NCBI RefSeq assembly: GCF_014196525.1
Contig: NZ_JACIDX010000002.1
Location: forward strand, 248,001-312,000
Direction: 5' to 3'
Length of the DNA: 64,000 nucleotides
From: Novosphingobium sediminicola
Lineage (GTDB): Bacteria; Pseudomonadota; Alphaproteobacteria; Sphingomonadales; Sphingomonadaceae
Shown here: in pieces, positions 1 to 64,000 of the stretch
Layout of the letters: each line of letters starts with the position of its first letter
How positions within the stretch are numbered: position 1 is the stretch's first letter
Made by a program: the position numbers and the translations under genes
The notes under the pieces: generated by a model
What the model was told of the DNA's origin: nothing
The model's database searches: none
Seen by the model: only the letters and a program-made list of their open reading frames with translations

Positions 1-139
1 CGATCCCATCCAGCGCCAGACCCTGTTCGAACTCGACCGCGCCATTCAGGGCCTTGCCGCCTGCCCTGTCCCGTCCGAAACGCTGCTGGGTTTTAATCAG
101 ACCTATCACAATCTGGTGCGCATGTGGGCCGATGGATAG
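1..139 (+). CDS. C-terminal fragment of an unidentified protein
   Basis: An open frame enters from the left edge (first full codon at position 2) and ends at the TAG at 137-139, leaving 45 residues that finish in LVRMWADG. The composition looks like real protein and the next gene begins about 115 bases downstream on the same strand. The order of residues faintly recalls the last helices of ketopantoate reductase-like proteins, but that is too weak to name it. The start and most of the protein lie outside the window. Confidence 0.5.
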   Translation, partial: DPIQRQTLFELDRAIQGLAACPVPSETLLGFNQTYHNLVRMWADG

Positions 140-255
140 GCGCGTCCCTGCCGATAATTCCCAATGGCCCGCGTCATGTTTTCTATCCCATGGCGCAGGC
201 CCCCGCCCCCTATAGCGCGGATAGGGCCGCAAAAGGGGCGGGCAAGGAGAGCAAT

Positions 256-804
256 GTGGCGCGCGCGCCGGAAAACCGGACCGACACCGATGGCGCGGGC
301 GCGAATGGCAGAATGCTGACCACCATGGCTCAGCGTTATCGCTCCGCGCTCAATGCCTATTTCCGGCGACGGGTCGATCCCCCGCATGAAAGCGAGGATC
401 TGACACAGGATGTCCTGCTGCGCCTTGCCGCGCGCGATGGGGCCACCGATGTGCGCGCGCTGCAGCCCTATATCTTTCAAACCGCCAGCAATGTGCTCAA
501 TGATTACTATCGGCGGCGGGCCGCGCGCGGCGGCGCAATGATCGACAGCTATTGTGAGGAACTCCACGCGCCCGCCGATATCTCGCCCGAACAGGCCATG
601 CTGGGACAGGAAGCGATGGATCGTTTAAGCCGGGAAATCGCCGCCCTGCCCGACCGGGCGCGACAGGCCTTTCTGCTTTTCCGCTTTGAAGGTATGCGTC
701 AGGCCGATATTGCCCGCCATATGGGCATCTCGGTCAGCGCGGTTGAAAAACTCATCAAACGGGGCATGACAGGCATCGCATCGGCCTTGGCGGAGGGGGA
801 CTGA
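256..804 (+). CDS. ECF RNA polymerase sigma factor, FecI type (set 1)
   Basis: Extracytoplasmic-function sigma factor expected to direct RNA polymerase to the receptor genes downstream. Region 2 is visible as ESEDLTQDVLLRLA with the following FQTASNVLNDYYRRR, and region 4 as LPDRARQAFLLFRFEGMRQADIARHMGISVSAVEKLI, a helix-turn-helix. I place the start at the GTG at 256 because AAGGAG lies at 244-249, six bases upstream, giving 182 residues, normal for the family. ATGs at 124, 190 and 313 are alternatives in the same frame. It is followed five bases later by a FecR gene, the classical sigma/anti-sigma arrangement in which an outer-membrane receptor signals through FecR. Likely target: the TBDR genes at 1907 and 4321. 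Confidence 0.93.
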   Translation: MARAPENRTDTDGAGANGRMLTTMAQRYRSALNAYFRRRVDPPHESEDLTQDVLLRLAARDGATDVRALQPYIFQTASNVLNDYYRRRAARGGAMIDSYCEELHAPADISPEQAMLGQEAMDRLSREIAALPDRARQAFLLFRFEGMRQADIARHMGISVSAVEKLIKRGMTGIASALAEGD

Positions 805-809
805 GCACG

Positions 810-1808
810 ATGGGCAGCAAGACAAACCCCATCGAGGACGAGGCCGCAGACTGGATGCTGCGCGCGCAACTGGGCATGGATGCCGACGAACGAGGCCGCT
901 GGCAGGCATGGCTTGATCGCGATCCGGCGCATAGGGCCGCCTATGACAGGCTGGCCCGCGCATGGTCGGCGCTGGATCAACTGGCCGAGGACCCGGCGAT
1001 GCTGGCCATCCGCGAACAGGCCAGGCGACCGATGACGGCCAATGATGATCGTCCGCCGCGCCGCTGGTGGGGCATAGCGGCGGCGGCCTCGCTGCTGCTG
1101 CTGGCCGGAGGCGGATGGTGGTGGACGCAAAGCGCGCCCGAACCGCTGGTGTTTTCGACCGGCCATGGCGCCATGCGCAGCCTTGCTCTGGCCGATGGTT
1201 CGCAACTGATGCTGGACGCTGAAAGCCGGATCAGCGTCACTATGACGCCCCGCCGCCGCCTGATCCGACTGGAGAGCGGACAGGCCTATTTCAAGGTCGC
1301 CCATGATGCGGCCCGCCCCTTTGTGGTGACCGCAGGAACCCGCGCGGTGGTCGCGCTGGGCACCGAATTTGATGTGAAGGCGCGCGATGGCCTGATTACC
1401 GTGGCCCTGACGCAGGGGCGCGTGCGGGTGGGCGATGCGCAAACAGATAAGGCGGCCCTGCGCCCCGATAGCGGGGCGGCGGGCACCGAACTCTCTGTCG
1501 GCCAGACCCTGACCTATGACAACCGCACCGGCATCAGCCGTCTGGCCGCCAACAGCGCCGAGGCGGCCGCCGATTGGCGCACAGGGCGGCTGCATTTCGA
1601 CCATACGCCGCTTTCCAGCGTGGTGTCCGACATCAACCGCTATGCACCCACGCCGATCCGGCTGTCCGACCCGGCGCTTGGCGCATGGCCGGTCAGCGGG
1701 GTGTTTCGCGCCGATAATGCGCAAGGGCTGCTCGATGCCCTGCCCCTGCTTTTCCCCGTCCGGGTGGAGCGGCGGGCCGATGTCATCCTGATCCGCCGCG
1801 CCGAATAA
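810..1808 (+). CDS. FecR family anti-sigma regulator (set 1)
   Basis: Inner-membrane transducer, 332 residues, that holds or activates the preceding sigma factor in response to a loaded TonB-dependent receptor. Domains in order: cytoplasmic N-terminal FecR domain of the DUF4880 type (about 10-55, DPAHRAAYDRLARAW), one transmembrane segment (about 86-105), the periplasmic FecR domain with ALADGSQLMLDAESRI and the family signature FKVAHDAARPFVV (about 120-210), and a C-terminal DUF4974-like domain (about 260-330) expected to meet the receptor's STN domain. GGAGGGGG lies about ten bases before the ATG. A small hairpin with a T-run follows at 1818-1837, so the receptor genes may have their own promoter. 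The only STN-bearing receptor nearby is the interrupted one at 4321. Confidence 0.95.
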   Translation: MGSKTNPIEDEAADWMLRAQLGMDADERGRWQAWLDRDPAHRAAYDRLARAWSALDQLAEDPAMLAIREQARRPMTANDDRPPRRWWGIAAAASLLLLAGGGWWWTQSAPEPLVFSTGHGAMRSLALADGSQLMLDAESRISVTMTPRRRLIRLESGQAYFKVAHDAARPFVVTAGTRAVVALGTEFDVKARDGLITVALTQGRVRVGDAQTDKAALRPDSGAAGTELSVGQTLTYDNRTGISRLAANSAEAAADWRTGRLHFDHTPLSSVVSDINRYAPTPIRLSDPALGAWPVSGVFRADNAQGLLDALPLLFPVRVERRADVILIRRAE

Positions 1809-1817
1809 TTTTTCGAG

Positions 1818-1837
1818 TCCGCCATGTGCGGATTTTT
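1818..1837 (+). terminator. Short hairpin with T-run between fecR and the receptor gene
   Basis: TCCGC (1818-1822) and GCGGA (1828-1832) form a five-pair stem with a five-base loop, followed directly by TTTTT (1833-1837). The stem is short, so it may be a partial terminator or attenuator that keeps sigma/anti-sigma transcription apart from receptor transcription. Confidence 0.45.
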
Positions 1838-1906
1838 CCAAAGGATGCGTCTGCACTCCCGACCCCGCGCGCAAATGTGTGGGGCAATGGACAATGCGGA
1901 GGAAGC

Positions 1907-4150
1907 ATGAGGCATTCAATTCACCTTATCGGCATCTTGCTGGCGGGCACCGCCATGGCCGGCGCGCCCGCGCTGGCGGCCGAGGCACCCGCCGGCGGCG
2001 AGCAAGGCATTTCCGACATCGTGGTGACGGCATCGCGCCACGAACAGAACCTTCAGAAGGTTTCGGCCTCGGTCTCGGTGATCGGCGGCGAGAGCCTTCA
2101 GGACAAGGCAGCGGCCAATCTGGCGCAGATCTTTGATGCCCTGCCCAGCGTTCAGACCACCGCCCAGCCCGGCGGCTTCAGCGTGAACGTGCGCGGCATG
2201 GGCGGCGATCTGCCCGCAGGCACCGCGCAGGGCGCATCGGCCGTGGTGATCGACGGGGTCTATAACGTCACCTCGCAGGGAACCACCGTGGGCCTGTTTG
2301 ACGTCAACCGCGTCGAAGTGCTGCCCGGCCCGCAAAGTACCCGCTATGGTCCCAATGCCGATGGCGGTCTGGTCAATATTTACACCAACGATCCCAAGCT
2401 GAACAAGCTGGAGGGCAATGCCGCGCTGACCGTGGGCAATTATGGCCTTGTGCGCGGCGAAGTGGCGCTCAATGTGCCGCTGGGCGAGAAGCTGGCGCTG
2501 CGCGTGGCCGGGGCGGCGATCGCGCGCGATTCCTATTTCCACCCCGCACAGGGCGATCAGAAGGGCCAATCCCTGCGCGTCAAACTGCTCTACAAACCCA
2601 ATGACGCGCTGAGCCTGAAACTGTCCTATGAGGTCGATCACGTGGGCGGAGCGGGCAATGGCTCGAACGTCTTTCCGGTGCTGACCAACAAGGTGCCGGT
2701 CTATTCGGGCGATTCCATCAACAACACCGGCGATCCGTGGGCGCAATCGCCCTCCAACCCGGTCAACACCACCCATACCAGTATCTATCAGCACGCCTTT
2801 GGCGCCAGCGGCAGCTATGACTTTGGCAATGGCGTCGCGCTCGATGCCCAAGGCTCCTATACGATGATCTCGGGCGGCGAGACGGCCAACATCTATCTGG
2901 CCCCGTGGTCCACCACCTTCGCGCCTTTCCAGAACGCCACGCTGAAAGAATTCGACCGGTTCAACCAATATACCGGCGAAGTGCGCCTGCATAATGGTGC
3001 GGGCAGCAAAGTGTTGTGGAACGTGGGCTTTTACCACTGGAACTATCTGTGGGGCTTTCGCGGCGTGAACAGCGGCGTGGCCGATACCGATCAGGATGTG
3101 GTGCATACCACCTCGACCAACGCGCTGTTTGGCGAAGTGACCTATCCCATCACCGACCGGCTGCGCGCCATTGTCGGCCTGCGCCAGAGCTGGGACCGCC
3201 GCACCGACAATTTCCAGAACGGCAACACTGTCACCCAGACCTTTGGCATCAGCATGAGCCATGCCGATTACCGCGCGGGGCTGGAATATGACGTGGCGCC
3301 CCGCTCGATGGTCTATGGCACGGTTTCGACCGGCTATCGCCCCGGCGGACAAAGCGCCTATAACCCGGTTCTGAGCCAGCTCTACACCTTCCAGAGCGAG
3401 GTCAACACCGCCTTTGAAGTGGGCTCAAAGAACCGCTTTTTCGACAATCGCCTGCAATTCAACGCGGCCATGTTCTATTACAAGATCAGCAATTATCAGA
3501 ATCTGGACAAGTATAACGGGTTCGACCCCAATGACGGCACCGGCGTGGCCTGCGCCAATGGCGATGTACGCGCCGTCTGCACCGTGCCGACCTTTGGCAT
3601 GAAGGCGCATACTTTCGGCATAGACGCCAGCCTGATCGCAAACATCACCAATGATGACGTAGTCTCACTCTCCGGCACCTATCTGGACGCCAAGTTCGAC
3701 AAGAAGCAGGGCACCTGCGCCACGGTCGGCCTGAACGCGGCGGCGGCGCTGATGGGCTGCGCGGATGGGTATAATGACCAGAACACCGGCGTGCTGAAAT
3801 TCTTCGACGCGGCCGGGGCGGTCCAGCCCCATTCGCCCAAGCTGTCCTTCAATGTCGCCTATAATCACACCTTCCGCTTTGCCTCGGGCGCGACCTTCAA
3901 GGTGGGCGGCAATGCGTTCCATTCCTCGGGCTATTGGGTCAATCCGGTTCAGGACGATGCACAGCTTGGCTATCAGCCCGCCTATTGGATGGGCACAGCG
4001 GATGCCAAATATGTCTCGCCCTCGGGCCGCTATTCGGTCGGCGCCTTTGTGAAGAACATTGGCAACTATGCGGTCAAGCAATCGGTGCTGCCCGCAACCT
4101 CGATTGGCGATCCGCGCACCTATGGCGCCACTTTCGCCGTCAAATTCTGA
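1907..4150 (+). CDS. TonB-dependent outer-membrane receptor without STN domain
   Basis: Outer-membrane transporter (747 residues) that imports a bulky ligand using TonB energy. I start at the ATG at 1907, preceded by GGAGGAAGC and giving a good signal peptide ending in ALAA; the frame stays open upstream to 1826 without a better site. The TonB box and plug begin at SDIVVTASRHEQ, with the plug motifs SVNVRGMGG and FDVNRVEVLPGPQSTRYG, followed by a beta barrel ending in the terminal aromatic residue of ATFAVKF. There is no N-terminal STN signalling domain. It sits behind a sigma/FecR pair and is clearly paralogous to the next gene, sharing GPQSTRYGPNA and many barrel segments. The ligand is unknown; the hydrolase operon downstream suggests an ester, amide or lipid-like compound. 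Confidence 0.95.
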   Translation: MRHSIHLIGILLAGTAMAGAPALAAEAPAGGEQGISDIVVTASRHEQNLQKVSASVSVIGGESLQDKAAANLAQIFDALPSVQTTAQPGGFSVNVRGMGGDLPAGTAQGASAVVIDGVYNVTSQGTTVGLFDVNRVEVLPGPQSTRYGPNADGGLVNIYTNDPKLNKLEGNAALTVGNYGLVRGEVALNVPLGEKLALRVAGAAIARDSYFHPAQGDQKGQSLRVKLLYKPNDALSLKLSYEVDHVGGAGNGSNVFPVLTNKVPVYSGDSINNTGDPWAQSPSNPVNTTHTSIYQHAFGASGSYDFGNGVALDAQGSYTMISGGETANIYLAPWSTTFAPFQNATLKEFDRFNQYTGEVRLHNGAGSKVLWNVGFYHWNYLWGFRGVNSGVADTDQDVVHTTSTNALFGEVTYPITDRLRAIVGLRQSWDRRTDNFQNGNTVTQTFGISMSHADYRAGLEYDVAPRSMVYGTVSTGYRPGGQSAYNPVLSQLYTFQSEVNTAFEVGSKNRFFDNRLQFNAAMFYYKISNYQNLDKYNGFDPNDGTGVACANGDVRAVCTVPTFGMKAHTFGIDASLIANITNDDVVSLSGTYLDAKFDKKQGTCATVGLNAAAALMGCADGYNDQNTGVLKFFDAAGAVQPHSPKLSFNVAYNHTFRFASGATFKVGGNAFHSSGYWVNPVQDDAQLGYQPAYWMGTADAKYVSPSGRYSVGAFVKNIGNYAVKQSVLPATSIGDPRTYGATFAVKF

Positions 4151-4169
4151 CGCCGCCGCCTGATTTGGG

Positions 4170-4215
4170 ATGAATGGCCTGCGCCGCAGCCTGTTGCGCA
4201 GGCCATTCATTTTTT
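4170..4215 (+). terminator. Rho-independent terminator after the first receptor gene
   Basis: A perfect 15-base inverted repeat, ATGAATGGCCTGCGC at 4170-4184 and its complement at 4196-4210, encloses an 11-base loop and is followed by TTTTT. It lies 20 bases after the receptor stop codon and is the strongest terminator in the window, so the second receptor gene probably has its own promoter in 4216-4310. Confidence 0.9.
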
Positions 4216-4320
4216 GCCCATAACATTCATTAATTCAACAGCCGGCCTAGCCGAAGAGGACCCGCCTCCCTTAGATCGCCCCAGCGACGCATAATATCGC
4301 CACGGGCAGGAGAGGATGAA

Positions 4321-6834
4321 ATGGGCTTGGGGCGCTGCGCCCTCTGGCTAACGGCTGGATCAGGCCTGCTGGTCCTCGCGCCCTGCGCCAACGCGCAAGG
4401 GCTGCCCGAGCGCGCCCCTCATCAGCCCGCCTTAAATCAACCCGCCATGCCGCTCGATCAGGCACTGGCCCACGCGGCCGAGGCGCTGGGCATTCAGTTG
4501 CTGTTCGATCCCACCCCGCTGCACCACCAACAGGCACCCGCCATCAAGGGCCGCCTCACCCCGACGCAGGCTCTGGCGCAATTACTGGCCGGATCGCATT
4601 TTCAGGCCGTGTCCGGCAATGGCCTCATCTTCGTGCTGCGCCCCGCGCCCGCCAAAGCGCCTGCTCCGCACCCATCCGCCCCCGCCCAGCCCAACCCTGC
4701 CTGGCCCCCGATCATCGTGACCGCCGCGCGATACAGCCAGGACGCCCAGAAATCGGCGCTCGGCCTGTCCATATTGCCGGGCCGTGGGCTGGCCATGGCC
4801 GCCGCCACCGGCGCGGAGCAAGTGCTGAACGGCATCCCCGGCATCAACAGCAGCCGCCAGCCCGACGGCATTTCGATCAACATCCGCGCCCTTGGCGCCG
4901 ATATGCCCAGCGGCACCACGCAAGGCTCGGTCGCGCTGGAATTCGACGGCATCTATTCGATCATGGCACTGGGCACGTCGATCGGATGGTATGACATTGA
5001 CCGCGTCGAAATCAGCAAGGGGCCGCAATCCACCCGCTATGGCCCCAATGCCGAGGGCGGCATCGTCAATGTCATCACCGCCCAGCCCCGCCTCAACGAC
5101 TTCTCGGGCAGCGCCACGGTCACGCTTGGCTCGGCCGGATTGCGACGCGTCGAGGCGGGGCAGACGATCCCAATGGGGCCTCGCGCGGCCCTGCGTCTGT
5201 CGGGCATGGCGGCGGCGCGCAACAGTTGGTTCACCCCGGCGCTGGCCGATCTGGCCACGCAATCGATGCGGGCCAATCTGTTGTTCAAGCCATCCGCCCC
5301 GCTCCAATTCCGCGTTGGCGCCGAGATCAGCCATCTGGGCGGCACGGGCGGCGGGGCCGAGGCCGATGTGCCCTTTGTGGTGGACAAGGTCGCGCCCTAT
5401 GCCGCCGACAGCATCAATGCCTCGGGCAATCCATGGGCACTGGGAGACAGGACCGAGGGCCGCAATCACGCCGATCTCTAGCAAAGCGCCATCACCGGCC
5501 ATGCCAGCCTTCGGCTTGGCCAAGGCGCGGTGCTCGACGCGGCGCTGGCCCATCTTTCCATCGCCGGGCATCAGGCGATCTGCCCCCACGCCGGAGCGCC
5601 ATGGCTGATCAGCGGGGCGAGCAGTTGCTATACCGTCCACGAATTTGCCCCCTTCGGCCAGACTTCGGCGGAATTGCGCCTGCACAGCCCCGATGCAGGG
5701 CCATGGCATTGGAACATCGGCCAATATCTGTGGACCTATGGCAAGACGAGTTGGGCGCAGGCCGATCAGACGGTGCCCGGCCCGGCGGGGGCCAGCCATG
5801 TCGGCGCGCGCACGCTGGCGCTGTTTGGCGAGGTGACGGCGCCGGTGCGCGATGGCTGGCGCGTAGTGGGCGGGCTGCGGCAAAGCTGGGATCATCGCGT
5901 GCTGCGCCCAGCCTCGATGAGCACGACCTATGCGGCGGATTTTCATCACACCGATTTTCGACTGGGCTATGAATATGATGTAGCGCGCGATGTGCTGCAT
6001 TACACCACGCTGGCCTCGGGCTATCGCCCCGGCGGGCTGACCTATGACGGCAATCTGTCGGACGCGCGCCGCTTTGACGCGGAAAGCACGCTGGCGCTGG
6101 AAAGCGGGATCAAGGCGAGCCTTGGCCGGGTGCTGCAATTCAACCTTGCCGCCTATGCCTATCGGCAGAGCCATTATCAGGACATCGACAATTACAACGG
6201 CTTTTCCGTCACTTTGGCCAATGGGCAGTCCTATGTCTGCGCGGCGGGCGGGGCGCAGCCTGCCCAATGCTCGGTGCCGGTTTTCAACATTGCCCGCGCC
6301 AGCAGCTATGGGCTGGAAGGAAGCATTCGGGTGAGGCCGGGGGGCAATGACCACTTCGATCTGGAAGCCGCCCTGATGCATGCGCGCTTCGGCAAAAACC
6401 TGCCCACTTGCGCCACGGTGGCGGCGCCGCAAACGCCGGGCTGCTGGATCGGCTATAATGATCAGCAGACCGGCGCGCTGCACTTCTTTCGGCTGGATGG
6501 CGCGGTCCAGCCCCATGCTCCGGCCTTCACCCTGCGCCTGCGCTATGAGCATAGTTTTCATCTGCGCTCGGGCGGGGTGATCCGCGCACAGGGCGATGGC
6601 TTCCACTCCTCGGGCTATTGGGTGGGGCCAGTGCAGGATGCCGCGCTGTTCGGGTGGCAATCGGCCTATTGGACCGGCGGGCTGAGCGTCAGCTATCGCG
6701 CGGCTTCGGCCCGGTTCGAACTCTCGGCCTATGTGCGCAATCTGGCCAATTATGCGGTGAAGATGTCTGCCCTGCCCGCCACCACCCTTGGCGATCCGCG
6801 CAATATCGGCCTTTCGGCGCGGCTCGACTGGTAG
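4321..6834 (+). pseudogene. STN-containing TonB-dependent receptor interrupted by an in-frame TAG
   Basis: One continuous reading frame of 838 codons encodes a signal peptide (to about NAQG), an STN domain (about 40-105: PLDQALAHAAEALGIQLLFD and ALAQLLAGSHFQ), a plug (IIVTAARYSQDAQKSALGL; ISKGPQSTRYG) and a barrel ending in SARLDW. A TAG at 5479-5481 interrupts it after codon 386, and the same frame continues without any shift. Alignment with the paralogue at 1907 places the stop opposite a tyrosine (HTSIYQHAF against HADL-stop-QSAI), so a single base change from TAT or TAC explains it. Nothing else looks decayed. It is a recent nonsense mutation, a sequencing error, or a readthrough site. 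If real, the truncated product keeps STN and plug but has no barrel. GGAG lies about eight bases before the ATG. Confidence 0.9.
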
Positions 6835-6965
6835 GTCGCAGCTCGATTATAAATTCAAAATTGCGCCATCTTCATTGATATGTTGGCGAACGGGTTTGAG
6901 TTAGCCGCCCCGGATCGCCATGAACGCATGCACCAAAAGGTCCGCGATACAGGCTGGAGAGGGTC

Positions 6966-8342
6966 ATGATGAAATATACGGCGCGGCAAGGGCGAAGGTT
7001 CCCGCGCATGAAGGCGATGCTTTTTCTGGCCGCCGCCCTTGCGCCGGGCGCGGCGCAGGCCGGCTTGACCGCCGGTGCAGGCAGGGCCGCCATCGAACTG
7101 CCCGCCAGCCTCTTGCCCATCGACAGGTTCACCGCCCAGCTTGACCCGCTCGAAGTCCGTGTGCTGACGCTGGGCGACGGAACCAGCAAGGTGGCCATCG
7201 CGCTGATCGACCAGACCTCCTTGAGCGCGCGCGATGTCGCCACGATGCAGGCTGTAGTGGGCAAGGCGACCGGGGCGGCAGGTGAGGATGTGCTGGTGGT
7301 GGCCTCGCATACATTTTCCGCGCCGCATATGTTTGCCGCCAATCCGCCGCCGGGTATTGCCGTGGACGAGGCCGAAACCCTTCGCGCCCGCGCCTATGTC
7401 GCCAATGCCATGGCCGCGCTGGAAAAGGCCGCGCATCAGGCCGCCGACACGGCCGCCCCCGCCACGCTGCGCTTTGGCGCCGCGATCAGTCAGGTCGCCG
7501 TCAACCGCAATGTCGAAACCCCTGAAGGCTGGTGGCTGGGCGCCGATGAGGCGGGCTATTCGGATCGGACCGTGGCGACAGTGGAACTGGAAAGCGCCGA
7601 TCATCGCCCGATCGCCTCGCTGGTCAATTATGCCGTGCAATCCTCGGTAATGGACCAGACAGGCGGCCCCGATAGCAGTAAGGCGATCAGCGCCGATCTG
7701 GCCGGGGCCACGATGCGGCGGGTGGAACAGCATCTGGGCGGGGTCAGCCTGTTCCTGACCGGGGCGGCGGGGGATCAGGTGCCTGCCTATACCGCGCGCC
7801 GCTATGCCTATGGCGCGGATGGCAAGCCCGCGCTGGCCAGCCTTGGCGCGGCGGGCTATCCGCTGGTGGCGCTTCAGGGTGAGCGGCTGGGCGATGCCGC
7901 CTTGCGCGCGGCCCGCGCCGCTGCCCCGGTCCGTGCCGAACGCCTCACCCTGTTTCACGGCAAGGTCAGCCTGACCACGCAGGAGCGGCCCAAACAGCTT
8001 TCCCAGCTCAAACCCTCGCGCGATTATCGCTATCAGATCAACGGGCGGGCCGATGCGCCCTATACGCTGCTGACGCTGGGCGATGTGGCTATCATCGGGG
8101 TTCAGGTGGAATTGAGCGCGGCAACCGGGGCGTGGCTGCGCGCCCATTCGCCCTATCGCCACACGATAGTCGCCACGATGGTCAATGGCGCGGCCAAATA
8201 TCTGCCCGATGCGCAAAGCTATCGGCGCATCACCTATCAGGCGATGAATTCATCCTACGGCCCCGGTTCGGCCGAGGTCATGGCACAGGCCATCATCGCG
8301 CAACTGGGCCATATGGCCAAAGCCGGAAAGGGCGCCAAATGA
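6966..8342 (+). CDS. Secreted neutral/alkaline ceramidase-like hydrolase
   Basis: Exported protein of 458 residues resembling the N-terminal domain of neutral/alkaline non-lysosomal ceramidases, zinc amidases that split the N-acyl bond of ceramide. Supporting features: TAGAGRAAIELP after the signal peptide, LIDQTSL, VVASHTFSAPH (position of the family's THTHSGP zinc motif) and LFLTGAAGDQVP. It is shorter than classical ceramidases and the second histidine of the THTH motif is replaced (SHTF), so activity on ceramide should not be assumed. GGAGAGG precedes the ATG at 6966; an ATG at 7011 would also give a clean signal peptide. The next gene overlaps by four bases (ATGA), so these genes are cotranscribed, probably with the receptor system upstream. 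Confidence 0.7.
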   Translation: MMKYTARQGRRFPRMKAMLFLAAALAPGAAQAGLTAGAGRAAIELPASLLPIDRFTAQLDPLEVRVLTLGDGTSKVAIALIDQTSLSARDVATMQAVVGKATGAAGEDVLVVASHTFSAPHMFAANPPPGIAVDEAETLRARAYVANAMAALEKAAHQAADTAAPATLRFGAAISQVAVNRNVETPEGWWLGADEAGYSDRTVATVELESADHRPIASLVNYAVQSSVMDQTGGPDSSKAISADLAGATMRRVEQHLGGVSLFLTGAAGDQVPAYTARRYAYGADGKPALASLGAAGYPLVALQGERLGDAALRAARAAAPVRAERLTLFHGKVSLTTQERPKQLSQLKPSRDYRYQINGRADAPYTLLTLGDVAIIGVQVELSAATGAWLRAHSPYRHTIVATMVNGAAKYLPDAQSYRRITYQAMNSSYGPGSAEVMAQAIIAQLGHMAKAGKGAK

Positions 8343-9661
8343 ACCATTCCTTTCACCGCCGTGCGCTGATTCAGGGCGGGCTGGCGCTGTTGCTTTCGCA
8401 TCGGGCGGCACGGGCGGCGGGCGGCGCCTATCCGCGCGCCACGGCCGTGACCCGCGTATTTGGCGAAGGGCCAAAATTCGTCGCCATCGCGCTGGATTAC
8501 GGCGTTCCGGTGCTGGGCGGCAAGCTGGGCGCGGAGGCCTTTGCGGTCGAGGGGCGCAAGATCGCGCGCGCCTATACCAGCGACAGCCCCACCGGATCGC
8601 CAAGACCGAGCGGGCGTTTCGTCATCCTCGAACTTTCGGCGCAGGACAAGGATGCCATGCTGCGGGTCAACGCTCCCGCTGGCCCCAATCCCGGTGCCCC
8701 CGCTGGCGGCCCACCGATGAATGGCCCGCCGCGCATGCCCGCCTTCACCGTCCGGCGGCCTCAGGCCAGCATCCGCCAGGTCGCTCCGGTCAGGCTGGCC
8801 AATGGGCGCGTAGTGGCCCCCTCGCCAGCGCCGGTGGGTATCGGGGCGGTGATTACCCCCATCGTCGATGATTTTCGCCAGATGGAATGGCGCGATCCGG
8901 CCAATAGCTTGCTGATCCGCTATAACCTCTTTGTTCCCAAGGGTTATTCGCCCAAAAAGCGCTATCCGCTGGTGCTGTTCATGCATGACGCCAGCGTGAC
9001 CACCACGCTGACACAGGCCACGCTGGTGCAGGGACTGGGCGCACTGTGCTGGGCCAGTCCGCAGGATCAGGCCAAGCGCCCCTGTTTCGTGCTGGCCCCG
9101 CAATTCGAGCGGCAGGTGGCCAATGACGATTCCGAAACCACCGGCGAAATGGACAGCACGGTGGCGCTGATCGGGATGCTGGGCCGGAAATATGCCATCG
9201 ATCCGCGCCGCATTTACACCACCGGCCAGTCGGGCGGGGCGATGATGTCGATTGCAATGAACATCAAATATCCCGACCTGTTTGCCGCCTCCTTCATCGT
9301 GGCGGGGCAATGGGCGGCGGAAAAATGCGCCTTGCTGGCGCGGCAGAATATGTGGATCATGGTGGCACAGGGCGATCTCAAAGCCTTTCCCGGCCAGAAC
9401 GCGATCACCGCCGAAATAGAGCGCCATGGCGCCAAAATCAGCCGCGCAACGTGGGATGGCCGCTGGGACGCCCCGCAATGGCGCGACCATGTCGCCGCCA
9501 TCACCGCGCAGGGCAACCGCGTGATCTATACCGTTTTGGCTCAGGGCACCGTGGTTCCCGAGGGGCAGAGCGACAATGGCGGGTCGAACCACGTCAACAC
9601 CTGGCGGATCGCCTATACGATCCCCGAAATCCGCGATTGGATCATGCAGTGGCACAAATGA
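8339..9661 (+). CDS. Secreted EstA-like esterase/peptidase (alpha/beta hydrolase)
   Basis: Exported serine hydrolase of 440 residues. The ATG at 8339 overlaps the previous stop (ATGA) and begins a signal sequence with paired arginines (MNHSFHRRALIQGG), possibly Tat dependent. Residues about 35-110 resemble the Ig-like N-terminal domain of EstA-type esterases (KFVAIALDYGVPVLGGKL, RFVILELSAQD). The catalytic domain from about residue 195 shows NLFVPKGYSPKKRYPLVLF and the nucleophile elbow TGQSGGAM, with candidate acid and histidine near DNGGSNHVNTW. A proline/glycine-rich linker (NAPAGPNPGAPAGGPP) joins the two domains. The reaction is probably ester or amide hydrolysis of an imported or periplasmic compound; substrate unknown. 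Part of a three-gene hydrolase operon. Confidence 0.8.
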   Translation: MNHSFHRRALIQGGLALLLSHRAARAAGGAYPRATAVTRVFGEGPKFVAIALDYGVPVLGGKLGAEAFAVEGRKIARAYTSDSPTGSPRPSGRFVILELSAQDKDAMLRVNAPAGPNPGAPAGGPPMNGPPRMPAFTVRRPQASIRQVAPVRLANGRVVAPSPAPVGIGAVITPIVDDFRQMEWRDPANSLLIRYNLFVPKGYSPKKRYPLVLFMHDASVTTTLTQATLVQGLGALCWASPQDQAKRPCFVLAPQFERQVANDDSETTGEMDSTVALIGMLGRKYAIDPRRIYTTGQSGGAMMSIAMNIKYPDLFAASFIVAGQWAAEKCALLARQNMWIMVAQGDLKAFPGQNAITAEIERHGAKISRATWDGRWDAPQWRDHVAAITAQGNRVIYTVLAQGTVVPEGQSDNGGSNHVNTWRIAYTIPEIRDWIMQWHK

Positions 9662-9681
9662 TTGGGAAAAGGAGCGCGAGG

Positions 9682-10668
9682 ATGCGCCACTATCTAACGG
9701 GTCTGGCCCTCGTCTGCGCTATGGCTGCGCCTGCTCTGGCGGCGGATAAAGCCTATACGCCACCCGCGCTGATCGACTATTCAGCGCTGCATAATGTGCT
9801 GATCCGGTCGGACGATGGCACGCTGACACCCGCCGATGTGCCCTATTACCGATCCAAGCTGATCGCGCCGGGCACATGGCAGATCGAAAGCGATGGCGAT
9901 TATTCCTATCTGATCGAAGGGGACAAGGAAGCGCTGGCCATCGACACCGGCTATGGCGCTGGCAATATTCGCCAATATCTGCAAACGCTGACCCAAAAGC
10001 CGATACGCATGGTGGCCAGCACCCATTTCCATTTCGACCATACCGCGCTCAACGGCTATTTCGACCGGGCGCTGATGTCGAAGGAAACGGCGGAAAAGGC
10101 CACCATTCCCTATCCCAGCTTTGGCGCGATGAAATTCCCGCGCGATTATCCGGTGCAGATCATCAAGGATGGTGATGTCATCCCACTGGGCGGGCGCGAC
10201 ATTCGGGTCATCATGGGCGGCAATCATACGCCGGGCAGCACGATGTATCTGGATACCAAACAGCGCATCCTGTTTGGCGGCGATGAATTCATGCCGCGCG
10301 GGGTGCGGGTCGGGGTCACGGTGGAGCAGTTCGCCGAAATCATGGGCCGGGTTGTCGCCCATCGCGCGCAATTCGACCGGATCGCGGGCGGGCCGGGGAT
10401 GTTCGATGGCCGTGATGCGGACAAATTGCTGGCGGCGGCACAGGCCGTTCTGGCGGGCAAGGAAGGCGAGACGCCCAAGGGCGGCCCCGGTGGAATGCCC
10501 GGGGCAGCCAATGGCCCGGCAACGCCGGAAGGCGTGACAGTCTATCAACGCCGCGCGGTACGGGCGCCCGACCGACCGGCGGGCATGGGCGGCGCGCCAT
10601 CGCCAACGGCGCGGGTGATGGCGGTGGATGGTCTGCAAATATCCTATGACATCAACCGTATACGGTGA
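9682..10668 (+). CDS. Exported metallo-beta-lactamase fold hydrolase
   Basis: Zinc hydrolase of 328 residues with a signal peptide (MRHYLTGLALVCAMAAPALA). The metal motif HFHFDHT (HxHxDH) is intact, followed by GGNHTPGST and the bridging aspartate in FGGDEFM. I start at the ATG at 9682, which has AAAGGAG seven bases upstream; an ATG at 9658 overlaps the preceding stop but would add eight charged residues before the signal peptide. The C-terminal third contains a low-complexity Gly/Pro segment (TPKGGPGGMPGAANGPATP), as does the preceding esterase. Substrate unknown; a lactone, ester or thioester hydrolase role is possible. Last gene of the hydrolase operon. Confidence 0.85.
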   Translation: MRHYLTGLALVCAMAAPALAADKAYTPPALIDYSALHNVLIRSDDGTLTPADVPYYRSKLIAPGTWQIESDGDYSYLIEGDKEALAIDTGYGAGNIRQYLQTLTQKPIRMVASTHFHFDHTALNGYFDRALMSKETAEKATIPYPSFGAMKFPRDYPVQIIKDGDVIPLGGRDIRVIMGGNHTPGSTMYLDTKQRILFGGDEFMPRGVRVGVTVEQFAEIMGRVVAHRAQFDRIAGGPGMFDGRDADKLLAAAQAVLAGKEGETPKGGPGGMPGAANGPATPEGVTVYQRRAVRAPDRPAGMGGAPSPTARVMAVDGLQISYDINRIR

Positions 10669-10674
10669 TGCGAA

Positions 10675-10699
10675 ACAGGGCGGGTGATCCCCGCCCTGT
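10675..10699. terminator. Hairpin between convergent genes
   Basis: ACAGGGCGGG (10675-10684) pairs perfectly with CCCGCCCTGT (10690-10699) around a five-base loop. It sits between two convergent genes and has no T-run on either strand, so it may slow transcription from both sides rather than act as a canonical terminator. Confidence 0.55.
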
Positions 10700-10704
10700 C
10701 CGAT

Positions 10705-11892
10705 TTACGGCTCCAGAGCGGCTAAAACCTCGTCCAGCGAGCACAGGCCGCCCTGCGCCGGATGGCGGCAGGCCTTGATGGCCATGGGCTGACGCACCGA
10801 TGCGCCCTTGCCGCCCCGCATCGCCTCCAGCGATTGCGCGCGATAGCTGGCGCGCACCAGACGTTGGCCCGAAGGCATCTTTAGCACTTCCAGCACAATG
10901 GCCCCGCCTGGCGCCGGATCATCGGCGGCGAAACCGGCCACGCGCCAATGCAGACCCAGCACCCCCGCCAGATTGGCGATATTGGTGTCATGTCCAAGGA
11001 TCAGCGACAATCTGACGCGCCCCTGCAACCCTTCACGCAGCACAGGCGTCAACCCGGCCAGATTGGGCGCGGCAATGGGCCGAGGGCGCGCGAGCAGGCG
11101 GAATTCCTCGGCATGAAAGGTGGAAAGCGCGGCAATATCGCGCGCGCTGGCCCGGCCCCAGCCGACCTCGCCCATCGGCTTGCCATCGGCATATTCCAGC
11201 AGCAGGATCTGTGCGGCGGTCGATGCCCGGTCCAGCACGCCCGACAATTTGGGGCGGGCCTCCGCCGTGGCGGGGCGGATTTGCGTAGGCTCTGCGCCGA
11301 CGCCGCAAGGCGCAGCGGCCCCGCCGCACAGGATCGCGTTCAAACGGGCATAGAGCGGGGCCAGCCTGCGGTCGATCCCGGCCAGACCTTCCGGCCCGAC
11401 CGCCTGTTCGACCGCGCCTGCCGCCGCGACGGGATCAATCCGCGCCAGCCCTGCCGAGAGCGGGCCGAAGCGAGGATCGCCCTGATCCTGCGGCAAATGG
11501 TCGATGGCGGGGGCGCATTTGGCCAGCGCGCCCTTGGCCCAGTGCTGGGCAGTGGCGATGGTGCGCTGGTCGCTGTCGGCCACGAGATGCATCCGGGCGG
11601 CAGCGGGGCAGCGCGCGGCGGGCAGCACGCCGATCCGCCGCAGCCATGCGCCATCCTCCGCGCCGAGCCGCTCCACCGCCTGTCCGCCATGCCCGGTCAG
11701 CCAGCCCGGCGGCACATCCCAGCGCGGCCAAGCCGAGGCAGCAGTCCCGGCGGGCATGGCCGGGTCCTTGGTGGGCGGGCGAATGCCATGGCGCATCAGC
11801 ACCGCAACGCTTTCCACCACCGGGCCGGCGGTTTTGGCCTGCACCGGCCCGGCGCAGGCCAAGGCCGCCGCGATCATCATCATCTTGCGCAT
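10705..11892 (-). CDS. Periplasmic histidine acid phosphatase (phytase-like)
   Basis: Histidine acid phosphatase of 395 residues with signal peptide (MRKMMMIAAALACAGPVQA). The catalytic motif RHGIRPP (family RHGxRxP) lies just after maturation and the proton-donor motif appears as LGHDTN (family HD). The length fits the AppA phytase/Agp glucose-1-phosphatase family. It would release phosphate from organic esters such as phytate or sugar phosphates in the periplasm. The ATG at 11892 is preferred over a TTG one codon earlier. It lies 18 bases after the TBDR gene and almost certainly shares its transcript, which supports import of a phosphorylated ligand by that receptor. Confidence 0.88.
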   Translation of the reverse strand: MRKMMMIAAALACAGPVQAKTAGPVVESVAVLMRHGIRPPTKDPAMPAGTAASAWPRWDVPPGWLTGHGGQAVERLGAEDGAWLRRIGVLPAARCPAAARMHLVADSDQRTIATAQHWAKGALAKCAPAIDHLPQDQGDPRFGPLSAGLARIDPVAAAGAVEQAVGPEGLAGIDRRLAPLYARLNAILCGGAAAPCGVGAEPTQIRPATAEARPKLSGVLDRASTAAQILLLEYADGKPMGEVGWGRASARDIAALSTFHAEEFRLLARPRPIAAPNLAGLTPVLREGLQGRVRLSLILGHDTNIANLAGVLGLHWRVAGFAADDPAPGGAIVLEVLKMPSGQRLVRASYRAQSLEAMRGGKGASVRQPMAIKACRHPAQGGLCSLDEVLAALEP

Positions 11893-11910
11893 CAAAATCA
11901 GCCCCTTGGT

Positions 11911-14700
11911 TCAGAAATGCATCTGGATGCCGCCGCGCAGCAGCGTGCCGTAACGTTCGCGCTCGATCAAATAGGCCCGGTTCGCCCCCAGATAGCGCCG
12001 CCACCCCGCATCGGTCAGATTGACCGCATCGCCAAACACGGTGATCGCCTTGCGGATCTGATAGGAGACATGCAGGTCAAGCTGGCCATTGGCGTCGGTG
12101 TACTGATCCAGCGCGGCGCTGGTGCCCAAAGTGTCGAGATAGGCCGAGCGATAGGAAAAGGCGAGGCGCGCGCCAAAGCCGTATTTCTCGTAAAACACCT
12201 GCGCCGAGGCGACATTCTTCGACTGATAGGCCAAGGGCAGGCTGGACCCGGCGCGGACCATGGGCGCGCGGGCATGGCCCCAGACATGGCTGAAATTGGC
12301 CGAAAGACCAAGGCCCGAGAACGCGCCGGGCAGATTGGTGAACTGATGCTGGGCATTGAATTCAACGCCGGTGATCTGCTCGTCCTGCGCATTGATCGGC
12401 TGGGTCACGGTGGCGTTGGTATAGGCGACATTGGCGAATGTGCCGTTCACCCCAGTCTGGCCATAGGTGTAGATCGGATTGTCGATGGATTTGTAAAAGA
12501 TACCCGCCGACAGGATGCTGCCCTTGGCCGGATAATATTCTACCGCCGCGTCCAGATTGACCGCGCGATAGGGCTTGAGATTGGGGTTGCCCATGGTGAT
12601 AGCGGGCGTGGACGGCGTCGAGGTGTCAACAATCACGTAGGGCGCCAGATTGGGATAATTGGGCCGCCCGATCGAGGTCGTCACCGCGCCGCGCAGTAGA
12701 AGGTCGCGGCTGACATCATATTTGACGTTCAGGCCGGGAAAGATGTCGGTATAGCTGACCTTGCCAAAGCTGTTGAACCCGTCGCCCAGCGTCGATGAGG
12801 CCGTCACCAGCTTGGCCTTTGTGCTGTCATGGGTGGTTTCCGCGCGAAGGCCTGGGATCACGGTCAGGCCGCCGAATTTCAGCTTGGCCATCACATAACC
12901 CGCGCCGATCGTCTCGCGCACGTCATAGTCGCTGGAAAGCGAATCCGAGATCGTGCTGCTGGTGCTGACGGCGGCATAGCTGGCCATGTTGGCGTTGAGA
13001 TAATCACGCGCGGCGGCATAGTTGATGCGCGTGCCGATAGCAAACATGCCGTCATAGAAACTGCTGCCACCGGTATAGCCGACATTGGAGAGCAACCATC
13101 CGGTGGCAAGCGTGGTCTTGGTCGCGCTCCATGTGGTCTTGTCGTGGTCATCGGCCTTGTGGCGGTCCATCAGCTTGACGCCGGCCTTGATTTCCGAACC
13201 ATCGCCCCATGCGATAGGATGGGTGTAATCGGCCTTGCCCTGCCAGATTTCCTCGAAAGCATAGCGGTGTTCGAGGTTATATTTCGAGAAGTAGAATTTC
13301 GACGGATCGTTGAACAGACCCGCAAAGCTGCCCGAAGGGGCCAGCGTATAGGGATAGGTCGAACCGTCATAGGCCAGCGAGGTGACGCCGCCCTTGGCCG
13401 TGGTGAAGGTGAATTCGCTGCGCACCGGATCGACCTTGACCGCGCGCGAATAGCCGCCCGACACCTCCAGCGTTCCACCCGCCAGATCGGCAAATTCCCC
13501 GCCCAGCGTCAGGCCGGTCGTATGGTCGTTTTCCTCGCGGCGGCGCACGAGGATGGTGGCTGTGGCTTTCGAAGGCGCCCCAGTGGTGGCGTCATAGGCG
13601 GTAACGGCCAAACGGTTCTGGTCGCGGGTTTCGTGGTCCTGAAATTCGGAATAGGTGGCGCGCAGATAGAGCTTGGTCCGCTCATTGGGGTGCCAATCGA
13701 AATTGCCCACCAGGCCGAGGCGCGTGCGCGTCAGATTATAGTCGCGCAAGCCGTTGCCATCGGGAACGCCGGTGGTGGCATAGGTCGCCGCGCTCGATCC
13801 CTGATAGTTCTGGCTCTCAATCGGGCGGCGCGAGTAATTGACGCTGAGCACTGCGCCGAATTGCTGCGCGCTGCCGAAACGGCCGCCCAGCGTGCCGTCC
13901 AGCTCATAGGGCGATTTCTTGTTGATCTGATACTGGCCCGCCGCCCCGCGCAGGTCGAGGAAGAAGGGCTTCTTGCTGTCAAAAGCGGTCTTGGTCTTGA
14001 TCGAGACTTCGCCCGCGATGGCATTGGCGTCCTGGCTGGCCAGCAGCGATTTGGAGACGCTGATCGACTGGATCATCGCGCTGGGGATGTCGTCCAGCTT
14101 GACCTGACGGCCATCGGGCTCGGGCGCGGGCTGGGTCATGCCGTTCATCGTGACATTGGCCAGCGCCGGATCGATGCCGCGAATGATCGCATAGCGGCCC
14201 TCACCCTGATCGTTGGCGGCGGTCAGGCCGGGCAGGCGCTTGATCGCTTCGGCCACGTTCTGATCGGGCAATTTGCCCACATCATTGGCGCGCAGCGTTT
14301 CGACCACATTGTCGGCCCCGCGCTTTTCGGCCACAGCCTCGCGCTGGGCCGCCAGAGCGCCGGTGACGACGATGGCGCCGCTCTCATCGCCCGCATCGGC
14401 CAGCCCGGCGGTGATGACATAGGATGTCTCGCCCGCCTTGCGCACCGACAGGCCGGTGCCGCGCAGCATCCGGGCCAGCGCCTCGTCGATGGTCATTGCG
14501 CCGGTAATGGCATTGCTGCGGCGGCCCTCGGCGGCGCTGCCGGTGATGATGATCTGAACATTGGCCTGCCGCGCAAACAGGCGCACCGCGCCCGCGACAT
14601 CCTGTGCCGGAACGTCGAACGTGGCGGCATGGGCCGCGAAAGGCATAGCAACACTGGTCAGCATGGTGCCAATAGCGAGATGGCGAAGAAACCCGATCAT
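11911..14700 (-). CDS. STN-containing TonB-dependent receptor, Caulobacter type
   Basis: Outer-membrane receptor of 929 residues. After the signal peptide (to about AAHA) an STN domain occupies about 28-100 (TFDVPAQDVAGAVRLFARQA; ITGAMTIDEALARMLRGTG), then AIVVTGALAAQREAV as TonB box region. The plug carries the motif of the Xanthomonas/Caulobacter TBDR subfamily (ANDVGKLPDQNVAEAIKRLP; GIDPALANVTMNG). The barrel ends in LLRGGIQMHF. The STN domain and the sigma/FecR genes immediately upstream on the same strand indicate surface signalling: ligand binding reports through FecR to the ECF sigma. With the downstream acid phosphatase it forms a probable phosphate-ester acquisition unit. Confidence 0.95.
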   Translation of the reverse strand: MIGFLRHLAIGTMLTSVAMPFAAHAATFDVPAQDVAGAVRLFARQANVQIIITGSAAEGRRSNAITGAMTIDEALARMLRGTGLSVRKAGETSYVITAGLADAGDESGAIVVTGALAAQREAVAEKRGADNVVETLRANDVGKLPDQNVAEAIKRLPGLTAANDQGEGRYAIIRGIDPALANVTMNGMTQPAPEPDGRQVKLDDIPSAMIQSISVSKSLLASQDANAIAGEVSIKTKTAFDSKKPFFLDLRGAAGQYQINKKSPYELDGTLGGRFGSAQQFGAVLSVNYSRRPIESQNYQGSSAATYATTGVPDGNGLRDYNLTRTRLGLVGNFDWHPNERTKLYLRATYSEFQDHETRDQNRLAVTAYDATTGAPSKATATILVRRREENDHTTGLTLGGEFADLAGGTLEVSGGYSRAVKVDPVRSEFTFTTAKGGVTSLAYDGSTYPYTLAPSGSFAGLFNDPSKFYFSKYNLEHRYAFEEIWQGKADYTHPIAWGDGSEIKAGVKLMDRHKADDHDKTTWSATKTTLATGWLLSNVGYTGGSSFYDGMFAIGTRINYAAARDYLNANMASYAAVSTSSTISDSLSSDYDVRETIGAGYVMAKLKFGGLTVIPGLRAETTHDSTKAKLVTASSTLGDGFNSFGKVSYTDIFPGLNVKYDVSRDLLLRGAVTTSIGRPNYPNLAPYVIVDTSTPSTPAITMGNPNLKPYRAVNLDAAVEYYPAKGSILSAGIFYKSIDNPIYTYGQTGVNGTFANVAYTNATVTQPINAQDEQITGVEFNAQHQFTNLPGAFSGLGLSANFSHVWGHARAPMVRAGSSLPLAYQSKNVASAQVFYEKYGFGARLAFSYRSAYLDTLGTSAALDQYTDANGQLDLHVSYQIRKAITVFGDAVNLTDAGWRRYLGANRAYLIERERYGTLLRGGIQMHF

Positions 14701-14789
14701 GAAACCCTCACAGGACGGCGGGCCGGCTATTCGGCCCCATCACCTGCTCGACGGGCCGCGTTCGGGTTTCCTTTGGGGCGGCATCAAAT

Positions 14790-15728
14790 TTATTTTGCGC
14801 CGATGACCCATCCGCCTTCCTCCGCGCGCATTTGCACATTCAGCCCGAGCGCGGCTGCGCGGGCGAAACCTTCGGGATCGTCGAGGCGAAAGGCGCCATA
14901 GAATTTTTCCCGACCCAGCGCCGGATTGGCCAGTCGGATCGAGACGCGGTTATGTTGGTTGAATTCGGCCAACGCGCTTGCCAGCGTTTCCCCGTCCAGA
15001 TCGATCCGCCCGCTGGTCCATGCCAGCGCGCGCTCCAGCGCGGGCGCGGCCAGCCCCATACGCACCGGCGCGCCATCCTTGCCTAGCCGCACCCCCTGCC
15101 CCGCAGTAAGCCGCAAGAGGACGCCCCCCCGGCGCACCTCGACCTCGCCCTCGCTGACCAGCACGTTGACCGTGTCGCCCTGTGTGCTGACGGAAAAGAC
15201 CGTGCCGATGTCGGTGATGGTCACATCGCCCGCCTGCACGCTGAACGGGCGCGCGGCATTATGCGCCACGCGAAACAGCGCCCGCCCCTGCGAGAGGCTG
15301 ACTTTGCGCGTGTCCTCGTCCAGATCGACGCGCAGCTTGCTGGCCGCATCCAGCGTCAGCGCGCTGCCATCGGCCAGAGCGAGGCGGCGCAATTCGCCCT
15401 GCGTGGTGGCATAGGTCTGGGCCCCCGGATCAATCGCCAGCCAGGCCACCAGCGAGGCCGCCAGCAGGCCCAAGGCGCCCGCCGCCAACCGCCAGCGACG
15501 CAGCGGCGACGTTTCCTGCGCCGCAGGCGCGGCCGCCGTGGCCAGATGCAGCACCGCCTGCGCGCGCAGCAAGGCCCCGCTGTGGCGCGGATGCTCGTCC
15601 AACCATGCCTCAAACTGAGCGCGCTGCGCCAAGGGCAGATCTTCCCCCCCCGCAGCATCCAGCCGTGCGGCCCAAGCGGCCGCTTCGGCCTCAAGCGTAG
15701 CGGCGGATTTTTGTCCCTCTTGCTGCAA
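14790..15728 (-). CDS. FecR family anti-sigma regulator (set 2)
   Basis: Inner-membrane transducer: N-terminal FecR domain (about 10-60, FEAWLDEHPRHSGALLRAQA), one transmembrane segment (about 80-97, LAAGALGLLAASLVAWLA), periplasmic FecR domain with LALADGSALTLDAASKL and FRVAHNAARPFSV, and a C-terminal domain likely to contact STN. The frame is open up to a GTG/ATG-like start near 15833 deep inside the sigma gene, but that part has no FecR character. The best start is the TTG at 15728, with AGGAAAG just upstream, giving 312 residues and a 38-base overlap with the sigma gene. No ATG lies between. Transcribed with the sigma gene; the receptor follows 89 bases after its stop. Confidence 0.9.
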   Translation of the reverse strand: MQQEGQKSAATLEAEAAAWAARLDAAGGEDLPLAQRAQFEAWLDEHPRHSGALLRAQAVLHLATAAAPAAQETSPLRRWRLAAGALGLLAASLVAWLAIDPGAQTYATTQGELRRLALADGSALTLDAASKLRVDLDEDTRKVSLSQGRALFRVAHNAARPFSVQAGDVTITDIGTVFSVSTQGDTVNVLVSEGEVEVRRGGVLLRLTAGQGVRLGKDGAPVRMGLAAPALERALAWTSGRIDLDGETLASALAEFNQHNRVSIRLANPALGREKFYGAFRLDDPEGFARAAALGLNVQMRAEEGGWVIGAK

Positions 15729-16287
15729 TGTCTTTCCTGTCTTCGCCCGAAGGTAGCGGGCCGTCCATTTCTGCGCAACGCAACCCCGCCTGCAACAGGC
15801 GGAGCGCCTTTTGTATATCGTTTTCCACCACACTTTCGCTGACGCCCAGCTTTTGCGCGATGTCTCTTTGCGACAGGCCCTCGATCCGCTTCATCGTAAA
15901 GATCTGTCGGCACCGATCAGGCAAAGCCGCCAGCAATTCCTCGACGATCCGCCATTGTTCGCGCGCCGCCAGCACGCTTTCGATGCCCGCCGTCTCATCT
16001 ATAACGAAGTTCTGGGCGCTTTCCGTAAGGTCCTCGAAACGAATAATCGCCGCGCGGCGCAACTGGTCACGCCACAGGTTGCGCGCGGTCTGCATGAAAT
16101 AGGCGCCCGGGCGCGTGATATGATCGACGCAGGACAGTGCGGCAAAGCGGCAATAGGCGTCCTGCACAATATCATCGACATCGCCCGGCGCTACGCCCAA
16201 ACGGCGCAACGCAGCCCGCACAGCAGGCTCTTCGGGCACGATATGGCGGGCAACCCAGCCGATGATGGCGGGCGAGGCACAGGGCAT
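15691..16287 (-). CDS. ECF RNA polymerase sigma factor, FecI type (set 2)
   Basis: Sigma factor of 198 residues. Region 2: VDDIVQDAYCRFAAL and FMQTARNLWRDQLRR; region 4: LPDRCRQIFTMKRIEGLSQRDIAQKLGVSESVVENDI with a clear helix-turn-helix. AGGAG lies five bases before the ATG on this strand. The C-terminal tail after about residue 175 is charged and overlaps the start of fecR, so translation of the two is coupled. Expected target: the receptor and phosphatase genes downstream. The 187 bases between this gene and the RMD1-like gene at 16475 hold both divergent promoters; I could not assign promoter elements there. Confidence 0.94.
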   Translation of the reverse strand: MPCASPAIIGWVARHIVPEEPAVRAALRRLGVAPGDVDDIVQDAYCRFAALSCVDHITRPGAYFMQTARNLWRDQLRRAAIIRFEDLTESAQNFVIDETAGIESVLAAREQWRIVEELLAALPDRCRQIFTMKRIEGLSQRDIAQKLGVSESVVENDIQKALRLLQAGLRCAEMDGPLPSGEDRKDIAARGTKIRRYA

Positions 16288-16474
16288 GGCGCAATCTCCT
16301 GCGCCCAGCCGCTAGGGGGCTAATGCGAAAACTTGGTGACAGTGCCCCATCCGCTCTACTCCCAATAGCTGGAGCGGCACGGCAGCGGATATAAATCCAC
16401 GCGGGCGACAAGAAGTGTTATATTTCCGCCCTATCTTTGCGCCAATTTTTCGCAAACCCTGACGGGAAAACAGC

Positions 16475-17323
16475 ATGATCGCCACCGCCGTCGATAATCC
16501 CGCTTCCTCGTCCGGCTATCTGGGCCATCCCGATTTTGTGATGCTGGGCGCGCTGCCCACATCCGGGCGGCTGGTGGCCAGTGCAAGGGTGCTGGCCGGG
16601 CGCATCGACACGCGCGCGCTGGTCGAGGACAATCGCCGCCTGCCGCCATGGGCGGGCCAGGGGCTGTCCTTCGTGTTCCGCTATGGCGCGGTGGTTTCCA
16701 TCACCGCGCCGGACGAGACACCGGGCCGCATTGACGACGCGCTGGGCCGCTATCTGCGCGATCCGGCGGGCACGATCGAGGTGGAAACCGCCGAGATCAG
16801 TCTGACCCGCCACAGCACCGATCGCATCGGCGAGGAAGGCCAGATCCTGCTGGCCGATGGGGATGAGGCGCGCCTCACGCTGGTGGCCATCGTGCTGGCG
16901 CGCAGCGTGGTGCTATCGCGCGACGAAATCGCGGTTTCGCAGGCGTTTGATCGCATCGCCCCTTTGGTGTCCGACCTGCGCGAAACCGGGCGGACGCGCG
17001 CGCCAGTGCGTCAGGCGATGCAATTGGTAGGCGAGGTTCTGGCCGCGCGCCACCGGGTGATGGCCAAGGTTCAGGCCGACGAGCGCCCCGATGTGCTATG
17101 GGACAATCCCGAGCTGGACCGGCTCTATGCAAGGCTGGAGGCCGAGCACGAATTGGACGACCGCGCCGAGGTGCTGGAGCGCAAATTCGTGGCGCTGGGC
17201 GATTTTGCCGAAGTGCTGCTCAACATCATTCAGGACAAGCGCGCCTTTCGGCTTGAACTGGCGATTATCGCGCTGATTGCCTTTGAAATTGTGCTGGCGC
17301 TGTTGAACATGCATTGGCGATAG
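16475..17323 (+). CDS. RMD1/DUF155 family membrane-anchored protein
   Basis: Protein of 282 residues of the RMD1/Sif2 family (DUF155), whose eukaryotic members include yeast Rmd1 and human RMND1, acting at mitochondria. The diagnostic block DVLWDNPELDRLYARLEAEHELDDRAEVLERK-type sequence is present (about 208-240), and one transmembrane helix ends the protein (about 262-280, ELAIIALIAFEIVLALLNM). The bacterial function is not established. No gene around it suggests a pathway; it lies between two sigma/receptor sets and is probably a separate unit. Confidence 0.85.
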   Translation: MIATAVDNPASSSGYLGHPDFVMLGALPTSGRLVASARVLAGRIDTRALVEDNRRLPPWAGQGLSFVFRYGAVVSITAPDETPGRIDDALGRYLRDPAGTIEVETAEISLTRHSTDRIGEEGQILLADGDEARLTLVAIVLARSVVLSRDEIAVSQAFDRIAPLVSDLRETGRTRAPVRQAMQLVGEVLAARHRVMAKVQADERPDVLWDNPELDRLYARLEAEHELDDRAEVLERKFVALGDFAEVLLNIIQDKRAFRLELAIIALIAFEIVLALLNMHWR

Positions 17324-17455
17324 AAGTCGCGATTCTTAAGCATACTATTGCAATTTCATGACATTTTGACGCGATTTATTTTTGCGCGCGCCCTGTCCCC
17401 CTCGCCCCGATCCTTGCGTCTTCCCCAACGTCACATCCGTGCAAGGGGTTTTGCA

Positions 17456-20224
17456 ATGCGTTCGGTTCATCTTTTCCTGCGTCCTTCTCACACCGTCATC
17501 GCGGCGGCACTTGGCCTGGCCATGATGCCCGCCATGGCCCGCGCCCATGAAACCGCCCCGGCCGCCGAAGAGGCCGCCGCCCAGAGCGACGAGGCCTCCA
17601 CCATCGTCGTGCGCGGCTTTGGCCAATCGATCAAGAATGCCATCGACCTGAAACGCCGCGCCTCCGTCTCGCTCGATTCCATTCTGGCCAGCGACATCGC
17701 CTCCTTCCCCGACACCAATCTGGCCGAGGCGATCCAGCGCGTGCCGGGCGTGGCCATCACCCGCGATGCGGGCGGCGAAGGGCGGCAGGTGTCTTTGCGC
17801 GGCTTCACCCCCGATTACACGTTGGTGCGCGTGGCGGGCATGACCGCCATTTCCACCTCCGGCTCGATTGACGCACGCGGCGGCACGTCCAATTCGCGCT
17901 CCTTCGATTTCAACCTGTTCGCCTCGGAACTCTTCACCCGCATCGATGTGCGCAAATCGGCCGAGGCCAGCGTCGAGGAAGGCGGCATCGGCGGCACGAT
18001 CGACCTGCACACCGCCCGCCCGCTCGACTATGCCAAGCCGCGCTTTGCCCTTTCGGGTCAGGGCTTCTACAACAGCTTTTCCAAGGATGTCGCCCCGCGC
18101 ATCGCGGGTCTGGCCAGCTGGCGCAACGAAGAAGGCACGCTGGGCGCCCTCGTCTCGGTCGCCTATTCGCAGCGCAATGTGGTGGAAAAGGGCTTCTCCA
18201 CCGTGCGCTGGGCAACCGGGGGCTGGAACCTGAACAATGTCTCTCCTTCCGTCGATTCCTCGATCACCTCGCGGCTGAACGCCGGGGCCGCCTCGGCCAG
18301 CGCGCTCTATTTCCCGCGCTATCTGCGTTATGACCTCTATGCGATCCAGCAAAAGCGACTGGGCGTGACGGCGGCGTTCCAGTTCCACCCCAGCAGCGAT
18401 CTGCAATTCGACATCGACCTGCTCTATGGCCGCCTGCGCAACACACGCGATGAATATCACCTCGACAGCAATTCGTGGAACAGCAGCAGCGCGCTTTCCC
18501 GCACCACCGTTTCCGCGCTGGGCGTGACGGGCAATCAGATCACCAGCGGCACTTTCGGCAATGTCTGGGTCCGCTCGGACACGGGCCGCTATGAAGCGCG
18601 CAACGATTATTATCAGGGCGTGTTCAACGCCAAGGCGCGCATCACCGATCGCCTGACCGCCGATGCGCTGATCGGCTATCAGATGGCGCAATATGACAAT
18701 CAGCGCACCGAGCTTTACTACACGCGCGGCGATTCCAGCCACACCACCAGCGGATCGACCGTCGGCTTTGATTTCAGCCAGAACCCGAACCTGCCGGTGA
18801 TGACCTATGGCTTCGACATCACCAGCCCGAACAGCTATATTTTCAACCTGCTGCGTTTGCAGAACCAGCATGTGATGCACAACAATATCGAAGCCAAGCT
18901 GAACCTGCATTACGATGTAAACAGCCAGATCAAGCTGCATTTCGGCGGCATCTACACGCGCCAGATGCTCAACCAGCGCTATTACACGCTGGATGTGACC
19001 AGCAATGTGGTCAATTCCTCGCCCGCCACGGCGCTGACCACCATGCCCTATAATTTCGGCGAAGGGCTGGGCGTGTCGGGCCTGCCCACCACCTGGGCCG
19101 CGCCGAACCTGAACACCGTGCGCGCCAGCATGAATGCCGATTCCTATGCTCTGGCAATGGATCAGGCCAGCACGGCCCGCATCATCGAACAGGTGTCGGG
19201 CGGCTATGTTCAGGGCGATTATCGCGGCAGCCTGCTGGGCCATGATCTGCGCGGCAATCTGGGCCTGCGCGTGATGCATACGGCCATAACCTCGCAAGGC
19301 TATATCGGCGGCCTCTGGCTTTCTCAGGGCAGCGGCTACACCGATTTCCTCCCCTCGCTCAACGCGGTCTGGGGTCTGAGCGACAAGTTCCAGCTCCGTC
19401 TTGCCGCCGACCGCAACCTGTCGCGGCCCACGCTGGGCAATCTGATGATTTCCGGCTCGGTCGATGCCAACAATCGGATTATCCGTCAGGGCAATCCCAA
19501 CCTCAAACCCTTCCGTGCGGATTCGCTCTCGCTGTCGGCTGAATATTACCTCTCGCCGCGCACGCTGCTGGCCGTCACGCCGTTCTTCAAACATATCGAG
19601 AGCCTGATCATCAGCAGCTATGACTATCCCACCTATGCCTCGACCGGCCTGCCGCTGACCCTGCTCAACGTGGCCACCACCAGCAATTCGGCCAGCGACG
19701 TCTTCACCCGCCAGTGGTATTCGAACGGGCAACAGGCCAATGTGAAGGGCGTCGAGCTGACCGCCAATGTCGGCTTCGACTTCCTGCCCGGATTGCTGAA
19801 GAACACCGGCCTGCTGGCCAATTACACCTATGCCGACGGCACGGCCACCTATACCAACGCCACGACGGGCAAGGCTTTCGTGGCCACTTTGCCGCAATTG
19901 ACGCGCCATTCGGCCAATGCGACCCTGTATTACACCGATGCGAAATTCGACGCCCGCGTATCGCTGTCCTATCATGGCCGCTATCTGACCGACCTGCCCG
20001 CGGCCAATGCCAATGATTTGGCCGGATACAATCCGCGCACCCAGATCGACGCATCGCTGCGCTATAATATCACACCCAATGCGGCGATCACGCTGGATGC
20101 TGTCAACCTCAACAATGCGGCTGATTCTCAATATGTCGGCAATGTCGCCGACAATTCGAACCGCGTTTACACCTATCTGAAGAGCGGTCGCTCGCTGATG
20201 GTGGGCGCGCGCATCACCATGTGA
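17456..20224 (+). CDS. TonB-dependent receptor, Caulobacter type, no STN domain
   Basis: Outer-membrane receptor of 922 residues. The ATG at 17456, with AAGGGG about eight bases upstream, begins a long signal peptide ending in AMARA; the frame is open back to 17348 but that stretch is not signal-like. The plug follows the Caulobacter/Xanthomonas subfamily pattern: IKNAIDLKRRASVSLDSIL, DIASFPDTNLAEAIQRVPGV and SLRGFTPDYTLVRV. The barrel ends in MVGARITM rather than in an aromatic residue, unusual for outer-membrane proteins but seen in this subfamily. Members often import plant- or algae-derived oligosaccharides; the ligand here cannot be inferred. A terminator-like hairpin follows at 20237. 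Confidence 0.93.
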   Translation: MRSVHLFLRPSHTVIAAALGLAMMPAMARAHETAPAAEEAAAQSDEASTIVVRGFGQSIKNAIDLKRRASVSLDSILASDIASFPDTNLAEAIQRVPGVAITRDAGGEGRQVSLRGFTPDYTLVRVAGMTAISTSGSIDARGGTSNSRSFDFNLFASELFTRIDVRKSAEASVEEGGIGGTIDLHTARPLDYAKPRFALSGQGFYNSFSKDVAPRIAGLASWRNEEGTLGALVSVAYSQRNVVEKGFSTVRWATGGWNLNNVSPSVDSSITSRLNAGAASASALYFPRYLRYDLYAIQQKRLGVTAAFQFHPSSDLQFDIDLLYGRLRNTRDEYHLDSNSWNSSSALSRTTVSALGVTGNQITSGTFGNVWVRSDTGRYEARNDYYQGVFNAKARITDRLTADALIGYQMAQYDNQRTELYYTRGDSSHTTSGSTVGFDFSQNPNLPVMTYGFDITSPNSYIFNLLRLQNQHVMHNNIEAKLNLHYDVNSQIKLHFGGIYTRQMLNQRYYTLDVTSNVVNSSPATALTTMPYNFGEGLGVSGLPTTWAAPNLNTVRASMNADSYALAMDQASTARIIEQVSGGYVQGDYRGSLLGHDLRGNLGLRVMHTAITSQGYIGGLWLSQGSGYTDFLPSLNAVWGLSDKFQLRLAADRNLSRPTLGNLMISGSVDANNRIIRQGNPNLKPFRADSLSLSAEYYLSPRTLLAVTPFFKHIESLIISSYDYPTYASTGLPLTLLNVATTSNSASDVFTRQWYSNGQQANVKGVELTANVGFDFLPGLLKNTGLLANYTYADGTATYTNATTGKAFVATLPQLTRHSANATLYYTDAKFDARVSLSYHGRYLTDLPAANANDLAGYNPRTQIDASLRYNITPNAAITLDAVNLNNAADSQYVGNVADNSNRVYTYLKSGRSLMVGARITM

Positions 20225-20236
20225 TGCCGTGACGGC

Positions 20237-20261
20237 GGGGCCGGAATAATCCGGCCCCATT
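20237..20261 (+). terminator. Hairpin terminator after the receptor gene
   Basis: GGGGCCGGA (20237-20245) and TCCGGCCCC (20250-20258) form a perfect nine-pair stem with a four-base loop, followed by ATTT. It lies 13 bases after the receptor stop and separates this gene from the sigma factor gene at 20346. Confidence 0.75.
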
Positions 20262-20345
20262 TCGCACGAGCGTTTCATATGTTTGAAACACCCCCCCGAT
20301 AGCGCGCCGAAACAAACAAGGCTGCGGTCGGAAACAAGGGTCGAT

Positions 20346-20894
20346 ATGGCAAGCGGCGCAAATGGATATGGAGCAGGTGATCGCTCAAGCGCGCTGCTGG
20401 GGCATATCAACCATGCGATGGCGCGGGTGCGCCGCTATGTCCATGCCCATATCGCCAATCGCGCCGATGCAGAGGATATTGTGCAGGAAAGTCTGGCCCG
20501 AACGCTTCGCCGCGCCGGCGAAACCGGCCTTGGCGAACAAGGCATCGCCCGCCCCGATCACTACGCGATCAGCATAGCGCGCAATCTGATGGCCGATCAC
20601 GCCCGCCATGCCGCCATGGCCGATGAATGCGCGATCGACGACGCGCTGGCCTGCGCCGCGCCGCTGCCCGATCAACATGTGCAGCACCGCCAGAGGCTGG
20701 CCCTGTTCACCGCCACGCTGGAGGCCATGCCCCCGCTGCGCCGCGAAGTGTTCCGCCGCCGCCGTCTGGAAGGCCAGAGCCGCGAGGAAATAGCCGAAGC
20801 GCTGGGCCTGCAACCCGAAGCGGTGAAAAAGCATATCAGCCGCGCCATGGCCCAACTGGCCCGCGCCCTTGATGAAGCCGAGGCGGCGCAATGA
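20346..20894 (+). CDS. ECF RNA polymerase sigma factor, FecI type (set 3)
   Basis: Sigma factor of 182 residues when started at the ATG at 20346, which has AAGGG six bases upstream; a TTG at 20283 in the same frame would add 21 residues. Region 2: ANRADAEDIVQESLARTLRR and SIARNLMADHARHAA; region 4: MPPLRREVFRRRRLEGQSREEIAEALGLQPEAVKKHI. The stop overlaps the following FecR start (ATGA at 20891-20894), so the pair is translationally coupled. Expected to control the receptor at 21827 and possibly the one at 17456. Confidence 0.94.
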   Translation: MASGANGYGAGDRSSALLGHINHAMARVRRYVHAHIANRADAEDIVQESLARTLRRAGETGLGEQGIARPDHYAISIARNLMADHARHAAMADECAIDDALACAAPLPDQHVQHRQRLALFTATLEAMPPLRREVFRRRRLEGQSREEIAEALGLQPEAVKKHISRAMAQLARALDEAEAAQ

Positions 20895-21826
20895 GCCGGG
20901 CCGATCTCTACGAACAGGCCGCCGACTGGTTGGAGGACGCCGGGGAATGGGACAATGCCCGCCGCGCCGCCTTCCTCGACTGGCTGGCCCGCGACCCGGC
21001 GCATGTGCGGGCCGCCCGCGCCGTGGCTCGCGTGATGGACGATCCGGCGGTGACGCAGGCATTGCAGACCCTGCCCGCCTTTCCCGCCAATGATACTGAG
21101 GCCCCTGCCGCGCCCGCGCGTCATGGCTGGCTGGCGCTGGCCGCCTCGCTGATGCTGGCGATTGGCCTTGGCGCATGGCATTTCGCCCCGCCCGCCGAGC
21201 AGGCGCAGCATTTCGCCACCGGCCTCAATGAGGACAGCGCCTCGCGCCTTGCCGATGGCTCGGTGGTGCATCTCGATCCGGCCACCATGCTCGACGTGCG
21301 TATGTCGCCCGCTGCGCGCCGCCTGCATCTGGCGGGCGGGCGGGCGCTGTTCGAGGTCGCCCATGCGCCGGAACGCCCCTTTACCGTTGAGAGCGGCCCG
21401 ATGGCCGTCACCGCCATCGGCACGGTCTTTTCGGTCGATAACAGCCCGGCGGGCCAAGGCCTGCGCGTCGAACAGGGCCGCGTAAGAGTGGTGATCGAGG
21501 GGCTGGATCAACCCCTGCTGATCGGCGCGGGCCAAGGGCTGATGCTGGACAAGGCGGACAGGCTGCACCGCTTTACCTTCCGCCCCGATCCGGCGCAGGC
21601 CGCCGATCCGCAATGGCTGGTGGTCGATAATGAGCGGCTCGACGCGCTGGTTGCCCGTTTGCAGCGCCATTCCGCCGCACCGCTGGCTTTCTCTCCGCAA
21701 CTGACGGGTCAATTGATCAGCGGGCGTTACAAGAGCCATGACGCGCTTGCCAGCCTGCGCCTGATCGCGCTGGCGCATGGCTGGCATGTTCGGCCCGATG
21801 GCGCGGGCTGGCGCATGGCGCCCTGA
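20891..21826 (+). CDS. FecR family anti-sigma regulator (set 3)
   Basis: Transducer of 311 residues: N-terminal domain (about 5-50, LYEQAADWLEDAGEWDNA; FLDWLARDPAHVRAARAV), one transmembrane segment (about 77-95, HGWLALAASLMLAIGLGAW), periplasmic FecR domain (SRLADGSVVHLDPATML; FEVAHAPERPFTV; VTAIGTVFSVD) and a C-terminal domain (about 240-305) predicted to contact the STN domain of the receptor. Its stop codon touches the start of the receptor gene (TGA then ATG), so all three genes of this set form one operon without gaps. Confidence 0.95.
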   Translation: MSRADLYEQAADWLEDAGEWDNARRAAFLDWLARDPAHVRAARAVARVMDDPAVTQALQTLPAFPANDTEAPAAPARHGWLALAASLMLAIGLGAWHFAPPAEQAQHFATGLNEDSASRLADGSVVHLDPATMLDVRMSPAARRLHLAGGRALFEVAHAPERPFTVESGPMAVTAIGTVFSVDNSPAGQGLRVEQGRVRVVIEGLDQPLLIGAGQGLMLDKADRLHRFTFRPDPAQAADPQWLVVDNERLDALVARLQRHSAAPLAFSPQLTGQLISGRYKSHDALASLRLIALAHGWHVRPDGAGWRMAP

Positions 21827-24403
21827 ATGCTTGCGCTGCTGGCAAGTATGGCGGCCGGTAGCGCCGCCGTCAGCGATCCCGTGCTGCAACGCGCCGTGCC
21901 CGCAGGCGATGCGGCGCAGGTGCTGGTCGCAGCGGCCTCGGCGGGGGGCGTGGCCATTGCGCTGGACCCGCGCGACCTGGTTGGCCTGCGCCTGCCCGCG
22001 CTGCGCGGGGGTCAGGATTTGCGGCGAGCGCTGGCGCGGATCTGTCCTCCCGCCGGGCTGGTCTGCCGGGTGGAGCCGATGGGCGTGGTGGTCCGCCGCC
22101 GTCCCGCAGCGCCCCGCCCTGCTCCCCAGCCCGCTCCGGCCATCAACGATGACAGCCCGATCCTCGTCACCGGACGCCACGGCGCGGGGGTGATGCTGGA
22201 AAGCGAGCGCTCCTTCTCGCTCTCGCGTATCTCGGCCCAGGAATTGCGCCGCCGCCCGCCGCTGACCATGGCCGAAATGCTGGTATCGATCCCCGGCCTG
22301 TGGATTGACACCAGCGCGGGCACCAGCGCCAATATCGCCCGGCTGCGCGGCATTCCGATGGATGGCTATACCGCCATGGCCGTCGAGGAAGACGGCCTGC
22401 CGATCCAGCATACCAGCCTGCCATGGACCGACATCGACCAGTTCATGCGGCCCGACATCATGCTGGAAAGCGTCGATTATGTGCGCGGCGGGCCATCGGG
22501 CGTGCTGGCCTCCAATGCGCCGGGGGGCATTCTCGACCTGCATCTGCGCCGCCCGCCCGATCATGCCGGGGGGCAAATGCGGATCACGGGGACCACCTAT
22601 GGCCTTGCCCGCCTCGATGGCTGGATCGGCGGACCTTTGGGGGATTGGCAGGCCATCGCGGGGGGCTATATCGCGCGCGATCCCACCTTGCGCCATATCA
22701 CCCAGACGCTGGGCGGAGGGCAGATCCGCCTGCGCGCCGAGCATGATTTGCCCGATGGCCGCCTGACCATCACCGCGCGTTATCAGGATGACGCCAGCCT
22801 CAACACCTCCTCCTATCCGATGGTTCTGAACAATGGGCAATGGAGCGCTCTGCCGGGGTTCGACCCCAGGCGCGGATCGTGGTTCGGGCCGGATTTCAAC
22901 AATGTGCGCTTTATCACCGCCGGTGGCCCGGTGACGCGCGCGGTGGGGCGCAACAATCGCAACCGCGTTTTTGATCTGTCGGGCGCGCTGGTGTCGAGCG
23001 GGTGGACCGCGCGCCTGCGCCTGCGCCGTTCGGACACCCAGCGCAATGCCATCCTGTCGAGCGGGGCGCCGATGAGTGCTGCCGATTTCCTTGCCGATCA
23101 GGACAGCCATTATGCCCTGCGCCGCAGCGATGGCGCTGCGCTGGCCTCTTCTGCTCTGGTCGAGGTGGTCCAGCCCGCCAGCGCCACGGTCCAGCTTGAC
23201 GAGATGATCGTCCAGATCGAGCGCGCCGAAAGACTGGGCGCGCATAATCTGGCGGGCGGGCTTTATGCGCTGGTCAATCGCTGGCGCTATCAGCGGATCG
23301 TGGCGCGCGCGCTGGTCGAAGCGCGCTCGCAGGGCTTGCTGGTCGATGCGCTGGATACGCTGGGCGGCCCGGCTCTCACCGACGGCGGCTATCTCTCGCG
23401 CGCATCGACATGGGAACAGACGATGGGGCGCACCGCCAGCCTCGCCGCCTATGCCAGTGACGAATGGCAGATCGCGCCGCGATGGCGGCTGGATGCCGGG
23501 GTCCGGCATGAATGGGAGGTGCTGCGCGGGATTGTCGGCATCGCGCGCACGGCTGACCTGTCCACCCCCGCAACCATCGCCAATCGCGCCGCGCAGGTCG
23601 ATAGCGGACAAAGCGCCGCCTATTCCAGCGATTTTGCTGCCACCAATGCCACCATCGCCCTGCATTGGCAGGCCCGGCCCGAAACGCTGGGCATCTTCGC
23701 GCGGGCCAGCATCGGCCATGTCCTGCCCTCGGTGGGCGCCTATCGCACCAGCGCGGCGCCCAGCACCGCCCATAGGCTCGATGTGGTCGAGGCCGAGGCG
23801 GGGCTGGTGCTGACGCAGGGGCGGGTCCGGCTGGGGCTGACCGGATTTGCCAACCGTTTTCGCGGACTGGATATTTCGGCCAGCACCATCGAGCCCACAT
23901 CAGGCGCGATCACGCTGGTGCCGCGGCAGGCCTCATCGCACAATCTGGGCATCGAGGCGGAGGCGCAGCTGCCCCTGACCGAGTGGGCGCAGGCGCGGGG
24001 CGCAATGACATGGCAGCAATCGCGGCTCTCGGATTATCCGAACTATAATGGCCATGTGCCGCAACGCATTCCCGACATCATGCTGCATGGCGCGATCACC
24101 CTGTCCCCGCCGCGCGCGCCGTGGCATGTGGCGCTGGATATGACCGCAACGGGGCGGCGCTTTGCCGATGACGCCAACAGCCTGCGCCTGCCGCCCTATG
24201 TGGTGATGGGGGTGCAATTCGGATGGGATTTGGGCGCGCGAGGCCGGATCGAGGGCGAGATCAGCAATCTGACCGACGCCATTGCCGTGATGCAGGGAGA
24301 CGCCATCGCGGGCGACAGCGCATCGGGCGGGAGCGCCCCCTATGCCGTCGGCCGGGCACTGGCGGGCAGAGCCTTGCGCCTGTCCTATACGATGGGATGG
24401 TAG
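21827..24403 (+). CDS. STN-containing TonB-dependent receptor (set 3)
   Basis: Outer-membrane receptor of 858 residues. The signal peptide is short (MLALLASMAAGSAA) and directly followed by an STN-like domain (about 18-90: LQRAVPAGDAAQVLVAAAS; GGQDLRRALARICPPAGL). A proline-rich linker precedes the TonB box region SPILVTGRHG. Plug motifs: MAEMLVSIPGLWIDT, ARLRGIPMDGYTAM and VDYVRGGPSGVLA with NAPGGILDLHL. The barrel ends in LRLSYTMGW. Start is the ATG abutting the fecR stop. The sigma/FecR/STN-receptor operon is a complete surface-signalling cassette; the ligand, probably an iron chelate or a carbohydrate, is unknown. The pattern VRGGPSG.LASNAPGG is typical of siderophore-type receptors. Confidence 0.93.
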   Translation: MLALLASMAAGSAAVSDPVLQRAVPAGDAAQVLVAAASAGGVAIALDPRDLVGLRLPALRGGQDLRRALARICPPAGLVCRVEPMGVVVRRRPAAPRPAPQPAPAINDDSPILVTGRHGAGVMLESERSFSLSRISAQELRRRPPLTMAEMLVSIPGLWIDTSAGTSANIARLRGIPMDGYTAMAVEEDGLPIQHTSLPWTDIDQFMRPDIMLESVDYVRGGPSGVLASNAPGGILDLHLRRPPDHAGGQMRITGTTYGLARLDGWIGGPLGDWQAIAGGYIARDPTLRHITQTLGGGQIRLRAEHDLPDGRLTITARYQDDASLNTSSYPMVLNNGQWSALPGFDPRRGSWFGPDFNNVRFITAGGPVTRAVGRNNRNRVFDLSGALVSSGWTARLRLRRSDTQRNAILSSGAPMSAADFLADQDSHYALRRSDGAALASSALVEVVQPASATVQLDEMIVQIERAERLGAHNLAGGLYALVNRWRYQRIVARALVEARSQGLLVDALDTLGGPALTDGGYLSRASTWEQTMGRTASLAAYASDEWQIAPRWRLDAGVRHEWEVLRGIVGIARTADLSTPATIANRAAQVDSGQSAAYSSDFAATNATIALHWQARPETLGIFARASIGHVLPSVGAYRTSAAPSTAHRLDVVEAEAGLVLTQGRVRLGLTGFANRFRGLDISASTIEPTSGAITLVPRQASSHNLGIEAEAQLPLTEWAQARGAMTWQQSRLSDYPNYNGHVPQRIPDIMLHGAITLSPPRAPWHVALDMTATGRRFADDANSLRLPPYVVMGVQFGWDLGARGRIEGEISNLTDAIAVMQGDAIAGDSASGGSAPYAVGRALAGRALRLSYTMGW

Positions 24404-24459
24404 CGACAGTTCATGCATAGGACTGCAATTGCTGCAACGCAACATTTGAGGGCCTGACA

Positions 24460-24495
24460 AAAGGCATATTCCATCCTATATAGGAACTTGCCTTT
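24460..24495. promoter_or_regulatory. AT-rich dyad upstream of the MFS gene
   Basis: AAAGGCA (24460-24466) and TGCCTTT (24489-24495) form inverted arms, with TTCC/GGAA (24469-24472, 24483-24486) continuing the symmetry; inside lies the perfect 12-base palindrome TCCTATATAGGA (24474-24485). It falls between the receptor stop and the MFS start. It could be an operator for the MFS gene or a weak terminator; there is no T-run. Confidence 0.4.
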
Positions 24496-24557
24496 GCCGC
24501 ATTGCACTACATTGTATCGCATTGCGGCCTGCCCCCGAATGACGAAAGGCCCCACCC

Positions 24558-25775
24558 ATGAGCGCCCCCGCGCTGGACCCTGCAACGATTGCTTTTACGC
24601 CCGCAGATGATGCCGCCCGTTCCTCGCCCGTTGCCCTGGTGCATCTGGCGCTGGCGATGGGCGGGTTTGCCATCGGCACCACCGAATTCGCCACGATGAG
24701 CCTGCTGCCCTATATGGCCGACGGGCTGCATGTCGATGCGCCAACGGCGGGCCATGTGATCAGCGCCTATGCGCTGGGCGTGGTGGTAGGGGCGCCGATG
24801 CTGGCGGTGCTGGGGGCCAATCTGGCGCGGCGGACCTTGCTGATCCTGCTGATGGCGATGTTCGGCCTGTGCAACGCGCTTTCGGCGCTGGCGCCCGATT
24901 ATCACTGGATGCTGCTGTTCCGCTTTCTCTCCGGCCTGCCGCATGGGGCCTATTTCGGCGTGGCGGCCTTGATGGCGGCCAGCCTTGTGCCGCCCGAAAA
25001 GCGCACGCAGGCAGTCGGCTATGTCATGCTCGGCCTGACGGTGGCGACGATCATCGGCGTGCCCACGGCCAGCGTACTGGGCCAATCGGTCAACTGGCGC
25101 TGGGGCTTTGGCGTGGTGGCGGTGCTGGCGCTGCTCTGCGCCGCGATGGTGGCGCGCTTTGCCCCGCATGACCGGCCCACGGCCGGGGCCAGCCCGATGC
25201 GCGAACTGGGCGCGCTGGGCCAGGGTCAGGTGTGGCTGACGCTGGCCATTGGCGCGATCGGCTTTGGCGGCATGTTCTGCGTCTATACCTATATCGCCTC
25301 GACGCTGATCGAGGTGACCCATGCTTCCAAGGCGGCGATCCCGCTGATTTTCGCGATCTTTGGCGTGGGCATGACGCTGGGCAACATCATCGCCCCGCGC
25401 TTTGCCGACCGTGCCCTGATGCCCACCGCCGGAGGTCTGCTGGTGTGGAGCGCAGTGTGGTTGGCGATCTATCCCTTTGCCGTGGGACATGTCTGGGCGG
25501 TGGCGGTGGTGGTCTTTGCCATCGGCATCGGCGGCGCGCTCGGTTCGGTGCTGCAAACGCGCCTGATGGATGTGGCGGGCGAGGCGCAGACGTTGGCCGC
25601 CGCGCTCAACCATTCGGCCTTCAACATCGCCAATGCGCTGGGTCCGTGGATGGGCGGCATGGCGATTACGGCAGGCTATGGCTGGGCCTCGACCGGCTTT
25701 GTCGGGGCCGGTCTGGCGCTGGCCGGGCTGGGCATCTGGGCCGTGGCGGCGCGGGTGGCGCGCCGTCTGGGCTAG
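24558..25775 (+). CDS. MFS exporter, DHA1 family (AraJ/NepI/YdhP-like)
   Basis: Inner-membrane proton-driven transporter of 405 residues with about twelve hydrophobic segments. Family features: FAIGTTEFATMSLLPYMADGLHV in the first helix region, the AYALGVVVGAPMLAVLGANLARR motif A-like loop and RFLSGLPHGAYFGVAAL. This is the drug/sugar/nucleoside efflux group that includes AraJ, NepI and YdhP. The substrate is unknown. Its stop codon overlaps that of the convergent mmsB gene by four bases, leaving no room for a terminator. Confidence 0.9.
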   Translation: MSAPALDPATIAFTPADDAARSSPVALVHLALAMGGFAIGTTEFATMSLLPYMADGLHVDAPTAGHVISAYALGVVVGAPMLAVLGANLARRTLLILLMAMFGLCNALSALAPDYHWMLLFRFLSGLPHGAYFGVAALMAASLVPPEKRTQAVGYVMLGLTVATIIGVPTASVLGQSVNWRWGFGVVAVLALLCAAMVARFAPHDRPTAGASPMRELGALGQGQVWLTLAIGAIGFGGMFCVYTYIASTLIEVTHASKAAIPLIFAIFGVGMTLGNIIAPRFADRALMPTAGGLLVWSAVWLAIYPFAVGHVWAVAVVVFAIGIGGALGSVLQTRLMDVAGEAQTLAAALNHSAFNIANALGPWMGGMAITAGYGWASTGFVGAGLALAGLGIWAVAARVARRLG

Positions 25776-26641
25776 AGCGTTTTGATGATGGCGGAGAAAT
25801 CGACCCCGCCATTACCCGCCGCGTCAAAGGCTTCGTAAAGCTCCTGCGCGCGGTGGCCCATCGGCACGGGCGCGCCGGCATCCTGCGCGGCCGCCATGGC
25901 CAGTTTCAGATCCTTGAGCATCAGCGCGGTGGCAAAGCCGCCCTGATAATCGTTGTCCGCAGGCGTTACCGGCCCCACCCCCGGCACCGGGCAATAGGAG
26001 GTCATCGACCAGCACTGACCCGAGGCTTTCGAGGAAATGTCATAGAAGGTCTGGAGATCCAGCCCCAGCCTTTCGGCCAATTTGAACGTCTCGCACGTGG
26101 CCACCATCGAGGCGCCGAGCAGCATATTGTTGCAAATCTTGGCCGCCTGCCCCGCGCCGCTCTCGCCAGCGTGGATCACGGCCTTGCCCATGGCGGCGAG
26201 GATCGGCTGAGCAGCGGCGAAATCCTGCTCCGTGCCGCCCACCATAAAGGTCAACGTGCCGCCATTGGCCGCCGCGATCCCGCCCGACACCGGCGCATCG
26301 AGCATGCGATAGCCGCCCGCCTGCGCCCCGGCGGCCACCTCGCGCGCGCTGGCCACATCGATGGTCGAACAATCGAGCAGCAGCGCGCCCGCCGGCGCAT
26401 GGCCGATCACATCGGCGGCATAGACCGACCGGACAATCGCGCCATTGGGCAGCATCGAAACAACCGCATCCGCATCCCCCACCGCATCGCGCACGTTGGT
26501 GAAGGTGGCGCAGCCATTGGCGACCGCCCGATCCAGCGCGGCTTGCGCCAGATCGAAGGCGTGGACCTGATGGCCCGCCTTCACCAGATTGGCCGCCATG
26601 CCGCCGCCCATATTGCCCAAGCCGATGAAAGCGATTTTCAT
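25772..26641 (-). CDS. mmsB: 3-hydroxyisobutyrate dehydrogenase
   Basis: Oxidises 3-hydroxyisobutyrate to methylmalonate semialdehyde with NAD in valine catabolism. 289 residues, the usual length. N-terminal Rossmann motif IGLGNMGGGMAANLVKAGH; substrate loop LDAPVSGGIAAANGGTLTFMVGG; catalytic lysine in SGAGQAAKICNNML. AAGGAGAG precedes the ATG. It is the last gene of a minus-strand operon with enoyl-CoA hydratase, 3-hydroxyisobutyryl-CoA hydrolase, acyl-CoA dehydrogenase and mmsA, which together cover isobutyryl-CoA to propionyl-CoA. Confidence 0.96.
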   Translation of the reverse strand: MKIAFIGLGNMGGGMAANLVKAGHQVHAFDLAQAALDRAVANGCATFTNVRDAVGDADAVVSMLPNGAIVRSVYAADVIGHAPAGALLLDCSTIDVASAREVAAGAQAGGYRMLDAPVSGGIAAANGGTLTFMVGGTEQDFAAAQPILAAMGKAVIHAGESGAGQAAKICNNMLLGASMVATCETFKLAERLGLDLQTFYDISSKASGQCWSMTSYCPVPGVGPVTPADNDYQGGFATALMLKDLKLAMAAAQDAGAPVPMGHRAQELYEAFDAAGNGGVDFSAIIKTL

Positions 26642-26668
26642 GATGACCTCTCCTTATTTATTATAGTT

Positions 26669-27451
26669 TTAGCGGCCCTGCCATTGGGCTGCGCGTTTCT
26701 CGACAAAGGCCGCCATGCCCTCGGCCTTGTCGGCGCTGGCGGTCAGGATCTGGAACAGGCGGCGTTCGTGCAGCAGGCCCTGATCCAGCGTGGTTTCAAA
26801 GGCGGCATTGACCATTTCCTTGTTCGCAATAGCGGCCATGCGGGGCATCTCGGCAATGGTCTGCGCGGTTTTCAGCGCATCGTCGAGCAAGTCGGCCAGC
26901 GGCACGATGCGCGCCACCAGACCGGCGCTCTCGGCCTCCACCGCGCCCATCATCCGCCCGGTCAGGCACATTTCCATCGCCTTGGCCTTGCCCACCGCGC
27001 GGGTCAGGCGCTGTGATCCGCCCATGCCGGGGGCCACGCCCAGCTTGATCTCGGGCTGGCCGAACTTGGCGGTGTCGGCGGCCAGAATGAAATCGGCCAT
27101 CATCGCCAGTTCGCAGCCCCCGCCCAGCGCAAAGCCATTGACCGCCGCGATCCACGGCTTGCGCGTGGTCTTGACCAGTTTGGCCTGCCAGTCGGCGAAG
27201 AAATCCTGCAGGAAGAAGTCGGCGGCGGGCTTGTCGGCCATTTCCTTAATGTCGGCCCCGGCGGCAAAGGCCTTCTCACCGCTGCCCGTCAGCACGGCGC
27301 AGCCCTGCGTCTCATCGGCCTCAAAGGCGGCAAAGGCGGCGACCAGTTCGGCGCAGACCTGCGAGTTGAGCGCATTGAGCGCCTTGGGCCGGTTGAGCGT
27401 GATGAGCGTGACCGCGCCCTTTTGTTCAACCAGGATCGTCTCAAAGCTCAT
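26669..27451 (-). CDS. Enoyl-CoA hydratase (valine operon)
   Basis: Crotonase-fold hydratase of 260 residues, expected to hydrate methacrylyl-CoA to 3-hydroxyisobutyryl-CoA. Oxyanion-hole sequences [10 protein letters not shown] and [17 protein letters not shown] are intact, and both catalytic glutamates are in place ([24 protein letters not shown]). The ATG at 27451 overlaps the upstream stop (ATGA), which decides the start; the frame is open further upstream but inside the neighbouring gene. Member of the five-gene valine operon. Confidence 0.95.
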
Positions 27452-28527
27452 AGAGGTTTCCATTCTTCCAACGCTGATAGTGGGGCGAAGATAGCGTCCA
27501 GCATGGCCTCGGTCACCTGCTCGGGGCGGGGCGGGCTCCATGCGGGGGCATTATCCTTGTCGACGATCACCGCGCGCACCCCTTCGGCAAAATCGGGCAG
27601 CATCAGCACGCGCGAGCCGATCCGGTATTCCATGGCCATATTGGCGGCGAAATCGGGCAGGGTCAGGCTGGTCGCCAATTGGCGCAAGGCAACCTTGCAG
27701 GTGGTCGGGCTTTTGGTGCGGATGGTGGCCAGAGTGCGGGCGGCAAAGGCGCCACTATCCTCCTCCAGCGCGGCCAGAATGTCCTCCAGCCGGTCGCTGG
27801 CGAACAACCGGGCGATGTCGGCGGCATGGTCGGCCAGCGCGGGGGCGGGCGGCGTGACGGACAGCGCATTGAACACCGCCTCTGGCGCCTCGCCTGCAAT
27901 GATCCGCGCCTTGGCCTCGCTCAGGCTCTGCGCGGGTAGATAATGCGTTGCCAATCCGGCCCAGACGCATTCCGCCCCATCCAGCCGAGCGCCGGTCAAC
28001 GCCAGATATTGCCCCAACCGCCCCGCAAGGCGCGAGAGATACCACCCCCCGCCAACATCGGGAAACAGGCCGATCCCGCTCTCGGGCATGGCCAGCCTTG
28101 TGTTTTCCGTCGCCACGCGCAAACCCGCCGGGCCGCTGATGCCCACGCCACCGCCCATAGTGATGCCGTCCATAAAGGCCACCACCGGCTTGCCATCCTC
28201 GCCGCCGCCATAGGCAAAGATCAGATGGTTGAGCTGATATTCCTCGTAAAAGAACCGACGCCCCAGCGCCCCGCCATCGCTCAGCGCCGATTGGCGCAGC
28301 AGGTTGATATCGCCCCCGGCGCAAAAGCCGCGCGACAGTTTGGGGTCGCCAGCAGGGTCAACCGCATGGTCGATCATCACCGCGCCCACCGCAGGATCAT
28401 CACGCCATGCCAACAAGGCGACCGTCATTGCCCTCACCATATCCAGCGTCAGCGCATGGATCGCGCGCGGGCGGTTAAGCGAAAGCAGGCCCGTACGCCC
28501 CTCGACCCGTGTCAGAACCTCGCTCAT
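27448..28527 (-). CDS. 3-hydroxyisobutyryl-CoA hydrolase
   Basis: Crotonase-superfamily thioesterase of 359 residues that releases 3-hydroxyisobutyrate from its CoA ester in valine breakdown. The length and the motifs [21 protein letters not shown] and [20 protein letters not shown] distinguish it from ordinary enoyl-CoA hydratases and match the HIBCH family. It overlaps the acyl-CoA dehydrogenase stop upstream and the enoyl-CoA hydratase start downstream by four bases each, so translation across the operon is coupled. Confidence 0.95.
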
Positions 28528-29666
28528 TTCAGCAGATCCCGCGCGATGATCATGCGCATGATTTCATTGGTCCCTTCCAGAATGCGGTGAACGCGCAGGT
28601 CGCGCCAGAAGCGCTCGATGGGGTAATCACGCAGATAGCCGTAGCCGCCAAACATCTGCAGGGCGCGGTCCACCACGCTCGACCCGGTATCGGTGGCGAA
28701 ACGCTTGGCCATGGCGGCAAAGGCGGTCTTGTCGGGTGCGCCCGCGCTCACCTTGCCCGCAGCGGTGTAGAGCAGCGCGCGCGCCGCCTCCAGTTCGGTG
28801 GCCATATCGGCCAGAACAAATTGCGTGTTCTGAAAATCAGCGATCGCCTTGCCGAATTGCTTGCGGTCCTTGGTATATTGCACCGCCTCGTCAAGGCAGC
28901 GCTGCGCTCCGCCCAGCGAGGCCGCGCCGATATTGACCCGCCCGCCGTCGATCCCGGCCATGGCAATTTTGAAGCCGTCGCCCTCCTCGCCCAGCCGGTT
29001 TTCCACCGGCACGCGCACATCCTCAAGGATCACCTGCGCGGTGGGCGAGGCGTTCCAGCCCAGCTTGCGCTCCGGGGCGCCAAAGGACAGACCCGGCGTG
29101 CCCTTTTCCACCAGCAAGCAGGAGATTCCTTTGGCTCCGGCCTCGCCTGTGCGGACCATGATGAGATAGACATCATTCACCCCCGCGCCGGAAATGAACT
29201 GTTTGGTGCCGTTCAGCACATAATGATCGCCATCCCGCCGCGCCGTGGTGCGCAGCGCGGCGGCATCCGATCCGCTGCCCGGCTCGGTCAGGCAATAGGA
29301 GGCGAGCTTGTCCATCCCCACCAGACCGGGCAGATATCGCGCCCGAAGCGCCTCGCCGCCGAAACGGTCGATCATCCATGCGGCCATATTGTGGATCGAG
29401 ACGAAAGCCGCCGTGGCCGGGCAACCATAGGCAAGCGCCTCGATCACCAGCGCCGCCTCCAGCCGCCCCAGACCGATGCCCCCGCTCTCCTCACGCACAT
29501 AGATCGCGCCAAAGCCCATTTCGCCCGCCGCGCTCATGACTTCGCGGGGGAAGTGATGCTCCTCGTCCCACCGCGCCGCGTGGGGCGTGATCGCGGAGGC
29601 GGTGAACCGGGCGGCGGCCTCCTGTATCGATAGCTGATCCTCGTTGAGCGCAAAGGCGTCGGTCAT
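28524..29666 (-). CDS. Isobutyryl-CoA dehydrogenase (acyl-CoA dehydrogenase)
   Basis: FAD enzyme of 380 residues converting isobutyryl-CoA to methacrylyl-CoA. Family signatures: YCLTEPGSGSDAAALRTTA near the substrate/FAD site, QFGKAIADFQNTQFVLADMA, and the C-terminal YGYLRDYPIERFWRDLRVHRILEGTNEIMR with the catalytic glutamate in that last block. AGGATGCC precedes the ATG. Assignment to isobutyryl-CoA rather than another short branched acyl-CoA rests on its place between mmsA and the HIBCH gene. Confidence 0.93.
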   Translation of the reverse strand: MTDAFALNEDQLSIQEAAARFTASAITPHAARWDEEHHFPREVMSAAGEMGFGAIYVREESGGIGLGRLEAALVIEALAYGCPATAAFVSIHNMAAWMIDRFGGEALRARYLPGLVGMDKLASYCLTEPGSGSDAAALRTTARRDGDHYVLNGTKQFISGAGVNDVYLIMVRTGEAGAKGISCLLVEKGTPGLSFGAPERKLGWNASPTAQVILEDVRVPVENRLGEEGDGFKIAMAGIDGGRVNIGAASLGGAQRCLDEAVQYTKDRKQFGKAIADFQNTQFVLADMATELEAARALLYTAAGKVSAGAPDKTAFAAMAKRFATDTGSSVVDRALQMFGGYGYLRDYPIERFWRDLRVHRILEGTNEIMRMIIARDLLK

Positions 29667-29684
29667 GGCATCCTATGTCCTGTC

Positions 29685-31181
29685 TCAGCCCATGGTAGGG
29701 ATGATAAATGCATTCCCGCCCTCAGGCGTGCTGTCGGGCCAACGCGCAGTGATGGTCTTGATTTTGGTCCAGAACTTGACGCCCTCCATACCATGCTGAT
29801 TGGTATCGCCAAAGGCGCTGCGTTTCCATCCGCCAAATGTATGATAGGCCACCGGCACCGGGATCGGCACATTGATGCCCACCATGCCGACATTGACCCG
29901 TGCGGCAAATTCGCGCGCAGCATGACCGTTGCGGGTAAAAATCGCCACGCCATTGCCATATTGATGCTTGCTGGGCAGGGAAAGCGCGGTTTCGAAATCG
30001 GCCGCGCGCACGATCTGCAGCACCGGGCCGAAGATTTCATTGTGATAGCTGCTCATGCCGGGCGTCACATGGTCGATCAGCGTGGGGCCGACATAGAAGC
30101 CGCCCTCCAGCCCCTGCGGCGTGAAATTGCGGCCGTCGACAAGGATCTGGCCGCCTTCTTCCTCGCATTTCGTAATCCACTCCTCGACCCGCGCCTTGTG
30201 CTGGGCGGTGACGACGGGGCCGTAATGGGCCGAATCATCAAGGCTGGCCCCCACATTGAGCGCGGCGATTTCGGGCAGCAGCTTCTCGATCAGGCGTTCT
30301 GCCGTCCCCTCGCCCACCGGCACCACCACGGGCAGCGCCATGCAGCGTTCGCCCGCCGAACCAAAGGCCGCGCCGACCAGATCGACCACCGCCTTGTCAA
30401 TATCGGCATCGGGCATGATGATGCCGTGGTTCTTGGCGCCGCCCATCGCCTGGACGCGCTTGCCGTTGGCCGCGCCCCGCTGATAGACGTAATTGGCAAT
30501 ATCGGAGGAACCGACAAAACTGATCGCGCCGATGGCGGGATGGTCAAGGATCGCGTCCACCATCTCCTTGTCGCCATGCACGCATTGCAGGATGCCTTCG
30601 GGCGCGCCTGCCTCCAGCATCAGTTCGACAAGGCGCACCGGGACCGAGGGATCGCGTTCCGAAGGTTTCAGGATAAAGGCATTGCCGCAGGCGATGGCCA
30701 CGCCGAACATCCACATCGGGATCATGCCGGGGAAGTTGAAAGGCGTGATACCCGCGCCGATGCCGATGGGCTGGCGCATCGAATAGACGTCGATGCCCGG
30801 CCCAGCGCCATTGGTATATTCACCCTTGAGCGCATGAGGGATGCCGCAGGCGAATTCCACCACTTCCAGCCCGCGCTGAATGTCACCTTTGGCGTCGGCC
30901 ACCACCTTGCCATGTTCGCTGGCCAGCAATTCGGCCAGTTCCTGCATATTGGCTTCGACAAGGCGTTTGAATTCGAACATCACGCGGGCGCGGCGCTGGG
31001 GGTTGGTGGCGGCCCAAGCCGGCTGCGCGGCCTGCGCCGCGGCCACCGCGCGGTCGAGCAGCGCGGCATCGCCCAGCGCCACCTCGGCCTGCACAGCGCC
31101 CGTTGAAGGGTTGAAAACCGGAGCCTTGCGCGCCGGAGCCGCGCCCGAACCGCCAACGATCAGATGGTCGATAAAACGCAC
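29685..31181 (-). CDS. mmsA: Methylmalonate-semialdehyde dehydrogenase (CoA-acylating)
   Basis: Converts methylmalonate semialdehyde to propionyl-CoA, last step of the distal valine pathway. 498 residues with the ALDH fold: FNFPGMIPMWMFGVAIACGN, FVGSSDIANYVY and the catalytic cysteine in GSAGERCMALPVVV, followed by IFGPVLQIVRA. I place the start at the GTG at 31181 (VRFIDHLIVGG), with GGAAGG upstream and the length normal for MmsA; a start at 31229 would add 16 residues of poor composition. First gene of the valine operon, divergent from a LysR regulator that probably controls it. Confidence 0.96.
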   Translation of the reverse strand: MRFIDHLIVGGSGAAPARKAPVFNPSTGAVQAEVALGDAALLDRAVAAAQAAQPAWAATNPQRRARVMFEFKRLVEANMQELAELLASEHGKVVADAKGDIQRGLEVVEFACGIPHALKGEYTNGAGPGIDVYSMRQPIGIGAGITPFNFPGMIPMWMFGVAIACGNAFILKPSERDPSVPVRLVELMLEAGAPEGILQCVHGDKEMVDAILDHPAIGAISFVGSSDIANYVYQRGAANGKRVQAMGGAKNHGIIMPDADIDKAVVDLVGAAFGSAGERCMALPVVVPVGEGTAERLIEKLLPEIAALNVGASLDDSAHYGPVVTAQHKARVEEWITKCEEEGGQILVDGRNFTPQGLEGGFYVGPTLIDHVTPGMSSYHNEIFGPVLQIVRAADFETALSLPSKHQYGNGVAIFTRNGHAAREFAARVNVGMVGINVPIPVPVAYHTFGGWKRSAFGDTNQHGMEGVKFWTKIKTITARWPDSTPEGGNAFIIPTMG

Positions 31182-31251
31182 TTCCGCATCCTTCCCATTT
31201 CTTGATTTCCCCCATTTGTATTGCCTCAAAAATGACTGGCAACAGACATTA

Positions 31252-32166
31252 ATGCCCGTTAGACCTGCAAAAATGCAGGTAACCGACTGGAGCGATTTTC
31301 AAGCCTTTCTGGCCGTGGCGCGCACCGGGCAACTGGCGCGGGCCGGGCGCATGATGGGCATGGACGCCACCACCATCGCTCGCCGCCTGCGCCGGTTGGA
31401 AGGCCAGATGGGCGCCACCCTGTTCGAACAGACGCGCGAGGGCCAGATCCTGACGCTGGCGGGCGAAAAGCTCCTGGCGGTGGTCGAGCAGATGGCCATG
31501 GCCAGCAGCGAACTGGAAAGTGCCAATTCCCCCTCCGGCCCCACCGGCAGCGTGCGAATCAGCGTGTCGGAAGGCTTTGGCAGTTGGGTCGTGGCGCGGC
31601 ATCTGGGGGGGTTTGCCGCGCGCTATCCGGGATTGACGGTCGATCTGGTCGCCTCCAGCGGTTTTCTCAGCCCCTCGCGGCGCGAGGCTGATATTGCCGT
31701 GCTGCTCTCACGCCCGAAAACCGGGCCGCTGATCGCGCGCAAATTGTCCAATTATGCGCTGCGCCTCTATGCCAGCCCGACCTATCTGGCCGGGCGCAAG
31801 CCCATTCTGGCGCCGACGGACCTGCGGCAGGGGCATCAGTTGATCGGCTATGTTCCCGAACTGATCTATGCCCCCGAACTCAATTATCTGGGCGATATTG
31901 ACGCCAGCCTGGCCGCCACTTTGCGCTCGACCTCGATCCTGGCCCAGCACAGTATGTTGATATCCCACGCCGGGGTCGGGGTCCTGCCCTGTTTTATCGG
32001 CGATGCCGATCCCTTGCTGGTGCGCGTTCTGCCCGCCCATGTCATCACCCGCAGCTTCTGGCTGGTAACGCATAAGGATACCCATGGGCTGCAACGCATC
32101 CGCGCCACCATCGACTGGCTCAGCGAGATCGTGAAGCTGGATGCGCGGCTGTTTGCCGGGGTTTAA
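31252..32166 (+). CDS. LysR family regulator, probable regulator of the mms operon
   Basis: Transcription factor of about 304 residues. N-terminal winged helix (WSDFQAFLAVARTGQLARAGRMMGMDATTIARRLRRLEGQMGATL-type block, about 10-65) and a C-terminal effector-binding domain (about 95-290, SVRISVSEGFGSWVV; HAGVGVLPCFIGD). The start is either the ATG at 31252 or the one at 31273; neither has a good ribosome binding site. A perfect inverted repeat at 31263-31280 overlaps the second ATG. Being divergent from mmsA with about 70 bases between, it is the natural candidate to sense a valine intermediate; this is inferred from position. Confidence 0.9.
   Translation: MPVRPAKMQVTDWSDFQAFLAVARTGQLARAGRMMGMDATTIARRLRRLEGQMGATLFEQTREGQILTLAGEKLLAVVEQMAMASSELESANSPSGPTGSVRISVSEGFGSWVVARHLGGFAARYPGLTVDLVASSGFLSPSRREADIAVLLSRPKTGPLIARKLSNYALRLYASPTYLAGRKPILAPTDLRQGHQLIGYVPELIYAPELNYLGDIDASLAATLRSTSILAQHSMLISHAGVGVLPCFIGDADPLLVRVLPAHVITRSFWLVTHKDTHGLQRIRATIDWLSEIVKLDARLFAGV
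31263..31280. promoter_or_regulatory. Inverted repeat at the start of the LysR gene
   Basis: ACCTGCA (31263-31269) and TGCAGGT (31274-31280) form perfect seven-base arms around AAAA. The repeat covers the alternative ATG at 31273. It may be the operator through which the LysR protein controls itself and the divergent mmsA operon, or a hairpin affecting its translation. Confidence 0.5.
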
Positions 32167-32255
32167 TCGCCGTGCCAGAGCGCATGATAGCGATGGCGGA
32201 CAGCGACCTCGGATGTAGCGAGCAACAGCCGCCACAGATGAGATAGCGCGCTCAT
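32163..32255 (-). CDS. Possible 30-residue protein coupled to argO
   Basis: The ATG at 32253-32255 overlaps the argO stop (ATGA on the minus strand), the same arrangement used by true operon pairs here, and the frame ends at 32163 overlapping the convergent LysR stop. The product, MSALSHLWRLLLATSEVAVR and ten more residues, would have an amphipathic, Arg/His-rich character. I do not recognise it. Overlap with two stops may be accidental, so this is tentative. Confidence 0.3.
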   Translation of the reverse strand: MSALSHLWRLLLATSEVAVRHRYHALWHGD

Positions 32256-32872
32256 GTCGCAACCCTCCCGACCAGAGTGACCGCCAGCGTCAGCATCGTC
32301 ACCCCTACGATGCCGTCCAGCACCCGCCAAGCCGCAGGGCGGGAGAACACAGGCGTCAGAATGCGCGCGCCATAGCCAAGGCCGACGAACCAGAGGATGC
32401 TGGCACTGGCCGCCCCTGCGACGAACACCGGACGCAGAGCAGGCGCTTGGGCAGAGCCTGCCGCTCCCATCAGCAGCACCGTGTCGAGATAGACATGCGG
32501 ATTGAGAAAGGTGAAAGCCGCCGTCGTCGCCAGCGCGCGGCCCAAGGTCACGCTGACTTGGGCGGTCACGGCCATGGCCTCGGGCGCCATCATCCGGGCA
32601 AAAGCCTTGATCGCATACCAGCCCAGAAACAGCGCCCCGCCGATGGTCAGCGCCATCGTCAATTGCGGCATGGCGCCCAGCAAGGCACCCACCCCACCCA
32701 CACCCGCCGCAATCAGCAGCGCATCGGCCGCGCCGCAAAACAGCACGATCGGCCCGACATGCTCGCGTTTCAGCCCCTGTCGCAGGACGAAGAGGTTTTG
32801 CGCACCAATCGCCATGATAAGCGCCGCCGACATGGCAAAACCGGTGAGGAAGGAGGGGAGGATGTTTGTCAT
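32252..32872 (-). CDS. argO: LysE/ArgO family amino-acid exporter
   Basis: Inner-membrane exporter of 206 residues with about six hydrophobic segments, family of basic amino-acid exporters (arginine, lysine). Signature AIGAQNLFVLRQGLKREHV near the N-terminus and FTFLNPHVYLDTVLLMGA in the middle are characteristic. It is divergent from a LysR gene of the ArgP/LysG type with a 72-base promoter region between, exactly the argO/argP (lysE/lysG) arrangement, which supports both names. Substrate preference between arginine and lysine cannot be read from sequence. Confidence 0.9.
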   Translation of the reverse strand: MTNILPSFLTGFAMSAALIMAIGAQNLFVLRQGLKREHVGPIVLFCGAADALLIAAGVGGVGALLGAMPQLTMALTIGGALFLGWYAIKAFARMMAPEAMAVTAQVSVTLGRALATTAAFTFLNPHVYLDTVLLMGAAGSAQAPALRPVFVAGAASASILWFVGLGYGARILTPVFSRPAAWRVLDGIVGVTMLTLAVTLVGRVAT

Positions 32873-32924
32873 GGGGGCGCTATGACGCGGCAGCGTGGTT
32901 CAGGAAAACTTGTTCTGCTAATCT

Positions 32925-32945
32925 TGATGAAGTAAAACTTCATCA
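32925..32945. promoter_or_regulatory. Perfect inverted repeat between argO and argP
   Basis: TGATGAAGT (32925-32933) and ACTTCATCA (32937-32945) are perfect nine-base arms around AAA. The last A is the first base of the argP start codon. It occupies the place of the argP ribosome binding site, so a bound protein or an RNA hairpin would directly hinder argP translation; it is also placed to control argO. Confidence 0.6.
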
Positions 32946-33829
32946 TGCTTGATTATCCCGCCCTTGCCGCCGTCGCCTGCGTTGCCCGCGAAGGCAGTTT
33001 CGAACGCGCCGCCGAAAGGCTCGGCATCACCCCATCGGCGGTCTCGCAACGCGTCCGCGCGCTGGAGGAAAGGCTGGGCAGCATCCTGATCGTGCGGGGC
33101 CAGCCCTGCGTGGCAACCGATCTGGGCCATCGCCTGTGCGCCCATGTCGATCAGGTGCAATTGCTGGAGGCCGAATTGCGGCCCGCGCTGGCTCTGCCCA
33201 TGGACGCGCCGGTCACGCTGCGCATCGCGGTCAATTCCGACAGTATCGCCACATGGTTTCCGCAGGCCGCCGCCGATTTCGCCCGCACCACCGGCTATTT
33301 GCTCGACTTCATGATTGAGGATGAGGAGGTTACCGCCAACCGCCTGCGCTCCGGCGAGGTGCTGGCTGCGGTGTCCGCCGATCCGGGCGCGGTGCAGGGC
33401 TGCAAGACGGTGGAACTGGGCAGCCTTGAATATCAGGCCTGTTGCAGCCCCGATTTCGCCGCGCGCTATTTCCCCGATGGCGTGAATGAGGAAAGCCTGT
33501 CGCTCGCGCCATGCCTGCGTTTCGAGCGGCGCGACGGGCTGCAGGCGCGATGGGCGCGCGAAAGCCATGGTCTGGCGCTGAACGGGCCGATGCATTGGGT
33601 GCCGTCCACCTATGGTTTTCTGAACTTTGCGCTGGCCGGGATGGCATGGGGCATGCACCCCGCGATGATCTCGCGCCCGCTGGTCGAACAGGGCCTGCTG
33701 GTCGAGCTGACGCCCGACACGCCGCTTCGGGTCAAGCTTTACTGGACCGTCACACGCCTGCATGCCTCCGCGCTCAAGACGCTGACCGATGCGGTGCGGC
33801 GGGGGGCGGCGGAAAAATTGCTGCAATAG
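32945..33829 (+). CDS. argP: LysR family regulator of the ArgP/LysG type
   Basis: Transcription factor of 294 residues that in known cases activates the exporter gene argO/lysE in response to basic amino acids. N-terminal MLDYPALAAVACVAREGSFERAAERLGITPSAVSQRVRALEE-type helix-turn-helix is nearly diagnostic of ArgP; the effector domain follows (RIAVNSDSIATWFPQAA; FLNFALAGMAWGMHP). No Shine-Dalgarno sequence precedes the ATG: the upstream bases belong to the inverted repeat at 32925-32945. It is divergent from argO. Confidence 0.92.
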   Translation: MLDYPALAAVACVAREGSFERAAERLGITPSAVSQRVRALEERLGSILIVRGQPCVATDLGHRLCAHVDQVQLLEAELRPALALPMDAPVTLRIAVNSDSIATWFPQAAADFARTTGYLLDFMIEDEEVTANRLRSGEVLAAVSADPGAVQGCKTVELGSLEYQACCSPDFAARYFPDGVNEESLSLAPCLRFERRDGLQARWARESHGLALNGPMHWVPSTYGFLNFALAGMAWGMHPAMISRPLVEQGLLVELTPDTPLRVKLYWTVTRLHASALKTLTDAVRRGAAEKLLQ

Positions 33830-33856
33830 AGAGGCCTTGACAGGTGGGACGATTTC

Positions 33857-33880
33857 ATATCATGTTATATAACGCGATAT
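33857..33880. promoter_or_regulatory. MarR-type palindromic operator
   Basis: A 24-base dyad centred on TTATATAA: outer arms ATATC (33857-33861) and GATAT (33876-33880) and inner arms GTTAT/ATAAC; 10 of 12 positions pair. It lies just before the Shine-Dalgarno GGAG (33881-33884) of the MarR-GNAT gene, a normal place for an autoregulatory operator. Confidence 0.65.
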
Positions 33881-33890
33881 GGAGAATGTG

Positions 33891-34847
33891 ATGCGCGATG
33901 TGATTGCCGATATGGGCCCCGCCTTTCTGGGAAGCAGGCTCAAGCGTTTGGCCGAAAAGATGCAAGCGGGCGCGATGAGCACGATTGCCGATGCCGGATT
34001 GGCGATGCAGCCGGGCCATATGGCCGTGCTGGCGGCGCTGCGTGCGGGGCCGATGACGATCGGCCAACTGGCCGAAACCATCGGCATCAGCCAACCCGGC
34101 GTCACGCGCAGCGTGGGCCAGTTAGGCAATCTGGGCATCCTGGCCGATGCGCCCGCCGCCGATCAGCGCACAAGGCTGGTCGAATTGACCGAGGCGGGCC
34201 GCGCCGCCGCGCATCAGGCCGCCAGCGATCTGTGGCCCCGCATCGGCATGGCAGCGCAGGAATTGCTGGATGGATTTGAGGACCGCTTCATGGCCCAGAT
34301 CGCCGCCATCGAGCGCGCGCTGGACGAAGCCTCGATTGCCGAGCGCGCCGCCCGCGCCCGCCCCGACGGCTTGCGCCTGCGCGAATTCAGCGATGATCTG
34401 GCCCGCGATTTTCACGACATCAACGCGCAGTGGATCAACGCCATGTTCTCGCTGGAGGCCACCGACCGCGAGGTGCTGGAAAACCCGCGCGCGCGCATCA
34501 TCGAACCGGGCGGCGCGATCCTGTTCGTCGAGGCGCCCGGCCTTGGCGTGGTGGGGACCTGTGCGCTGCAAAAGACCGGCGCGTCCAGCTTCGAACTAAC
34601 CAAGATGGGGGTGCGCGAAAGTGCGCGCGGGCTGAAGGCCGGGGAATTCTTGCTCGACGCAATGATCGCGCGGGCGGGGGAAATGGGCGCCGATCCGCTC
34701 TATCTGCTGACCAATCGCAAATGCGCGGCGGCGATCCATCTCTATGAAAAGCTGGGCTTTACCCATGATGCCGAGATCATGGCCAGCTATGGCGCCCGCT
34801 ATGCGCGCTGCGATGTCGCCATGCGCTATACGGCGGGCGTAGCTTAA
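33891..34847 (+). CDS. MarR regulator fused to GNAT acetyltransferase
   Basis: Bifunctional protein of 318 residues. Residues about 10-140 form a MarR winged helix (QPGHMAVLAALRAGPMTIGQLAETIGISQPGVTRSVGQLG; DQRTRLVELTEAG), and about 150-315 a GNAT N-acetyltransferase domain (GTCALQKTGASSFELTKMGV; LLTNRKCAAAIHLYEKLGF, acetyl-CoA loop and final strands). I start at the ATG at 33891, with GGAG six bases upstream; an ATG at 33879 lies inside the operator. Its stop overlaps the convergent TolC gene by four bases. The acetylated substrate is unknown; proximity to the efflux operon suggests toxic-amine defence, but only by position. Confidence 0.93.
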   Translation: MRDVIADMGPAFLGSRLKRLAEKMQAGAMSTIADAGLAMQPGHMAVLAALRAGPMTIGQLAETIGISQPGVTRSVGQLGNLGILADAPAADQRTRLVELTEAGRAAAHQAASDLWPRIGMAAQELLDGFEDRFMAQIAAIERALDEASIAERAARARPDGLRLREFSDDLARDFHDINAQWINAMFSLEATDREVLENPRARIIEPGGAILFVEAPGLGVVGTCALQKTGASSFELTKMGVRESARGLKAGEFLLDAMIARAGEMGADPLYLLTNRKCAAAIHLYEKLGFTHDAEIMASYGARYARCDVAMRYTAGVA

Positions 34848-36157
34848 CGCCCGCCCGTGGCCAGATCGAGATCGTTGCGGGCCGACCAGTAGCGGGCCAG
34901 ATTGTCGGCATAGGCCGACCTTGCCTCCTGCACATTGGCCTGCGCGATCAGCACGGGATGCAGAATCGCGGTGCCCGCCTGCAACCCGGCGCGGGCCAGC
35001 GTCAGCGCGCTCTGACTGGCCACCAGCCTTTCGCGGGCCAGCGGAATCGCCTTTTGCGCCGCGATCATCTCCTGCCGCGCCGAGGCAACCTCCTTGCGCA
35101 AATCCTCCAGCCGCCGCCGCACCGCGATCCGGGCCAGCGCGCGCGATGCCGCCGCACTCTGCGCCTTGCCGATCACGCTGGCCGACAGGGTCAGCGACAG
35201 GCTGGCATTGGCGCTGGGCAGGCGGAACATCGTGTCGCTGACCTTGCCGGTGGGGATAGGATCGGCGGCCATCGCGCTGGCCGAAATCTGCGGCCCCACG
35301 GCGGCCAATATCGCCGCCGCACCCGCCGCATCGCTCACCCCCACCTGTTGCCGGATCGCGGCCAGATCGGCGCGATGGGCCAGAGCGGCGGCGGTCAGCG
35401 TGTCAAGCGCAGGCTCCTCAGCCGAGGGCGGTTCGGGCAAGGCCCCCTGCGCAGGAACCAGCAGCACCGCCGGATCGAGATCGAGCAACCCGGCCAGACG
35501 CAGCGAAGCGGCATAATAGGCATTGAGCGCCTTGATCTGATCCATCTGCGCGCGGGCCGCGCCTTCCCGCGCCATTTGCGTGTCCAGCGTCAGGCCCAGC
35601 CCCGATGCCTCGCGCGCCGCGCTCAGGCGCAACAGTTCGCGGCTTTCCTCGACCCGCTCGCTGCTGGCGATAATATGCGCCTGCGCCAGAGCCAGCGCGT
35701 AAAAGGCCTGCGCAATATCGTGATCGACCCGCCGGCCGGTGAATTCGGCATCATGGCGCAGCGCGGACAGATTGCGCCGCGCGGCCAGAATATCGAATAC
35801 CACCTGTCCGGGCCGCATGATCCAGCTGACCAGCGCAAAGGGGCTGACGCGCTCAAACCGGCCCACCTGATAGGCGCCCGCCGCCCCCGGCAAGGCCCCA
35901 TCCAGCCGCATCGCATCAACCCCCACCGCGATCCCCGGCAGGGCCGCGCCCAAGGCCCCGCTGACCACGCCGCTGCCCTGTTTAACCCGCGCCTTGGCCT
36001 CCTCCAGATCGAGGTTTCGCGCATGGGCCAGTTGCAGCGCATGGGGCAGATCAAGGCTGACCACATCGCGCGCCAACGTAGCCAATTCGCCGGAAGCAGG
36101 CTCCTGCGCCATGGCGGGCGCGGCGATCAGCATCAGCGCCAGCGCGGCCCGCTTCAT
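34844..36157 (-). CDS. TolC family outer-membrane efflux protein
   Basis: Outer-membrane channel of 437 residues with a signal peptide (MKRAALALMLIAAPAMAQ). Two repeated TolC/OEP modules are visible as long helical segments (ALQLAHARNLDLEEAKARVKQG and LAHRADLAAIRQQVGVSDAA, each in the first helix of a repeat). Third gene of the RND operon: its ATG overlaps the adaptor stop (ATGA). It would form the outer conduit of a tripartite pump with the adaptor and permease upstream. Confidence 0.92.
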   Translation of the reverse strand: MKRAALALMLIAAPAMAQEPASGELATLARDVVSLDLPHALQLAHARNLDLEEAKARVKQGSGVVSGALGAALPGIAVGVDAMRLDGALPGAAGAYQVGRFERVSPFALVSWIMRPGQVVFDILAARRNLSALRHDAEFTGRRVDHDIAQAFYALALAQAHIIASSERVEESRELLRLSAAREASGLGLTLDTQMAREGAARAQMDQIKALNAYYAASLRLAGLLDLDPAVLLVPAQGALPEPPSAEEPALDTLTAAALAHRADLAAIRQQVGVSDAAGAAAILAAVGPQISASAMAADPIPTGKVSDTMFRLPSANASLSLTLSASVIGKAQSAAASRALARIAVRRRLEDLRKEVASARQEMIAAQKAIPLARERLVASQSALTLARAGLQAGTAILHPVLIAQANVQEARSAYADNLARYWSARNDLDLATGGR

Positions 36158-37257
36158 GGCGCCACCTTGACCGTCACGGCATTGCCCACCGGCGGCGCGG
36201 ATTTGGCATTGGCCAGAATGACATCGGCCACGCCCACCCCATCGGTGATTTCGGTCAGCTTGCCATCGGTGATCCCGGTGGTGATCACCCGGCGCGCGAC
36301 CTTGCCGCCGATGACGGCCATGACGAAACTGCCATTGTCATCCTTGCCGATGGCCGCATTGGGCAGGCCCAGCGCGCCGGTGTGTCGCGCCGTCTCGATT
36401 TTCGCCCGCGTAAAGCCGCCCGCCAGCAAACGGTCGCCCGGCACGTCGATTTCGGCCATCATCGTGCGCGTGGCCTGATCCAGGCTGCCTGCGGTGCGGG
36501 TGACACTGGCCTTGACCGGATCGTCGCTCCCCGTGCTCAGCGTCGCGCTCTGCCCCTTGCGCACTGCGGCGGCCTGCGCGGCGGGCACGGCCACCATCAC
36601 GCGCAACCGGTCAACCTGCTGCACCGTGAACAAAGGCGAGGAGAGGCCATTGGTGGCCGCCTGAATGAAGACGCCATTGTTGACCATGCGCCGCGTCACC
36701 ACCCCGGCAAAGGGCGCGACAATCCGCGTATAGGCCGAAACCGCCTGCGCCTTGGCCAGCGTGGCGGCGGCCAGATCGGCCTGCGCATGGGCGATGCTGG
36801 TGTGCGCTTTTGCCTCGTCCATCGCCTGATCGGTGATGCCCTTGGCGCGATAGAGTTCCTCCTGCCGCTTCTGCGTGATCTGTTGCAGCGACAGTTCGGC
36901 CCGCCGCGCGGCCAATGTCGCGCGGTCCTCGGCCAGTTCATGCGCGACCTCGGGCAGGCGGATCGTGGCCAGCACCTGTCCGGCGGTCACCCTGTCGCCA
37001 ATATCGACGCGCATATCGGCCACATAGCCCGAAACCTTGGCGAAGAGGTCGGCGCTCTGCCATGGCTCGATGCTGGCGTCGGCCTCGAAACTGGCGGCAA
37101 TATCGGCGCGGGCGGGATGGACGGCATCCAGCGCCGAGGCCGCCGCAGGCGCGCTTGATGCGGCGGGGGCGCTTTGCCCATGCCACCACAGGCCCCCGGC
37201 GATCAGCACGCCCGCGCCCATGGCCATCGACAGAGCCTTGGATGAAGTCATCGACAT
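36154..37257 (-). CDS. RND efflux periplasmic adaptor (membrane fusion protein)
   Basis: Adaptor of 367 residues: N-terminal membrane anchor (about 8-25), barrel-sandwich/lipoyl halves (about 65-100 DLFAKVSGYVADMRVDIGDRVTAGQVLATIRLPE, written here as the region DLFAKVSGYV to LATI, and about 175-200 RIVAPFAGVVTRRMVNNGVF), an alpha-helical hairpin between them, and beta-barrel and membrane-proximal domains after. It links the permease to the TolC-type channel. Twelve bases separate it from the permease gene; a second ATG lies two codons downstream of the chosen one. Confidence 0.92.
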   Translation of the reverse strand: MSMTSSKALSMAMGAGVLIAGGLWWHGQSAPAASSAPAAASALDAVHPARADIAASFEADASIEPWQSADLFAKVSGYVADMRVDIGDRVTAGQVLATIRLPEVAHELAEDRATLAARRAELSLQQITQKRQEELYRAKGITDQAMDEAKAHTSIAHAQADLAAATLAKAQAVSAYTRIVAPFAGVVTRRMVNNGVFIQAATNGLSSPLFTVQQVDRLRVMVAVPAAQAAAVRKGQSATLSTGSDDPVKASVTRTAGSLDQATRTMMAEIDVPGDRLLAGGFTRAKIETARHTGALGLPNAAIGKDDNGSFVMAVIGGKVARRVITTGITDGKLTEITDGVGVADVILANAKSAPPVGNAVTVKVAP

Positions 37258-37269
37258 GACGGCAAACCT

Positions 37270-40200
37270 TTACGCATGAGAAGAAGCCGCCGGATCATCG
37301 GGATCGAGCGAAGGCGAATGGCGCGAGGCCGAGGCGCGCAGCAGGCCAAAGATCACCGGCAGGACGAACAGCGTGGCCAGCGTGGCAGTGATCACCCCGC
37401 CCGCCACCGCCCGGCCCAGCGGCGCGGTCTGCGCCCCGCTCTCGCCAAGGCCCAGCGCCATCGGGGCCATGCCCGCCACCATCGCCATGCTGGTCATCAC
37501 GATGGGACGCAGGCGGGTCGATGCGCCATGCCATCCGGCCTCCATCGCGCTCATGCCGTCGATCCGCGCCTTTTCGGCAAAACTCACCAGCAGGATCGCA
37601 TTGGCCACCGCCACGCCGGTCGCCGTGATCGCGCCCATATAGCTTTCCAGATTGAGCGTCGTGCCCGTCAGCCCCAGCGTCAGCACCACCCCCACCAACG
37701 CGGCAGGCACGCTGGAGAGCGCGCAAAGCGCCAGACCGGGCGACTGGAAATAGGCCAGCAGCATCAGGAAAATCGCCAGAACCGCCACCAGCAAGCCGGT
37801 TTGCAGATTGCTCAGAATATCGCGCAAAGGCTCGACCTGACCGCGCAGCATCACGGTGATGCCCTTGGGCGGCGGGCCAAGGCTGTCAACGGCGGCCTGC
37901 ACCTGCCCCGCCACGGTGCCCAGCGCGGCATGTTCATAATTGGCGGTCACGCTGACCACGCGCTGGCCGTTATAGCGGTCGAACTGGCCCGGCACGCTGC
38001 CCTGCGCCACCTGCGCCACATTGCGCAGCAGCATCGGATGGCCGCTGGCGGAACTGACCGGCAGATTGCGCAGATCCTCCATCGTCGCCGGTTTGGCGGG
38101 CGCGCCCTGCACCTGCACCTGATAGGAAACGCCGGTGTTAGCCGCCCAATAGACCGGCTGGGTAAAGCGGCTCGACGAGGTGAAAGGCGTGAGCGAACGG
38201 GTAAGATTGTCCGCCGAAACGCCCGCCAGCCCGGCCAGCCCCCGGTCCAGCGTCACCTTGACCGCTGGATAATCCAGCGTCTGGGCGATCTGGACATCGC
38301 GCAAAGCCCCGATCCGGCCCATCGCGGCACGGATCTTTTCGGCATAGGCGCGATTGTCCTCCAGCGATTTGCCAAGCACGGCGACCTCGATGGGGGTCTG
38401 CGCGCCAAAACTCATCACCCGGCTGACAATATCGGCAGGCTCGAAGGAGGTGCGCAATTGCGGCAACTCCTTCGCCAGATCGCCGCGCAGCCGGTCGCGC
38501 AGCGCAGCCATATCGCGATGATCCTTAAGCTGAACCTGAAGCACAGCCTCATGCGTGCCGCCATTCCATTGGTGGATGAAATTGATCGGATAGGCCGACC
38601 CATGCATCCCCACCAGCGCCAGACTGGCCGCCACGCCATCGCCGGTATCGCGCGCTATAATGGCCAATGCCCGCTTGGTCAGATCCTCGGTCAGATCGAG
38701 CCGCGTCCCGGCGGGCGCGCGCAGGCGCAATTGCAATTGCCCGGCAGACCCTTGCGGAAAAATATCGGCGCCCAGATAGGCCCCGCCCAGCCCCACCACC
38801 AGCGCCGCACCGGCCAGATAGGCCCCCGCCACCAGCCCGGCAGGCAGGCCCGCCACGCGCTCCTTCACTCCCTGATAGCGCCGCCGCAGCCCCTCGTCCG
38901 GACCGTCATGGCCAATCGCATCGGCACGCAACCACCAAACCGCCAGCACCGGCACCAGTGTGCGATCGAGCAACCACGAGGCGATCATCGCAAAACCCAC
39001 CGCCAGCGTCATCGGCAGGAACAGCGCCCGCGCCGCGCCCTGCATGAACAGCGCCGGCACGAAAACGCACAGCACGCAGAGCAGCGCGATCAGCAAAGGC
39101 CCCGCCACCTCGCGCCCGGAATCGGCCACCGCGCGCGGCAGAGCCTTGCCCTGCGCCAATTGTACATGGATATTTTCCATCGTCACCGTGGACATATCCA
39201 CCAGAATGCCCACCGCCAGCGCCAAGCCGCCAAGGCTCATCAGATTGATCGTCGCCCCCGTCAGCCACAGCGCCAGACTGGCCGCAAGCAGGGCCAGCGG
39301 GATATTGACCACCACCACCAGCGCCGCACGCGCATCGCGCAGAAACAGCAGCACCATCACGCCCGTCAGCAAGGCCCCCAGCGCCGCCTCCAGCGTCAGG
39401 CTGGCCATTGCGCGGGTGACAAAGCCCGACTGGTCGAATTCATAGCTGACCGTCACATCCTCGGGCAGCGCGGCCTGAAACTTGCCCAGATTGGCCTTGA
39501 CCGCATCGACCACCGCCAGCGTCGAAGCGTCCGCCCGCTTGGTTACGGGAATATAGACCGTGCGCCGCCCGTTCGAGAGCGCATAGCTGGTGACGATATC
39601 CGATCCATCAACCACCTTGGCCACATCGCCCACATGCACGGCGGGGAAGGAACCGGGCCTCAGCGGCACGCTCTCCAGTTCCTTGGCGTCGGTCACCATC
39701 GCATTGGTGGGCACGATCGGATATTTGCCGTCCAGCGCGATATTGCCCGATGGGCTGATGACCTGAGAGCGGGCCACGGCATTGACCACATCGTCGAGCG
39801 AAAGATTATACGAGGCCAGCTTAGCCGGATCGGTGTTGAGCACAATCGTGCGCGGCGCCCCGCCAAAGGGCGGCGGCGCGGACACGCCCGGCAGCGTGGC
39901 GAACATCGGCCGGATCGTGTTGAGCGCCAGATCCTGCATCTGTCCCACGGGCCGCGCCGCGCTGGAGAAAACCAGATTGCCCACCGGCACGCTGCCCGCA
40001 TCAAAGCGCATGGCAAAGGGCGGCACGGTGCCGGGCGGCATAAAGGCGCGGGCACGGTTCACATAAGAAATCGTCTCGGACATGGCCTGCGACATGTCGG
40101 TGCCGGGATGGAATTGCAGTTTGAGCACCGTGGCGCCCTGAATCGATTTCGATTCAACATGTTCAAGGCCGGTGATGTAGAGAAAGTGATATTCGTAATA

Positions 40201-40395
40201 ATAGGTGACCAGCCCTTCCATCTGGGCCGGGTCCAGCCCGCCATAGGGCTGGGCGACATAGATCGTGGGCACGTTGAGATTGGGGAACACATCGCGCGGC
40301 ATGCGCGACAGACCGAAAAAGGCCGACAGCGCCATGGCCAGAACCAGAACCACCACCGTCCACGGACGGCGCAGCGATTGATTGACCAGATTCAT
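37270..40395 (-). CDS. RND efflux permease
   Basis: Inner-membrane pump of 1041 residues with the twofold-repeat RND architecture: a transmembrane helix, a large periplasmic loop, six helices, then the same again. N-terminus NLVNQSLRRPWTVVVLVLAM; SLGGLALAVGILVDMSTVTMEN in TM4. The TM4 aspartate pair used for proton relay in AcrB (DD) reads D400-M401, and the TM10 lysine position reads alanine (TGVAVANAILLVSFAEK). The substrate (drug, metal or other) cannot be told. First gene of the operon with adaptor and TolC; divergent from a two-component system that may regulate it. Confidence 0.93.
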   Translation of the reverse strand: MNLVNQSLRRPWTVVVLVLAMALSAFFGLSRMPRDVFPNLNVPTIYVAQPYGGLDPAQMEGLVTYYYEYHFLYITGLEHVESKSIQGATVLKLQFHPGTDMSQAMSETISYVNRARAFMPPGTVPPFAMRFDAGSVPVGNLVFSSAARPVGQMQDLALNTIRPMFATLPGVSAPPPFGGAPRTIVLNTDPAKLASYNLSLDDVVNAVARSQVISPSGNIALDGKYPIVPTNAMVTDAKELESVPLRPGSFPAVHVGDVAKVVDGSDIVTSYALSNGRRTVYIPVTKRADASTLAVVDAVKANLGKFQAALPEDVTVSYEFDQSGFVTRAMASLTLEAALGALLTGVMVLLFLRDARAALVVVVNIPLALLAASLALWLTGATINLMSLGGLALAVGILVDMSTVTMENIHVQLAQGKALPRAVADSGREVAGPLLIALLCVLCVFVPALFMQGAARALFLPMTLAVGFAMIASWLLDRTLVPVLAVWWLRADAIGHDGPDEGLRRRYQGVKERVAGLPAGLVAGAYLAGAALVVGLGGAYLGADIFPQGSAGQLQLRLRAPAGTRLDLTEDLTKRALAIIARDTGDGVAASLALVGMHGSAYPINFIHQWNGGTHEAVLQVQLKDHRDMAALRDRLRGDLAKELPQLRTSFEPADIVSRVMSFGAQTPIEVAVLGKSLEDNRAYAEKIRAAMGRIGALRDVQIAQTLDYPAVKVTLDRGLAGLAGVSADNLTRSLTPFTSSSRFTQPVYWAANTGVSYQVQVQGAPAKPATMEDLRNLPVSSASGHPMLLRNVAQVAQGSVPGQFDRYNGQRVVSVTANYEHAALGTVAGQVQAAVDSLGPPPKGITVMLRGQVEPLRDILSNLQTGLLVAVLAIFLMLLAYFQSPGLALCALSSVPAALVGVVLTLGLTGTTLNLESYMGAITATGVAVANAILLVSFAEKARIDGMSAMEAGWHGASTRLRPIVMTSMAMVAGMAPMALGLGESGAQTAPLGRAVAGGVITATLATLFVLPVIFGLLRASASRHSPSLDPDDPAASSHA

Positions 40396-40523
40396 CGGCG
40401 CCTTGGACCTTTTCCCCTGCCCCCCGCCGCATGGCGCGGGCGCATCCTTTATGGCCGCAAGAACAGCCTGTTATCCTGCGTGTTAGCAGAGCATGCCTGC
40501 GTTTCGGCGTTAAGTCTTGTGGG

Positions 40524-40540
40524 GAAATGTCAAGAAATGT
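40524..40540. promoter_or_regulatory. Ten-base-period direct repeat, possible response-regulator site
   Basis: GAAATGT occurs at 40524-40530 and again at 40534-40540, a ten-base period with CAA/GAA spacers. OmpR-family regulators bind tandem half-sites on one helix face with this spacing. It lies between the RND operon and the response-regulator gene, in the 233 bases that hold both promoters. Confidence 0.45.
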
Positions 40541-40628
40541 GAAGGCTCGCCATCGTTCAGGCGCCGCGCGTGACAAGGCCGCGCCACATGGCTAGGCAGG
40601 GTGAAAGCCAGATGGGAGAGGCGCAGGC

Positions 40629-41333
40629 ATGAACTGCCCGGTGCTGATCATTGATGATGATGCCGAACTGACGGATATGCTTGGCGAATATCTGGGCGCC
40701 GAGGGTTTTGTCGTGAGCGCGGTGCATGATGGGCTGGAGGCGCTGCACGTGGCGGGGCAAGGGCATTATGCGCTGGCGGTGCTGGATATTATGCTGCCCG
40801 GCCTTGGCGGGCTGGAGGTGCTGCGCCAACTCCGCCAGACCTCAATGATGCCGGTGCTGATGCTGACCGCGCGGGGCAGCGATCTGGACCGCATCGTCGG
40901 GTTGGAGCTGGGCGCGGATGATTATATGCCCAAGCCGTTCAACCCGCGCGAATTAGTGGCGCGGATGCGCGCGATCCTGCGCCGGTTTGAAACCCGTGAG
41001 CCGCCGCGCCCCGCGCCCGCCGGTTTTGCCGGGCTGGAGGTCGATGCCACGCGCTTCGTCGCTCGCCTGGCGGGCGTGCCGTTGGGCCTGACGGGCACAG
41101 AGTTCCGCATTCTGGAAATGCTGGCGGGCGAGGCACAGCAAATCCACCGCCGCGATGCGCTGACGCAGGCCGTGCTGGGGCGGCGGCTGCTCAATCAGGA
41201 TCGCAGCATCGATACCCATATCAGCAACATCCGCCGCAAATTGTCCGCCGCCGCGCCGGGCATGGTCGATATCAAGGCCATTCGCGGCCAGGGCTATGTG
41301 CTGGTCGCGCTGGGCGGCAAGGCCGCCGCGTGA
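40629..41333 (+). CDS. OmpR-family response regulator (CpxR-like)
   Basis: Two-component regulator of 234 residues. Receiver domain (1-115) with acidic pocket DDD near residue 9-11, phosphoacceptor D53 in VLDIMLPG, and conserved lysine in LGADDYMPKPFNPREL; C-terminal winged helix (about 135-230) with TGTEFRILEMLA and DRSIDTHISNIRRKL. Its stop overlaps the histidine-kinase GTG start (GTGA). Probably senses envelope stress or pump substrates and controls the divergent RND operon. Confidence 0.95.
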   Translation: MNCPVLIIDDDAELTDMLGEYLGAEGFVVSAVHDGLEALHVAGQGHYALAVLDIMLPGLGGLEVLRQLRQTSMMPVLMLTARGSDLDRIVGLELGADDYMPKPFNPRELVARMRAILRRFETREPPRPAPAGFAGLEVDATRFVARLAGVPLGLTGTEFRILEMLAGEAQQIHRRDALTQAVLGRRLLNQDRSIDTHISNIRRKLSAAAPGMVDIKAIRGQGYVLVALGGKAAA

Positions 41334-42703
41334 GATCGATTTTTTCGCGTATTTTCCTCAGCTTCTGGCTGGCCATGGCGTTGATTGCGGCCTCGGCGGT
41401 GGGGGTGACGGTGGCCGTGGCATGGGCGCGGGCCGAGGCGCTGGAAGCCTTCGATCCGGGCGCCTTGCTGCGCGGCGCATCGCAGGCGTGGCGCGAGGGC
41501 GGCGATACGCAATTGCGCCAATGGCTGACGGGCGAGGCGCGCCGGGCCGACAATATCATGGTCTTTGTGCTGGATGCGCAGGGGCGCGACATGCTGGGGC
41601 GCACGGTGCCGGCGCAATTGCATCTCGATCAGGCATCAACGAAAAGCCCGCCACCGGGCGCCCCGTCATCTGGCAATGCCACCCCCGGCTTTATGCGGCG
41701 GCGCGACCATATGCTGCTCTCCTCCCCCTTGCCGGGCGGGCAATGGCGGCTGGTGGCTGGATGGCCCGGGGCCACAGCTTTTGATGTGCTGGGCTCCTAT
41801 GATGTCTGGATCGCGATGGGTCTGCTGGCGCTGGGGGTCAGCGGGGCGATGGCATGGTGGCTGGCGCGCCAGATCAGCCACCCCGTGGTGGCACTGCAGG
41901 CCAGCGCGCGCAGGTTGGCCGAGGGCGATCTGGGCGCGCGGCCCGAAGACTGGCTGATGGCGCGGCGGGACGAATTGGGCAGTCTGGCGGGCGAATTCAC
42001 CACGATGGCGCAAAGGTTGCGGCAACAGCTCGACAGCAAGGATGAATTGCTGCGCGATATCAGCCATGAATTGCGTTCTCCCCTGACGCGGCTGCGGGTG
42101 GCGGCGGCGCTGGCCCGGCAGAATGCAGGGGATCTGGAAACCCATCTGGCGCGGGTCGAGCGCGACATTGACCGGCTGGACCGAATCATCGGTGACACTT
42201 TACGCTTTTCGGCAATGAGTACGCCGGGACGGCAACTGGACAGGCAGGTGGTCGATCTGGCGGAATTGCTGGGCGAGGCGGTGGATGATGCGCGGATCGA
42301 GGCCGATCAGCGCCGGATCGCGCTGAGCCTGAATGCACCCGATGGTGTCGGAATGCCATGCGATCCCGACCTTCTGCGCCGCGCCTTTGACAATGTGCTG
42401 CGCAATGCGATCCGCCATTCGCCCGCAGGCGAACAGATTGCCGTCACGCTCGAAACCGGCCCCGACCGGCTCTCCATCTCGATTGCCGACCGGGGCGAGG
42501 GCGTGCCGGATGAGGCGCTCGAACGGATCTTTGAAGCCTTCTATCGGGTGGACAAGGCGCGCGGCGCGCAAAGCGGTGGGGCCGGGCTGGGGCTGGCGAT
42601 CACGGCGCGGATTACCGCGCTGCATGACGGCAGCGTGGCGGCGGTCAACCGGCCCGAGGGCGGGCTGACCATCCGCTTCGATTTTCCACATCAATGGCCC
42701 TAA
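41330..42703 (+). CDS. Sensor histidine kinase (CpxA/EnvZ type)
   Basis: Membrane kinase of 457 residues: transmembrane helix 1 (about 8-32), periplasmic sensor (about 33-155), transmembrane helix 2 (about 158-178), HAMP (about 180-235), DHp with H246 in RDISHELRSPLTRLR, and an ATPase domain with N box FDNVLRNAIRHSP, G1 DRGEGVPDEAL and G2 GGAGLGLAI. Starts at a GTG overlapping the response-regulator stop. Partner of the preceding regulator. Confidence 0.95.
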   Translation: MRSIFSRIFLSFWLAMALIAASAVGVTVAVAWARAEALEAFDPGALLRGASQAWREGGDTQLRQWLTGEARRADNIMVFVLDAQGRDMLGRTVPAQLHLDQASTKSPPPGAPSSGNATPGFMRRRDHMLLSSPLPGGQWRLVAGWPGATAFDVLGSYDVWIAMGLLALGVSGAMAWWLARQISHPVVALQASARRLAEGDLGARPEDWLMARRDELGSLAGEFTTMAQRLRQQLDSKDELLRDISHELRSPLTRLRVAAALARQNAGDLETHLARVERDIDRLDRIIGDTLRFSAMSTPGRQLDRQVVDLAELLGEAVDDARIEADQRRIALSLNAPDGVGMPCDPDLLRRAFDNVLRNAIRHSPAGEQIAVTLETGPDRLSISIADRGEGVPDEALERIFEAFYRVDKARGAQSGGAGLGLAITARITALHDGSVAAVNRPEGGLTIRFDFPHQWP

Positions 42704-42730
42704 GGCTCACGTGTCCCTAGGATTAGGGCC
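42696..42730. terminator. Inverted repeat shared by two convergent gene ends
   Basis: GGCCCTAA (42696-42703) and TTAGGGCC (42723-42730) are perfect eight-base arms around a 19-base loop. Each arm contains the stop codon of one convergent gene (kinase and sulfatase). It may serve as a bidirectional terminator; there is no T-run. Confidence 0.4.
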
Positions 42731-44156
42731 GAACAAATGTCTGGGCCTTTTCGATGCCGAAATGATCGGCCAATTGGCCTCCGGTAAAGCCGCTGGTCCC
42801 CGCGTCATAATCGAGGGGGAGCATTTGCGCGTTCCACCTCTGCCACTCCGCCTGCATTTCGCGGAATTTTTCCGGCATCCGATCCTTCAGGTTCGCGCGC
42901 TCCTGCGGATCGTCCACCACGTGGAACAGGAAAGTGTTGTTCAGGATTTTCAGATATTTCCAGTCACCTTTGCGGCAAGCTTCCTGATTGAGATTAAGAT
43001 AGCGCCATGAGAAACTGCGCTCATGCGCCTGATCGGGACGGCGCAGGGCGGGCAGCAAATTTTCGCCATCGGAGGGGAAGGCCGGATCGGGCGTCGTCCC
43101 CGCCGCCGCCAGCAAGGTGGGCAGCCAGTCCATCGTCATGATCGGTTGCGCGCTGACCGCGCCCGGACGCGCAACGCCGGGCCAGCGGACGATGGCAGGC
43201 ACGCGTAGGCCGCCTTCCAGCAGCTCGGTCTTGCGCCCGGTGAAGGGGCCGGTGTCGGAGAAACGTTCGCCGCCGTTGTCGCTGGTGAAGACGACAATCG
43301 TATTGTCCTCCATCCCCAGTTCTTTCAGGTGCTTGAGCGTCAGGCCGATCTGATAATCCATCCGCGTGACCATCTGCGCATAGATCTTGGCGCTGCCCCC
43401 GTCGAAATGGAACATGGCCATCGGCTTGCCGCTCTCGTCCAGACGGCGAGCTTCGGCCACGTCCTCAGGCCCTTCCCACGGCCAATGCGGCGCGTTGAAA
43501 TGCAGCGACATAAAGAAAGGCTTATTCTGCCGCGCATAGTCGGTGATCACCTCGCGCGCCTTGGCGCCCAGCAGGTCGGTCAGATAGCCCTGCTGGTCGA
43601 TCTGGCGCGCGTCATCCCACAGGTCCGCCTTGCCGAAAGCCTTGTGGGTGAAATAGTCCAGACCGCCGCCGCGAAAGCCCCAAAAATGGTCATAGCCGCT
43701 TTGCTGCGGCCCATAATCGGGCAGCGCCCCCAGATGCCATTTGCCGATCAGCATCGTGCCATAGCCCGCCTTACGCAGCAGCGAGGGCAAAGTGGGGTGG
43801 CTGGCGGGCAGCCCGACCGGGCGCTGGCCCAAGGGTTCCTCCAGTCCCACGGTCAGCCGGTTTTGATAACGCCCGGTGATCAGCGCCGTGCGCGTGGCCG
43901 AACAGACCGCCGAATTGGCATAGGCCTGTGTGAAGCGCACCCCTTGCGCGGCCAGAGCATCGAGCGCCGGGGTGGCGTAATCACGCCGCCCATAGCAACT
44001 GAGATCCGCAAAACCCATGTCATCGGCTAGAATGAACAGGATATTGGGCGGGCGCTGCTCCTTGCCCGTGGCGGCTCTGGCCAGTTCGGGCATCAGGCCC
44101 GCCCCCATCATAGCCGTCGATCCGGCAATCAGCGAACGTCGCGATAACGAAGCCAT
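42723..44156 (-). CDS. Tat-exported sulfatase (arylsulfatase family)
   Basis: Sulfuric-ester hydrolase of 477 residues. A Tat-like signal (SRRSLIAGSTAMMGAG) opens the protein. ILADDMGFADLSCYG carries metal ligands, and the formylglycine site is C85 in CSATR (family C-x-P/A-x-R), followed by ALITGRY. The closing YKDRMPEK-type region and VFTSDNGGERF fit arylsulfatase A-like enzymes. No formylglycine-generating enzyme is in the window, so maturation must be supplied elsewhere. It lies 23 bases after the TBDR gene and probably shares its transcript, suggesting import and desulfation of a sulfate ester. Confidence 0.93.
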   Translation of the reverse strand: MASLSRRSLIAGSTAMMGAGLMPELARAATGKEQRPPNILFILADDMGFADLSCYGRRDYATPALDALAAQGVRFTQAYANSAVCSATRTALITGRYQNRLTVGLEEPLGQRPVGLPASHPTLPSLLRKAGYGTMLIGKWHLGALPDYGPQQSGYDHFWGFRGGGLDYFTHKAFGKADLWDDARQIDQQGYLTDLLGAKAREVITDYARQNKPFFMSLHFNAPHWPWEGPEDVAEARRLDESGKPMAMFHFDGGSAKIYAQMVTRMDYQIGLTLKHLKELGMEDNTIVVFTSDNGGERFSDTGPFTGRKTELLEGGLRVPAIVRWPGVARPGAVSAQPIMTMDWLPTLLAAAGTTPDPAFPSDGENLLPALRRPDQAHERSFSWRYLNLNQEACRKGDWKYLKILNNTFLFHVVDDPQERANLKDRMPEKFREMQAEWQRWNAQMLPLDYDAGTSGFTGGQLADHFGIEKAQTFVRP

Positions 44157-44179
44157 GAAATTTGTCCTTAAAGGAATGA

Positions 44180-46522
44180 TCAGAAATTGCGGCGCAGCGT
44201 CACCGACACTTCGCGCGGCGCCGCCGGTTGGGCAAGGGTCATGCCCAGATTGAAGAATTTATTGTTGTAATAGGTCGCATCGAACAGGTTGCGCACCGCC
44301 AGCGACAGGCGCCAGTCCTTGGCCGGAGAATCGAAGGTCAGCCGCGCATTGGCCACGCCGTAAGCGCCCACCTGCCCTTCGGGATTGTTGGCGATGGCGG
44401 TGAAATAGGACGACTGATAGCTGTAATCCACGCGCGGGGTGAAAGTGCCGATCTTCGTCTCCAGCCCATATTGCGCGCCGATCGAGGCCTTCCACGCCGG
44501 GGCAAAAGGCGCGGCATTGGCCAGCGTCACGCCCTGAATGACCACGCCCGCCGCGCTGATTGAGGTCAGGCGGAAATGCAGATAGCTGACGCTGGCGTCG
44601 ATCAGCATGCCGCCCACGGGCCGCGCGGTCACTTCCAATTCGGCGCCCTTATATTGGGCCGATCCGACATTGGTGGGCGTGGCGTTGAGCGCGCTGTTGG
44701 CCGTGGGCGCGGTATTGGCAAAGATGATGTTTGCATAATCGTTGAGGAACAACGAGCCATTCACCCGCAACCGCCGCGACCACAAATCGCTCTTGAAACC
44801 AAGCTCATAGGCGGTGATGGTTTCGGGATAGAAAGGCACCGCCTGTTCCGGGACAAAGGGCCGTGGGTTGGTGCCGCCGCCGCGAAAACCGGTGGAAACC
44901 TGCGCATAGGTCATCAACTGATCGTTCCAGCGGTAATCCAGATTGACCCTGTAATCGAGTTTGTTGGCGCTGTAATGGCTCTGCACCCCGGTCAGCACGC
45001 CCGCCGCCGTAAAGGTCGGCACGCCGGACAGGAACGGGTTATACCGGCGATAGGTGTAATCCTTGGCGTCCCCGGTATAGCGGATGCCGCCGGTCAGGTT
45101 CAGGCCCGAAAGCGGATGCAGGATCGCCTGACCGAAGAGGCTTTTGTTGGTGGAAATCGCATCATCATCGGGCGCGTTGAGGTTTTCGAACGGCTTGCCG
45201 GGATAGAGGATGTTCGAGCCGGCAAAATTGTTGTTCGCCCGGTAATAATAGCCCCCCACGGTCCAATCGAGCAAGGTGCCCAGAGCGCGACCATTGAGGC
45301 GCAATTCCTGGCTGAACTGGCGGCTGCGCGCCTGATAGAGCGCGGTTTGCGTGGTGATCGGGCTGGCGTCGCCGTCAATGCCATAGCCGATGTTGCTGCG
45401 GCTATAACCGGTGATCGAGGTCAGGGTCAGATGCTCGCCCGGATGCCATGTGATCGTCCCGTTGAACGAGCTTTGCAGCAGGTCATTATGAGTGGGCACG
45501 CTGATCGCAGGATGGCTGCCTGCGCCCACTTTGCCATTATAGATCGCAGGATCGGTGAAGGCGGGCGTGGCATAGGTGGCGTAATTGTAATTGGCCCCGG
45601 CGGGCACGACAAAGAGCGCAGGATTATAGGGCGCAAAATAGGCCGTCGAAGTGCTGTTCGCGGCCAGCAGGACCGTGGGGGCAACCTCCGAATTGTCCTT
45701 GATCACCGTGGCCGACAGATCGACCGTCCATTGCGGATTGGGCGTATAGCGCAGGGCCAGACGCCCGCCGCCGTAATTCTTGTCGCCTTCGTGGCCCAGC
45801 ACGCAATTGGTGGAAATGCCCGCGGCCGGAACCCCCGATGACGGATGGATACAGCCATAATCATACCGTGTCACATAGCCGTCCTGCCTCGTATAGACGC
45901 CTGAGGCGCGGGCATAGAGCTTGTCCGGCACGATGGTGAAATCGCCGCCGCCGCGAAAGCTGAGCAGATTGCGCGAGCCATAGCTGGCCTCAAGGTAATT
46001 CGCGCCGCGCCCGTCCGGCTTGCGGCTGTAGAGTTTGACCGCCCCGCCGATGGAATTCTTGCCCGCCAGCGTCCCTTGCGGCCCGCGCAGGATTTCCACC
46101 CGTTCCAGATCGAGCAGGTCGAAATTGGCGCCGAACAGCGATCCGTAATAGACATCATCGACATACATGCCCACGCCCGGTTCCATCGCGATGCTGCTGT
46201 CGCTTTGCCCCAGACCGCGCACGAAGACCGTGACCGCAGGACCAAAAGCGGCGGCGGAAGGCTTGAGCAGCACGCCCGGCGCGCTGTTGCTGATGTCGGC
46301 AATCTGGTTGATCGAGCGCGCCTCCAGCCCCGAGGCGTTGATGGCGGTGATCGCCAGCGGCGTGTCCTGCAATTTCTGCGACTGGAACTGGGCCGTGACC
46401 ACAATTTCGCCGATGGTTGCCTCGGGCTTTTGGGCCTCCTGCGCCAAGGCGCCTTGGGCCTGAACCATCATCAGCGCGCCCGACGCCAATAGGGCATAAT
46501 GCATTCTTGCAGATTTGCGCAT
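44180..46522 (-). CDS. TonB-dependent receptor in operon with a sulfatase
   Basis: Outer-membrane receptor of 780 residues with signal peptide ending in GALAQ. No STN domain. TonB-box region IGEIVVTAQFQSQ; plug motifs ISNSAPGVLLKPS, VFVRGLGQSDSSIAMEPGVG and LERVEILRGPQGTLAGKNSIGG; barrel ending in VSVTLRRNF with the terminal phenylalanine. This receptor type is abundant in sphingomonads and lacks a fixed ligand. The co-directional sulfatase gene 23 bases downstream suggests a sulfated aromatic, steroid or polysaccharide ligand. A LysR regulator is divergent. Confidence 0.94.
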   Translation of the reverse strand: MRKSARMHYALLASGALMMVQAQGALAQEAQKPEATIGEIVVTAQFQSQKLQDTPLAITAINASGLEARSINQIADISNSAPGVLLKPSAAAFGPAVTVFVRGLGQSDSSIAMEPGVGMYVDDVYYGSLFGANFDLLDLERVEILRGPQGTLAGKNSIGGAVKLYSRKPDGRGANYLEASYGSRNLLSFRGGGDFTIVPDKLYARASGVYTRQDGYVTRYDYGCIHPSSGVPAAGISTNCVLGHEGDKNYGGGRLALRYTPNPQWTVDLSATVIKDNSEVAPTVLLAANSTSTAYFAPYNPALFVVPAGANYNYATYATPAFTDPAIYNGKVGAGSHPAISVPTHNDLLQSSFNGTITWHPGEHLTLTSITGYSRSNIGYGIDGDASPITTQTALYQARSRQFSQELRLNGRALGTLLDWTVGGYYYRANNNFAGSNILYPGKPFENLNAPDDDAISTNKSLFGQAILHPLSGLNLTGGIRYTGDAKDYTYRRYNPFLSGVPTFTAAGVLTGVQSHYSANKLDYRVNLDYRWNDQLMTYAQVSTGFRGGGTNPRPFVPEQAVPFYPETITAYELGFKSDLWSRRLRVNGSLFLNDYANIIFANTAPTANSALNATPTNVGSAQYKGAELEVTARPVGGMLIDASVSYLHFRLTSISAAGVVIQGVTLANAAPFAPAWKASIGAQYGLETKIGTFTPRVDYSYQSSYFTAIANNPEGQVGAYGVANARLTFDSPAKDWRLSLAVRNLFDATYYNNKFFNLGMTLAQPAAPREVSVTLRRNF

Positions 46523-46608
46523 TGTCCTCTCCCCCTGCTCGCCCGGCTTGTCGCCGGTGCGTTAGGCGGAACCTAGGGCGGGCCGCCGCGCCCATGCAAA
46601 GGGGGCCG

Positions 46609-46630
46609 GCCTTGTCATAAGTGACAAGGC
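46609..46630. promoter_or_regulatory. Perfect inverted repeat in the receptor/LysR intergenic region
   Basis: GCCTTGTCA (46609-46617) and TGACAAGGC (46622-46630) are perfect nine-base arms around TAAG. It lies 26 bases before the LysR start and 87 bases from the receptor start, the normal place for a LysR binding site controlling both. Confidence 0.65.
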
Positions 46631-46655
46631 AGAACTTATCGGTTATCTTGCATGC

Positions 46656-47552
46656 ATGTTCCGCTTCACCATCCGCCAGATCGAAATATTCCTGAAAGTC
46701 TGCGAGGCGGAAGGCTTTCGCCGGGCGTCGGAAGCGCTGGGCATTTCCGAGGCGGCGATCAGCCATCAGATCTGCCTGCTCGAAGAACAATTGGGCGGAG
46801 CGCTGTTTCGCCGCCGCCGGGGCGCGGCCATCCAATTGCTGCCCGAGGGCGAGGAATTTCGCGAGGCCGCGATCCTGTTCGTCCGCCAAGGTCTGGCGCT
46901 GGGCCAAAGGCTGGCCCCTGCCGCCCCCCTTCCCACCAGCATCACCATCCATACCGGGCCGCATCTGCTGGAAGATGCCCTGCGTCCGGCGCTGCCGGAT
47001 TTTCTGCGGCGGCATCCCGATATCAACCTCAATCTGGTCCTACCCAAGGCCCGCCGCTGGCTCAAGCAGGCCATCCTTACCGACAAGGTTCAGGGCGCCC
47101 TGCTGAATGTTAAGGCGGCGGACGAATTGCCGCATTCCGATCTGCTGGCGCAAACCGAGATGGCCCTCTTCGCCTGTCCGACAATCGCGGCGCGGATCAG
47201 GGCCAATCCGGCGCTGCCGATCGACCTGCTGCTGCCCAACAGCGAGCATCCCGATGCGGCGGCCCAGATCAAATATTTGCGCCATGCCGGGGTCCATTTC
47301 CGCATCGCGGGGCACTATCCCTTTCACGATGTCGGCATTCGCATGGCGGCCGAAGGGGCAGGCGCGCTGGTGGTGCTCTCCAGCATCGTCACCTCGCTGG
47401 CGCCTGCGGGCCTGCTGGAGCGGGTGCAAAATCTGGGCACCTGGCACACGAGGCTCTATCTTTCCCCCCATCTGCGGCCCGATCATGCGCAGGCCTTACG
47501 CGAATTCTTCACCACAGTAGCGGTGGGCCTGACCGCATCGTCAGAGGATTGA
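46656..47552 (+). CDS. LysR family regulator, probable regulator of the receptor/sulfatase operon
   Basis: Transcription factor of 298 residues. Helix-turn-helix at about 3-60 (RQIEIFLKVCEAEGFRRASEALGISEAAISHQICLLEEQLGG-type block; key residues ASEALGISEAAISHQI), then a shorter-than-average effector domain (about 90-290; SITIHTGPHLLEDALRPAL; IRMAAEGAGALVVLSSIV). An ATG at 46652 overlaps in another frame. Divergent from the receptor/sulfatase operon with a perfect palindrome between. It may sense the desulfated product or sulfur status; that is inference. Confidence 0.9.
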   Translation: MFRFTIRQIEIFLKVCEAEGFRRASEALGISEAAISHQICLLEEQLGGALFRRRRGAAIQLLPEGEEFREAAILFVRQGLALGQRLAPAAPLPTSITIHTGPHLLEDALRPALPDFLRRHPDINLNLVLPKARRWLKQAILTDKVQGALLNVKAADELPHSDLLAQTEMALFACPTIAARIRANPALPIDLLLPNSEHPDAAAQIKYLRHAGVHFRIAGHYPFHDVGIRMAAEGAGALVVLSSIVTSLAPAGLLERVQNLGTWHTRLYLSPHLRPDHAQALREFFTTVAVGLTASSED

Positions 47553-47563
47553 CGCCGGACGCA

Positions 47564-47983
47564 TCAGATCCATTCGAAAAATTCGACGCAATAGCCGCCC
47601 GGATCGCGCACCTTGAACTCCAGAGTGCGCCCGTCCACCCCGGTCTGCAACCCTTCGCCAACCCCCGCCACGCCCATGCGGAACAGGCGCGCATGCCAGC
47701 CTTCCAGATCCTCGGTTTCCAGCGAGAGGATCACGCCCTTGTTCGTCTCGCGCACCGGCATCTGGCTGCCATAGCCCGCGCCCACCAGCGCCACGCAGGA
47801 CGAACCGCCCAGGCGAAAAATCTCCAGCCCCGGCGCCGACAGCATCCGCGTCAGGCCCAGCACGCTCGCGTACCAATCCGCCGCGCTCGCCAGATCGTCA
47901 TAATAGAAGATCGTATAGCCCCCGCCGATATGGGGATGCGGTTCGGGCTGGTCGGGCTGGGCGCGGGGGGCATCCATCATCAA
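47564..47983 (-). CDS. VOC (glyoxalase/bleomycin-resistance) family protein
   Basis: Small metalloenzyme or binding protein of 139 residues with the vicinal-oxygen-chelate fold: HIGGGYTIFYYDDLASAADWYASVLGL opens the first beta-alpha-beta-beta-beta module and GRTLEFKVRDPGGYCVEFFEW closes the second, with a conserved glutamate there. The function (dioxygenase, lyase, resistance) cannot be told. Its ATG overlaps the MarR stop (ATGA), so the two are coexpressed, and the MarR protein may respond to the VOC protein's substrate. Confidence 0.88.
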   Translation of the reverse strand: MMMDAPRAQPDQPEPHPHIGGGYTIFYYDDLASAADWYASVLGLTRMLSAPGLEIFRLGGSSCVALVGAGYGSQMPVRETNKGVILSLETEDLEGWHARLFRMGVAGVGEGLQTGVDGRTLEFKVRDPGGYCVEFFEWI

Positions 47984-48447
47984 ACCTCGCTGATATTCGC
48001 CTCGATCTGCGACAGGGCGCGGCGCAGCGCGGCAATATCGGCCTTGCTGACCCCGTCGAGCGCAATTTTCTGATGGCGCACCGCCGAAACCGCGATCTCA
48101 TCGAACAATTCGCGCCCTCGCTCGCTGAGAGACACCAGCGCCACGCGCGAATCCTCGGGCGAAATCTCGCGCTCGACCATGCCGTCATTGTGCAACTGGC
48201 TGATGACTCGACTGATCGTGGGCTGTTCCATCAGAGTGCGGTCGACAATCTGCGACATCGACATCTGTCCCTGCGATCGCAAAACCGACAGCACGCGCCA
48301 TTGCGACAGGTTGATCCCGCTGGCCTTCAACCGCCCGCTCAGACGGATGTTCATCAGGCTGCTGACGCGATAGATCTGATAAGGCAGGAAATCTCCCAGC
48401 CAGCCATTGCCATCGGCGTCCGTGTCATTGGTCATATCAGGGTTCAT
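47980..48447 (-). CDS. MarR family regulator
   Basis: Winged-helix regulator of 155 residues: VLRSQGQMSMSQIVDRTLMEQPTISRVISQL is the DNA-binding part and EISPEDSRVALVSLSERG the wing. I start at the ATG at 48447 (MNPDMTND), preceded by GGGGAG; the frame is open to 48516 but those residues have no MarR character. It is divergent from the NSS transporter gene, with 140 bases between, and cotranscribed with the VOC gene. A likely repressor of the transporter and of itself; effector unknown, possibly an aromatic acid, as common for MarR proteins. Confidence 0.92.
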   Translation of the reverse strand: MNPDMTNDTDADGNGWLGDFLPYQIYRVSSLMNIRLSGRLKASGINLSQWRVLSVLRSQGQMSMSQIVDRTLMEQPTISRVISQLHNDGMVEREISPEDSRVALVSLSERGRELFDEIAVSAVRHQKIALDGVSKADIAALRRALSQIEANISEV

Positions 48448-48517
48448 AGATCTGGCTCCCCCTGGCTCCTTTACGCAATTTGGCGAGGATTTCCATCCGG
48501 TGACTCCATATTGCACA

Positions 48518-48535
48518 ATTCATTTCAGAATGTAT
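48518..48535. promoter_or_regulatory. Imperfect dyad, possible MarR operator
   Basis: An 18-base imperfect palindrome with arms ATTCATT (48518-48524) and AATGTAT (48529-48535) lies between the MarR and NSS transporter genes; 6 of 9 positions pair. The surrounding 48507-48555 is unusually AT rich for the window, as expected for divergent promoters. Confidence 0.4.
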
Positions 48536-48587
48536 ATGATTATGAATATGAATGGCGCAGCCCCCGCAAAGCGCCATGGGGACAATG

Positions 48588-49958
48588 ATGAGCAGCCAAA
48601 ATAACAAGGACCTGTGGACCTCCAACCTTGGATTCGTGCTGGCGACGGCGGCGGCGGCCATCGGGCTGGGCAGCCTCTGGCGCTTTCCCTATGTGGCCGG
48701 GGCCAATGGCGGCGGGGCCTTTGTGCTGGTCTATGTGCTGTTCATCGCGGCGCTGTGCGTGCCTTTGATGATCGCCGAAATGAGCCTTGGCAAAGCGGGC
48801 ATGGGCAGCGTGGTCGGATCGGTCCGGCGGCTGGTGGCCGAGGAGAACGCCTCGTCTTTCTGGCGTGTGGTGGGCTGGCTCAGCCTTGCCGTCCCCTTCT
48901 TTGGGCTGAGCTATTACAGCGTGGTGGCGGGCTGGTCGCTCGACTACACGCGCGTCGCCATCACCCAGGGTTTTGCCGGAACCGATGCCGATTCCTCGCA
49001 CCATCTGTTCGAAACGCTGATCGGATCGCCGTGGCGACAGGGGGCGATGCAGTTCACCTTCATCATGGGCACCGCCACGGTGGTCGCCCTTGGCGTCCAG
49101 CGCGGGATCGAGATCGTCTCGCGCATCAAAATGGTGGCGATGTTCACCGTGCTGATCGGGCTGGTTTTGTATAATGCAATCACGGTGGGTCTGGGGCCTG
49201 CGGTCGATTTCCTGATCGCGCCCGATTTTGCCCGCCTGACGCCCGCCAGCCTGCTGACCGCCATGGGGCAGGCGCTGTTTTCCACCGCCATCGGCGCGGG
49301 CGTGCTGATGACCTATGCCGCCTATCTTCCTGCCGGGGTTTCGGTGCCCAAATCGGCGGGCGTGGTGGCCGGATCGGTGGTGGCGGTGTCGCTGCTGGCG
49401 GGGCTGGCGATTTTTCCCATCGTGCTGGCCCATGGCCTCACCCCCGCTGAGGGGCCGAACCTGATTTTCGTGACGCTGCCGGTCGCCTTTGGCGCGATGC
49501 CGGGCGGGCAATTCATCGCCGCGCTGTTCTTTGCGCTGATTACGCTGGGGGCGTTCACCACGGCGGTGGGCATGCTCGAACCGGTCGCGGCCTATTGGCT
49601 GGAGCGTAAGCAATGGTCGCGCCCGCTGGTGGCCTATGGCACGGGTCTTGCGATCTGGATGGTGGGCCTGCCCTCGCTGCTGTCGTTCAGCACGCTCAAG
49701 GATGTCCATCCCCTCGCCTTCATCCCCGGCTTTGGCGGCAAGACTTTCTTTGACGCGCTCGACCATGGGATCAGCGAGTTTCTTCTGCCGATCAACGCGC
49801 TGCTGATCGCACTCTTTGCCGGTTACGCGCTGCGCCGTCGCCTCAGCGCGTCCGAAACCACCCTTCCCCCGGCGCTGCACAAAGTGTGGCGGCTGTTCAC
49901 CGCGGTCATCGTGCCGCTGTCCATTCTGGTGCTGATGATCTCGCAGCTTAGCCGCTGA
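48588..49958 (+). CDS. Sodium-dependent NSS family amino-acid transporter
   Basis: Neurotransmitter:sodium symporter of about 456 residues with eleven or so hydrophobic segments. TM1 carries the family sodium-site sequence GFVLATAAAAIGLGSLWRFPYVAGANGGGAF (key residues GLGSLWRFPY), and AMGQALFSTAIGAGVLMTYAAY is the TM6/7 region. Bacterial members such as TnaT (tryptophan) and MhsT (hydrophobic amino acids) are the nearest functional models. The start is uncertain: ATGs at 48552, 48576, 48585 and 48588 are in frame; 48588 has GGGG at the best distance. The next gene starts 28 bases later, so an operon is likely. Confidence 0.92.
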   Translation: MSSQNNKDLWTSNLGFVLATAAAAIGLGSLWRFPYVAGANGGGAFVLVYVLFIAALCVPLMIAEMSLGKAGMGSVVGSVRRLVAEENASSFWRVVGWLSLAVPFFGLSYYSVVAGWSLDYTRVAITQGFAGTDADSSHHLFETLIGSPWRQGAMQFTFIMGTATVVALGVQRGIEIVSRIKMVAMFTVLIGLVLYNAITVGLGPAVDFLIAPDFARLTPASLLTAMGQALFSTAIGAGVLMTYAAYLPAGVSVPKSAGVVAGSVVAVSLLAGLAIFPIVLAHGLTPAEGPNLIFVTLPVAFGAMPGGQFIAALFFALITLGAFTTAVGMLEPVAAYWLERKQWSRPLVAYGTGLAIWMVGLPSLLSFSTLKDVHPLAFIPGFGGKTFFDALDHGISEFLLPINALLIALFAGYALRRRLSASETTLPPALHKVWRLFTAVIVPLSILVLMISQLSR

Positions 49959-49986
49959 TCCGCCCCCTTTATTCGGAGACTATCGC

Positions 49987-51144
49987 GTGACCCCTTCCTT
50001 TGATCTTGACGCCCTGCGCAGCCAGTTCCCCTCGCTGCCGCGCCTCGCCTATTTCAATTCCGGCTCCTATGGCCTGCTGGCGCGCGGGGTGCGGGCCGCT
50101 TTCGATTCCTATCTCGACCGGCGCGAAGAGGTCGGCGCCGATTGGGGCGGATGGGTAATGGCCAATGAAGGGCTGCGTGGGCAAGTGGCCGCGCTGCTGG
50201 GCGTTTCGGGCGATGAGGTGGCGATCACCGCCTCGGCCTCGGCGGGGATCAATGCGGTGGCCTCTTCGCTCGATTATGCGGCGCGGCCCAAGATCGTGGT
50301 CACCAATTTCGATTTCCCCACCAGCGCCCAGATCTGGCACGCGCAGGCACAGGCGGGCGCGCAGGTCGTCCATGTGGCCGAGACGGAAGACGGCCTGATC
50401 CCGCTCGACGCGCTGCTTTCGGCCATTGACGAGCAGACCGCCATCGTGGCGCTCTCGCATGTCTGCTATCGCCATGGCGGACGCATTCCCGACGCGGATA
50501 TTCGCGCCGTGGTGGCACGCGCGCATGAATTGGGCGCTCTGGTCATTCTGGACGGCTATCAGATCATCGGCACGCAAGAGATCCGCCCCGCCGATCTGGG
50601 CGTCGATTTCTATGTCGGCGGCTTCCTCAAATATCTGCTGGGCACGGCGGGCGCAGGTTTTCTCTATGCCAGCGCCCGCGTGGTGGAACAGATCACCCCG
50701 CGCACCAGCGGTTGGTTTGCGCAGGCCGATATCAACGCGATGGACATCTTCGCCAACAGCCCCAGCCCTACCGCCCGCCGTTTCGAGGCCGGAACGCCTC
50801 CTGTCCCCAGCGCGATTGCCTGCGCGGCGGGACTGAAGGTTCTGGGCGAGGTCGGCCTGCCCGCCGTGGGCGACTGGATCGGGCAATTGACCGCGCTGAC
50901 GATCGAGCGCCTGGCGCAGGAAGGCATCGCCCCCGGTTCGCCCACCGATCCGGCGCGGCGCGGGCCTTTGCTGACCGTGGTGGCGCGGGATGACAATGCG
51001 CTGGTCGCCGCCCTTGCCGAGCAGGATGTCATCACCTCATGCCGCGACGGGCGGCTGCGCGCAGGGTTCCATTTCTACAATACGCTTGCCGATGTGGACC
51101 GCTTTTTGGATGCTCTGATCGCCAACCGCGCCCTATTGGCTTGA
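49987..51144 (+). CDS. PLP-dependent class V enzyme, kynureninase/isopenicillin-N-epimerase branch
   Basis: Fold-type I PLP enzyme of 385 residues. YFNSGSYGLLARGV near the N-terminus, ITASASAGINAV (phosphate-binding), SHVCYRHGGRIPD, VILDGYQIIG (aspartate contacting the pyridine) and the Schiff-base lysine in GGFLKYLLG are all present. The block RTSGWFAQADINAMD with RRFEAGTPPVPS recalls kynureninase-like and isopenicillin-N-epimerase-like proteins. It could be a lyase (kynureninase, cysteine desulfurase) or an epimerase/aminotransferase. It starts at a GTG with CGGAG upstream, between the NSS transporter and M20 peptidase genes, probably in one operon. Confidence 0.85.
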   Translation: MTPSFDLDALRSQFPSLPRLAYFNSGSYGLLARGVRAAFDSYLDRREEVGADWGGWVMANEGLRGQVAALLGVSGDEVAITASASAGINAVASSLDYAARPKIVVTNFDFPTSAQIWHAQAQAGAQVVHVAETEDGLIPLDALLSAIDEQTAIVALSHVCYRHGGRIPDADIRAVVARAHELGALVILDGYQIIGTQEIRPADLGVDFYVGGFLKYLLGTAGAGFLYASARVVEQITPRTSGWFAQADINAMDIFANSPSPTARRFEAGTPPVPSAIACAAGLKVLGEVGLPAVGDWIGQLTALTIERLAQEGIAPGSPTDPARRGPLLTVVARDDNALVAALAEQDVITSCRDGRLRAGFHFYNTLADVDRFLDALIANRALLA

Positions 51145-51158
51145 GGAAATTGCTGAAA

Positions 51159-52682
51159 ATGATCAAATTTCATCGCTCGCTTCTTGCCGTCCCGCTCGCC
51201 CTGATCGCGGGCAGCGCCTTGGCTGGCCCGATCACGCCTGCGGAAACCAAGGCCACCGTCGCCACGCTTGGCGAATTGGTGGAATTTCTGCGCCTGCCCA
51301 ATGTCACGCCCAAGTCCAGCGCCGATATTCGCGTCAATGCCGCATGGCTGGAGGCGAAATTGAAGGCCCATGGCTGGAAGGCCCGGCAACTGCCGGATGG
51401 CGATACGCCGATGGTGTGGGGCGAATGGGCCGGAGCTGGTCCCAAGGCGCCAACAGTCCTGTTCTATGCCCATATGGACGGGCAACCGGTCAATCCCAAG
51501 GAGTGGAAACAGGCCGATCCCTTTACGCCCGTGTTGCGCGCATGCGCGAACATGGACACATGCGCCACGCTGCCGCTCGACCAACTGAGCGCGCAAGCCG
51601 GGCCGCAATCGGACGCGCGCCTGTTTGCCCGCTCCGCCGCCGATGACAAGGCGCCGATCATGATGCTGATCGCGGCGGTCGATGCCATGAAGGCGTCTGG
51701 GCGCAAGCCTGCGGTCAACATCCGCTTTATCGCGGATTCGCATGAGGAAGGCGGCCCGCCCACGCTGGCCAAGGTGGTGGCCGACAATCGCGCCGATCTG
51801 GCGGGTGATGTCGTGGTGATGCTGGACGGGCCGATGCATGCCAGCAACAAGCCCACGGTGGTCTTTGGCCATCGCGGCGGGGGCGGGCTGACCATCAAGG
51901 TCTATGGCCCGTCCGAGGCGATGCATTCGGGCCATTACGGCAATGTCGTGCCCAATCCGGCGCAGAACCTGACGCGCCTGATCGCAAGTTTCAAGGATGC
52001 CGACGGCAAGGTGACATTGCCGGGCTATTACGATGGCATCGACCCGGCGTTCAAGGCGGCGGTCAAAGCCTATCCGGTCGAGGATGACGAGGCGGGCCTG
52101 TTGAAGCGCGCGGGCGTGGCCAAGGCGGAAGGCTTTGTGCCCAATTACCGCGAGGCGATGGCGGTGCCCACGCTCAATCTGGTGGGCCTGTTTGCCGGTT
52201 CCGGGGGCGTGCTGGACCGTTCGATCATCCCGGCGGACGCCAGCGCGGCGCTCGATCTGCGCACGGTGCCCGGCGTCAGCTTCGACCATGAATTCGCCCT
52301 CATCCGCGCGCAGGCCGAGGCCATAGGCTTTCACCTGACCGACGGCCCGCCCAGCGCCGAGGAACGCGCCCGTTATCCCCTGCTGGCCACGATCAAGGGC
52401 GGCAGCTTTTCCAAGGCCTTGTTCACCGATCCGGCACAGCCGATGGGGCGCTGGCTGATCGGGGGGTTAAAGGACAGTTTCGGCGGCGATCCGGTGGTGA
52501 TCCCGCTGATGGGCGGCGGCGTGCCGACCGAGCCTTTGGTGCGCGAATTGAAGGCCCCGGTGGTGATCCTGCCGCTGGTCAATCTGGACGACAACCAACA
52601 TGCCGCCAATGAAAACCTGCGGCTGGGCAATTATGCGCAGGGCGTTCACAGCCTCGTTTCGCTGATTTCGCGCAAACCGTAA
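51159..52682 (+). CDS. Secreted M20 family metallopeptidase
   Basis: Exported zinc peptidase/amidohydrolase of 507 residues. The ATG at 51159, after GAGGAAA, starts a signal peptide ending in GSALA; an earlier frame start lies within the previous gene. Metal ligands appear in FYAHMDGQPV (HMD), SAADDKAPIMML (D), DSHEEGGPPT (catalytic and metal Glu) and the C-terminal NQHAANENLRL (H). The dimerisation domain lies about 235-375. Family members split dipeptides, carboxypeptidase substrates or N-acyl amino acids. Placed between an amino-acid transporter/PLP enzyme pair and a TBDR, it may release amino acids in the periplasm. Confidence 0.92.
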   Translation: MIKFHRSLLAVPLALIAGSALAGPITPAETKATVATLGELVEFLRLPNVTPKSSADIRVNAAWLEAKLKAHGWKARQLPDGDTPMVWGEWAGAGPKAPTVLFYAHMDGQPVNPKEWKQADPFTPVLRACANMDTCATLPLDQLSAQAGPQSDARLFARSAADDKAPIMMLIAAVDAMKASGRKPAVNIRFIADSHEEGGPPTLAKVVADNRADLAGDVVVMLDGPMHASNKPTVVFGHRGGGGLTIKVYGPSEAMHSGHYGNVVPNPAQNLTRLIASFKDADGKVTLPGYYDGIDPAFKAAVKAYPVEDDEAGLLKRAGVAKAEGFVPNYREAMAVPTLNLVGLFAGSGGVLDRSIIPADASAALDLRTVPGVSFDHEFALIRAQAEAIGFHLTDGPPSAEERARYPLLATIKGGSFSKALFTDPAQPMGRWLIGGLKDSFGGDPVVIPLMGGGVPTEPLVRELKAPVVILPLVNLDDNQHAANENLRLGNYAQGVHSLVSLISRKP

Positions 52683-52701
52683 TCGCGCCGGAACAACAAA
52701 G

Positions 52702-52736
52702 AGGGCGAGCGGGATATGTCCTCCTCGCCCTTTTTT
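52702..52736 (+). terminator. Rho-independent terminator after the peptidase gene
   Basis: AGGGCGAG (52702-52709) pairs with CTCGCCCT (52724-52731) and is followed by a run of six T (52731-52736). It ends the NSS/PLP/M20 operon. A second hairpin at 52756-52784 (GGGGAAGGAGGC and its near-complement, one mismatch) has no T-run and lies just after the convergent receptor gene. Confidence 0.85.
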
Positions 52737-52791
52737 AATGCCCGCTTTGGGCCGAGGGGAAGGAGGCGAAAGGCCGCCTTCCCCCTTATCA

Positions 52792-55179
52792 TTACCAGCG
52801 ATAGGTGAAATTGGCGCCAATCGTGCGCGGCGCCAGCGTCGAGGTCATCAGGAAGATGTTGGCCGCCCCCGACTGCGAGCTTTTGTACAGCGTGGGATAG
52901 GCATTGGTCAGGTTCTTGGCGAACACCGAGAAGGTCCATGCGTCCTTCGCCACGCCCGCGCGCAGATTGACCAGTTCATAGGCATCGCCCTGAAAATTGA
53001 TGGCATTATACAGGGTCGAACCCAGCGCCGGGGTGCGCGTATATTGGCCCGCATACTGATAATCGACGCGCAGCGAGCCGTTCAGCCCATACCACGGCAG
53101 CGCATGGTTGAGGTCAAGCGCCACATCCGCCGTCCAATCCGGCACGAAGGACAAAGCGCTGCCCTTGGTGGCCAGAACCGGGGCGATGCCGGTGGTGGCG
53201 TTCGCGGTGCCGGTCACGTTCTGGTCCAGCGTCGCCTTCGTATAGCCAACATTGCCGCTGATCGTGGCCCAGCTGGTCGGTCGGGCGGAAACCGACAGGT
53301 CGAAGCCCTTGCTGGTCGCATCCCCGAAATTGCCGACATAGCTGAACGAGCAATTCGAGAGCGACAGGTTCTGCTGAACATTGTGCCACTTCAGATAGAA
53401 GCCGCTGCCCGAAACCGACAGTTTGCCGCCAAGGAAGCGGCCCTTCATGCCGCCTTCAAAGCTCCACACGCTGTCATCGCCATAGGTCTGGGGGATGCTG
53501 CCGTTCTGGGCAATATCAGCCGCGCAGCGTGCCGATGGGATAGGGCGGTTGGCCCCGCCCGCACGGTTGCCCTTGGCCGCGGTGGCATAGAGCAGCAGGT
53601 TGGGGTTGGCCTGCCACGAGATGTTGAACTTGGGGTTTATCGGCGTTGATTTGGTCGAGGTCAGCGGCAGGATCTGGACCCCGCCCTGGAAATAGCCATT
53701 GCCGATATATTGGAACGAATAGCTCTGGCGCGCCACGCGAACGCCCGCGTTGAACTTCAGCTTGCTGGTCACGTTCCATGTCGCATCGGCAAAGGCCGAG
53801 GCCTGACGGTCGATTTCCACCTGATACTTGCTGGCCAGAATGCCGCCTGCCGAATAGGGGCCACCGTTGACCGTATAGTTGAAGGCGTTGCTGGGCACCA
53901 GATTGCCGCTCTGAAGGAAATAGACCGCCGAGGGATAGGACGCATTGGCGTCGCCCCATTCGACCTGAAGCAGCGATTGCTTGGAGGTGGAAAGGAACAC
54001 ACCCACCGTGCCGTAAACCGGCGCGGTCTGGTCATTGGTGGTCAGGCGGATTTCCTGCGTAAACAGGGTCTGCTTGGTGGCGGTCGATTGGGGCGAGCCG
54101 AAATTGGGGTTGTTGGCCATGAAGGCCCGCGTGCCGCCAGCGCCAAAGATGTTATAGGCGGCCACCTGCGTGTAATCATCCACGCGCGACAGATCGCGCC
54201 AGTTGCCCGAGGTGATCGACGTCAGCGTGGCCCCGCCGAAGTTATAGGCCATCTTCAGACTGCCGATCTTGATCTCGTCAGTATAGGGCGTGCTGGTCTG
54301 CTCAAAGCTTTGATACTTGCCCGAGGTGGGCCAGATGCCCGACCAGATCAAGCCATTGTCATTGCCATGCAGGCGCTGATAATTGAAGAAGGGCGTGATG
54401 GTCAGCTTGTCATTGGGCGCATAGGTCAGCGCCACGCGGACAGAAGTGTTGTCGGTGCTGTTGATGTTGCTGTTCAACACCTTGCCCGCCACGGTGCGCG
54501 ACATCTGGTCAATGAAGCCGCCATCGCGGCGATTGTCGACCGAGACGCGGATACCCAACTTGTCGGCGATCAGCGGGCCGCCCATGGCAACGCCGGTTTC
54601 ATAGCCGATGCCGCCATTCGCATTGGTGTTGACCTCGCCAACCGCCTTGCCGCTCCACTGGCTGAGGCTGGGTGCGGTGGTGATGAAGCGAACCGTGCCG
54701 CCTTCCGAGCTGGCGCCGTAAAGCGTGCCCTGCGGGCCGCGCAGCACTTCGACGCGTTCAAGGTCGAACAGGCTGGGGCTGACCGGCTGGGTCCAGTTGT
54801 TGGCGCGGCTTTGGGTGGGCACGTCGTCAATATAGATGCCGACCGTGGCCGCGCCCTGCGTGGTGGAAACGCCGCGGATCGAGATGTTGTTGCCGCCACC
54901 GATGGTCGCGCCGGGGCTGACATGGAAACCGGGGGTCGCCTTGGAGAGTTCCGAGACGTCGGTGATGCCGGTCTTTTCCAGATCCTTGCCGGTAAAGGCG
55001 GCGATGCTGATGGGAACCTTGGAGAGCGATTCATTGCGGCGCTGGGCGCTGACCACGATTTCGCCGGGGGCCGAGGCAGCTTCGGCGCTTTGCGCATGGG
55101 CGCTCATCGGGGCAAGCGCCAGAAGGCTGGCGGAGGTGCAGAGCAGAGCGGTCAGACGCGAGAAAGTGGCAGGTCTCAT
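52792..55179 (-). CDS. TonB-dependent receptor of the peptide/aromatic locus
   Basis: Outer-membrane receptor of 795 residues with signal peptide ending in SAHAQ and no STN domain. TonB box GEIVVSAQRRNESL; plug LSKATPGFHVSPGATIGGG, SIRGVSTTQGAATVGIYIDDVP, LERVEVLRGPQGTLYGASSEGG; barrel ending in IGANFTYRW with the terminal aromatic residue. Divergent from the CDGSH-cupin gene across a 429-base control region containing copies of an AT-rich motif shared with the amidohydrolase promoter. Convergent with the peptidase gene. Probably imports the compound that the neighbouring secreted hydrolases process. Confidence 0.95.
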   Translation of the reverse strand: MRPATFSRLTALLCTSASLLALAPMSAHAQSAEAASAPGEIVVSAQRRNESLSKVPISIAAFTGKDLEKTGITDVSELSKATPGFHVSPGATIGGGNNISIRGVSTTQGAATVGIYIDDVPTQSRANNWTQPVSPSLFDLERVEVLRGPQGTLYGASSEGGTVRFITTAPSLSQWSGKAVGEVNTNANGGIGYETGVAMGGPLIADKLGIRVSVDNRRDGGFIDQMSRTVAGKVLNSNINSTDNTSVRVALTYAPNDKLTITPFFNYQRLHGNDNGLIWSGIWPTSGKYQSFEQTSTPYTDEIKIGSLKMAYNFGGATLTSITSGNWRDLSRVDDYTQVAAYNIFGAGGTRAFMANNPNFGSPQSTATKQTLFTQEIRLTTNDQTAPVYGTVGVFLSTSKQSLLQVEWGDANASYPSAVYFLQSGNLVPSNAFNYTVNGGPYSAGGILASKYQVEIDRQASAFADATWNVTSKLKFNAGVRVARQSYSFQYIGNGYFQGGVQILPLTSTKSTPINPKFNISWQANPNLLLYATAAKGNRAGGANRPIPSARCAADIAQNGSIPQTYGDDSVWSFEGGMKGRFLGGKLSVSGSGFYLKWHNVQQNLSLSNCSFSYVGNFGDATSKGFDLSVSARPTSWATISGNVGYTKATLDQNVTGTANATTGIAPVLATKGSALSFVPDWTADVALDLNHALPWYGLNGSLRVDYQYAGQYTRTPALGSTLYNAINFQGDAYELVNLRAGVAKDAWTFSVFAKNLTNAYPTLYKSSQSGAANIFLMTSTLAPRTIGANFTYRW

Positions 55180-55287
55180 GTTCCCCCCTTAATGGGTTAT
55201 GGATTGGTCTGGCCCGGCCCTTTTGGCAGATGGCTTGTGCTGTATGGCGCCAATCGGGGTCTTGCCGGGATGTGACACAATCATTGA

Positions 55288-55303
55288 ATGCAAAATCATA
55301 TGA
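55288..55303 (+). promoter_or_regulatory. Shared 16-base motif, copy 1
   Basis: ATGCAAAATCATATGA, with the palindrome TCATATGA at its right end. The identical 16 bases occur inverted at 59891-59906 between the two divergent amidohydrolase genes. Putative operator for a regulator common to both divergent promoters. Confidence 0.6.
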
Positions 55304-55403
55304 AATCAACTGGCGCATGATGCAGCATTTTACCAGCTTGGCAAATTGCCCGCTTTTGCAGGATTGGCGGGGCGGGCAAAGGCGCGCAATTCCGCCATTT
55401 AAC

Positions 55404-55426
55404 TTGCATATGACACTATTTTGCAT
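55404..55426. promoter_or_regulatory. Spaced variant of the shared motif
   Basis: TTGCATATGA (55404-55413) followed after four bases by ATTTTGCAT (55418-55426). These are the CATATGA and TTTTGCAT halves of the shared motif in the same order as at 59891, with a five-base insertion between the core halves. Confidence 0.4.
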
Positions 55427-55541
55427 CGCCTACGCAATTTTGCCCCTTGCCATGATTTTGGCCGTTTCGCTGCGCCGCAGCATCGAAAAATGGCGGAAAG
55501 CCGGGGGCGATAGCGATTCGGACTTGCCGCAATTTGCATCA

Positions 55542-55553
55542 GGATATATATCC
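55542..55553. promoter_or_regulatory. Perfect 12-base palindrome upstream of the CDGSH-cupin gene
   Basis: GGATATATATCC is self-complementary over 12 bases and lies 55 bases before the GTG start, where a promoter or operator would be expected. Confidence 0.35.
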
Positions 55554-55608
55554 GTTTTCATGTTTTAGGCGCGGTATCCCCCACCCGCATCAATCGAGGA
55601 AGTCTGCT

Positions 55609-56673
55609 GTGACCGAGTGCAAAGCCGCCGACACCTGTTCCGCCCGCAAGGCTCATATCGCCAGTCGCAAGCCCTATTACCGCGAATTGCGCGCCGGTCA
55701 GAAGATCAAATGGTGCGCCTGCGGCCTGTCCAAGCGCCAGCCTTTCTGCGACAGCGTTTCGCACGAAGGCACCGGGTTTGAACCCATCGAATATGTCGCC
55801 AAGGAGGCCGAGGAAGTGCTGCTGTGCGGATGCAAGCAGACGAAAACCGGCCCCTTCTGCGATGGTGAACATTCGAACCTGCCGGGCGGATACAAGGACG
55901 AGGAAGAGCCGCAGAACACCACGCTGGTCGAGGCCGATGCCGATGGTTTCGCCCGCCTCAACACGCCCTGCTATGTGGTGTCACCGCCTGCGATGAGCGA
56001 TGCCTATGCGCTGGCTCGGCTGGTCGCGCCGGAAACGGGCGCGCAATTTCAGTCGCAATTCTATCTGACACTGCCTGCCGGTTCTTCGCCGGTGCTGGCC
56101 TCGGATGTGGGTGATGTGGTGCTGTGGGTGCGGCACGGCGCGGGCGTGGTCGAAATCGAGGGGCGCAGCTTTCCCTTCGATGGCTCCTGCGGCGTCTATA
56201 TCCGGCGCGGCGAGGGCTTTCGCCTGACCGCCTCGAGCCCGCTGGCGGTCTATGTCTCGGAATGCCCCGGCGGCAACAACCTGTCCGAACGCGCGGAAAT
56301 GGGCGCGAATTTTGACGAGGCGTGGCCCGAACGCATCGCCAAAATCGACGAGGATGCCCGGCAGGCCATGGGCCCGCGCTATTTCCAGGTGCTGCTCGAC
56401 GATCGCCACGGCTTGCGCAACACCGCGCAATTCATCGGCCATATCCCGCGCTCCAAGGCCGAGATGCACCGCCACCTTTACGAGGAGGCGCTCATCATCA
56501 TCTCAGGCACCGGGGTCATCTGGAACGATGATTTCCGCGCCCCGGTCAAGGCGGGTGACGTCATCTTCTTCCCGCGCAAGATCCGCCATTCGCTGCAATG
56601 CACCTGCGATGAAGGGCTCGACGTGCTGGGCCTGATCCATCCCGGCACCAATCCGGGTATCAATTACGAATAA
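55609..56673 (+). CDS. Double CDGSH iron-sulfur protein fused to cupin domains
   Basis: Protein of 354 residues starting at the GTG at 55609, with GAGGAA eight bases upstream. Two CDGSH [2Fe-2S] sites: C36, C38, C47, H52 (CACGLSKRQPFCDSVSH, one residue longer than the consensus before the histidine) and C73, C75, C84, H88 (CGCKQTKTGPFCDGEH, standard). Residues about 125-250 look like a first, degenerate cupin and about 285-345 a second one with intact metal motif: HRHLYEE, then GDVIFFPRKIRH. No signal peptide, so cytoplasmic. CDGSH domains carry out electron or cluster transfer; a metal cupin could be a dioxygenase or isomerase. I know no characterised protein with this order. Divergent from a TBDR and convergent with the PrnB-like gene. 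Confidence 0.85.
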   Translation: MTECKAADTCSARKAHIASRKPYYRELRAGQKIKWCACGLSKRQPFCDSVSHEGTGFEPIEYVAKEAEEVLLCGCKQTKTGPFCDGEHSNLPGGYKDEEEPQNTTLVEADADGFARLNTPCYVVSPPAMSDAYALARLVAPETGAQFQSQFYLTLPAGSSPVLASDVGDVVLWVRHGAGVVEIEGRSFPFDGSCGVYIRRGEGFRLTASSPLAVYVSECPGGNNLSERAEMGANFDEAWPERIAKIDEDARQAMGPRYFQVLLDDRHGLRNTAQFIGHIPRSKAEMHRHLYEEALIIISGTGVIWNDDFRAPVKAGDVIFFPRKIRHSLQCTCDEGLDVLGLIHPGTNPGINYE

Positions 56674-56700
56674 CCCGCAAAGGGCGTTCGCAGGAGGAGC

Positions 56701-56731
56701 AAGGGGAGCTTGAGGGCTCCCCTTCTCTTTT
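56701..56731. terminator. Terminator between the CDGSH-cupin and PrnB-like genes
   Basis: AAGGGGAGC (56701-56709) and GCTCCCCTT (56716-56724) form a perfect nine-pair stem with six-base loop, followed by CTCTTTT. It terminates the plus-strand gene; the last bases overlap the stop of the convergent PrnB-like gene. Confidence 0.85.
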
Positions 56732-57899
56732 AGGCGATGGCAGCGCGCAGGCGGGCCATATCGTCATGGCGGCTGGCAATATCGCCGCGCGGCGCGGCCA
56801 TGCGCAGATCACGCAGGATTTCGAGCGAGCGCAAGAGAGCCTCGAGCGGCGGCCCGCTCGCGGTGATGCCCTGCATATGGCCCGGCGCCATCGTCTGGGC
56901 CGGACCGGCCACGAAACGGCTGACAAGCTGATCGTGATGCTGGGCCGCAATCGCGCCAAACGCATCGCATACGCCCAGAAAGGCCCGCACATTGGCCACA
57001 AACCAAGGCGCATCGCGGTCTGTCTCCACATGGTCGAGCAGTTGATCGAGGATCGATCGGCGGCTCATGCTCTCACGCAGGCGCAACTGTTCGGCCGGAA
57101 GCATATAGGGCAGCTTTTCATGCAGCAATTGCGCATAATAGGGATCGCTGGCCCGGCACAGGCCCAGCATCAGGTCGATCTCGTTGATCCCGGCAAAATC
57201 GCCCGCATTGGCCCCGCGATAGACCTGCCGCCCCACGCGATAGGGTTTATAATAGGGCCGAACGCAATAGAAAAACCGATCGATGTCAAGCGTTTCAAAC
57301 AAGCGCGCATTGCACGCCGCCACGCCCTTTAATGCCCCCTCGGCCTCGGCAAACAACACGTCGGCCACCGGGCTGCTCGCCCCCAGCGGCACCAGACGGG
57401 TCAACGCATAGGCCGCGCTTTGCAGGCCGAAAATACCCCGCGTGTTTTCGTCGATGAACAGGAATTCATCGTGCAATGTTGTGAAACTGCGCCGCAATCC
57501 GCCCACCGCGCGATTATGCGTGGCCAGATGCGCGGTGGCGAAACGCGGCGCCATGCCGATCGACACGCCCACATGCAGCGCCAGCGCGCTGGCCGTGGCA
57601 AAGGGCGAGGTGGTCTCACGATCCGGGTTGGTCAGTTCATGGCGGCGCAGCGCCCCCAGATACATGCCCACATCGCCCAGCAATTCGAGCGCGCTGTCAA
57701 ACCCGTCATGCGTGCGCCCCTCGGCCAGCAGGGGCGCGAGCAATTCCTCGCCCCGGCGCACCAGTTCGGCCTTCAGATCCGTCCCGATACCCTCAACCTG
57801 CGCGCGGTCGCCTTGCGCGAAATAGAGTTCCTCCAGCGCGGTGTTGATCGCGGCGAAATCGTGGCGAATCCATCGGTTGAGGGCGGCATCAGGGGACAT
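56730..57899 (-). CDS. PrnB-like protein of the IDO/TDO heme superfamily
   Basis: Protein of 389 residues related to monodechloroaminopyrrolnitrin synthase PrnB (DUF1864 family), a heme enzyme that rearranges 7-chlorotryptophan in pyrrolnitrin synthesis and shares the fold of tryptophan and indoleamine dioxygenases. The match is seen in GDVGMYLGALRRHE, FYCVRPYYKPYRVGRQVYRG and HEKLPYMLPAEQ, in the same order and spacing as in PrnB from memory. H321/H322 (QHHDQLVSRF) fall where the axial heme histidine is expected. No halogenase or other prn gene is nearby, so pyrrolnitrin synthesis is unlikely. Start: ATG at 57899 with GGAG ten bases upstream; a TTG at 57932 is possible. Lies downstream of the amidohydrolase/Lrp pair on the same strand. 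Confidence 0.82.
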   Translation of the reverse strand: MSPDAALNRWIRHDFAAINTALEELYFAQGDRAQVEGIGTDLKAELVRRGEELLAPLLAEGRTHDGFDSALELLGDVGMYLGALRRHELTNPDRETTSPFATASALALHVGVSIGMAPRFATAHLATHNRAVGGLRRSFTTLHDEFLFIDENTRGIFGLQSAAYALTRLVPLGASSPVADVLFAEAEGALKGVAACNARLFETLDIDRFFYCVRPYYKPYRVGRQVYRGANAGDFAGINEIDLMLGLCRASDPYYAQLLHEKLPYMLPAEQLRLRESMSRRSILDQLLDHVETDRDAPWFVANVRAFLGVCDAFGAIAAQHHDQLVSRFVAGPAQTMAPGHMQGITASGPPLEALLRSLEILRDLRMAAPRGDIASRHDDMARLRAAIA

Positions 57900-57939
57900 G
57901 GCGCATAGGCTCCGGCAAGAGGTGATCCGCAAGATCCTA

Positions 57940-57956
57940 TTCCAGCTCTACTGGAA
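57940..57956. promoter_or_regulatory. Inverted repeat upstream of the PrnB-like gene
   Basis: TTCCAG (57940-57945) and CTGGAA (57951-57956) are perfect arms around five bases. A second, wider inverted pair, AGGGTTCCT (57958-57966) and AGGAACCCT (58023-58031), spans the rest of the intergenic region and reaches the lrp stop. One may be the lrp terminator region, the other an operator for the PrnB-like gene. Confidence 0.4.
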
Positions 57957-58029
57957 AAGGGTTCCTGATTTCCCGTAGAAAGGGCCTGTTAGAGAACAGA
58001 TCGCAATTCGTATGTCACCGCAAGGAACC

Positions 58030-58482
58030 CTATTCCACCGCCGCCATCACCGCCCCTGCCCGCTTGATCCGCTTCATGCCAATGGTGGTGTTGAACCGCT
58101 CCACCCCCGGCATCCGGCGCAATTGCCCGCGCAGCAATCCGTCCAGATGCGCCACATCGCGCGCCATCACATGCAGCAGATAATCCGCATCGCCCGCCGT
58201 AGTATAACAGGCAATCACACTGGGATGCTCGCAAGCCGCCGCCTCGAACGCGGCATGATCGGCAAAGCTGACCGACACCTGCACAAAGGCGTCCAGCGTC
58301 AGCCCCACCGCTTCCGGCTCGACCATCGCGCGATAGCCAAGGATCGCACCCGATGCCTCCAGCCCCTGCACCCGGTTCCAGCAAGGTGTCTTGGACATGC
58401 CCACCTCCTCGGCCAGATCGGCAAAGGACTGGCGGGCATCGCGCTCCAGCGCGCGCAGGATGGCGCGGTCGAACTTGTTCAT
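58030..58482 (-). CDS. Lrp/AsnC family regulator
   Basis: Regulator of 150 residues: N-terminal helix-turn-helix (DRAILRALERDARQSFADLAEEVGMSKTPCWNRVQGLE-type block; key part ADLAEEVGMSKTPCWNRV) and C-terminal RAM ligand domain (VSVSFADHAAFEAAA; TTAGDADYLLHVMARD). The family senses amino acids. Its ATG directly follows the stop of the upstream amidohydrolase (58483), and the PrnB-like gene is downstream, so the three probably form one transcript. It is the best candidate regulator of the region from 52 to 62 kb. Confidence 0.94.
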   Translation of the reverse strand: MNKFDRAILRALERDARQSFADLAEEVGMSKTPCWNRVQGLEASGAILGYRAMVEPEAVGLTLDAFVQVSVSFADHAAFEAAACEHPSVIACYTTAGDADYLLHVMARDVAHLDGLLRGQLRRMPGVERFNTTIGMKRIKRAGAVMAAVE

Positions 58483-59790
58483 TTACAGCGCGCTCTTGCC
58501 CGATTGCTTCACCACGACCCCGCCCTTCATCACGAAGGACATCTTTTCCAGCCGCCGCACATCCTGCAACGGATCGCCATCGACCGCCACCAGATCGGCA
58601 AAGCGGCCCGCCTCGATGCGGCCCACGTCCTTGCTGCCCAGCAATTCGGCGGCAACACCCGTGGCGGCCCGGATCGCATCCATCGGCTTCATCCCTGCAT
58701 CCACCATCAGCGCGAATTCCTGCGCATTCTCACCATGCGCCGACATGCCGAACGTGTCGGTGCCAAAGGCGATCTTCACCCCCGCCAGATAGGCGTCATG
58801 CAGGTTTTTGCGCAGCACCGGGGCGACATGCAAAGCCTTGTCGGCGGTCGAAGGGTTCAACTGTTCGGGATGAGTCTTGGCCCGCTGATAAACCTTGTCG
58901 CCCACCAGCATCGTGGGCACCAGATAGGTGCCATATTGCTTATACAGCTTATAGCTGCCCGCATCGCCAAACGATCCATGCTCGATCGAATCGACGCCCA
59001 GCGTGATGGCATGGTCAATCGCCTGCTTGCCATGCGCGTGCGCCGCCACCTTCATCCCCAGCGCATGAGCGGTTTCCACCACCGCCTTGATTTCCTCATC
59101 CGTCATCAATTGCCAGTCGGGATTGTCGCCAATCGACATCACCCCGCCCGAAGGCATGATCTTTATCAGATCCACCCCTTCGCGGTGCAGGCGGCGCACG
59201 ATGCGGCGCGCATCATCGGCCCCATCGACCAGATTGTCAGCAATATAAGGGACTTCTGCGATCTCGGCGTTCAGCCCATTGGCCGCATCGCCATGCCCGC
59301 CCGTCGGTCCCAGCGGCGAACCCGCCACCCACAGGCGCGGCCCCGGCACTGCCCCATCGGCAATCTCGCGCTTCAGGGCCACGACCACCGCCGTCTCGCC
59401 CCCGCAGTCGCGCACCGAGGTAAAGCCCGCCAGCAAGGTGGCACGGGCATAGGCGGTCGCATCAATGGCATGCTGAAAATCACTGCGCGTCACGGCGTTG
59501 CGAATGGGATCGCCGGGATGGAAACCATGGGTGATATGGTCATGGGTGTCGATGAGGCCGGGCAGCACCGTCTTGTCCGACAGATCGACCACCGCCGCGC
59601 CGGGGCGCGTGACGAAGCCTGCCTCAATCCCGGTGATGCGATCATCATGGATCAGGATCGAGACTTTCTCGCGCACCGCATCGCCCGCCCCGTCGATCAG
59701 CCGCCCGGCATGGACCACCACATCGCCCGCATAGGCCGGAACCGAGGCCAACATCGTTGCAGCCAGAGCCAGACATGCCAGTTTACGCAT
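58483..59790 (-). CDS. Secreted amidohydrolase (imidazolonepropionase/prolidase-like) 1
   Basis: Exported metal amidohydrolase of 435 residues. The ATG at 59790 has AAGGGAA before it and begins the signal peptide MRKLACLALAATMLASVPAYA; the frame is open to 59949 without coding character. Binuclear metal ligands: GLIDTHDHITHG (HxH), DLIKIMPSGGV (lysine, probably carboxylated), VAAHAHGKQAID (H), SIEHGSFG (H) and FGTDTFG (D). The subfamily, often annotated imidazolonepropionase-like, includes periplasmic dipeptidases and N-acyl amino-acid hydrolases of Caulobacter and Sphingomonas relatives. First gene of a minus-strand unit with lrp and the PrnB-like gene. Confidence 0.92.
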   Translation of the reverse strand: MRKLACLALAATMLASVPAYAGDVVVHAGRLIDGAGDAVREKVSILIHDDRITGIEAGFVTRPGAAVVDLSDKTVLPGLIDTHDHITHGFHPGDPIRNAVTRSDFQHAIDATAYARATLLAGFTSVRDCGGETAVVVALKREIADGAVPGPRLWVAGSPLGPTGGHGDAANGLNAEIAEVPYIADNLVDGADDARRIVRRLHREGVDLIKIMPSGGVMSIGDNPDWQLMTDEEIKAVVETAHALGMKVAAHAHGKQAIDHAITLGVDSIEHGSFGDAGSYKLYKQYGTYLVPTMLVGDKVYQRAKTHPEQLNPSTADKALHVAPVLRKNLHDAYLAGVKIAFGTDTFGMSAHGENAQEFALMVDAGMKPMDAIRAATGVAAELLGSKDVGRIEAGRFADLVAVDGDPLQDVRRLEKMSFVMKGGVVVKQSGKSAL

Positions 59791-59890
59791 AAATTCCCTT
59801 TCCCCCGGCGGCGATGGCCTGCCTTCATCGTGATGATAGCGCAATTTTGATCGGAAGCTATTGCTGAAACTTGCGTCAGCATGAATTATA

Positions 59891-59906
59891 TCATATGATT
59901 TTGCAT
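59891..59906 (-). promoter_or_regulatory. Shared 16-base motif, copy 2 (inverted)
   Basis: TCATATGATTTTGCAT, the exact complement of the copy at 55288-55303. It lies in the 187 bases between two divergent amidohydrolase genes, 101 bases from one start and 72 from the other. The overlapping ATCATATGAT is itself a perfect 10-base palindrome. Confidence 0.6.
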
Positions 59907-59977
59907 ACGTTAAAGAGCGAATTGCTCCGTGCTCCTTTCCGCCCTCCATCCGCCACTCCCATTTTATGAGGTCCTCT

Positions 59978-61393
59978 ATGCCACACCTGCTGCGATGGGC
60001 GTTGATGTCCGGCCTGCTTTGCGCCCCGGCGCTGGTTCAGGCGCAAAATGCCCTGTCGCCCGCCGCACGGGCCGCCCTGGAAACACCGGGCTCCCCCGCT
60101 CAGCCCGACGCCGAACATAGCCGCCTGCGCCTGCTGCGCGCCGGGGCCCTGCTGGCCGTTCCGGGCGAGGCGGCGCGAGGGCAAAGCACGCTGGTGATCG
60201 GGGCCGATGGCCGGATTACCGCGATCCACCCCGGATGGCCGGAACCCGCCGCTCTGGGCCTGCCCGCCGATACTGAGGTCATTGATCTCAAGGATCAATT
60301 TGTGATGCCGGGCTTCATGGATGTCCATGTCCATCTGACCAGCGGCGGCATCGCAGGGCGAATACCTGATGCGGCTCTGCGCGAGGAGGATGGGTTCTTC
60401 GCCCTCAATGGCGCGCGCAATGCGCGCTCCACGCTAATGGCGGGTTTCACTACGGTACGCGATCTGGGCGCGCCGGACGGGGCGATCTATCCTTTGCGCG
60501 ATGCGGTGCGGGCCGGAATCGTGGCCGGGCCGCATATCCTTGCCGCAGGCGCCGGGATCAGCCCCACCAACGGCCATGCCGATGTCCATGGCTTGCGCAA
60601 GGCGCTGCTGGCGGCATCGGATCGCGGCAACACCTGCAACGGGGCTGACGATTGCATGCGCGCCACCCGCGAGGCGATCCGCGCCGGGGCCGATGTCATC
60701 AAGGTCCACGTAACCGGCGGCGTCACCGACAGTTCGGACACCGGCACCGGCCAGCAATTCACCGACGCCGAATTGCAGGCCATCGCCTGGACCGCGCATT
60801 CGATGGGCCGCAAAGTCACCACCCATGCCCATGGCAAGGAAGGCATCGATGCCGCCGTGCGCGCGGGCTATGACAGTATCGAACATGCGATGTGGGCGGA
60901 TGAGGAAAGCCTCAAAGCGATGAAGGCACGGGGCACATGGCTGGTGCCCACGGTCTGGCCCATCGATTGGGTGGGCGATACGCCCGACAAGGTGCGCGCC
61001 GGACCGTTCCGCAATCTCAACGAAAACTCCATGGCCAAGATGCTGCTGCTGGGCGATCAGCCGAAGAAGCTGGCGCGCATGGCGGTGCGGCTGGGGGTAC
61101 CCATCGCGCTGGGCACGGATTCGGGCATTTCACCCCATGGCACCAACGGGCGCGAGATGATCGAATATGTCGCCGCCGGAATGAGCCCGATGGAGGCGCT
61201 GAAAACCGGCACGGTCAATGCCGCCGCCGCCATGGGTCTGAAGGATCGCGGGCGGATTGCGCCGGGTATGCTGGCCGATGTGATTGCGCTGGGCGGCGAT
61301 CCGATCCGCGATATTGCGCAGGTTCTCAATGTCCGTTTCGTGATGCGCGACGGCATCATTTTCAAACAATCAGGCATCGCGCAGGGAGAGTGA
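59978..61393 (+). CDS. Secreted amidohydrolase (imidazolonepropionase/prolidase-like) 2
   Basis: Exported metal amidohydrolase of 471 residues, about 36% longer at the N-terminus region between signal peptide and barrel than minimal members. Start at the ATG at 59978 with GAGG upstream (an ATG four codons earlier is possible); signal peptide ends near ALVQA. Metal ligands: GFMDVHVHLTSG (HxH), DVIKVHVTGGV (K), VTTHAHGKEGID (H), SIEHAMWAD (H), LGTDSGISPHG (D). A cysteine pair in NTCNGADDCM may form a disulfide, in keeping with export. The following amidohydrolase starts two bases after its stop. Confidence 0.92.
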   Translation: MPHLLRWALMSGLLCAPALVQAQNALSPAARAALETPGSPAQPDAEHSRLRLLRAGALLAVPGEAARGQSTLVIGADGRITAIHPGWPEPAALGLPADTEVIDLKDQFVMPGFMDVHVHLTSGGIAGRIPDAALREEDGFFALNGARNARSTLMAGFTTVRDLGAPDGAIYPLRDAVRAGIVAGPHILAAGAGISPTNGHADVHGLRKALLAASDRGNTCNGADDCMRATREAIRAGADVIKVHVTGGVTDSSDTGTGQQFTDAELQAIAWTAHSMGRKVTTHAHGKEGIDAAVRAGYDSIEHAMWADEESLKAMKARGTWLVPTVWPIDWVGDTPDKVRAGPFRNLNENSMAKMLLLGDQPKKLARMAVRLGVPIALGTDSGISPHGTNGREMIEYVAAGMSPMEALKTGTVNAAAAMGLKDRGRIAPGMLADVIALGGDPIRDIAQVLNVRFVMRDGIIFKQSGIAQGE

Positions 61394-61395
61394 AT

Positions 61396-62808
61396 ATGCG
61401 TGCGTTTCTATCCGTCATGGCCTTGGCCTCCGCATTGGCCGCAAACTCGGCGCGCGCCGAGGATCTGATCATCGATCATGTGACCTTGCTGGACGGCACC
61501 GGCGCCCCCGCCCGCGCCGATATGAGCGTGGGGGTCGACAAGGGCCGCTTTACCTTTGTAGCGCCTACCGCCTCGGCTCCGCGTGCGAGCGGGCGGCATA
61601 TCGATGCCACGGGGCAATTCCTGATCCCCGGCCTGATCGAAACGCATGCCCATTTGCGCCTGCCCGCCAATGCCAATCCGGCGGCCGAGGCGCCGCTCGA
61701 TGATGATGATCTGCCCATTCAGCCGACCTATTCCGCCGCCGAGCTTGAAAAGGCCCATGAGATGGGCGTGGGCGTGCTGGCAGGCTATCTCTATTCCGGC
61801 GTGACCACCTTGTTCGATGCTGGCAATTATGCGCCCTATGTCCTGCGCCTGCGCGCCGAGGAGCGGGCGGGCAAGATCGCCGCGCCCCATATTCTGGCCA
61901 CCGGCAATCTGGTCACCTATCCCGGCAGCCATGGCGATGCGGTGGCGGTGCGGATCGCCGACTGGCCTGCGGATCGGCCCAAATTCCTCGCCTATCTGCG
62001 CGAGCAGAAGCCCGATATCGTCAAGATCACCTATGAGGAACATGGCTGGGGCACGCGCCCGATGGTGTCCCTGATGCCTTTGCCGTTGATGCAGCAGATC
62101 ATCATCGAGGCCAATCGCCACGGCATTCGCACCGTGGTTCACACCTCCAACGAAATCCGCACGGTCGAGGCGCTGTCGGTCGGGGCCGATGCGCTGGCCC
62201 ATCCGGTAATCCAGGCACCGATCAGCGAGGGTTTTGCCCGAGAAATGGGTGCGAAAAAGACGCCCTTTGCCACCACGCTGACGATTGGCGATGGCTATAG
62301 CCGCTTGGTCGAACATCCCGAATATCTCGATCAGCCACTTTATCAGGCCGCGCTTTCCCCGCAGGAAATCGAGACCCTGCGCAAGGAAACCCTGCCCGCG
62401 TGGAAGGCGCGGGGGTGGACATGGTGGATGAAGCTGATGACGCCGGTGGCGGCCGAGAATATTCGCAAGGTCCATGATGCGGGCGGCGTGGTGGCGATCG
62501 GCACAGATCAGTCGCTGGGCCCGGCGGTGCATCGGGAAATGGAATTGTTGCAGCAGCAGGGCATCGCGCCCGCCGCGATTATCAGGATGGCCACACTCAA
62601 TGGCGCGATGCTGCTGGGCCGGGCGGCGGATCTGGGCAGCGTGGAAAGCGGTAAGATCGCCGATGCAGTGCTGCTCTCGGCCGATCCGGCGCGCGACATC
62701 AACAATGCCAAGGCCATCGTGGCGGTGATCAAACAGGGCGCGCTGGTCGATGAGGACAAGCTGCCTCTGCCCGGCGGCAAGCGGGGCCTGCGGCGTCAAC
62801 AACGATAG
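61396..62808 (+). CDS. Secreted amidohydrolase 3
   Basis: Exported amidohydrolase of 470 residues, with AGGGAGAG before the ATG and signal peptide MRAFLSVMALASALAANSARA. Metal ligands: GLIETHAHLRLPA (HxH), DIVKITYEEHG (K), RTVVHTSNEIRT (H), ADALAHPV (H) and IGTDQSLGP (D). It is more distant from amidohydrolases 1 and 2 than they are from each other: IEHxxxxD is replaced by LAHPVIQAP. It probably acts on a related but different amide or peptide. Cotranscribed with amidohydrolase 2; a terminator follows. Confidence 0.9.
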   Translation: MRAFLSVMALASALAANSARAEDLIIDHVTLLDGTGAPARADMSVGVDKGRFTFVAPTASAPRASGRHIDATGQFLIPGLIETHAHLRLPANANPAAEAPLDDDDLPIQPTYSAAELEKAHEMGVGVLAGYLYSGVTTLFDAGNYAPYVLRLRAEERAGKIAAPHILATGNLVTYPGSHGDAVAVRIADWPADRPKFLAYLREQKPDIVKITYEEHGWGTRPMVSLMPLPLMQQIIIEANRHGIRTVVHTSNEIRTVEALSVGADALAHPVIQAPISEGFAREMGAKKTPFATTLTIGDGYSRLVEHPEYLDQPLYQAALSPQEIETLRKETLPAWKARGWTWWMKLMTPVAAENIRKVHDAGGVVAIGTDQSLGPAVHREMELLQQQGIAPAAIIRMATLNGAMLLGRAADLGSVESGKIADAVLLSADPARDINNAKAIVAVIKQGALVDEDKLPLPGGKRGLRRQQR

Positions 62809-62815
62809 GGGAATA

Positions 62816-62850
62816 GGGGAGGGCGCCAAAGCGGCCCCTCCCCTGCTTTT
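62816..62850 (+). terminator. Terminator after the third amidohydrolase gene
   Basis: GGGGAGGG (62816-62823) pairs with CCCTCCCC (62836-62843); GCC/GGC pairs extend the stem past a one-base bulge. TTTT follows at 62847-62850 and touches the stop of the convergent iorB gene. Confidence 0.75.
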
Positions 62851-64000
62851 CAGGCCGCCTTGAGCAGGGTTTCGCGCGCATCGCGCAGAGCCTCGGCCCC
62901 CGCTCCGCCATCGGCCTGCGCCATGATCGCGGCAAAGCGTTCCAGAGAGCGCTCGAACGTATCGCCATAGCCCTTGATCAGGCGTTGCGCGCGGATGATC
63001 TCGGCGGCGCGGGCAAGGTCGGTGCGGGCTGCTTTTTGGGCGCGATCCAGCCATGCCTCGATCCGGCCCTGTTCCTCGGCATAGCGCAAGGTGCTGCGCC
63101 GCCAGCCCCGGCCCATCGCCACCAGACGCAGCGCGATGAACCAGCGCAGCGAGGTGGTTTCCACATGCCGCCCCTTGGACAGTGCCCGGTCCAGCCATGC
63201 CGACCCCATCACCCGCCGCCCCAGCCATGCCGGCAGGCTCTCGGCCACTTCCTGAAGCCGGGGATGCATGAATTCGGTGACGGTCAGGACCTGTCCGTCC
63301 TTCACCTTGACCTCATCGCGCACCCGTTCAAACCGGGCGGCGCGCACTTTCAGATCGGCCACGCGGATCGTGTCCTCATAGGCCATCCAAAGGGCGAGAT
63401 GGCGCGCGGCCTCCTGCGTCAGGTCGAAAGGCGCGCGGTCCAGGGCGGCGATCCGTTCCAGTCGATCCAGATAGAGCGCGGCATAGTCGCCATCCTGATA
63501 ATCCATCAGCTTGGCCAGCCCGTGCAGCGCATTGGCCAGCGCCGCATCGGGAAGGCCCGCCCGCGCCCGCGCGGCCAGCACCTTACCCATCGTGGTGGTC
63601 GGCGTGGGGATCTCGAGCCCCTCCTCCTGCGGCATGGCGATCTCGCCCTGCGCGCGGGCAAAGCCCTCGGCAAAACCGGCAAGGTTGCTTTTGACCGCCT
63701 TGCCGCTGTGATGGATCGCGGCTTCAAAGGCTTCCCGCGGGAAAGGCAAGGCGCCGCTGCCCGCCAGCGCGCCGAACATGATCACGCTGATCACGCTATG
63801 GGTGCGCTCGGTGGCGGCCTCCATATCGAAACCGATGAAGCGGGCCGAGCGTTCGCGGGCCGCGGCAAGGATCTTCTCGCCATTGCCGCGCCCGTCGCCC
63901 GCCACCTGCTTTTCGGAAATGGCATAGATGCGGTGGGTCGATCCAATCAGCGTGGTCTTGCCCGCGGTGGAAAATCCGCGCAGCACCGCGCGGCCCGTTT
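62850..64000 (-). CDS. iorB: Indolepyruvate oxidoreductase subunit beta (5' part outside window)
   Basis: The frame is open past the right edge, so the start is not in the window; 383 codons plus stop are visible. The N-terminal visible part (to about residue 110) is the gamma-type domain of 2-oxoacid:acceptor oxidoreductases (GKTTLIGSTHRIYAI, FIGFDMEAATERTHSVISVIMFGALAGSGALPF), followed by a long helical DUF6537 domain with DYQDGDYAALYLDRLE and MAYEDTIRVADLKVRAARF. This two-domain layout is that of IorB, which with IorA converts indolepyruvate (and other aryl pyruvates) to arylacetyl-CoA. It suggests aromatic amino-acid catabolism in this region. Confidence 0.87.
   Translation of the reverse strand, partial: TGRAVLRGFSTAGKTTLIGSTHRIYAISEKQVAGDGRGNGEKILAAARERSARFIGFDMEAATERTHSVISVIMFGALAGSGALPFPREAFEAAIHHSGKAVKSNLAGFAEGFARAQGEIAMPQEEGLEIPTPTTTMGKVLAARARAGLPDAALANALHGLAKLMDYQDGDYAALYLDRLERIAALDRAPFDLTQEAARHLALWMAYEDTIRVADLKVRAARFERVRDEVKVKDGQVLTVTEFMHPRLQEVAESLPAWLGRRVMGSAWLDRALSKGRHVETTSLRWFIALRLVAMGRGWRRSTLRYAEEQGRIEAWLDRAQKAARTDLARAAEIIRAQRLIKGYGDTFERSLERFAAIMAQADGGAGAEALRDARETLLKAA

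Follow-up and report, generated by a model that had tools for sequence, protein, structure and literature searches.

Which reaction does a heme protein of the PrnB family perform at a locus without homologues of prnA, prnC or prnD? The DNA analysed here is a 64,000-nucleotide stretch from Novosphingobium sediminicola (hereafter, the window). On its minus strand, at 56730-57899, lies an open reading frame of 389 amino acids counted from its ATG (a further in-frame TTG occurs at 57932), which encodes a member of the PrnB/SO4414 family (PF08933) and a candidate indole-ring oxygenase. A previous sequence-only reading of this DNA had reported the PrnB-like frame, and all three of the motifs it quoted were found there; it had also proposed that the protein follows PrnB and carries out a new oxidative step on tryptophan, a tryptophan peptide or an indole compound. 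Based on the relatives of the protein and on the genes that recur beside it, we lean towards the view that its reaction is oxygenation of the indole ring, on tryptophan or a close analogue, to a kynurenine-type product, in the place of TDO.

Family and predicted fold of the heme protein

Both the family membership and the predicted fold of the heme protein are settled. PF08933 covers residues 6-387 (E = 4.7e-154; 513 bits against a cut-off of 27) and is the sole Pfam match at E 0.1; PF03301, the TDO family, gave none. The closest solved proteins by sequence are two entries for SO4414 from Shewanella (E about 3e-127, precisely 2.8e-127, again over residues 6-387), to which the protein is 50-51% identical with Z scores of 50-53 over 362-374 residues; in the same search of solved proteins, the PrnB structures were matched at 5.9e-14 and 3.2e-6. 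The AlphaFold2 model (mean pLDDT 90.9, pTM 0.90) has an IDO/TDO-like helical fold and matches heme-bound SO4414 at Z 53.2, PrnB at 31.2, IDO2 at 30.4 and IDO1 at 29.9 (for IDO and PrnB together, Z 29-31 with 316-336 residues aligned); TDO itself is missing from the best 50 fold matches to the model. A profile of 27 family sequences also finds human IDO1 (E = 1.5e-4). Membership of the IDO/TDO/PrnB superfamily, as asserted in the sequence-only reading, is thus borne out by the PF08933 match and the predicted fold, with significant matches to both PrnB and IDO. The claim that the protein follows PrnB is rejected, because the bit score is only 55 for PrnB as compared to 428 for SO4414, identity to PrnB over the fold is 18-21%, and IDO is equally near. 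The protein groups with SO4414 and is not a PrnB; its fold is as close to IDO as to PrnB, and PrnB is in this case a mere family name, and a misleading one. Among the matches listed in a search of the open-licence literature, none gave a function for the PF08933/SO4414 family: the branch has solved structures, yet no assigned role in the literature found.

Two adjacent histidines, H321 and H322, are invariant in all 27 aligned family members, as is the segment T346 to P350 (TASGP), which follows the histidines where, we presume, IDO and TDO have their substrate loop. The sequence-only reading had named H321 or H322 as candidates for the axial heme ligand; the alignments disagree as to which residue it would be. 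In the profile alignment to human IDO1, H322 falls on the histidine of RSYHLQ, which we take to be axial ligand His346. Against PrnB chain 9dfg, gap placement sets H321, not H322, on a histidine.

Distribution of the family

PF08933 is present in 8 of 396 genomes of the window's order, in 7 of 398 genomes of its phylum (six above the cut-off) and in 17 of 295 genomes of another order (around genome G739), which we take to be gammaproteobacterial since named loci of the same kind are. A scan of named genomes returned 18 PF08933 loci. Among these 18 are loci of two Novosphingobium strains, whose copies are 97-98% identical to that of the window and which share its gene order. The heme gene is single-copy in the window's genome. 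The 43 loci counted below omit the window itself (L001) and a sub-cut-off fragment (L032); they include near-copies (L002/L003 and L013/L015), as well as L017, whose heme gene was counted with a start set by hand. In L017, from a metagenome bin, a frameshift or an error of assembly divides the heme gene (8001-9156) between two frames. The L032 fragment (G489 C191:4040-4189) scores below the PF08933 cut-off, contains two in-frame TAA stops and is perhaps a relic.

A kynureninase-like gene as recurrent partner

Clustering of the open reading frames around the heme gene identified a kynureninase-like class V PLP gene, denoted KYNL, as its main recurrent partner. Outside the window, KYNL lies less than 300 bp from the heme gene in 31 of the 43 loci, on the same strand in 28 and with an overlap of 1-4 bases in eight. 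Among the 12 loci without an adjacent KYNL, L024 has the gene 948 bp away, and L002 and L003 have it 5.6 kb away; at the other nine, it was not found in the DNA around the heme gene.

Kynureninase is the top NCBIfam model for all five of the adjacent KYNL proteins tested, although far below cut-off; KYNL proteins, adjacent or related, reach 50-102 bits against the kynureninase equivalog TIGR01814 (cut-off 246.4). The solved structure closest to the KYNL profile is the kynureninase of P. fluorescens (186 bits; 133 for the next chain). A lysine aligned with the PLP lysine, the tryptophan of GWF and a C-terminal arginine are invariant in 18 of 18 KYNL sequences; at the position aligned with Tyr226 of kynureninase, presumably a catalytic residue, KYNL carries valine or leucine. 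The kynureninase C-terminal domain (PF22580, cut-off 27) scores above cut-off in three of six PrnB-linked KYNL proteins other than those of the window and L050 and gave no match at E 0.001 in the TDO-linked KYNL of L133. Canonical kynureninase occurs above cut-off in four of 26 PF08933 genomes (G652, G227, G199 and G339), and a TIGR01814 search of the window's whole genome returned no match at E 0.001; such genome-search negatives are soft for divergent proteins, because TIGR01814 also missed the PLP protein of the window and the KYNL of G282 and G627. Where KYNL adjoins the heme gene, the case for a kynurenine-type setting is strong.

The second recurrent partner is an Lrp/AsnC gene, observed in 13 of 32 loci (window counted, L003 omitted). 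The window's copy, recognized by Pfam, is located at 58030-58482 on the minus strand, 130 bp upstream of the heme gene and in the same orientation. In pairwise comparisons confined to PrnB- and TDO-linked Lrps, its product is 45-50% identical to the Lrps beside four short TDO-like genes (described below), 63% identical to the L004 Lrp, 39% to the L019 Lrp and 31-41% to the gamma-type PrnB-linked Lrps found by tblastn. KynR (PMC4349456) is an Lrp/AsnC regulator of kynABU with L-kynurenine as effector.

The PLP gene and its neighbours in the window

The window has its own type of KYNL, a class V PLP gene at 49987-51144 on the plus strand, 5.6 kb from the heme gene and opposite to it. Its product scores above the cut-off of 27 for KYNU_C (PF22580; 32.4 bits, with 39.2 for the gene of L050), is matched better by the SufS model than by kynureninase in NCBIfam (116.2 against 73.8 bits, both below cut-off) and has kynureninase and cysteine desulfurase in near tie as its best PDB matches (92 and 88 bits). 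It is 92% identical to the L003 protein, 49% to that of L050 (genome G227) and 19-28% to 15 other KYNL proteins; in the KYNL tree, the window type lies outside the kynureninase clade, on a starred branch of its own (99/95). By gene content, the case for a kynurenine-type setting in the window is a fair one.

Between the PLP and heme genes lie a TonB-dependent receptor (52792-55179, minus strand; such receptors occur in 10 of 32 loci, window counted and L003 omitted), an M20 gene and a CDGSH-cupin gene (55534-56673, plus strand), whose product joins CDGSH iron-binding motifs and a cupin in one protein. A sodium:neurotransmitter symporter gene (SNF, PF00209; 48552-49958, plus strand) ends 28 bp before the PLP gene, and L012 also has an SNF gene near its PrnB-like gene. 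Three amidohydrolase genes adjoin the Lrp gene (58483-62808), two of them matching the Xaa-Pro dipeptidase model below cut-off. The Lrp regulator, amidohydrolases and CDGSH-cupin protein named in the sequence-only reading are all present by Pfam; the PLP gene at 49987 and the symporter at 48552 were absent from it. A tryptophan peptide as substrate, also suggested there, has in its favour only the peptidase-like neighbours, for which no conserved link was seen beyond the closest strains. Among the loci examined, M20 matches are confined to the near-identical L002 and L003, and amidohydrolase matches to the same two plus loose relatives in L019 and L049; a peptide-specific enzyme was dropped as a candidate.

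Exchange with TDO-like genes beside KYNL

In the 295 genomes of the other order, a search with the KYNL profile gave scores of 360-559 bits in 22 (six of which were rows of the profile), with the next match at 215. Seventeen of the 22 carry PF08933; the other five have no PF08933 and carry a short PF03301 gene. KYNL stands beside the PrnB-like gene in 16 of the 22, and G652 has both, apart. In four of the five KYNL genomes without PF08933, the TDO-like gene is directly beside KYNL, with an Lrp gene in three: in G1010, G990 and G980, the TDO-like gene abuts KYNL or overlaps with it, and the Lrp gene is oriented divergently from the TDO-like gene; in G989 the pair has no neighbouring Lrp. In the fifth, G1000, the TDO-like gene is accompanied by an Lrp and KYNL lies elsewhere; the flanks look, by eye, like the KYNL flanks of G652. 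All 22 KYNL genomes fall among the 71 with either family (P = 1.4e-15, relatedness ignored), and all five without PF08933 have PF03301 (P = 2.4e-4, relatedness ignored). No PF03301 match was found in any of the 26 genomes with PF08933 above cut-off; exclusion of the two families by itself is weak as an argument (P = 0.029, relatedness ignored) and was dropped.

The swap is observed inside genera: in g247, G652 is PrnB-like while G980 and G1000 are TDO-like; in g235, eight genomes are PrnB-like and G989 is TDO-like. A KYNL tree that took in 22 of the 31 adjacent KYNL genes, with long branches flagged (above all L135, which is not KYNL-type), recovered G652 and G1000 as sisters (100/99) and placed the TDO-linked rows in two places among the PrnB-linked rows. 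To fit its starred branches, the PrnB label must have changed at least three times and the TDO label at least four times; L135, placed outside, accounts for one of the TDO changes. Alternation of two heme-superfamily branches beside one PLP gene is what would be expected if both supply the same kind of product.

Two TDO-linked loci have further contents. L135:6627-14731 (G975 C14:246600-254700) encodes a short TDO/MarE-like gene, a class V PLP gene and a further open reading frame partly matched by PF03301, along with genes named by eye as FAD-type monooxygenase, aminotransferase, cyclase-like and HisC-like; it looks like a natural-product cluster built on oxygenated tryptophan. L133:10580-13698 (G990 C1) contains two tryptophan-halogenase genes (PF04820) about 2 kb from the KYNL that adjoins the TDO-like gene.

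Formamidase and possible use of the product

The formamidase KynB belongs to PF04199. In G227 (L050), a window-type PLP gene, a PF04199 cyclase and the heme gene are consecutive in one direction; the cyclase has no NCBIfam model match at 1e-5. G227 has no TDO match, and an alpha/beta hydrolase (PF20434), a possible formamidase, adjoins its canonical kynureninase. Among the 17 PF08933 genomes of the other order, PF04199 was unmatched in 16 and no KynB-type formamidase was seen, so either another formamidase acts there or the formylated compound is used directly. We raise tentatively, as a doubtful extension, that the PrnB name covers a further bacterial lineage of tryptophan ring opening, distinct from TDO and IDO, which with KYNL would form a formamidase-free path via N-formylkynurenine to N-formylanthranilate and alanine.

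The window ends within an indolepyruvate oxidoreductase beta-family gene, whose C-terminal part occupies 62850-64000 (minus strand) and whose start lies 265 bases past the window. Outside, the alpha subunit and then a PF04199 cyclase follow, and 16.6 kb from the end of the window lies a bifunctional monooxygenase matched by NF006101 (named salicylyl-CoA 5-hydroxylase; 1153 bits against a cut-off of 1078), a model that we take to include 2-aminobenzoyl-CoA monooxygenases. The window and its right flank have in common with G227 the heme gene (61%), the PLP gene (49%), the CDGSH-cupin gene (44%, in the corresponding cluster), the cyclase (62%), the indolepyruvate-oxidoreductase-type alpha (67%) and beta (51%) genes, the bifunctional monooxygenase (47%) and MarR-like genes. 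This gene set suggests that an anthranilate-type product is used via its CoA ester. The search for full-length NF006101 proteins covered 26 PF08933 genomes: six of the nine from the window's class have one, as compared to two of ten same-genus controls without PF08933 (P = 0.07), and none of the 17 from the other order does. In just two of these six, the window's genome and G227, is the monooxygenase encoded close to the heme gene. The association is weak, and a 2-aminobenzoyl-CoA-type tail was dropped as a general partner. The iad/iac auxin loci also carry iorA/iorB homologues (PMC9613470).

Proposed function and alternatives

The order of steps that we propose is as follows: a heme oxygenase, probably His-ligated, would bind L-tryptophan or a close analogue; it would oxygenate the indole ring with O2 to give a kynurenine-type product, most likely N-formylkynurenine; and KYNL, whose part in the window might be taken by the gene at 49987-51144, would cleave the side chain, yielding alanine and an anthranilate-type product. 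The Lrp/AsnC regulator, perhaps of the KynR kind, would control the heme gene, and the SNF symporter may import the amino acid. What speaks for a heme enzyme that would convert tryptophan and O2 to N-formylkynurenine is its gene context. Indole oxygenation is well supported, and ring opening by the heme enzyme less well; a kynurenine-type product is favoured because the partner gene resembles kynureninase. On the whole, we judge the enzyme to be probably TDO-like in function, a likely stand-in for TDO and not its orthologue. The setting suggests breakdown of tryptophan or a close relative, rather than antibiotic making as for PrnB. Of the new oxidative step on tryptophan or indole suggested previously, the oxidation is supported by context; the novelty is unproven, and the genomic context fits an old step, indole oxygenation as by TDO, carried out via another branch of the superfamily.

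The reaction shared by the two branches need not be dioxygenation, because the five KYNL-linked TDO-like proteins reach just 110-136 bits against the TDO equivalog, whose cut-off is 390.7, are without the helix F/G insert and carry SLKGR where TDO has GTGGS. MarE, a 2-oxindole-forming monooxygenase, is likewise without the insert and has a similar loop, SLGGR (PMC11904535). The heme enzyme and its TDO-like stand-in might then both make 2-oxindole (oxindolyl-alanine) or a related product, with KYNL performing another PLP reaction, a serious rival, though an improbable one. It would agree with the inactivity of PrnB with the oxidants tested in vitro (PMC11791213), and the PF04199 cyclase, ior-type genes and NF006101 monooxygenase of the window's genome and G227 recall indole and auxin routes, although only in those two genomes is the full-length monooxygenase linked to the heme gene, and none of the 17 PF08933 genomes of the other order had a match to it. 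Weighing against it, KYNL is most like kynureninase, and the short TDO-like protein of G980, the only one tested, is nearer to TDO (91 bits) than to MarE (38 bits; entries 8vyy/9ca3).

Oxidation of some other aromatic amino compound, of the tyrosine or hydroxyindole type, is unlikely; the likeness of KYNL to kynureninase would then reflect no more than the chemistry common to class V PLP enzymes. In its favour, both KYNL and the TDO-like partner are divergent, the window PLP protein scores best against SufS, and tyrosine-derived substrates are also oxidised within the superfamily (PMC11904535). However, Tyr24, Phe51, His55, Tyr113, Arg117 and His240 (XcTDO numbering) are kept in all five KYNL-linked TDO-like sequences; a sixth sequence, from L135, has phenylalanine at Tyr113. 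The XcTDO numbering, in which His240 is the axial residue, was assigned by counting along the alignment.

A PrnB-type rearrangement to aminophenylpyrrole or another secondary metabolite, for which the Pfam family name and the PrnB fold at Z 31 speak, is very improbable and was dropped, PrnB being distant, no prn genes having been found in the window, and the recurrent KYNL and Lrp partners looking catabolic and recurring in sphingomonads and gammaproteobacteria. The sequence-only reading that prnA, prnC and prnD homologues are missing from the window is supported: two tryptophan-halogenase (PF04820) queries gave no tblastn match at E 0.01 in the window or right flank, and the one match there to a Rieske pattern is not credible, as nothing else supports the 107-residue open frame that contains it.

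Comparison with known systems

A TDO-like role would give a testable assignment to a family whose heme-bound crystal structure came out in 2006. Standard annotation would miss such a tryptophan-type catabolic operon, because the PLP enzyme and the TDO-like stand-in score below curated cut-offs. The natural swap of two heme-dependent aromatic oxygenase branches also offers a handle on what decides between di- and mono-oxygenation.

SO4414 of Shewanella oneidensis (PDB 1zee and 2nwb, the latter with heme by its title) is a PF08933 homologue from another organism and gene setting; many relatives have KYNL next to the heme gene, and in the window the PLP gene stands apart from it. PrnB shares the Pfam family, the fold (Z 31.2 over 330 residues) and an RPxYxPxRVG segment; it differs in its low identity, in the prn genes, of which none was found in the window, and in the catabolic-looking partners that recur here. 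IDO1 and IDO2 resemble the heme protein in fold (Z 29-30), and IDO1 further in the profile match and in the conserved histidine on its presumed axial ligand, whereas identity is 13-16% and the heme gene here sits in a bacterial locus with a PLP enzyme. As for TDO and MarE, the heme protein has no match to PF03301, and no such match was found in the 26 PF08933 genomes searched; in four genomes a short TDO-family protein occupies the heme gene's place beside KYNL.
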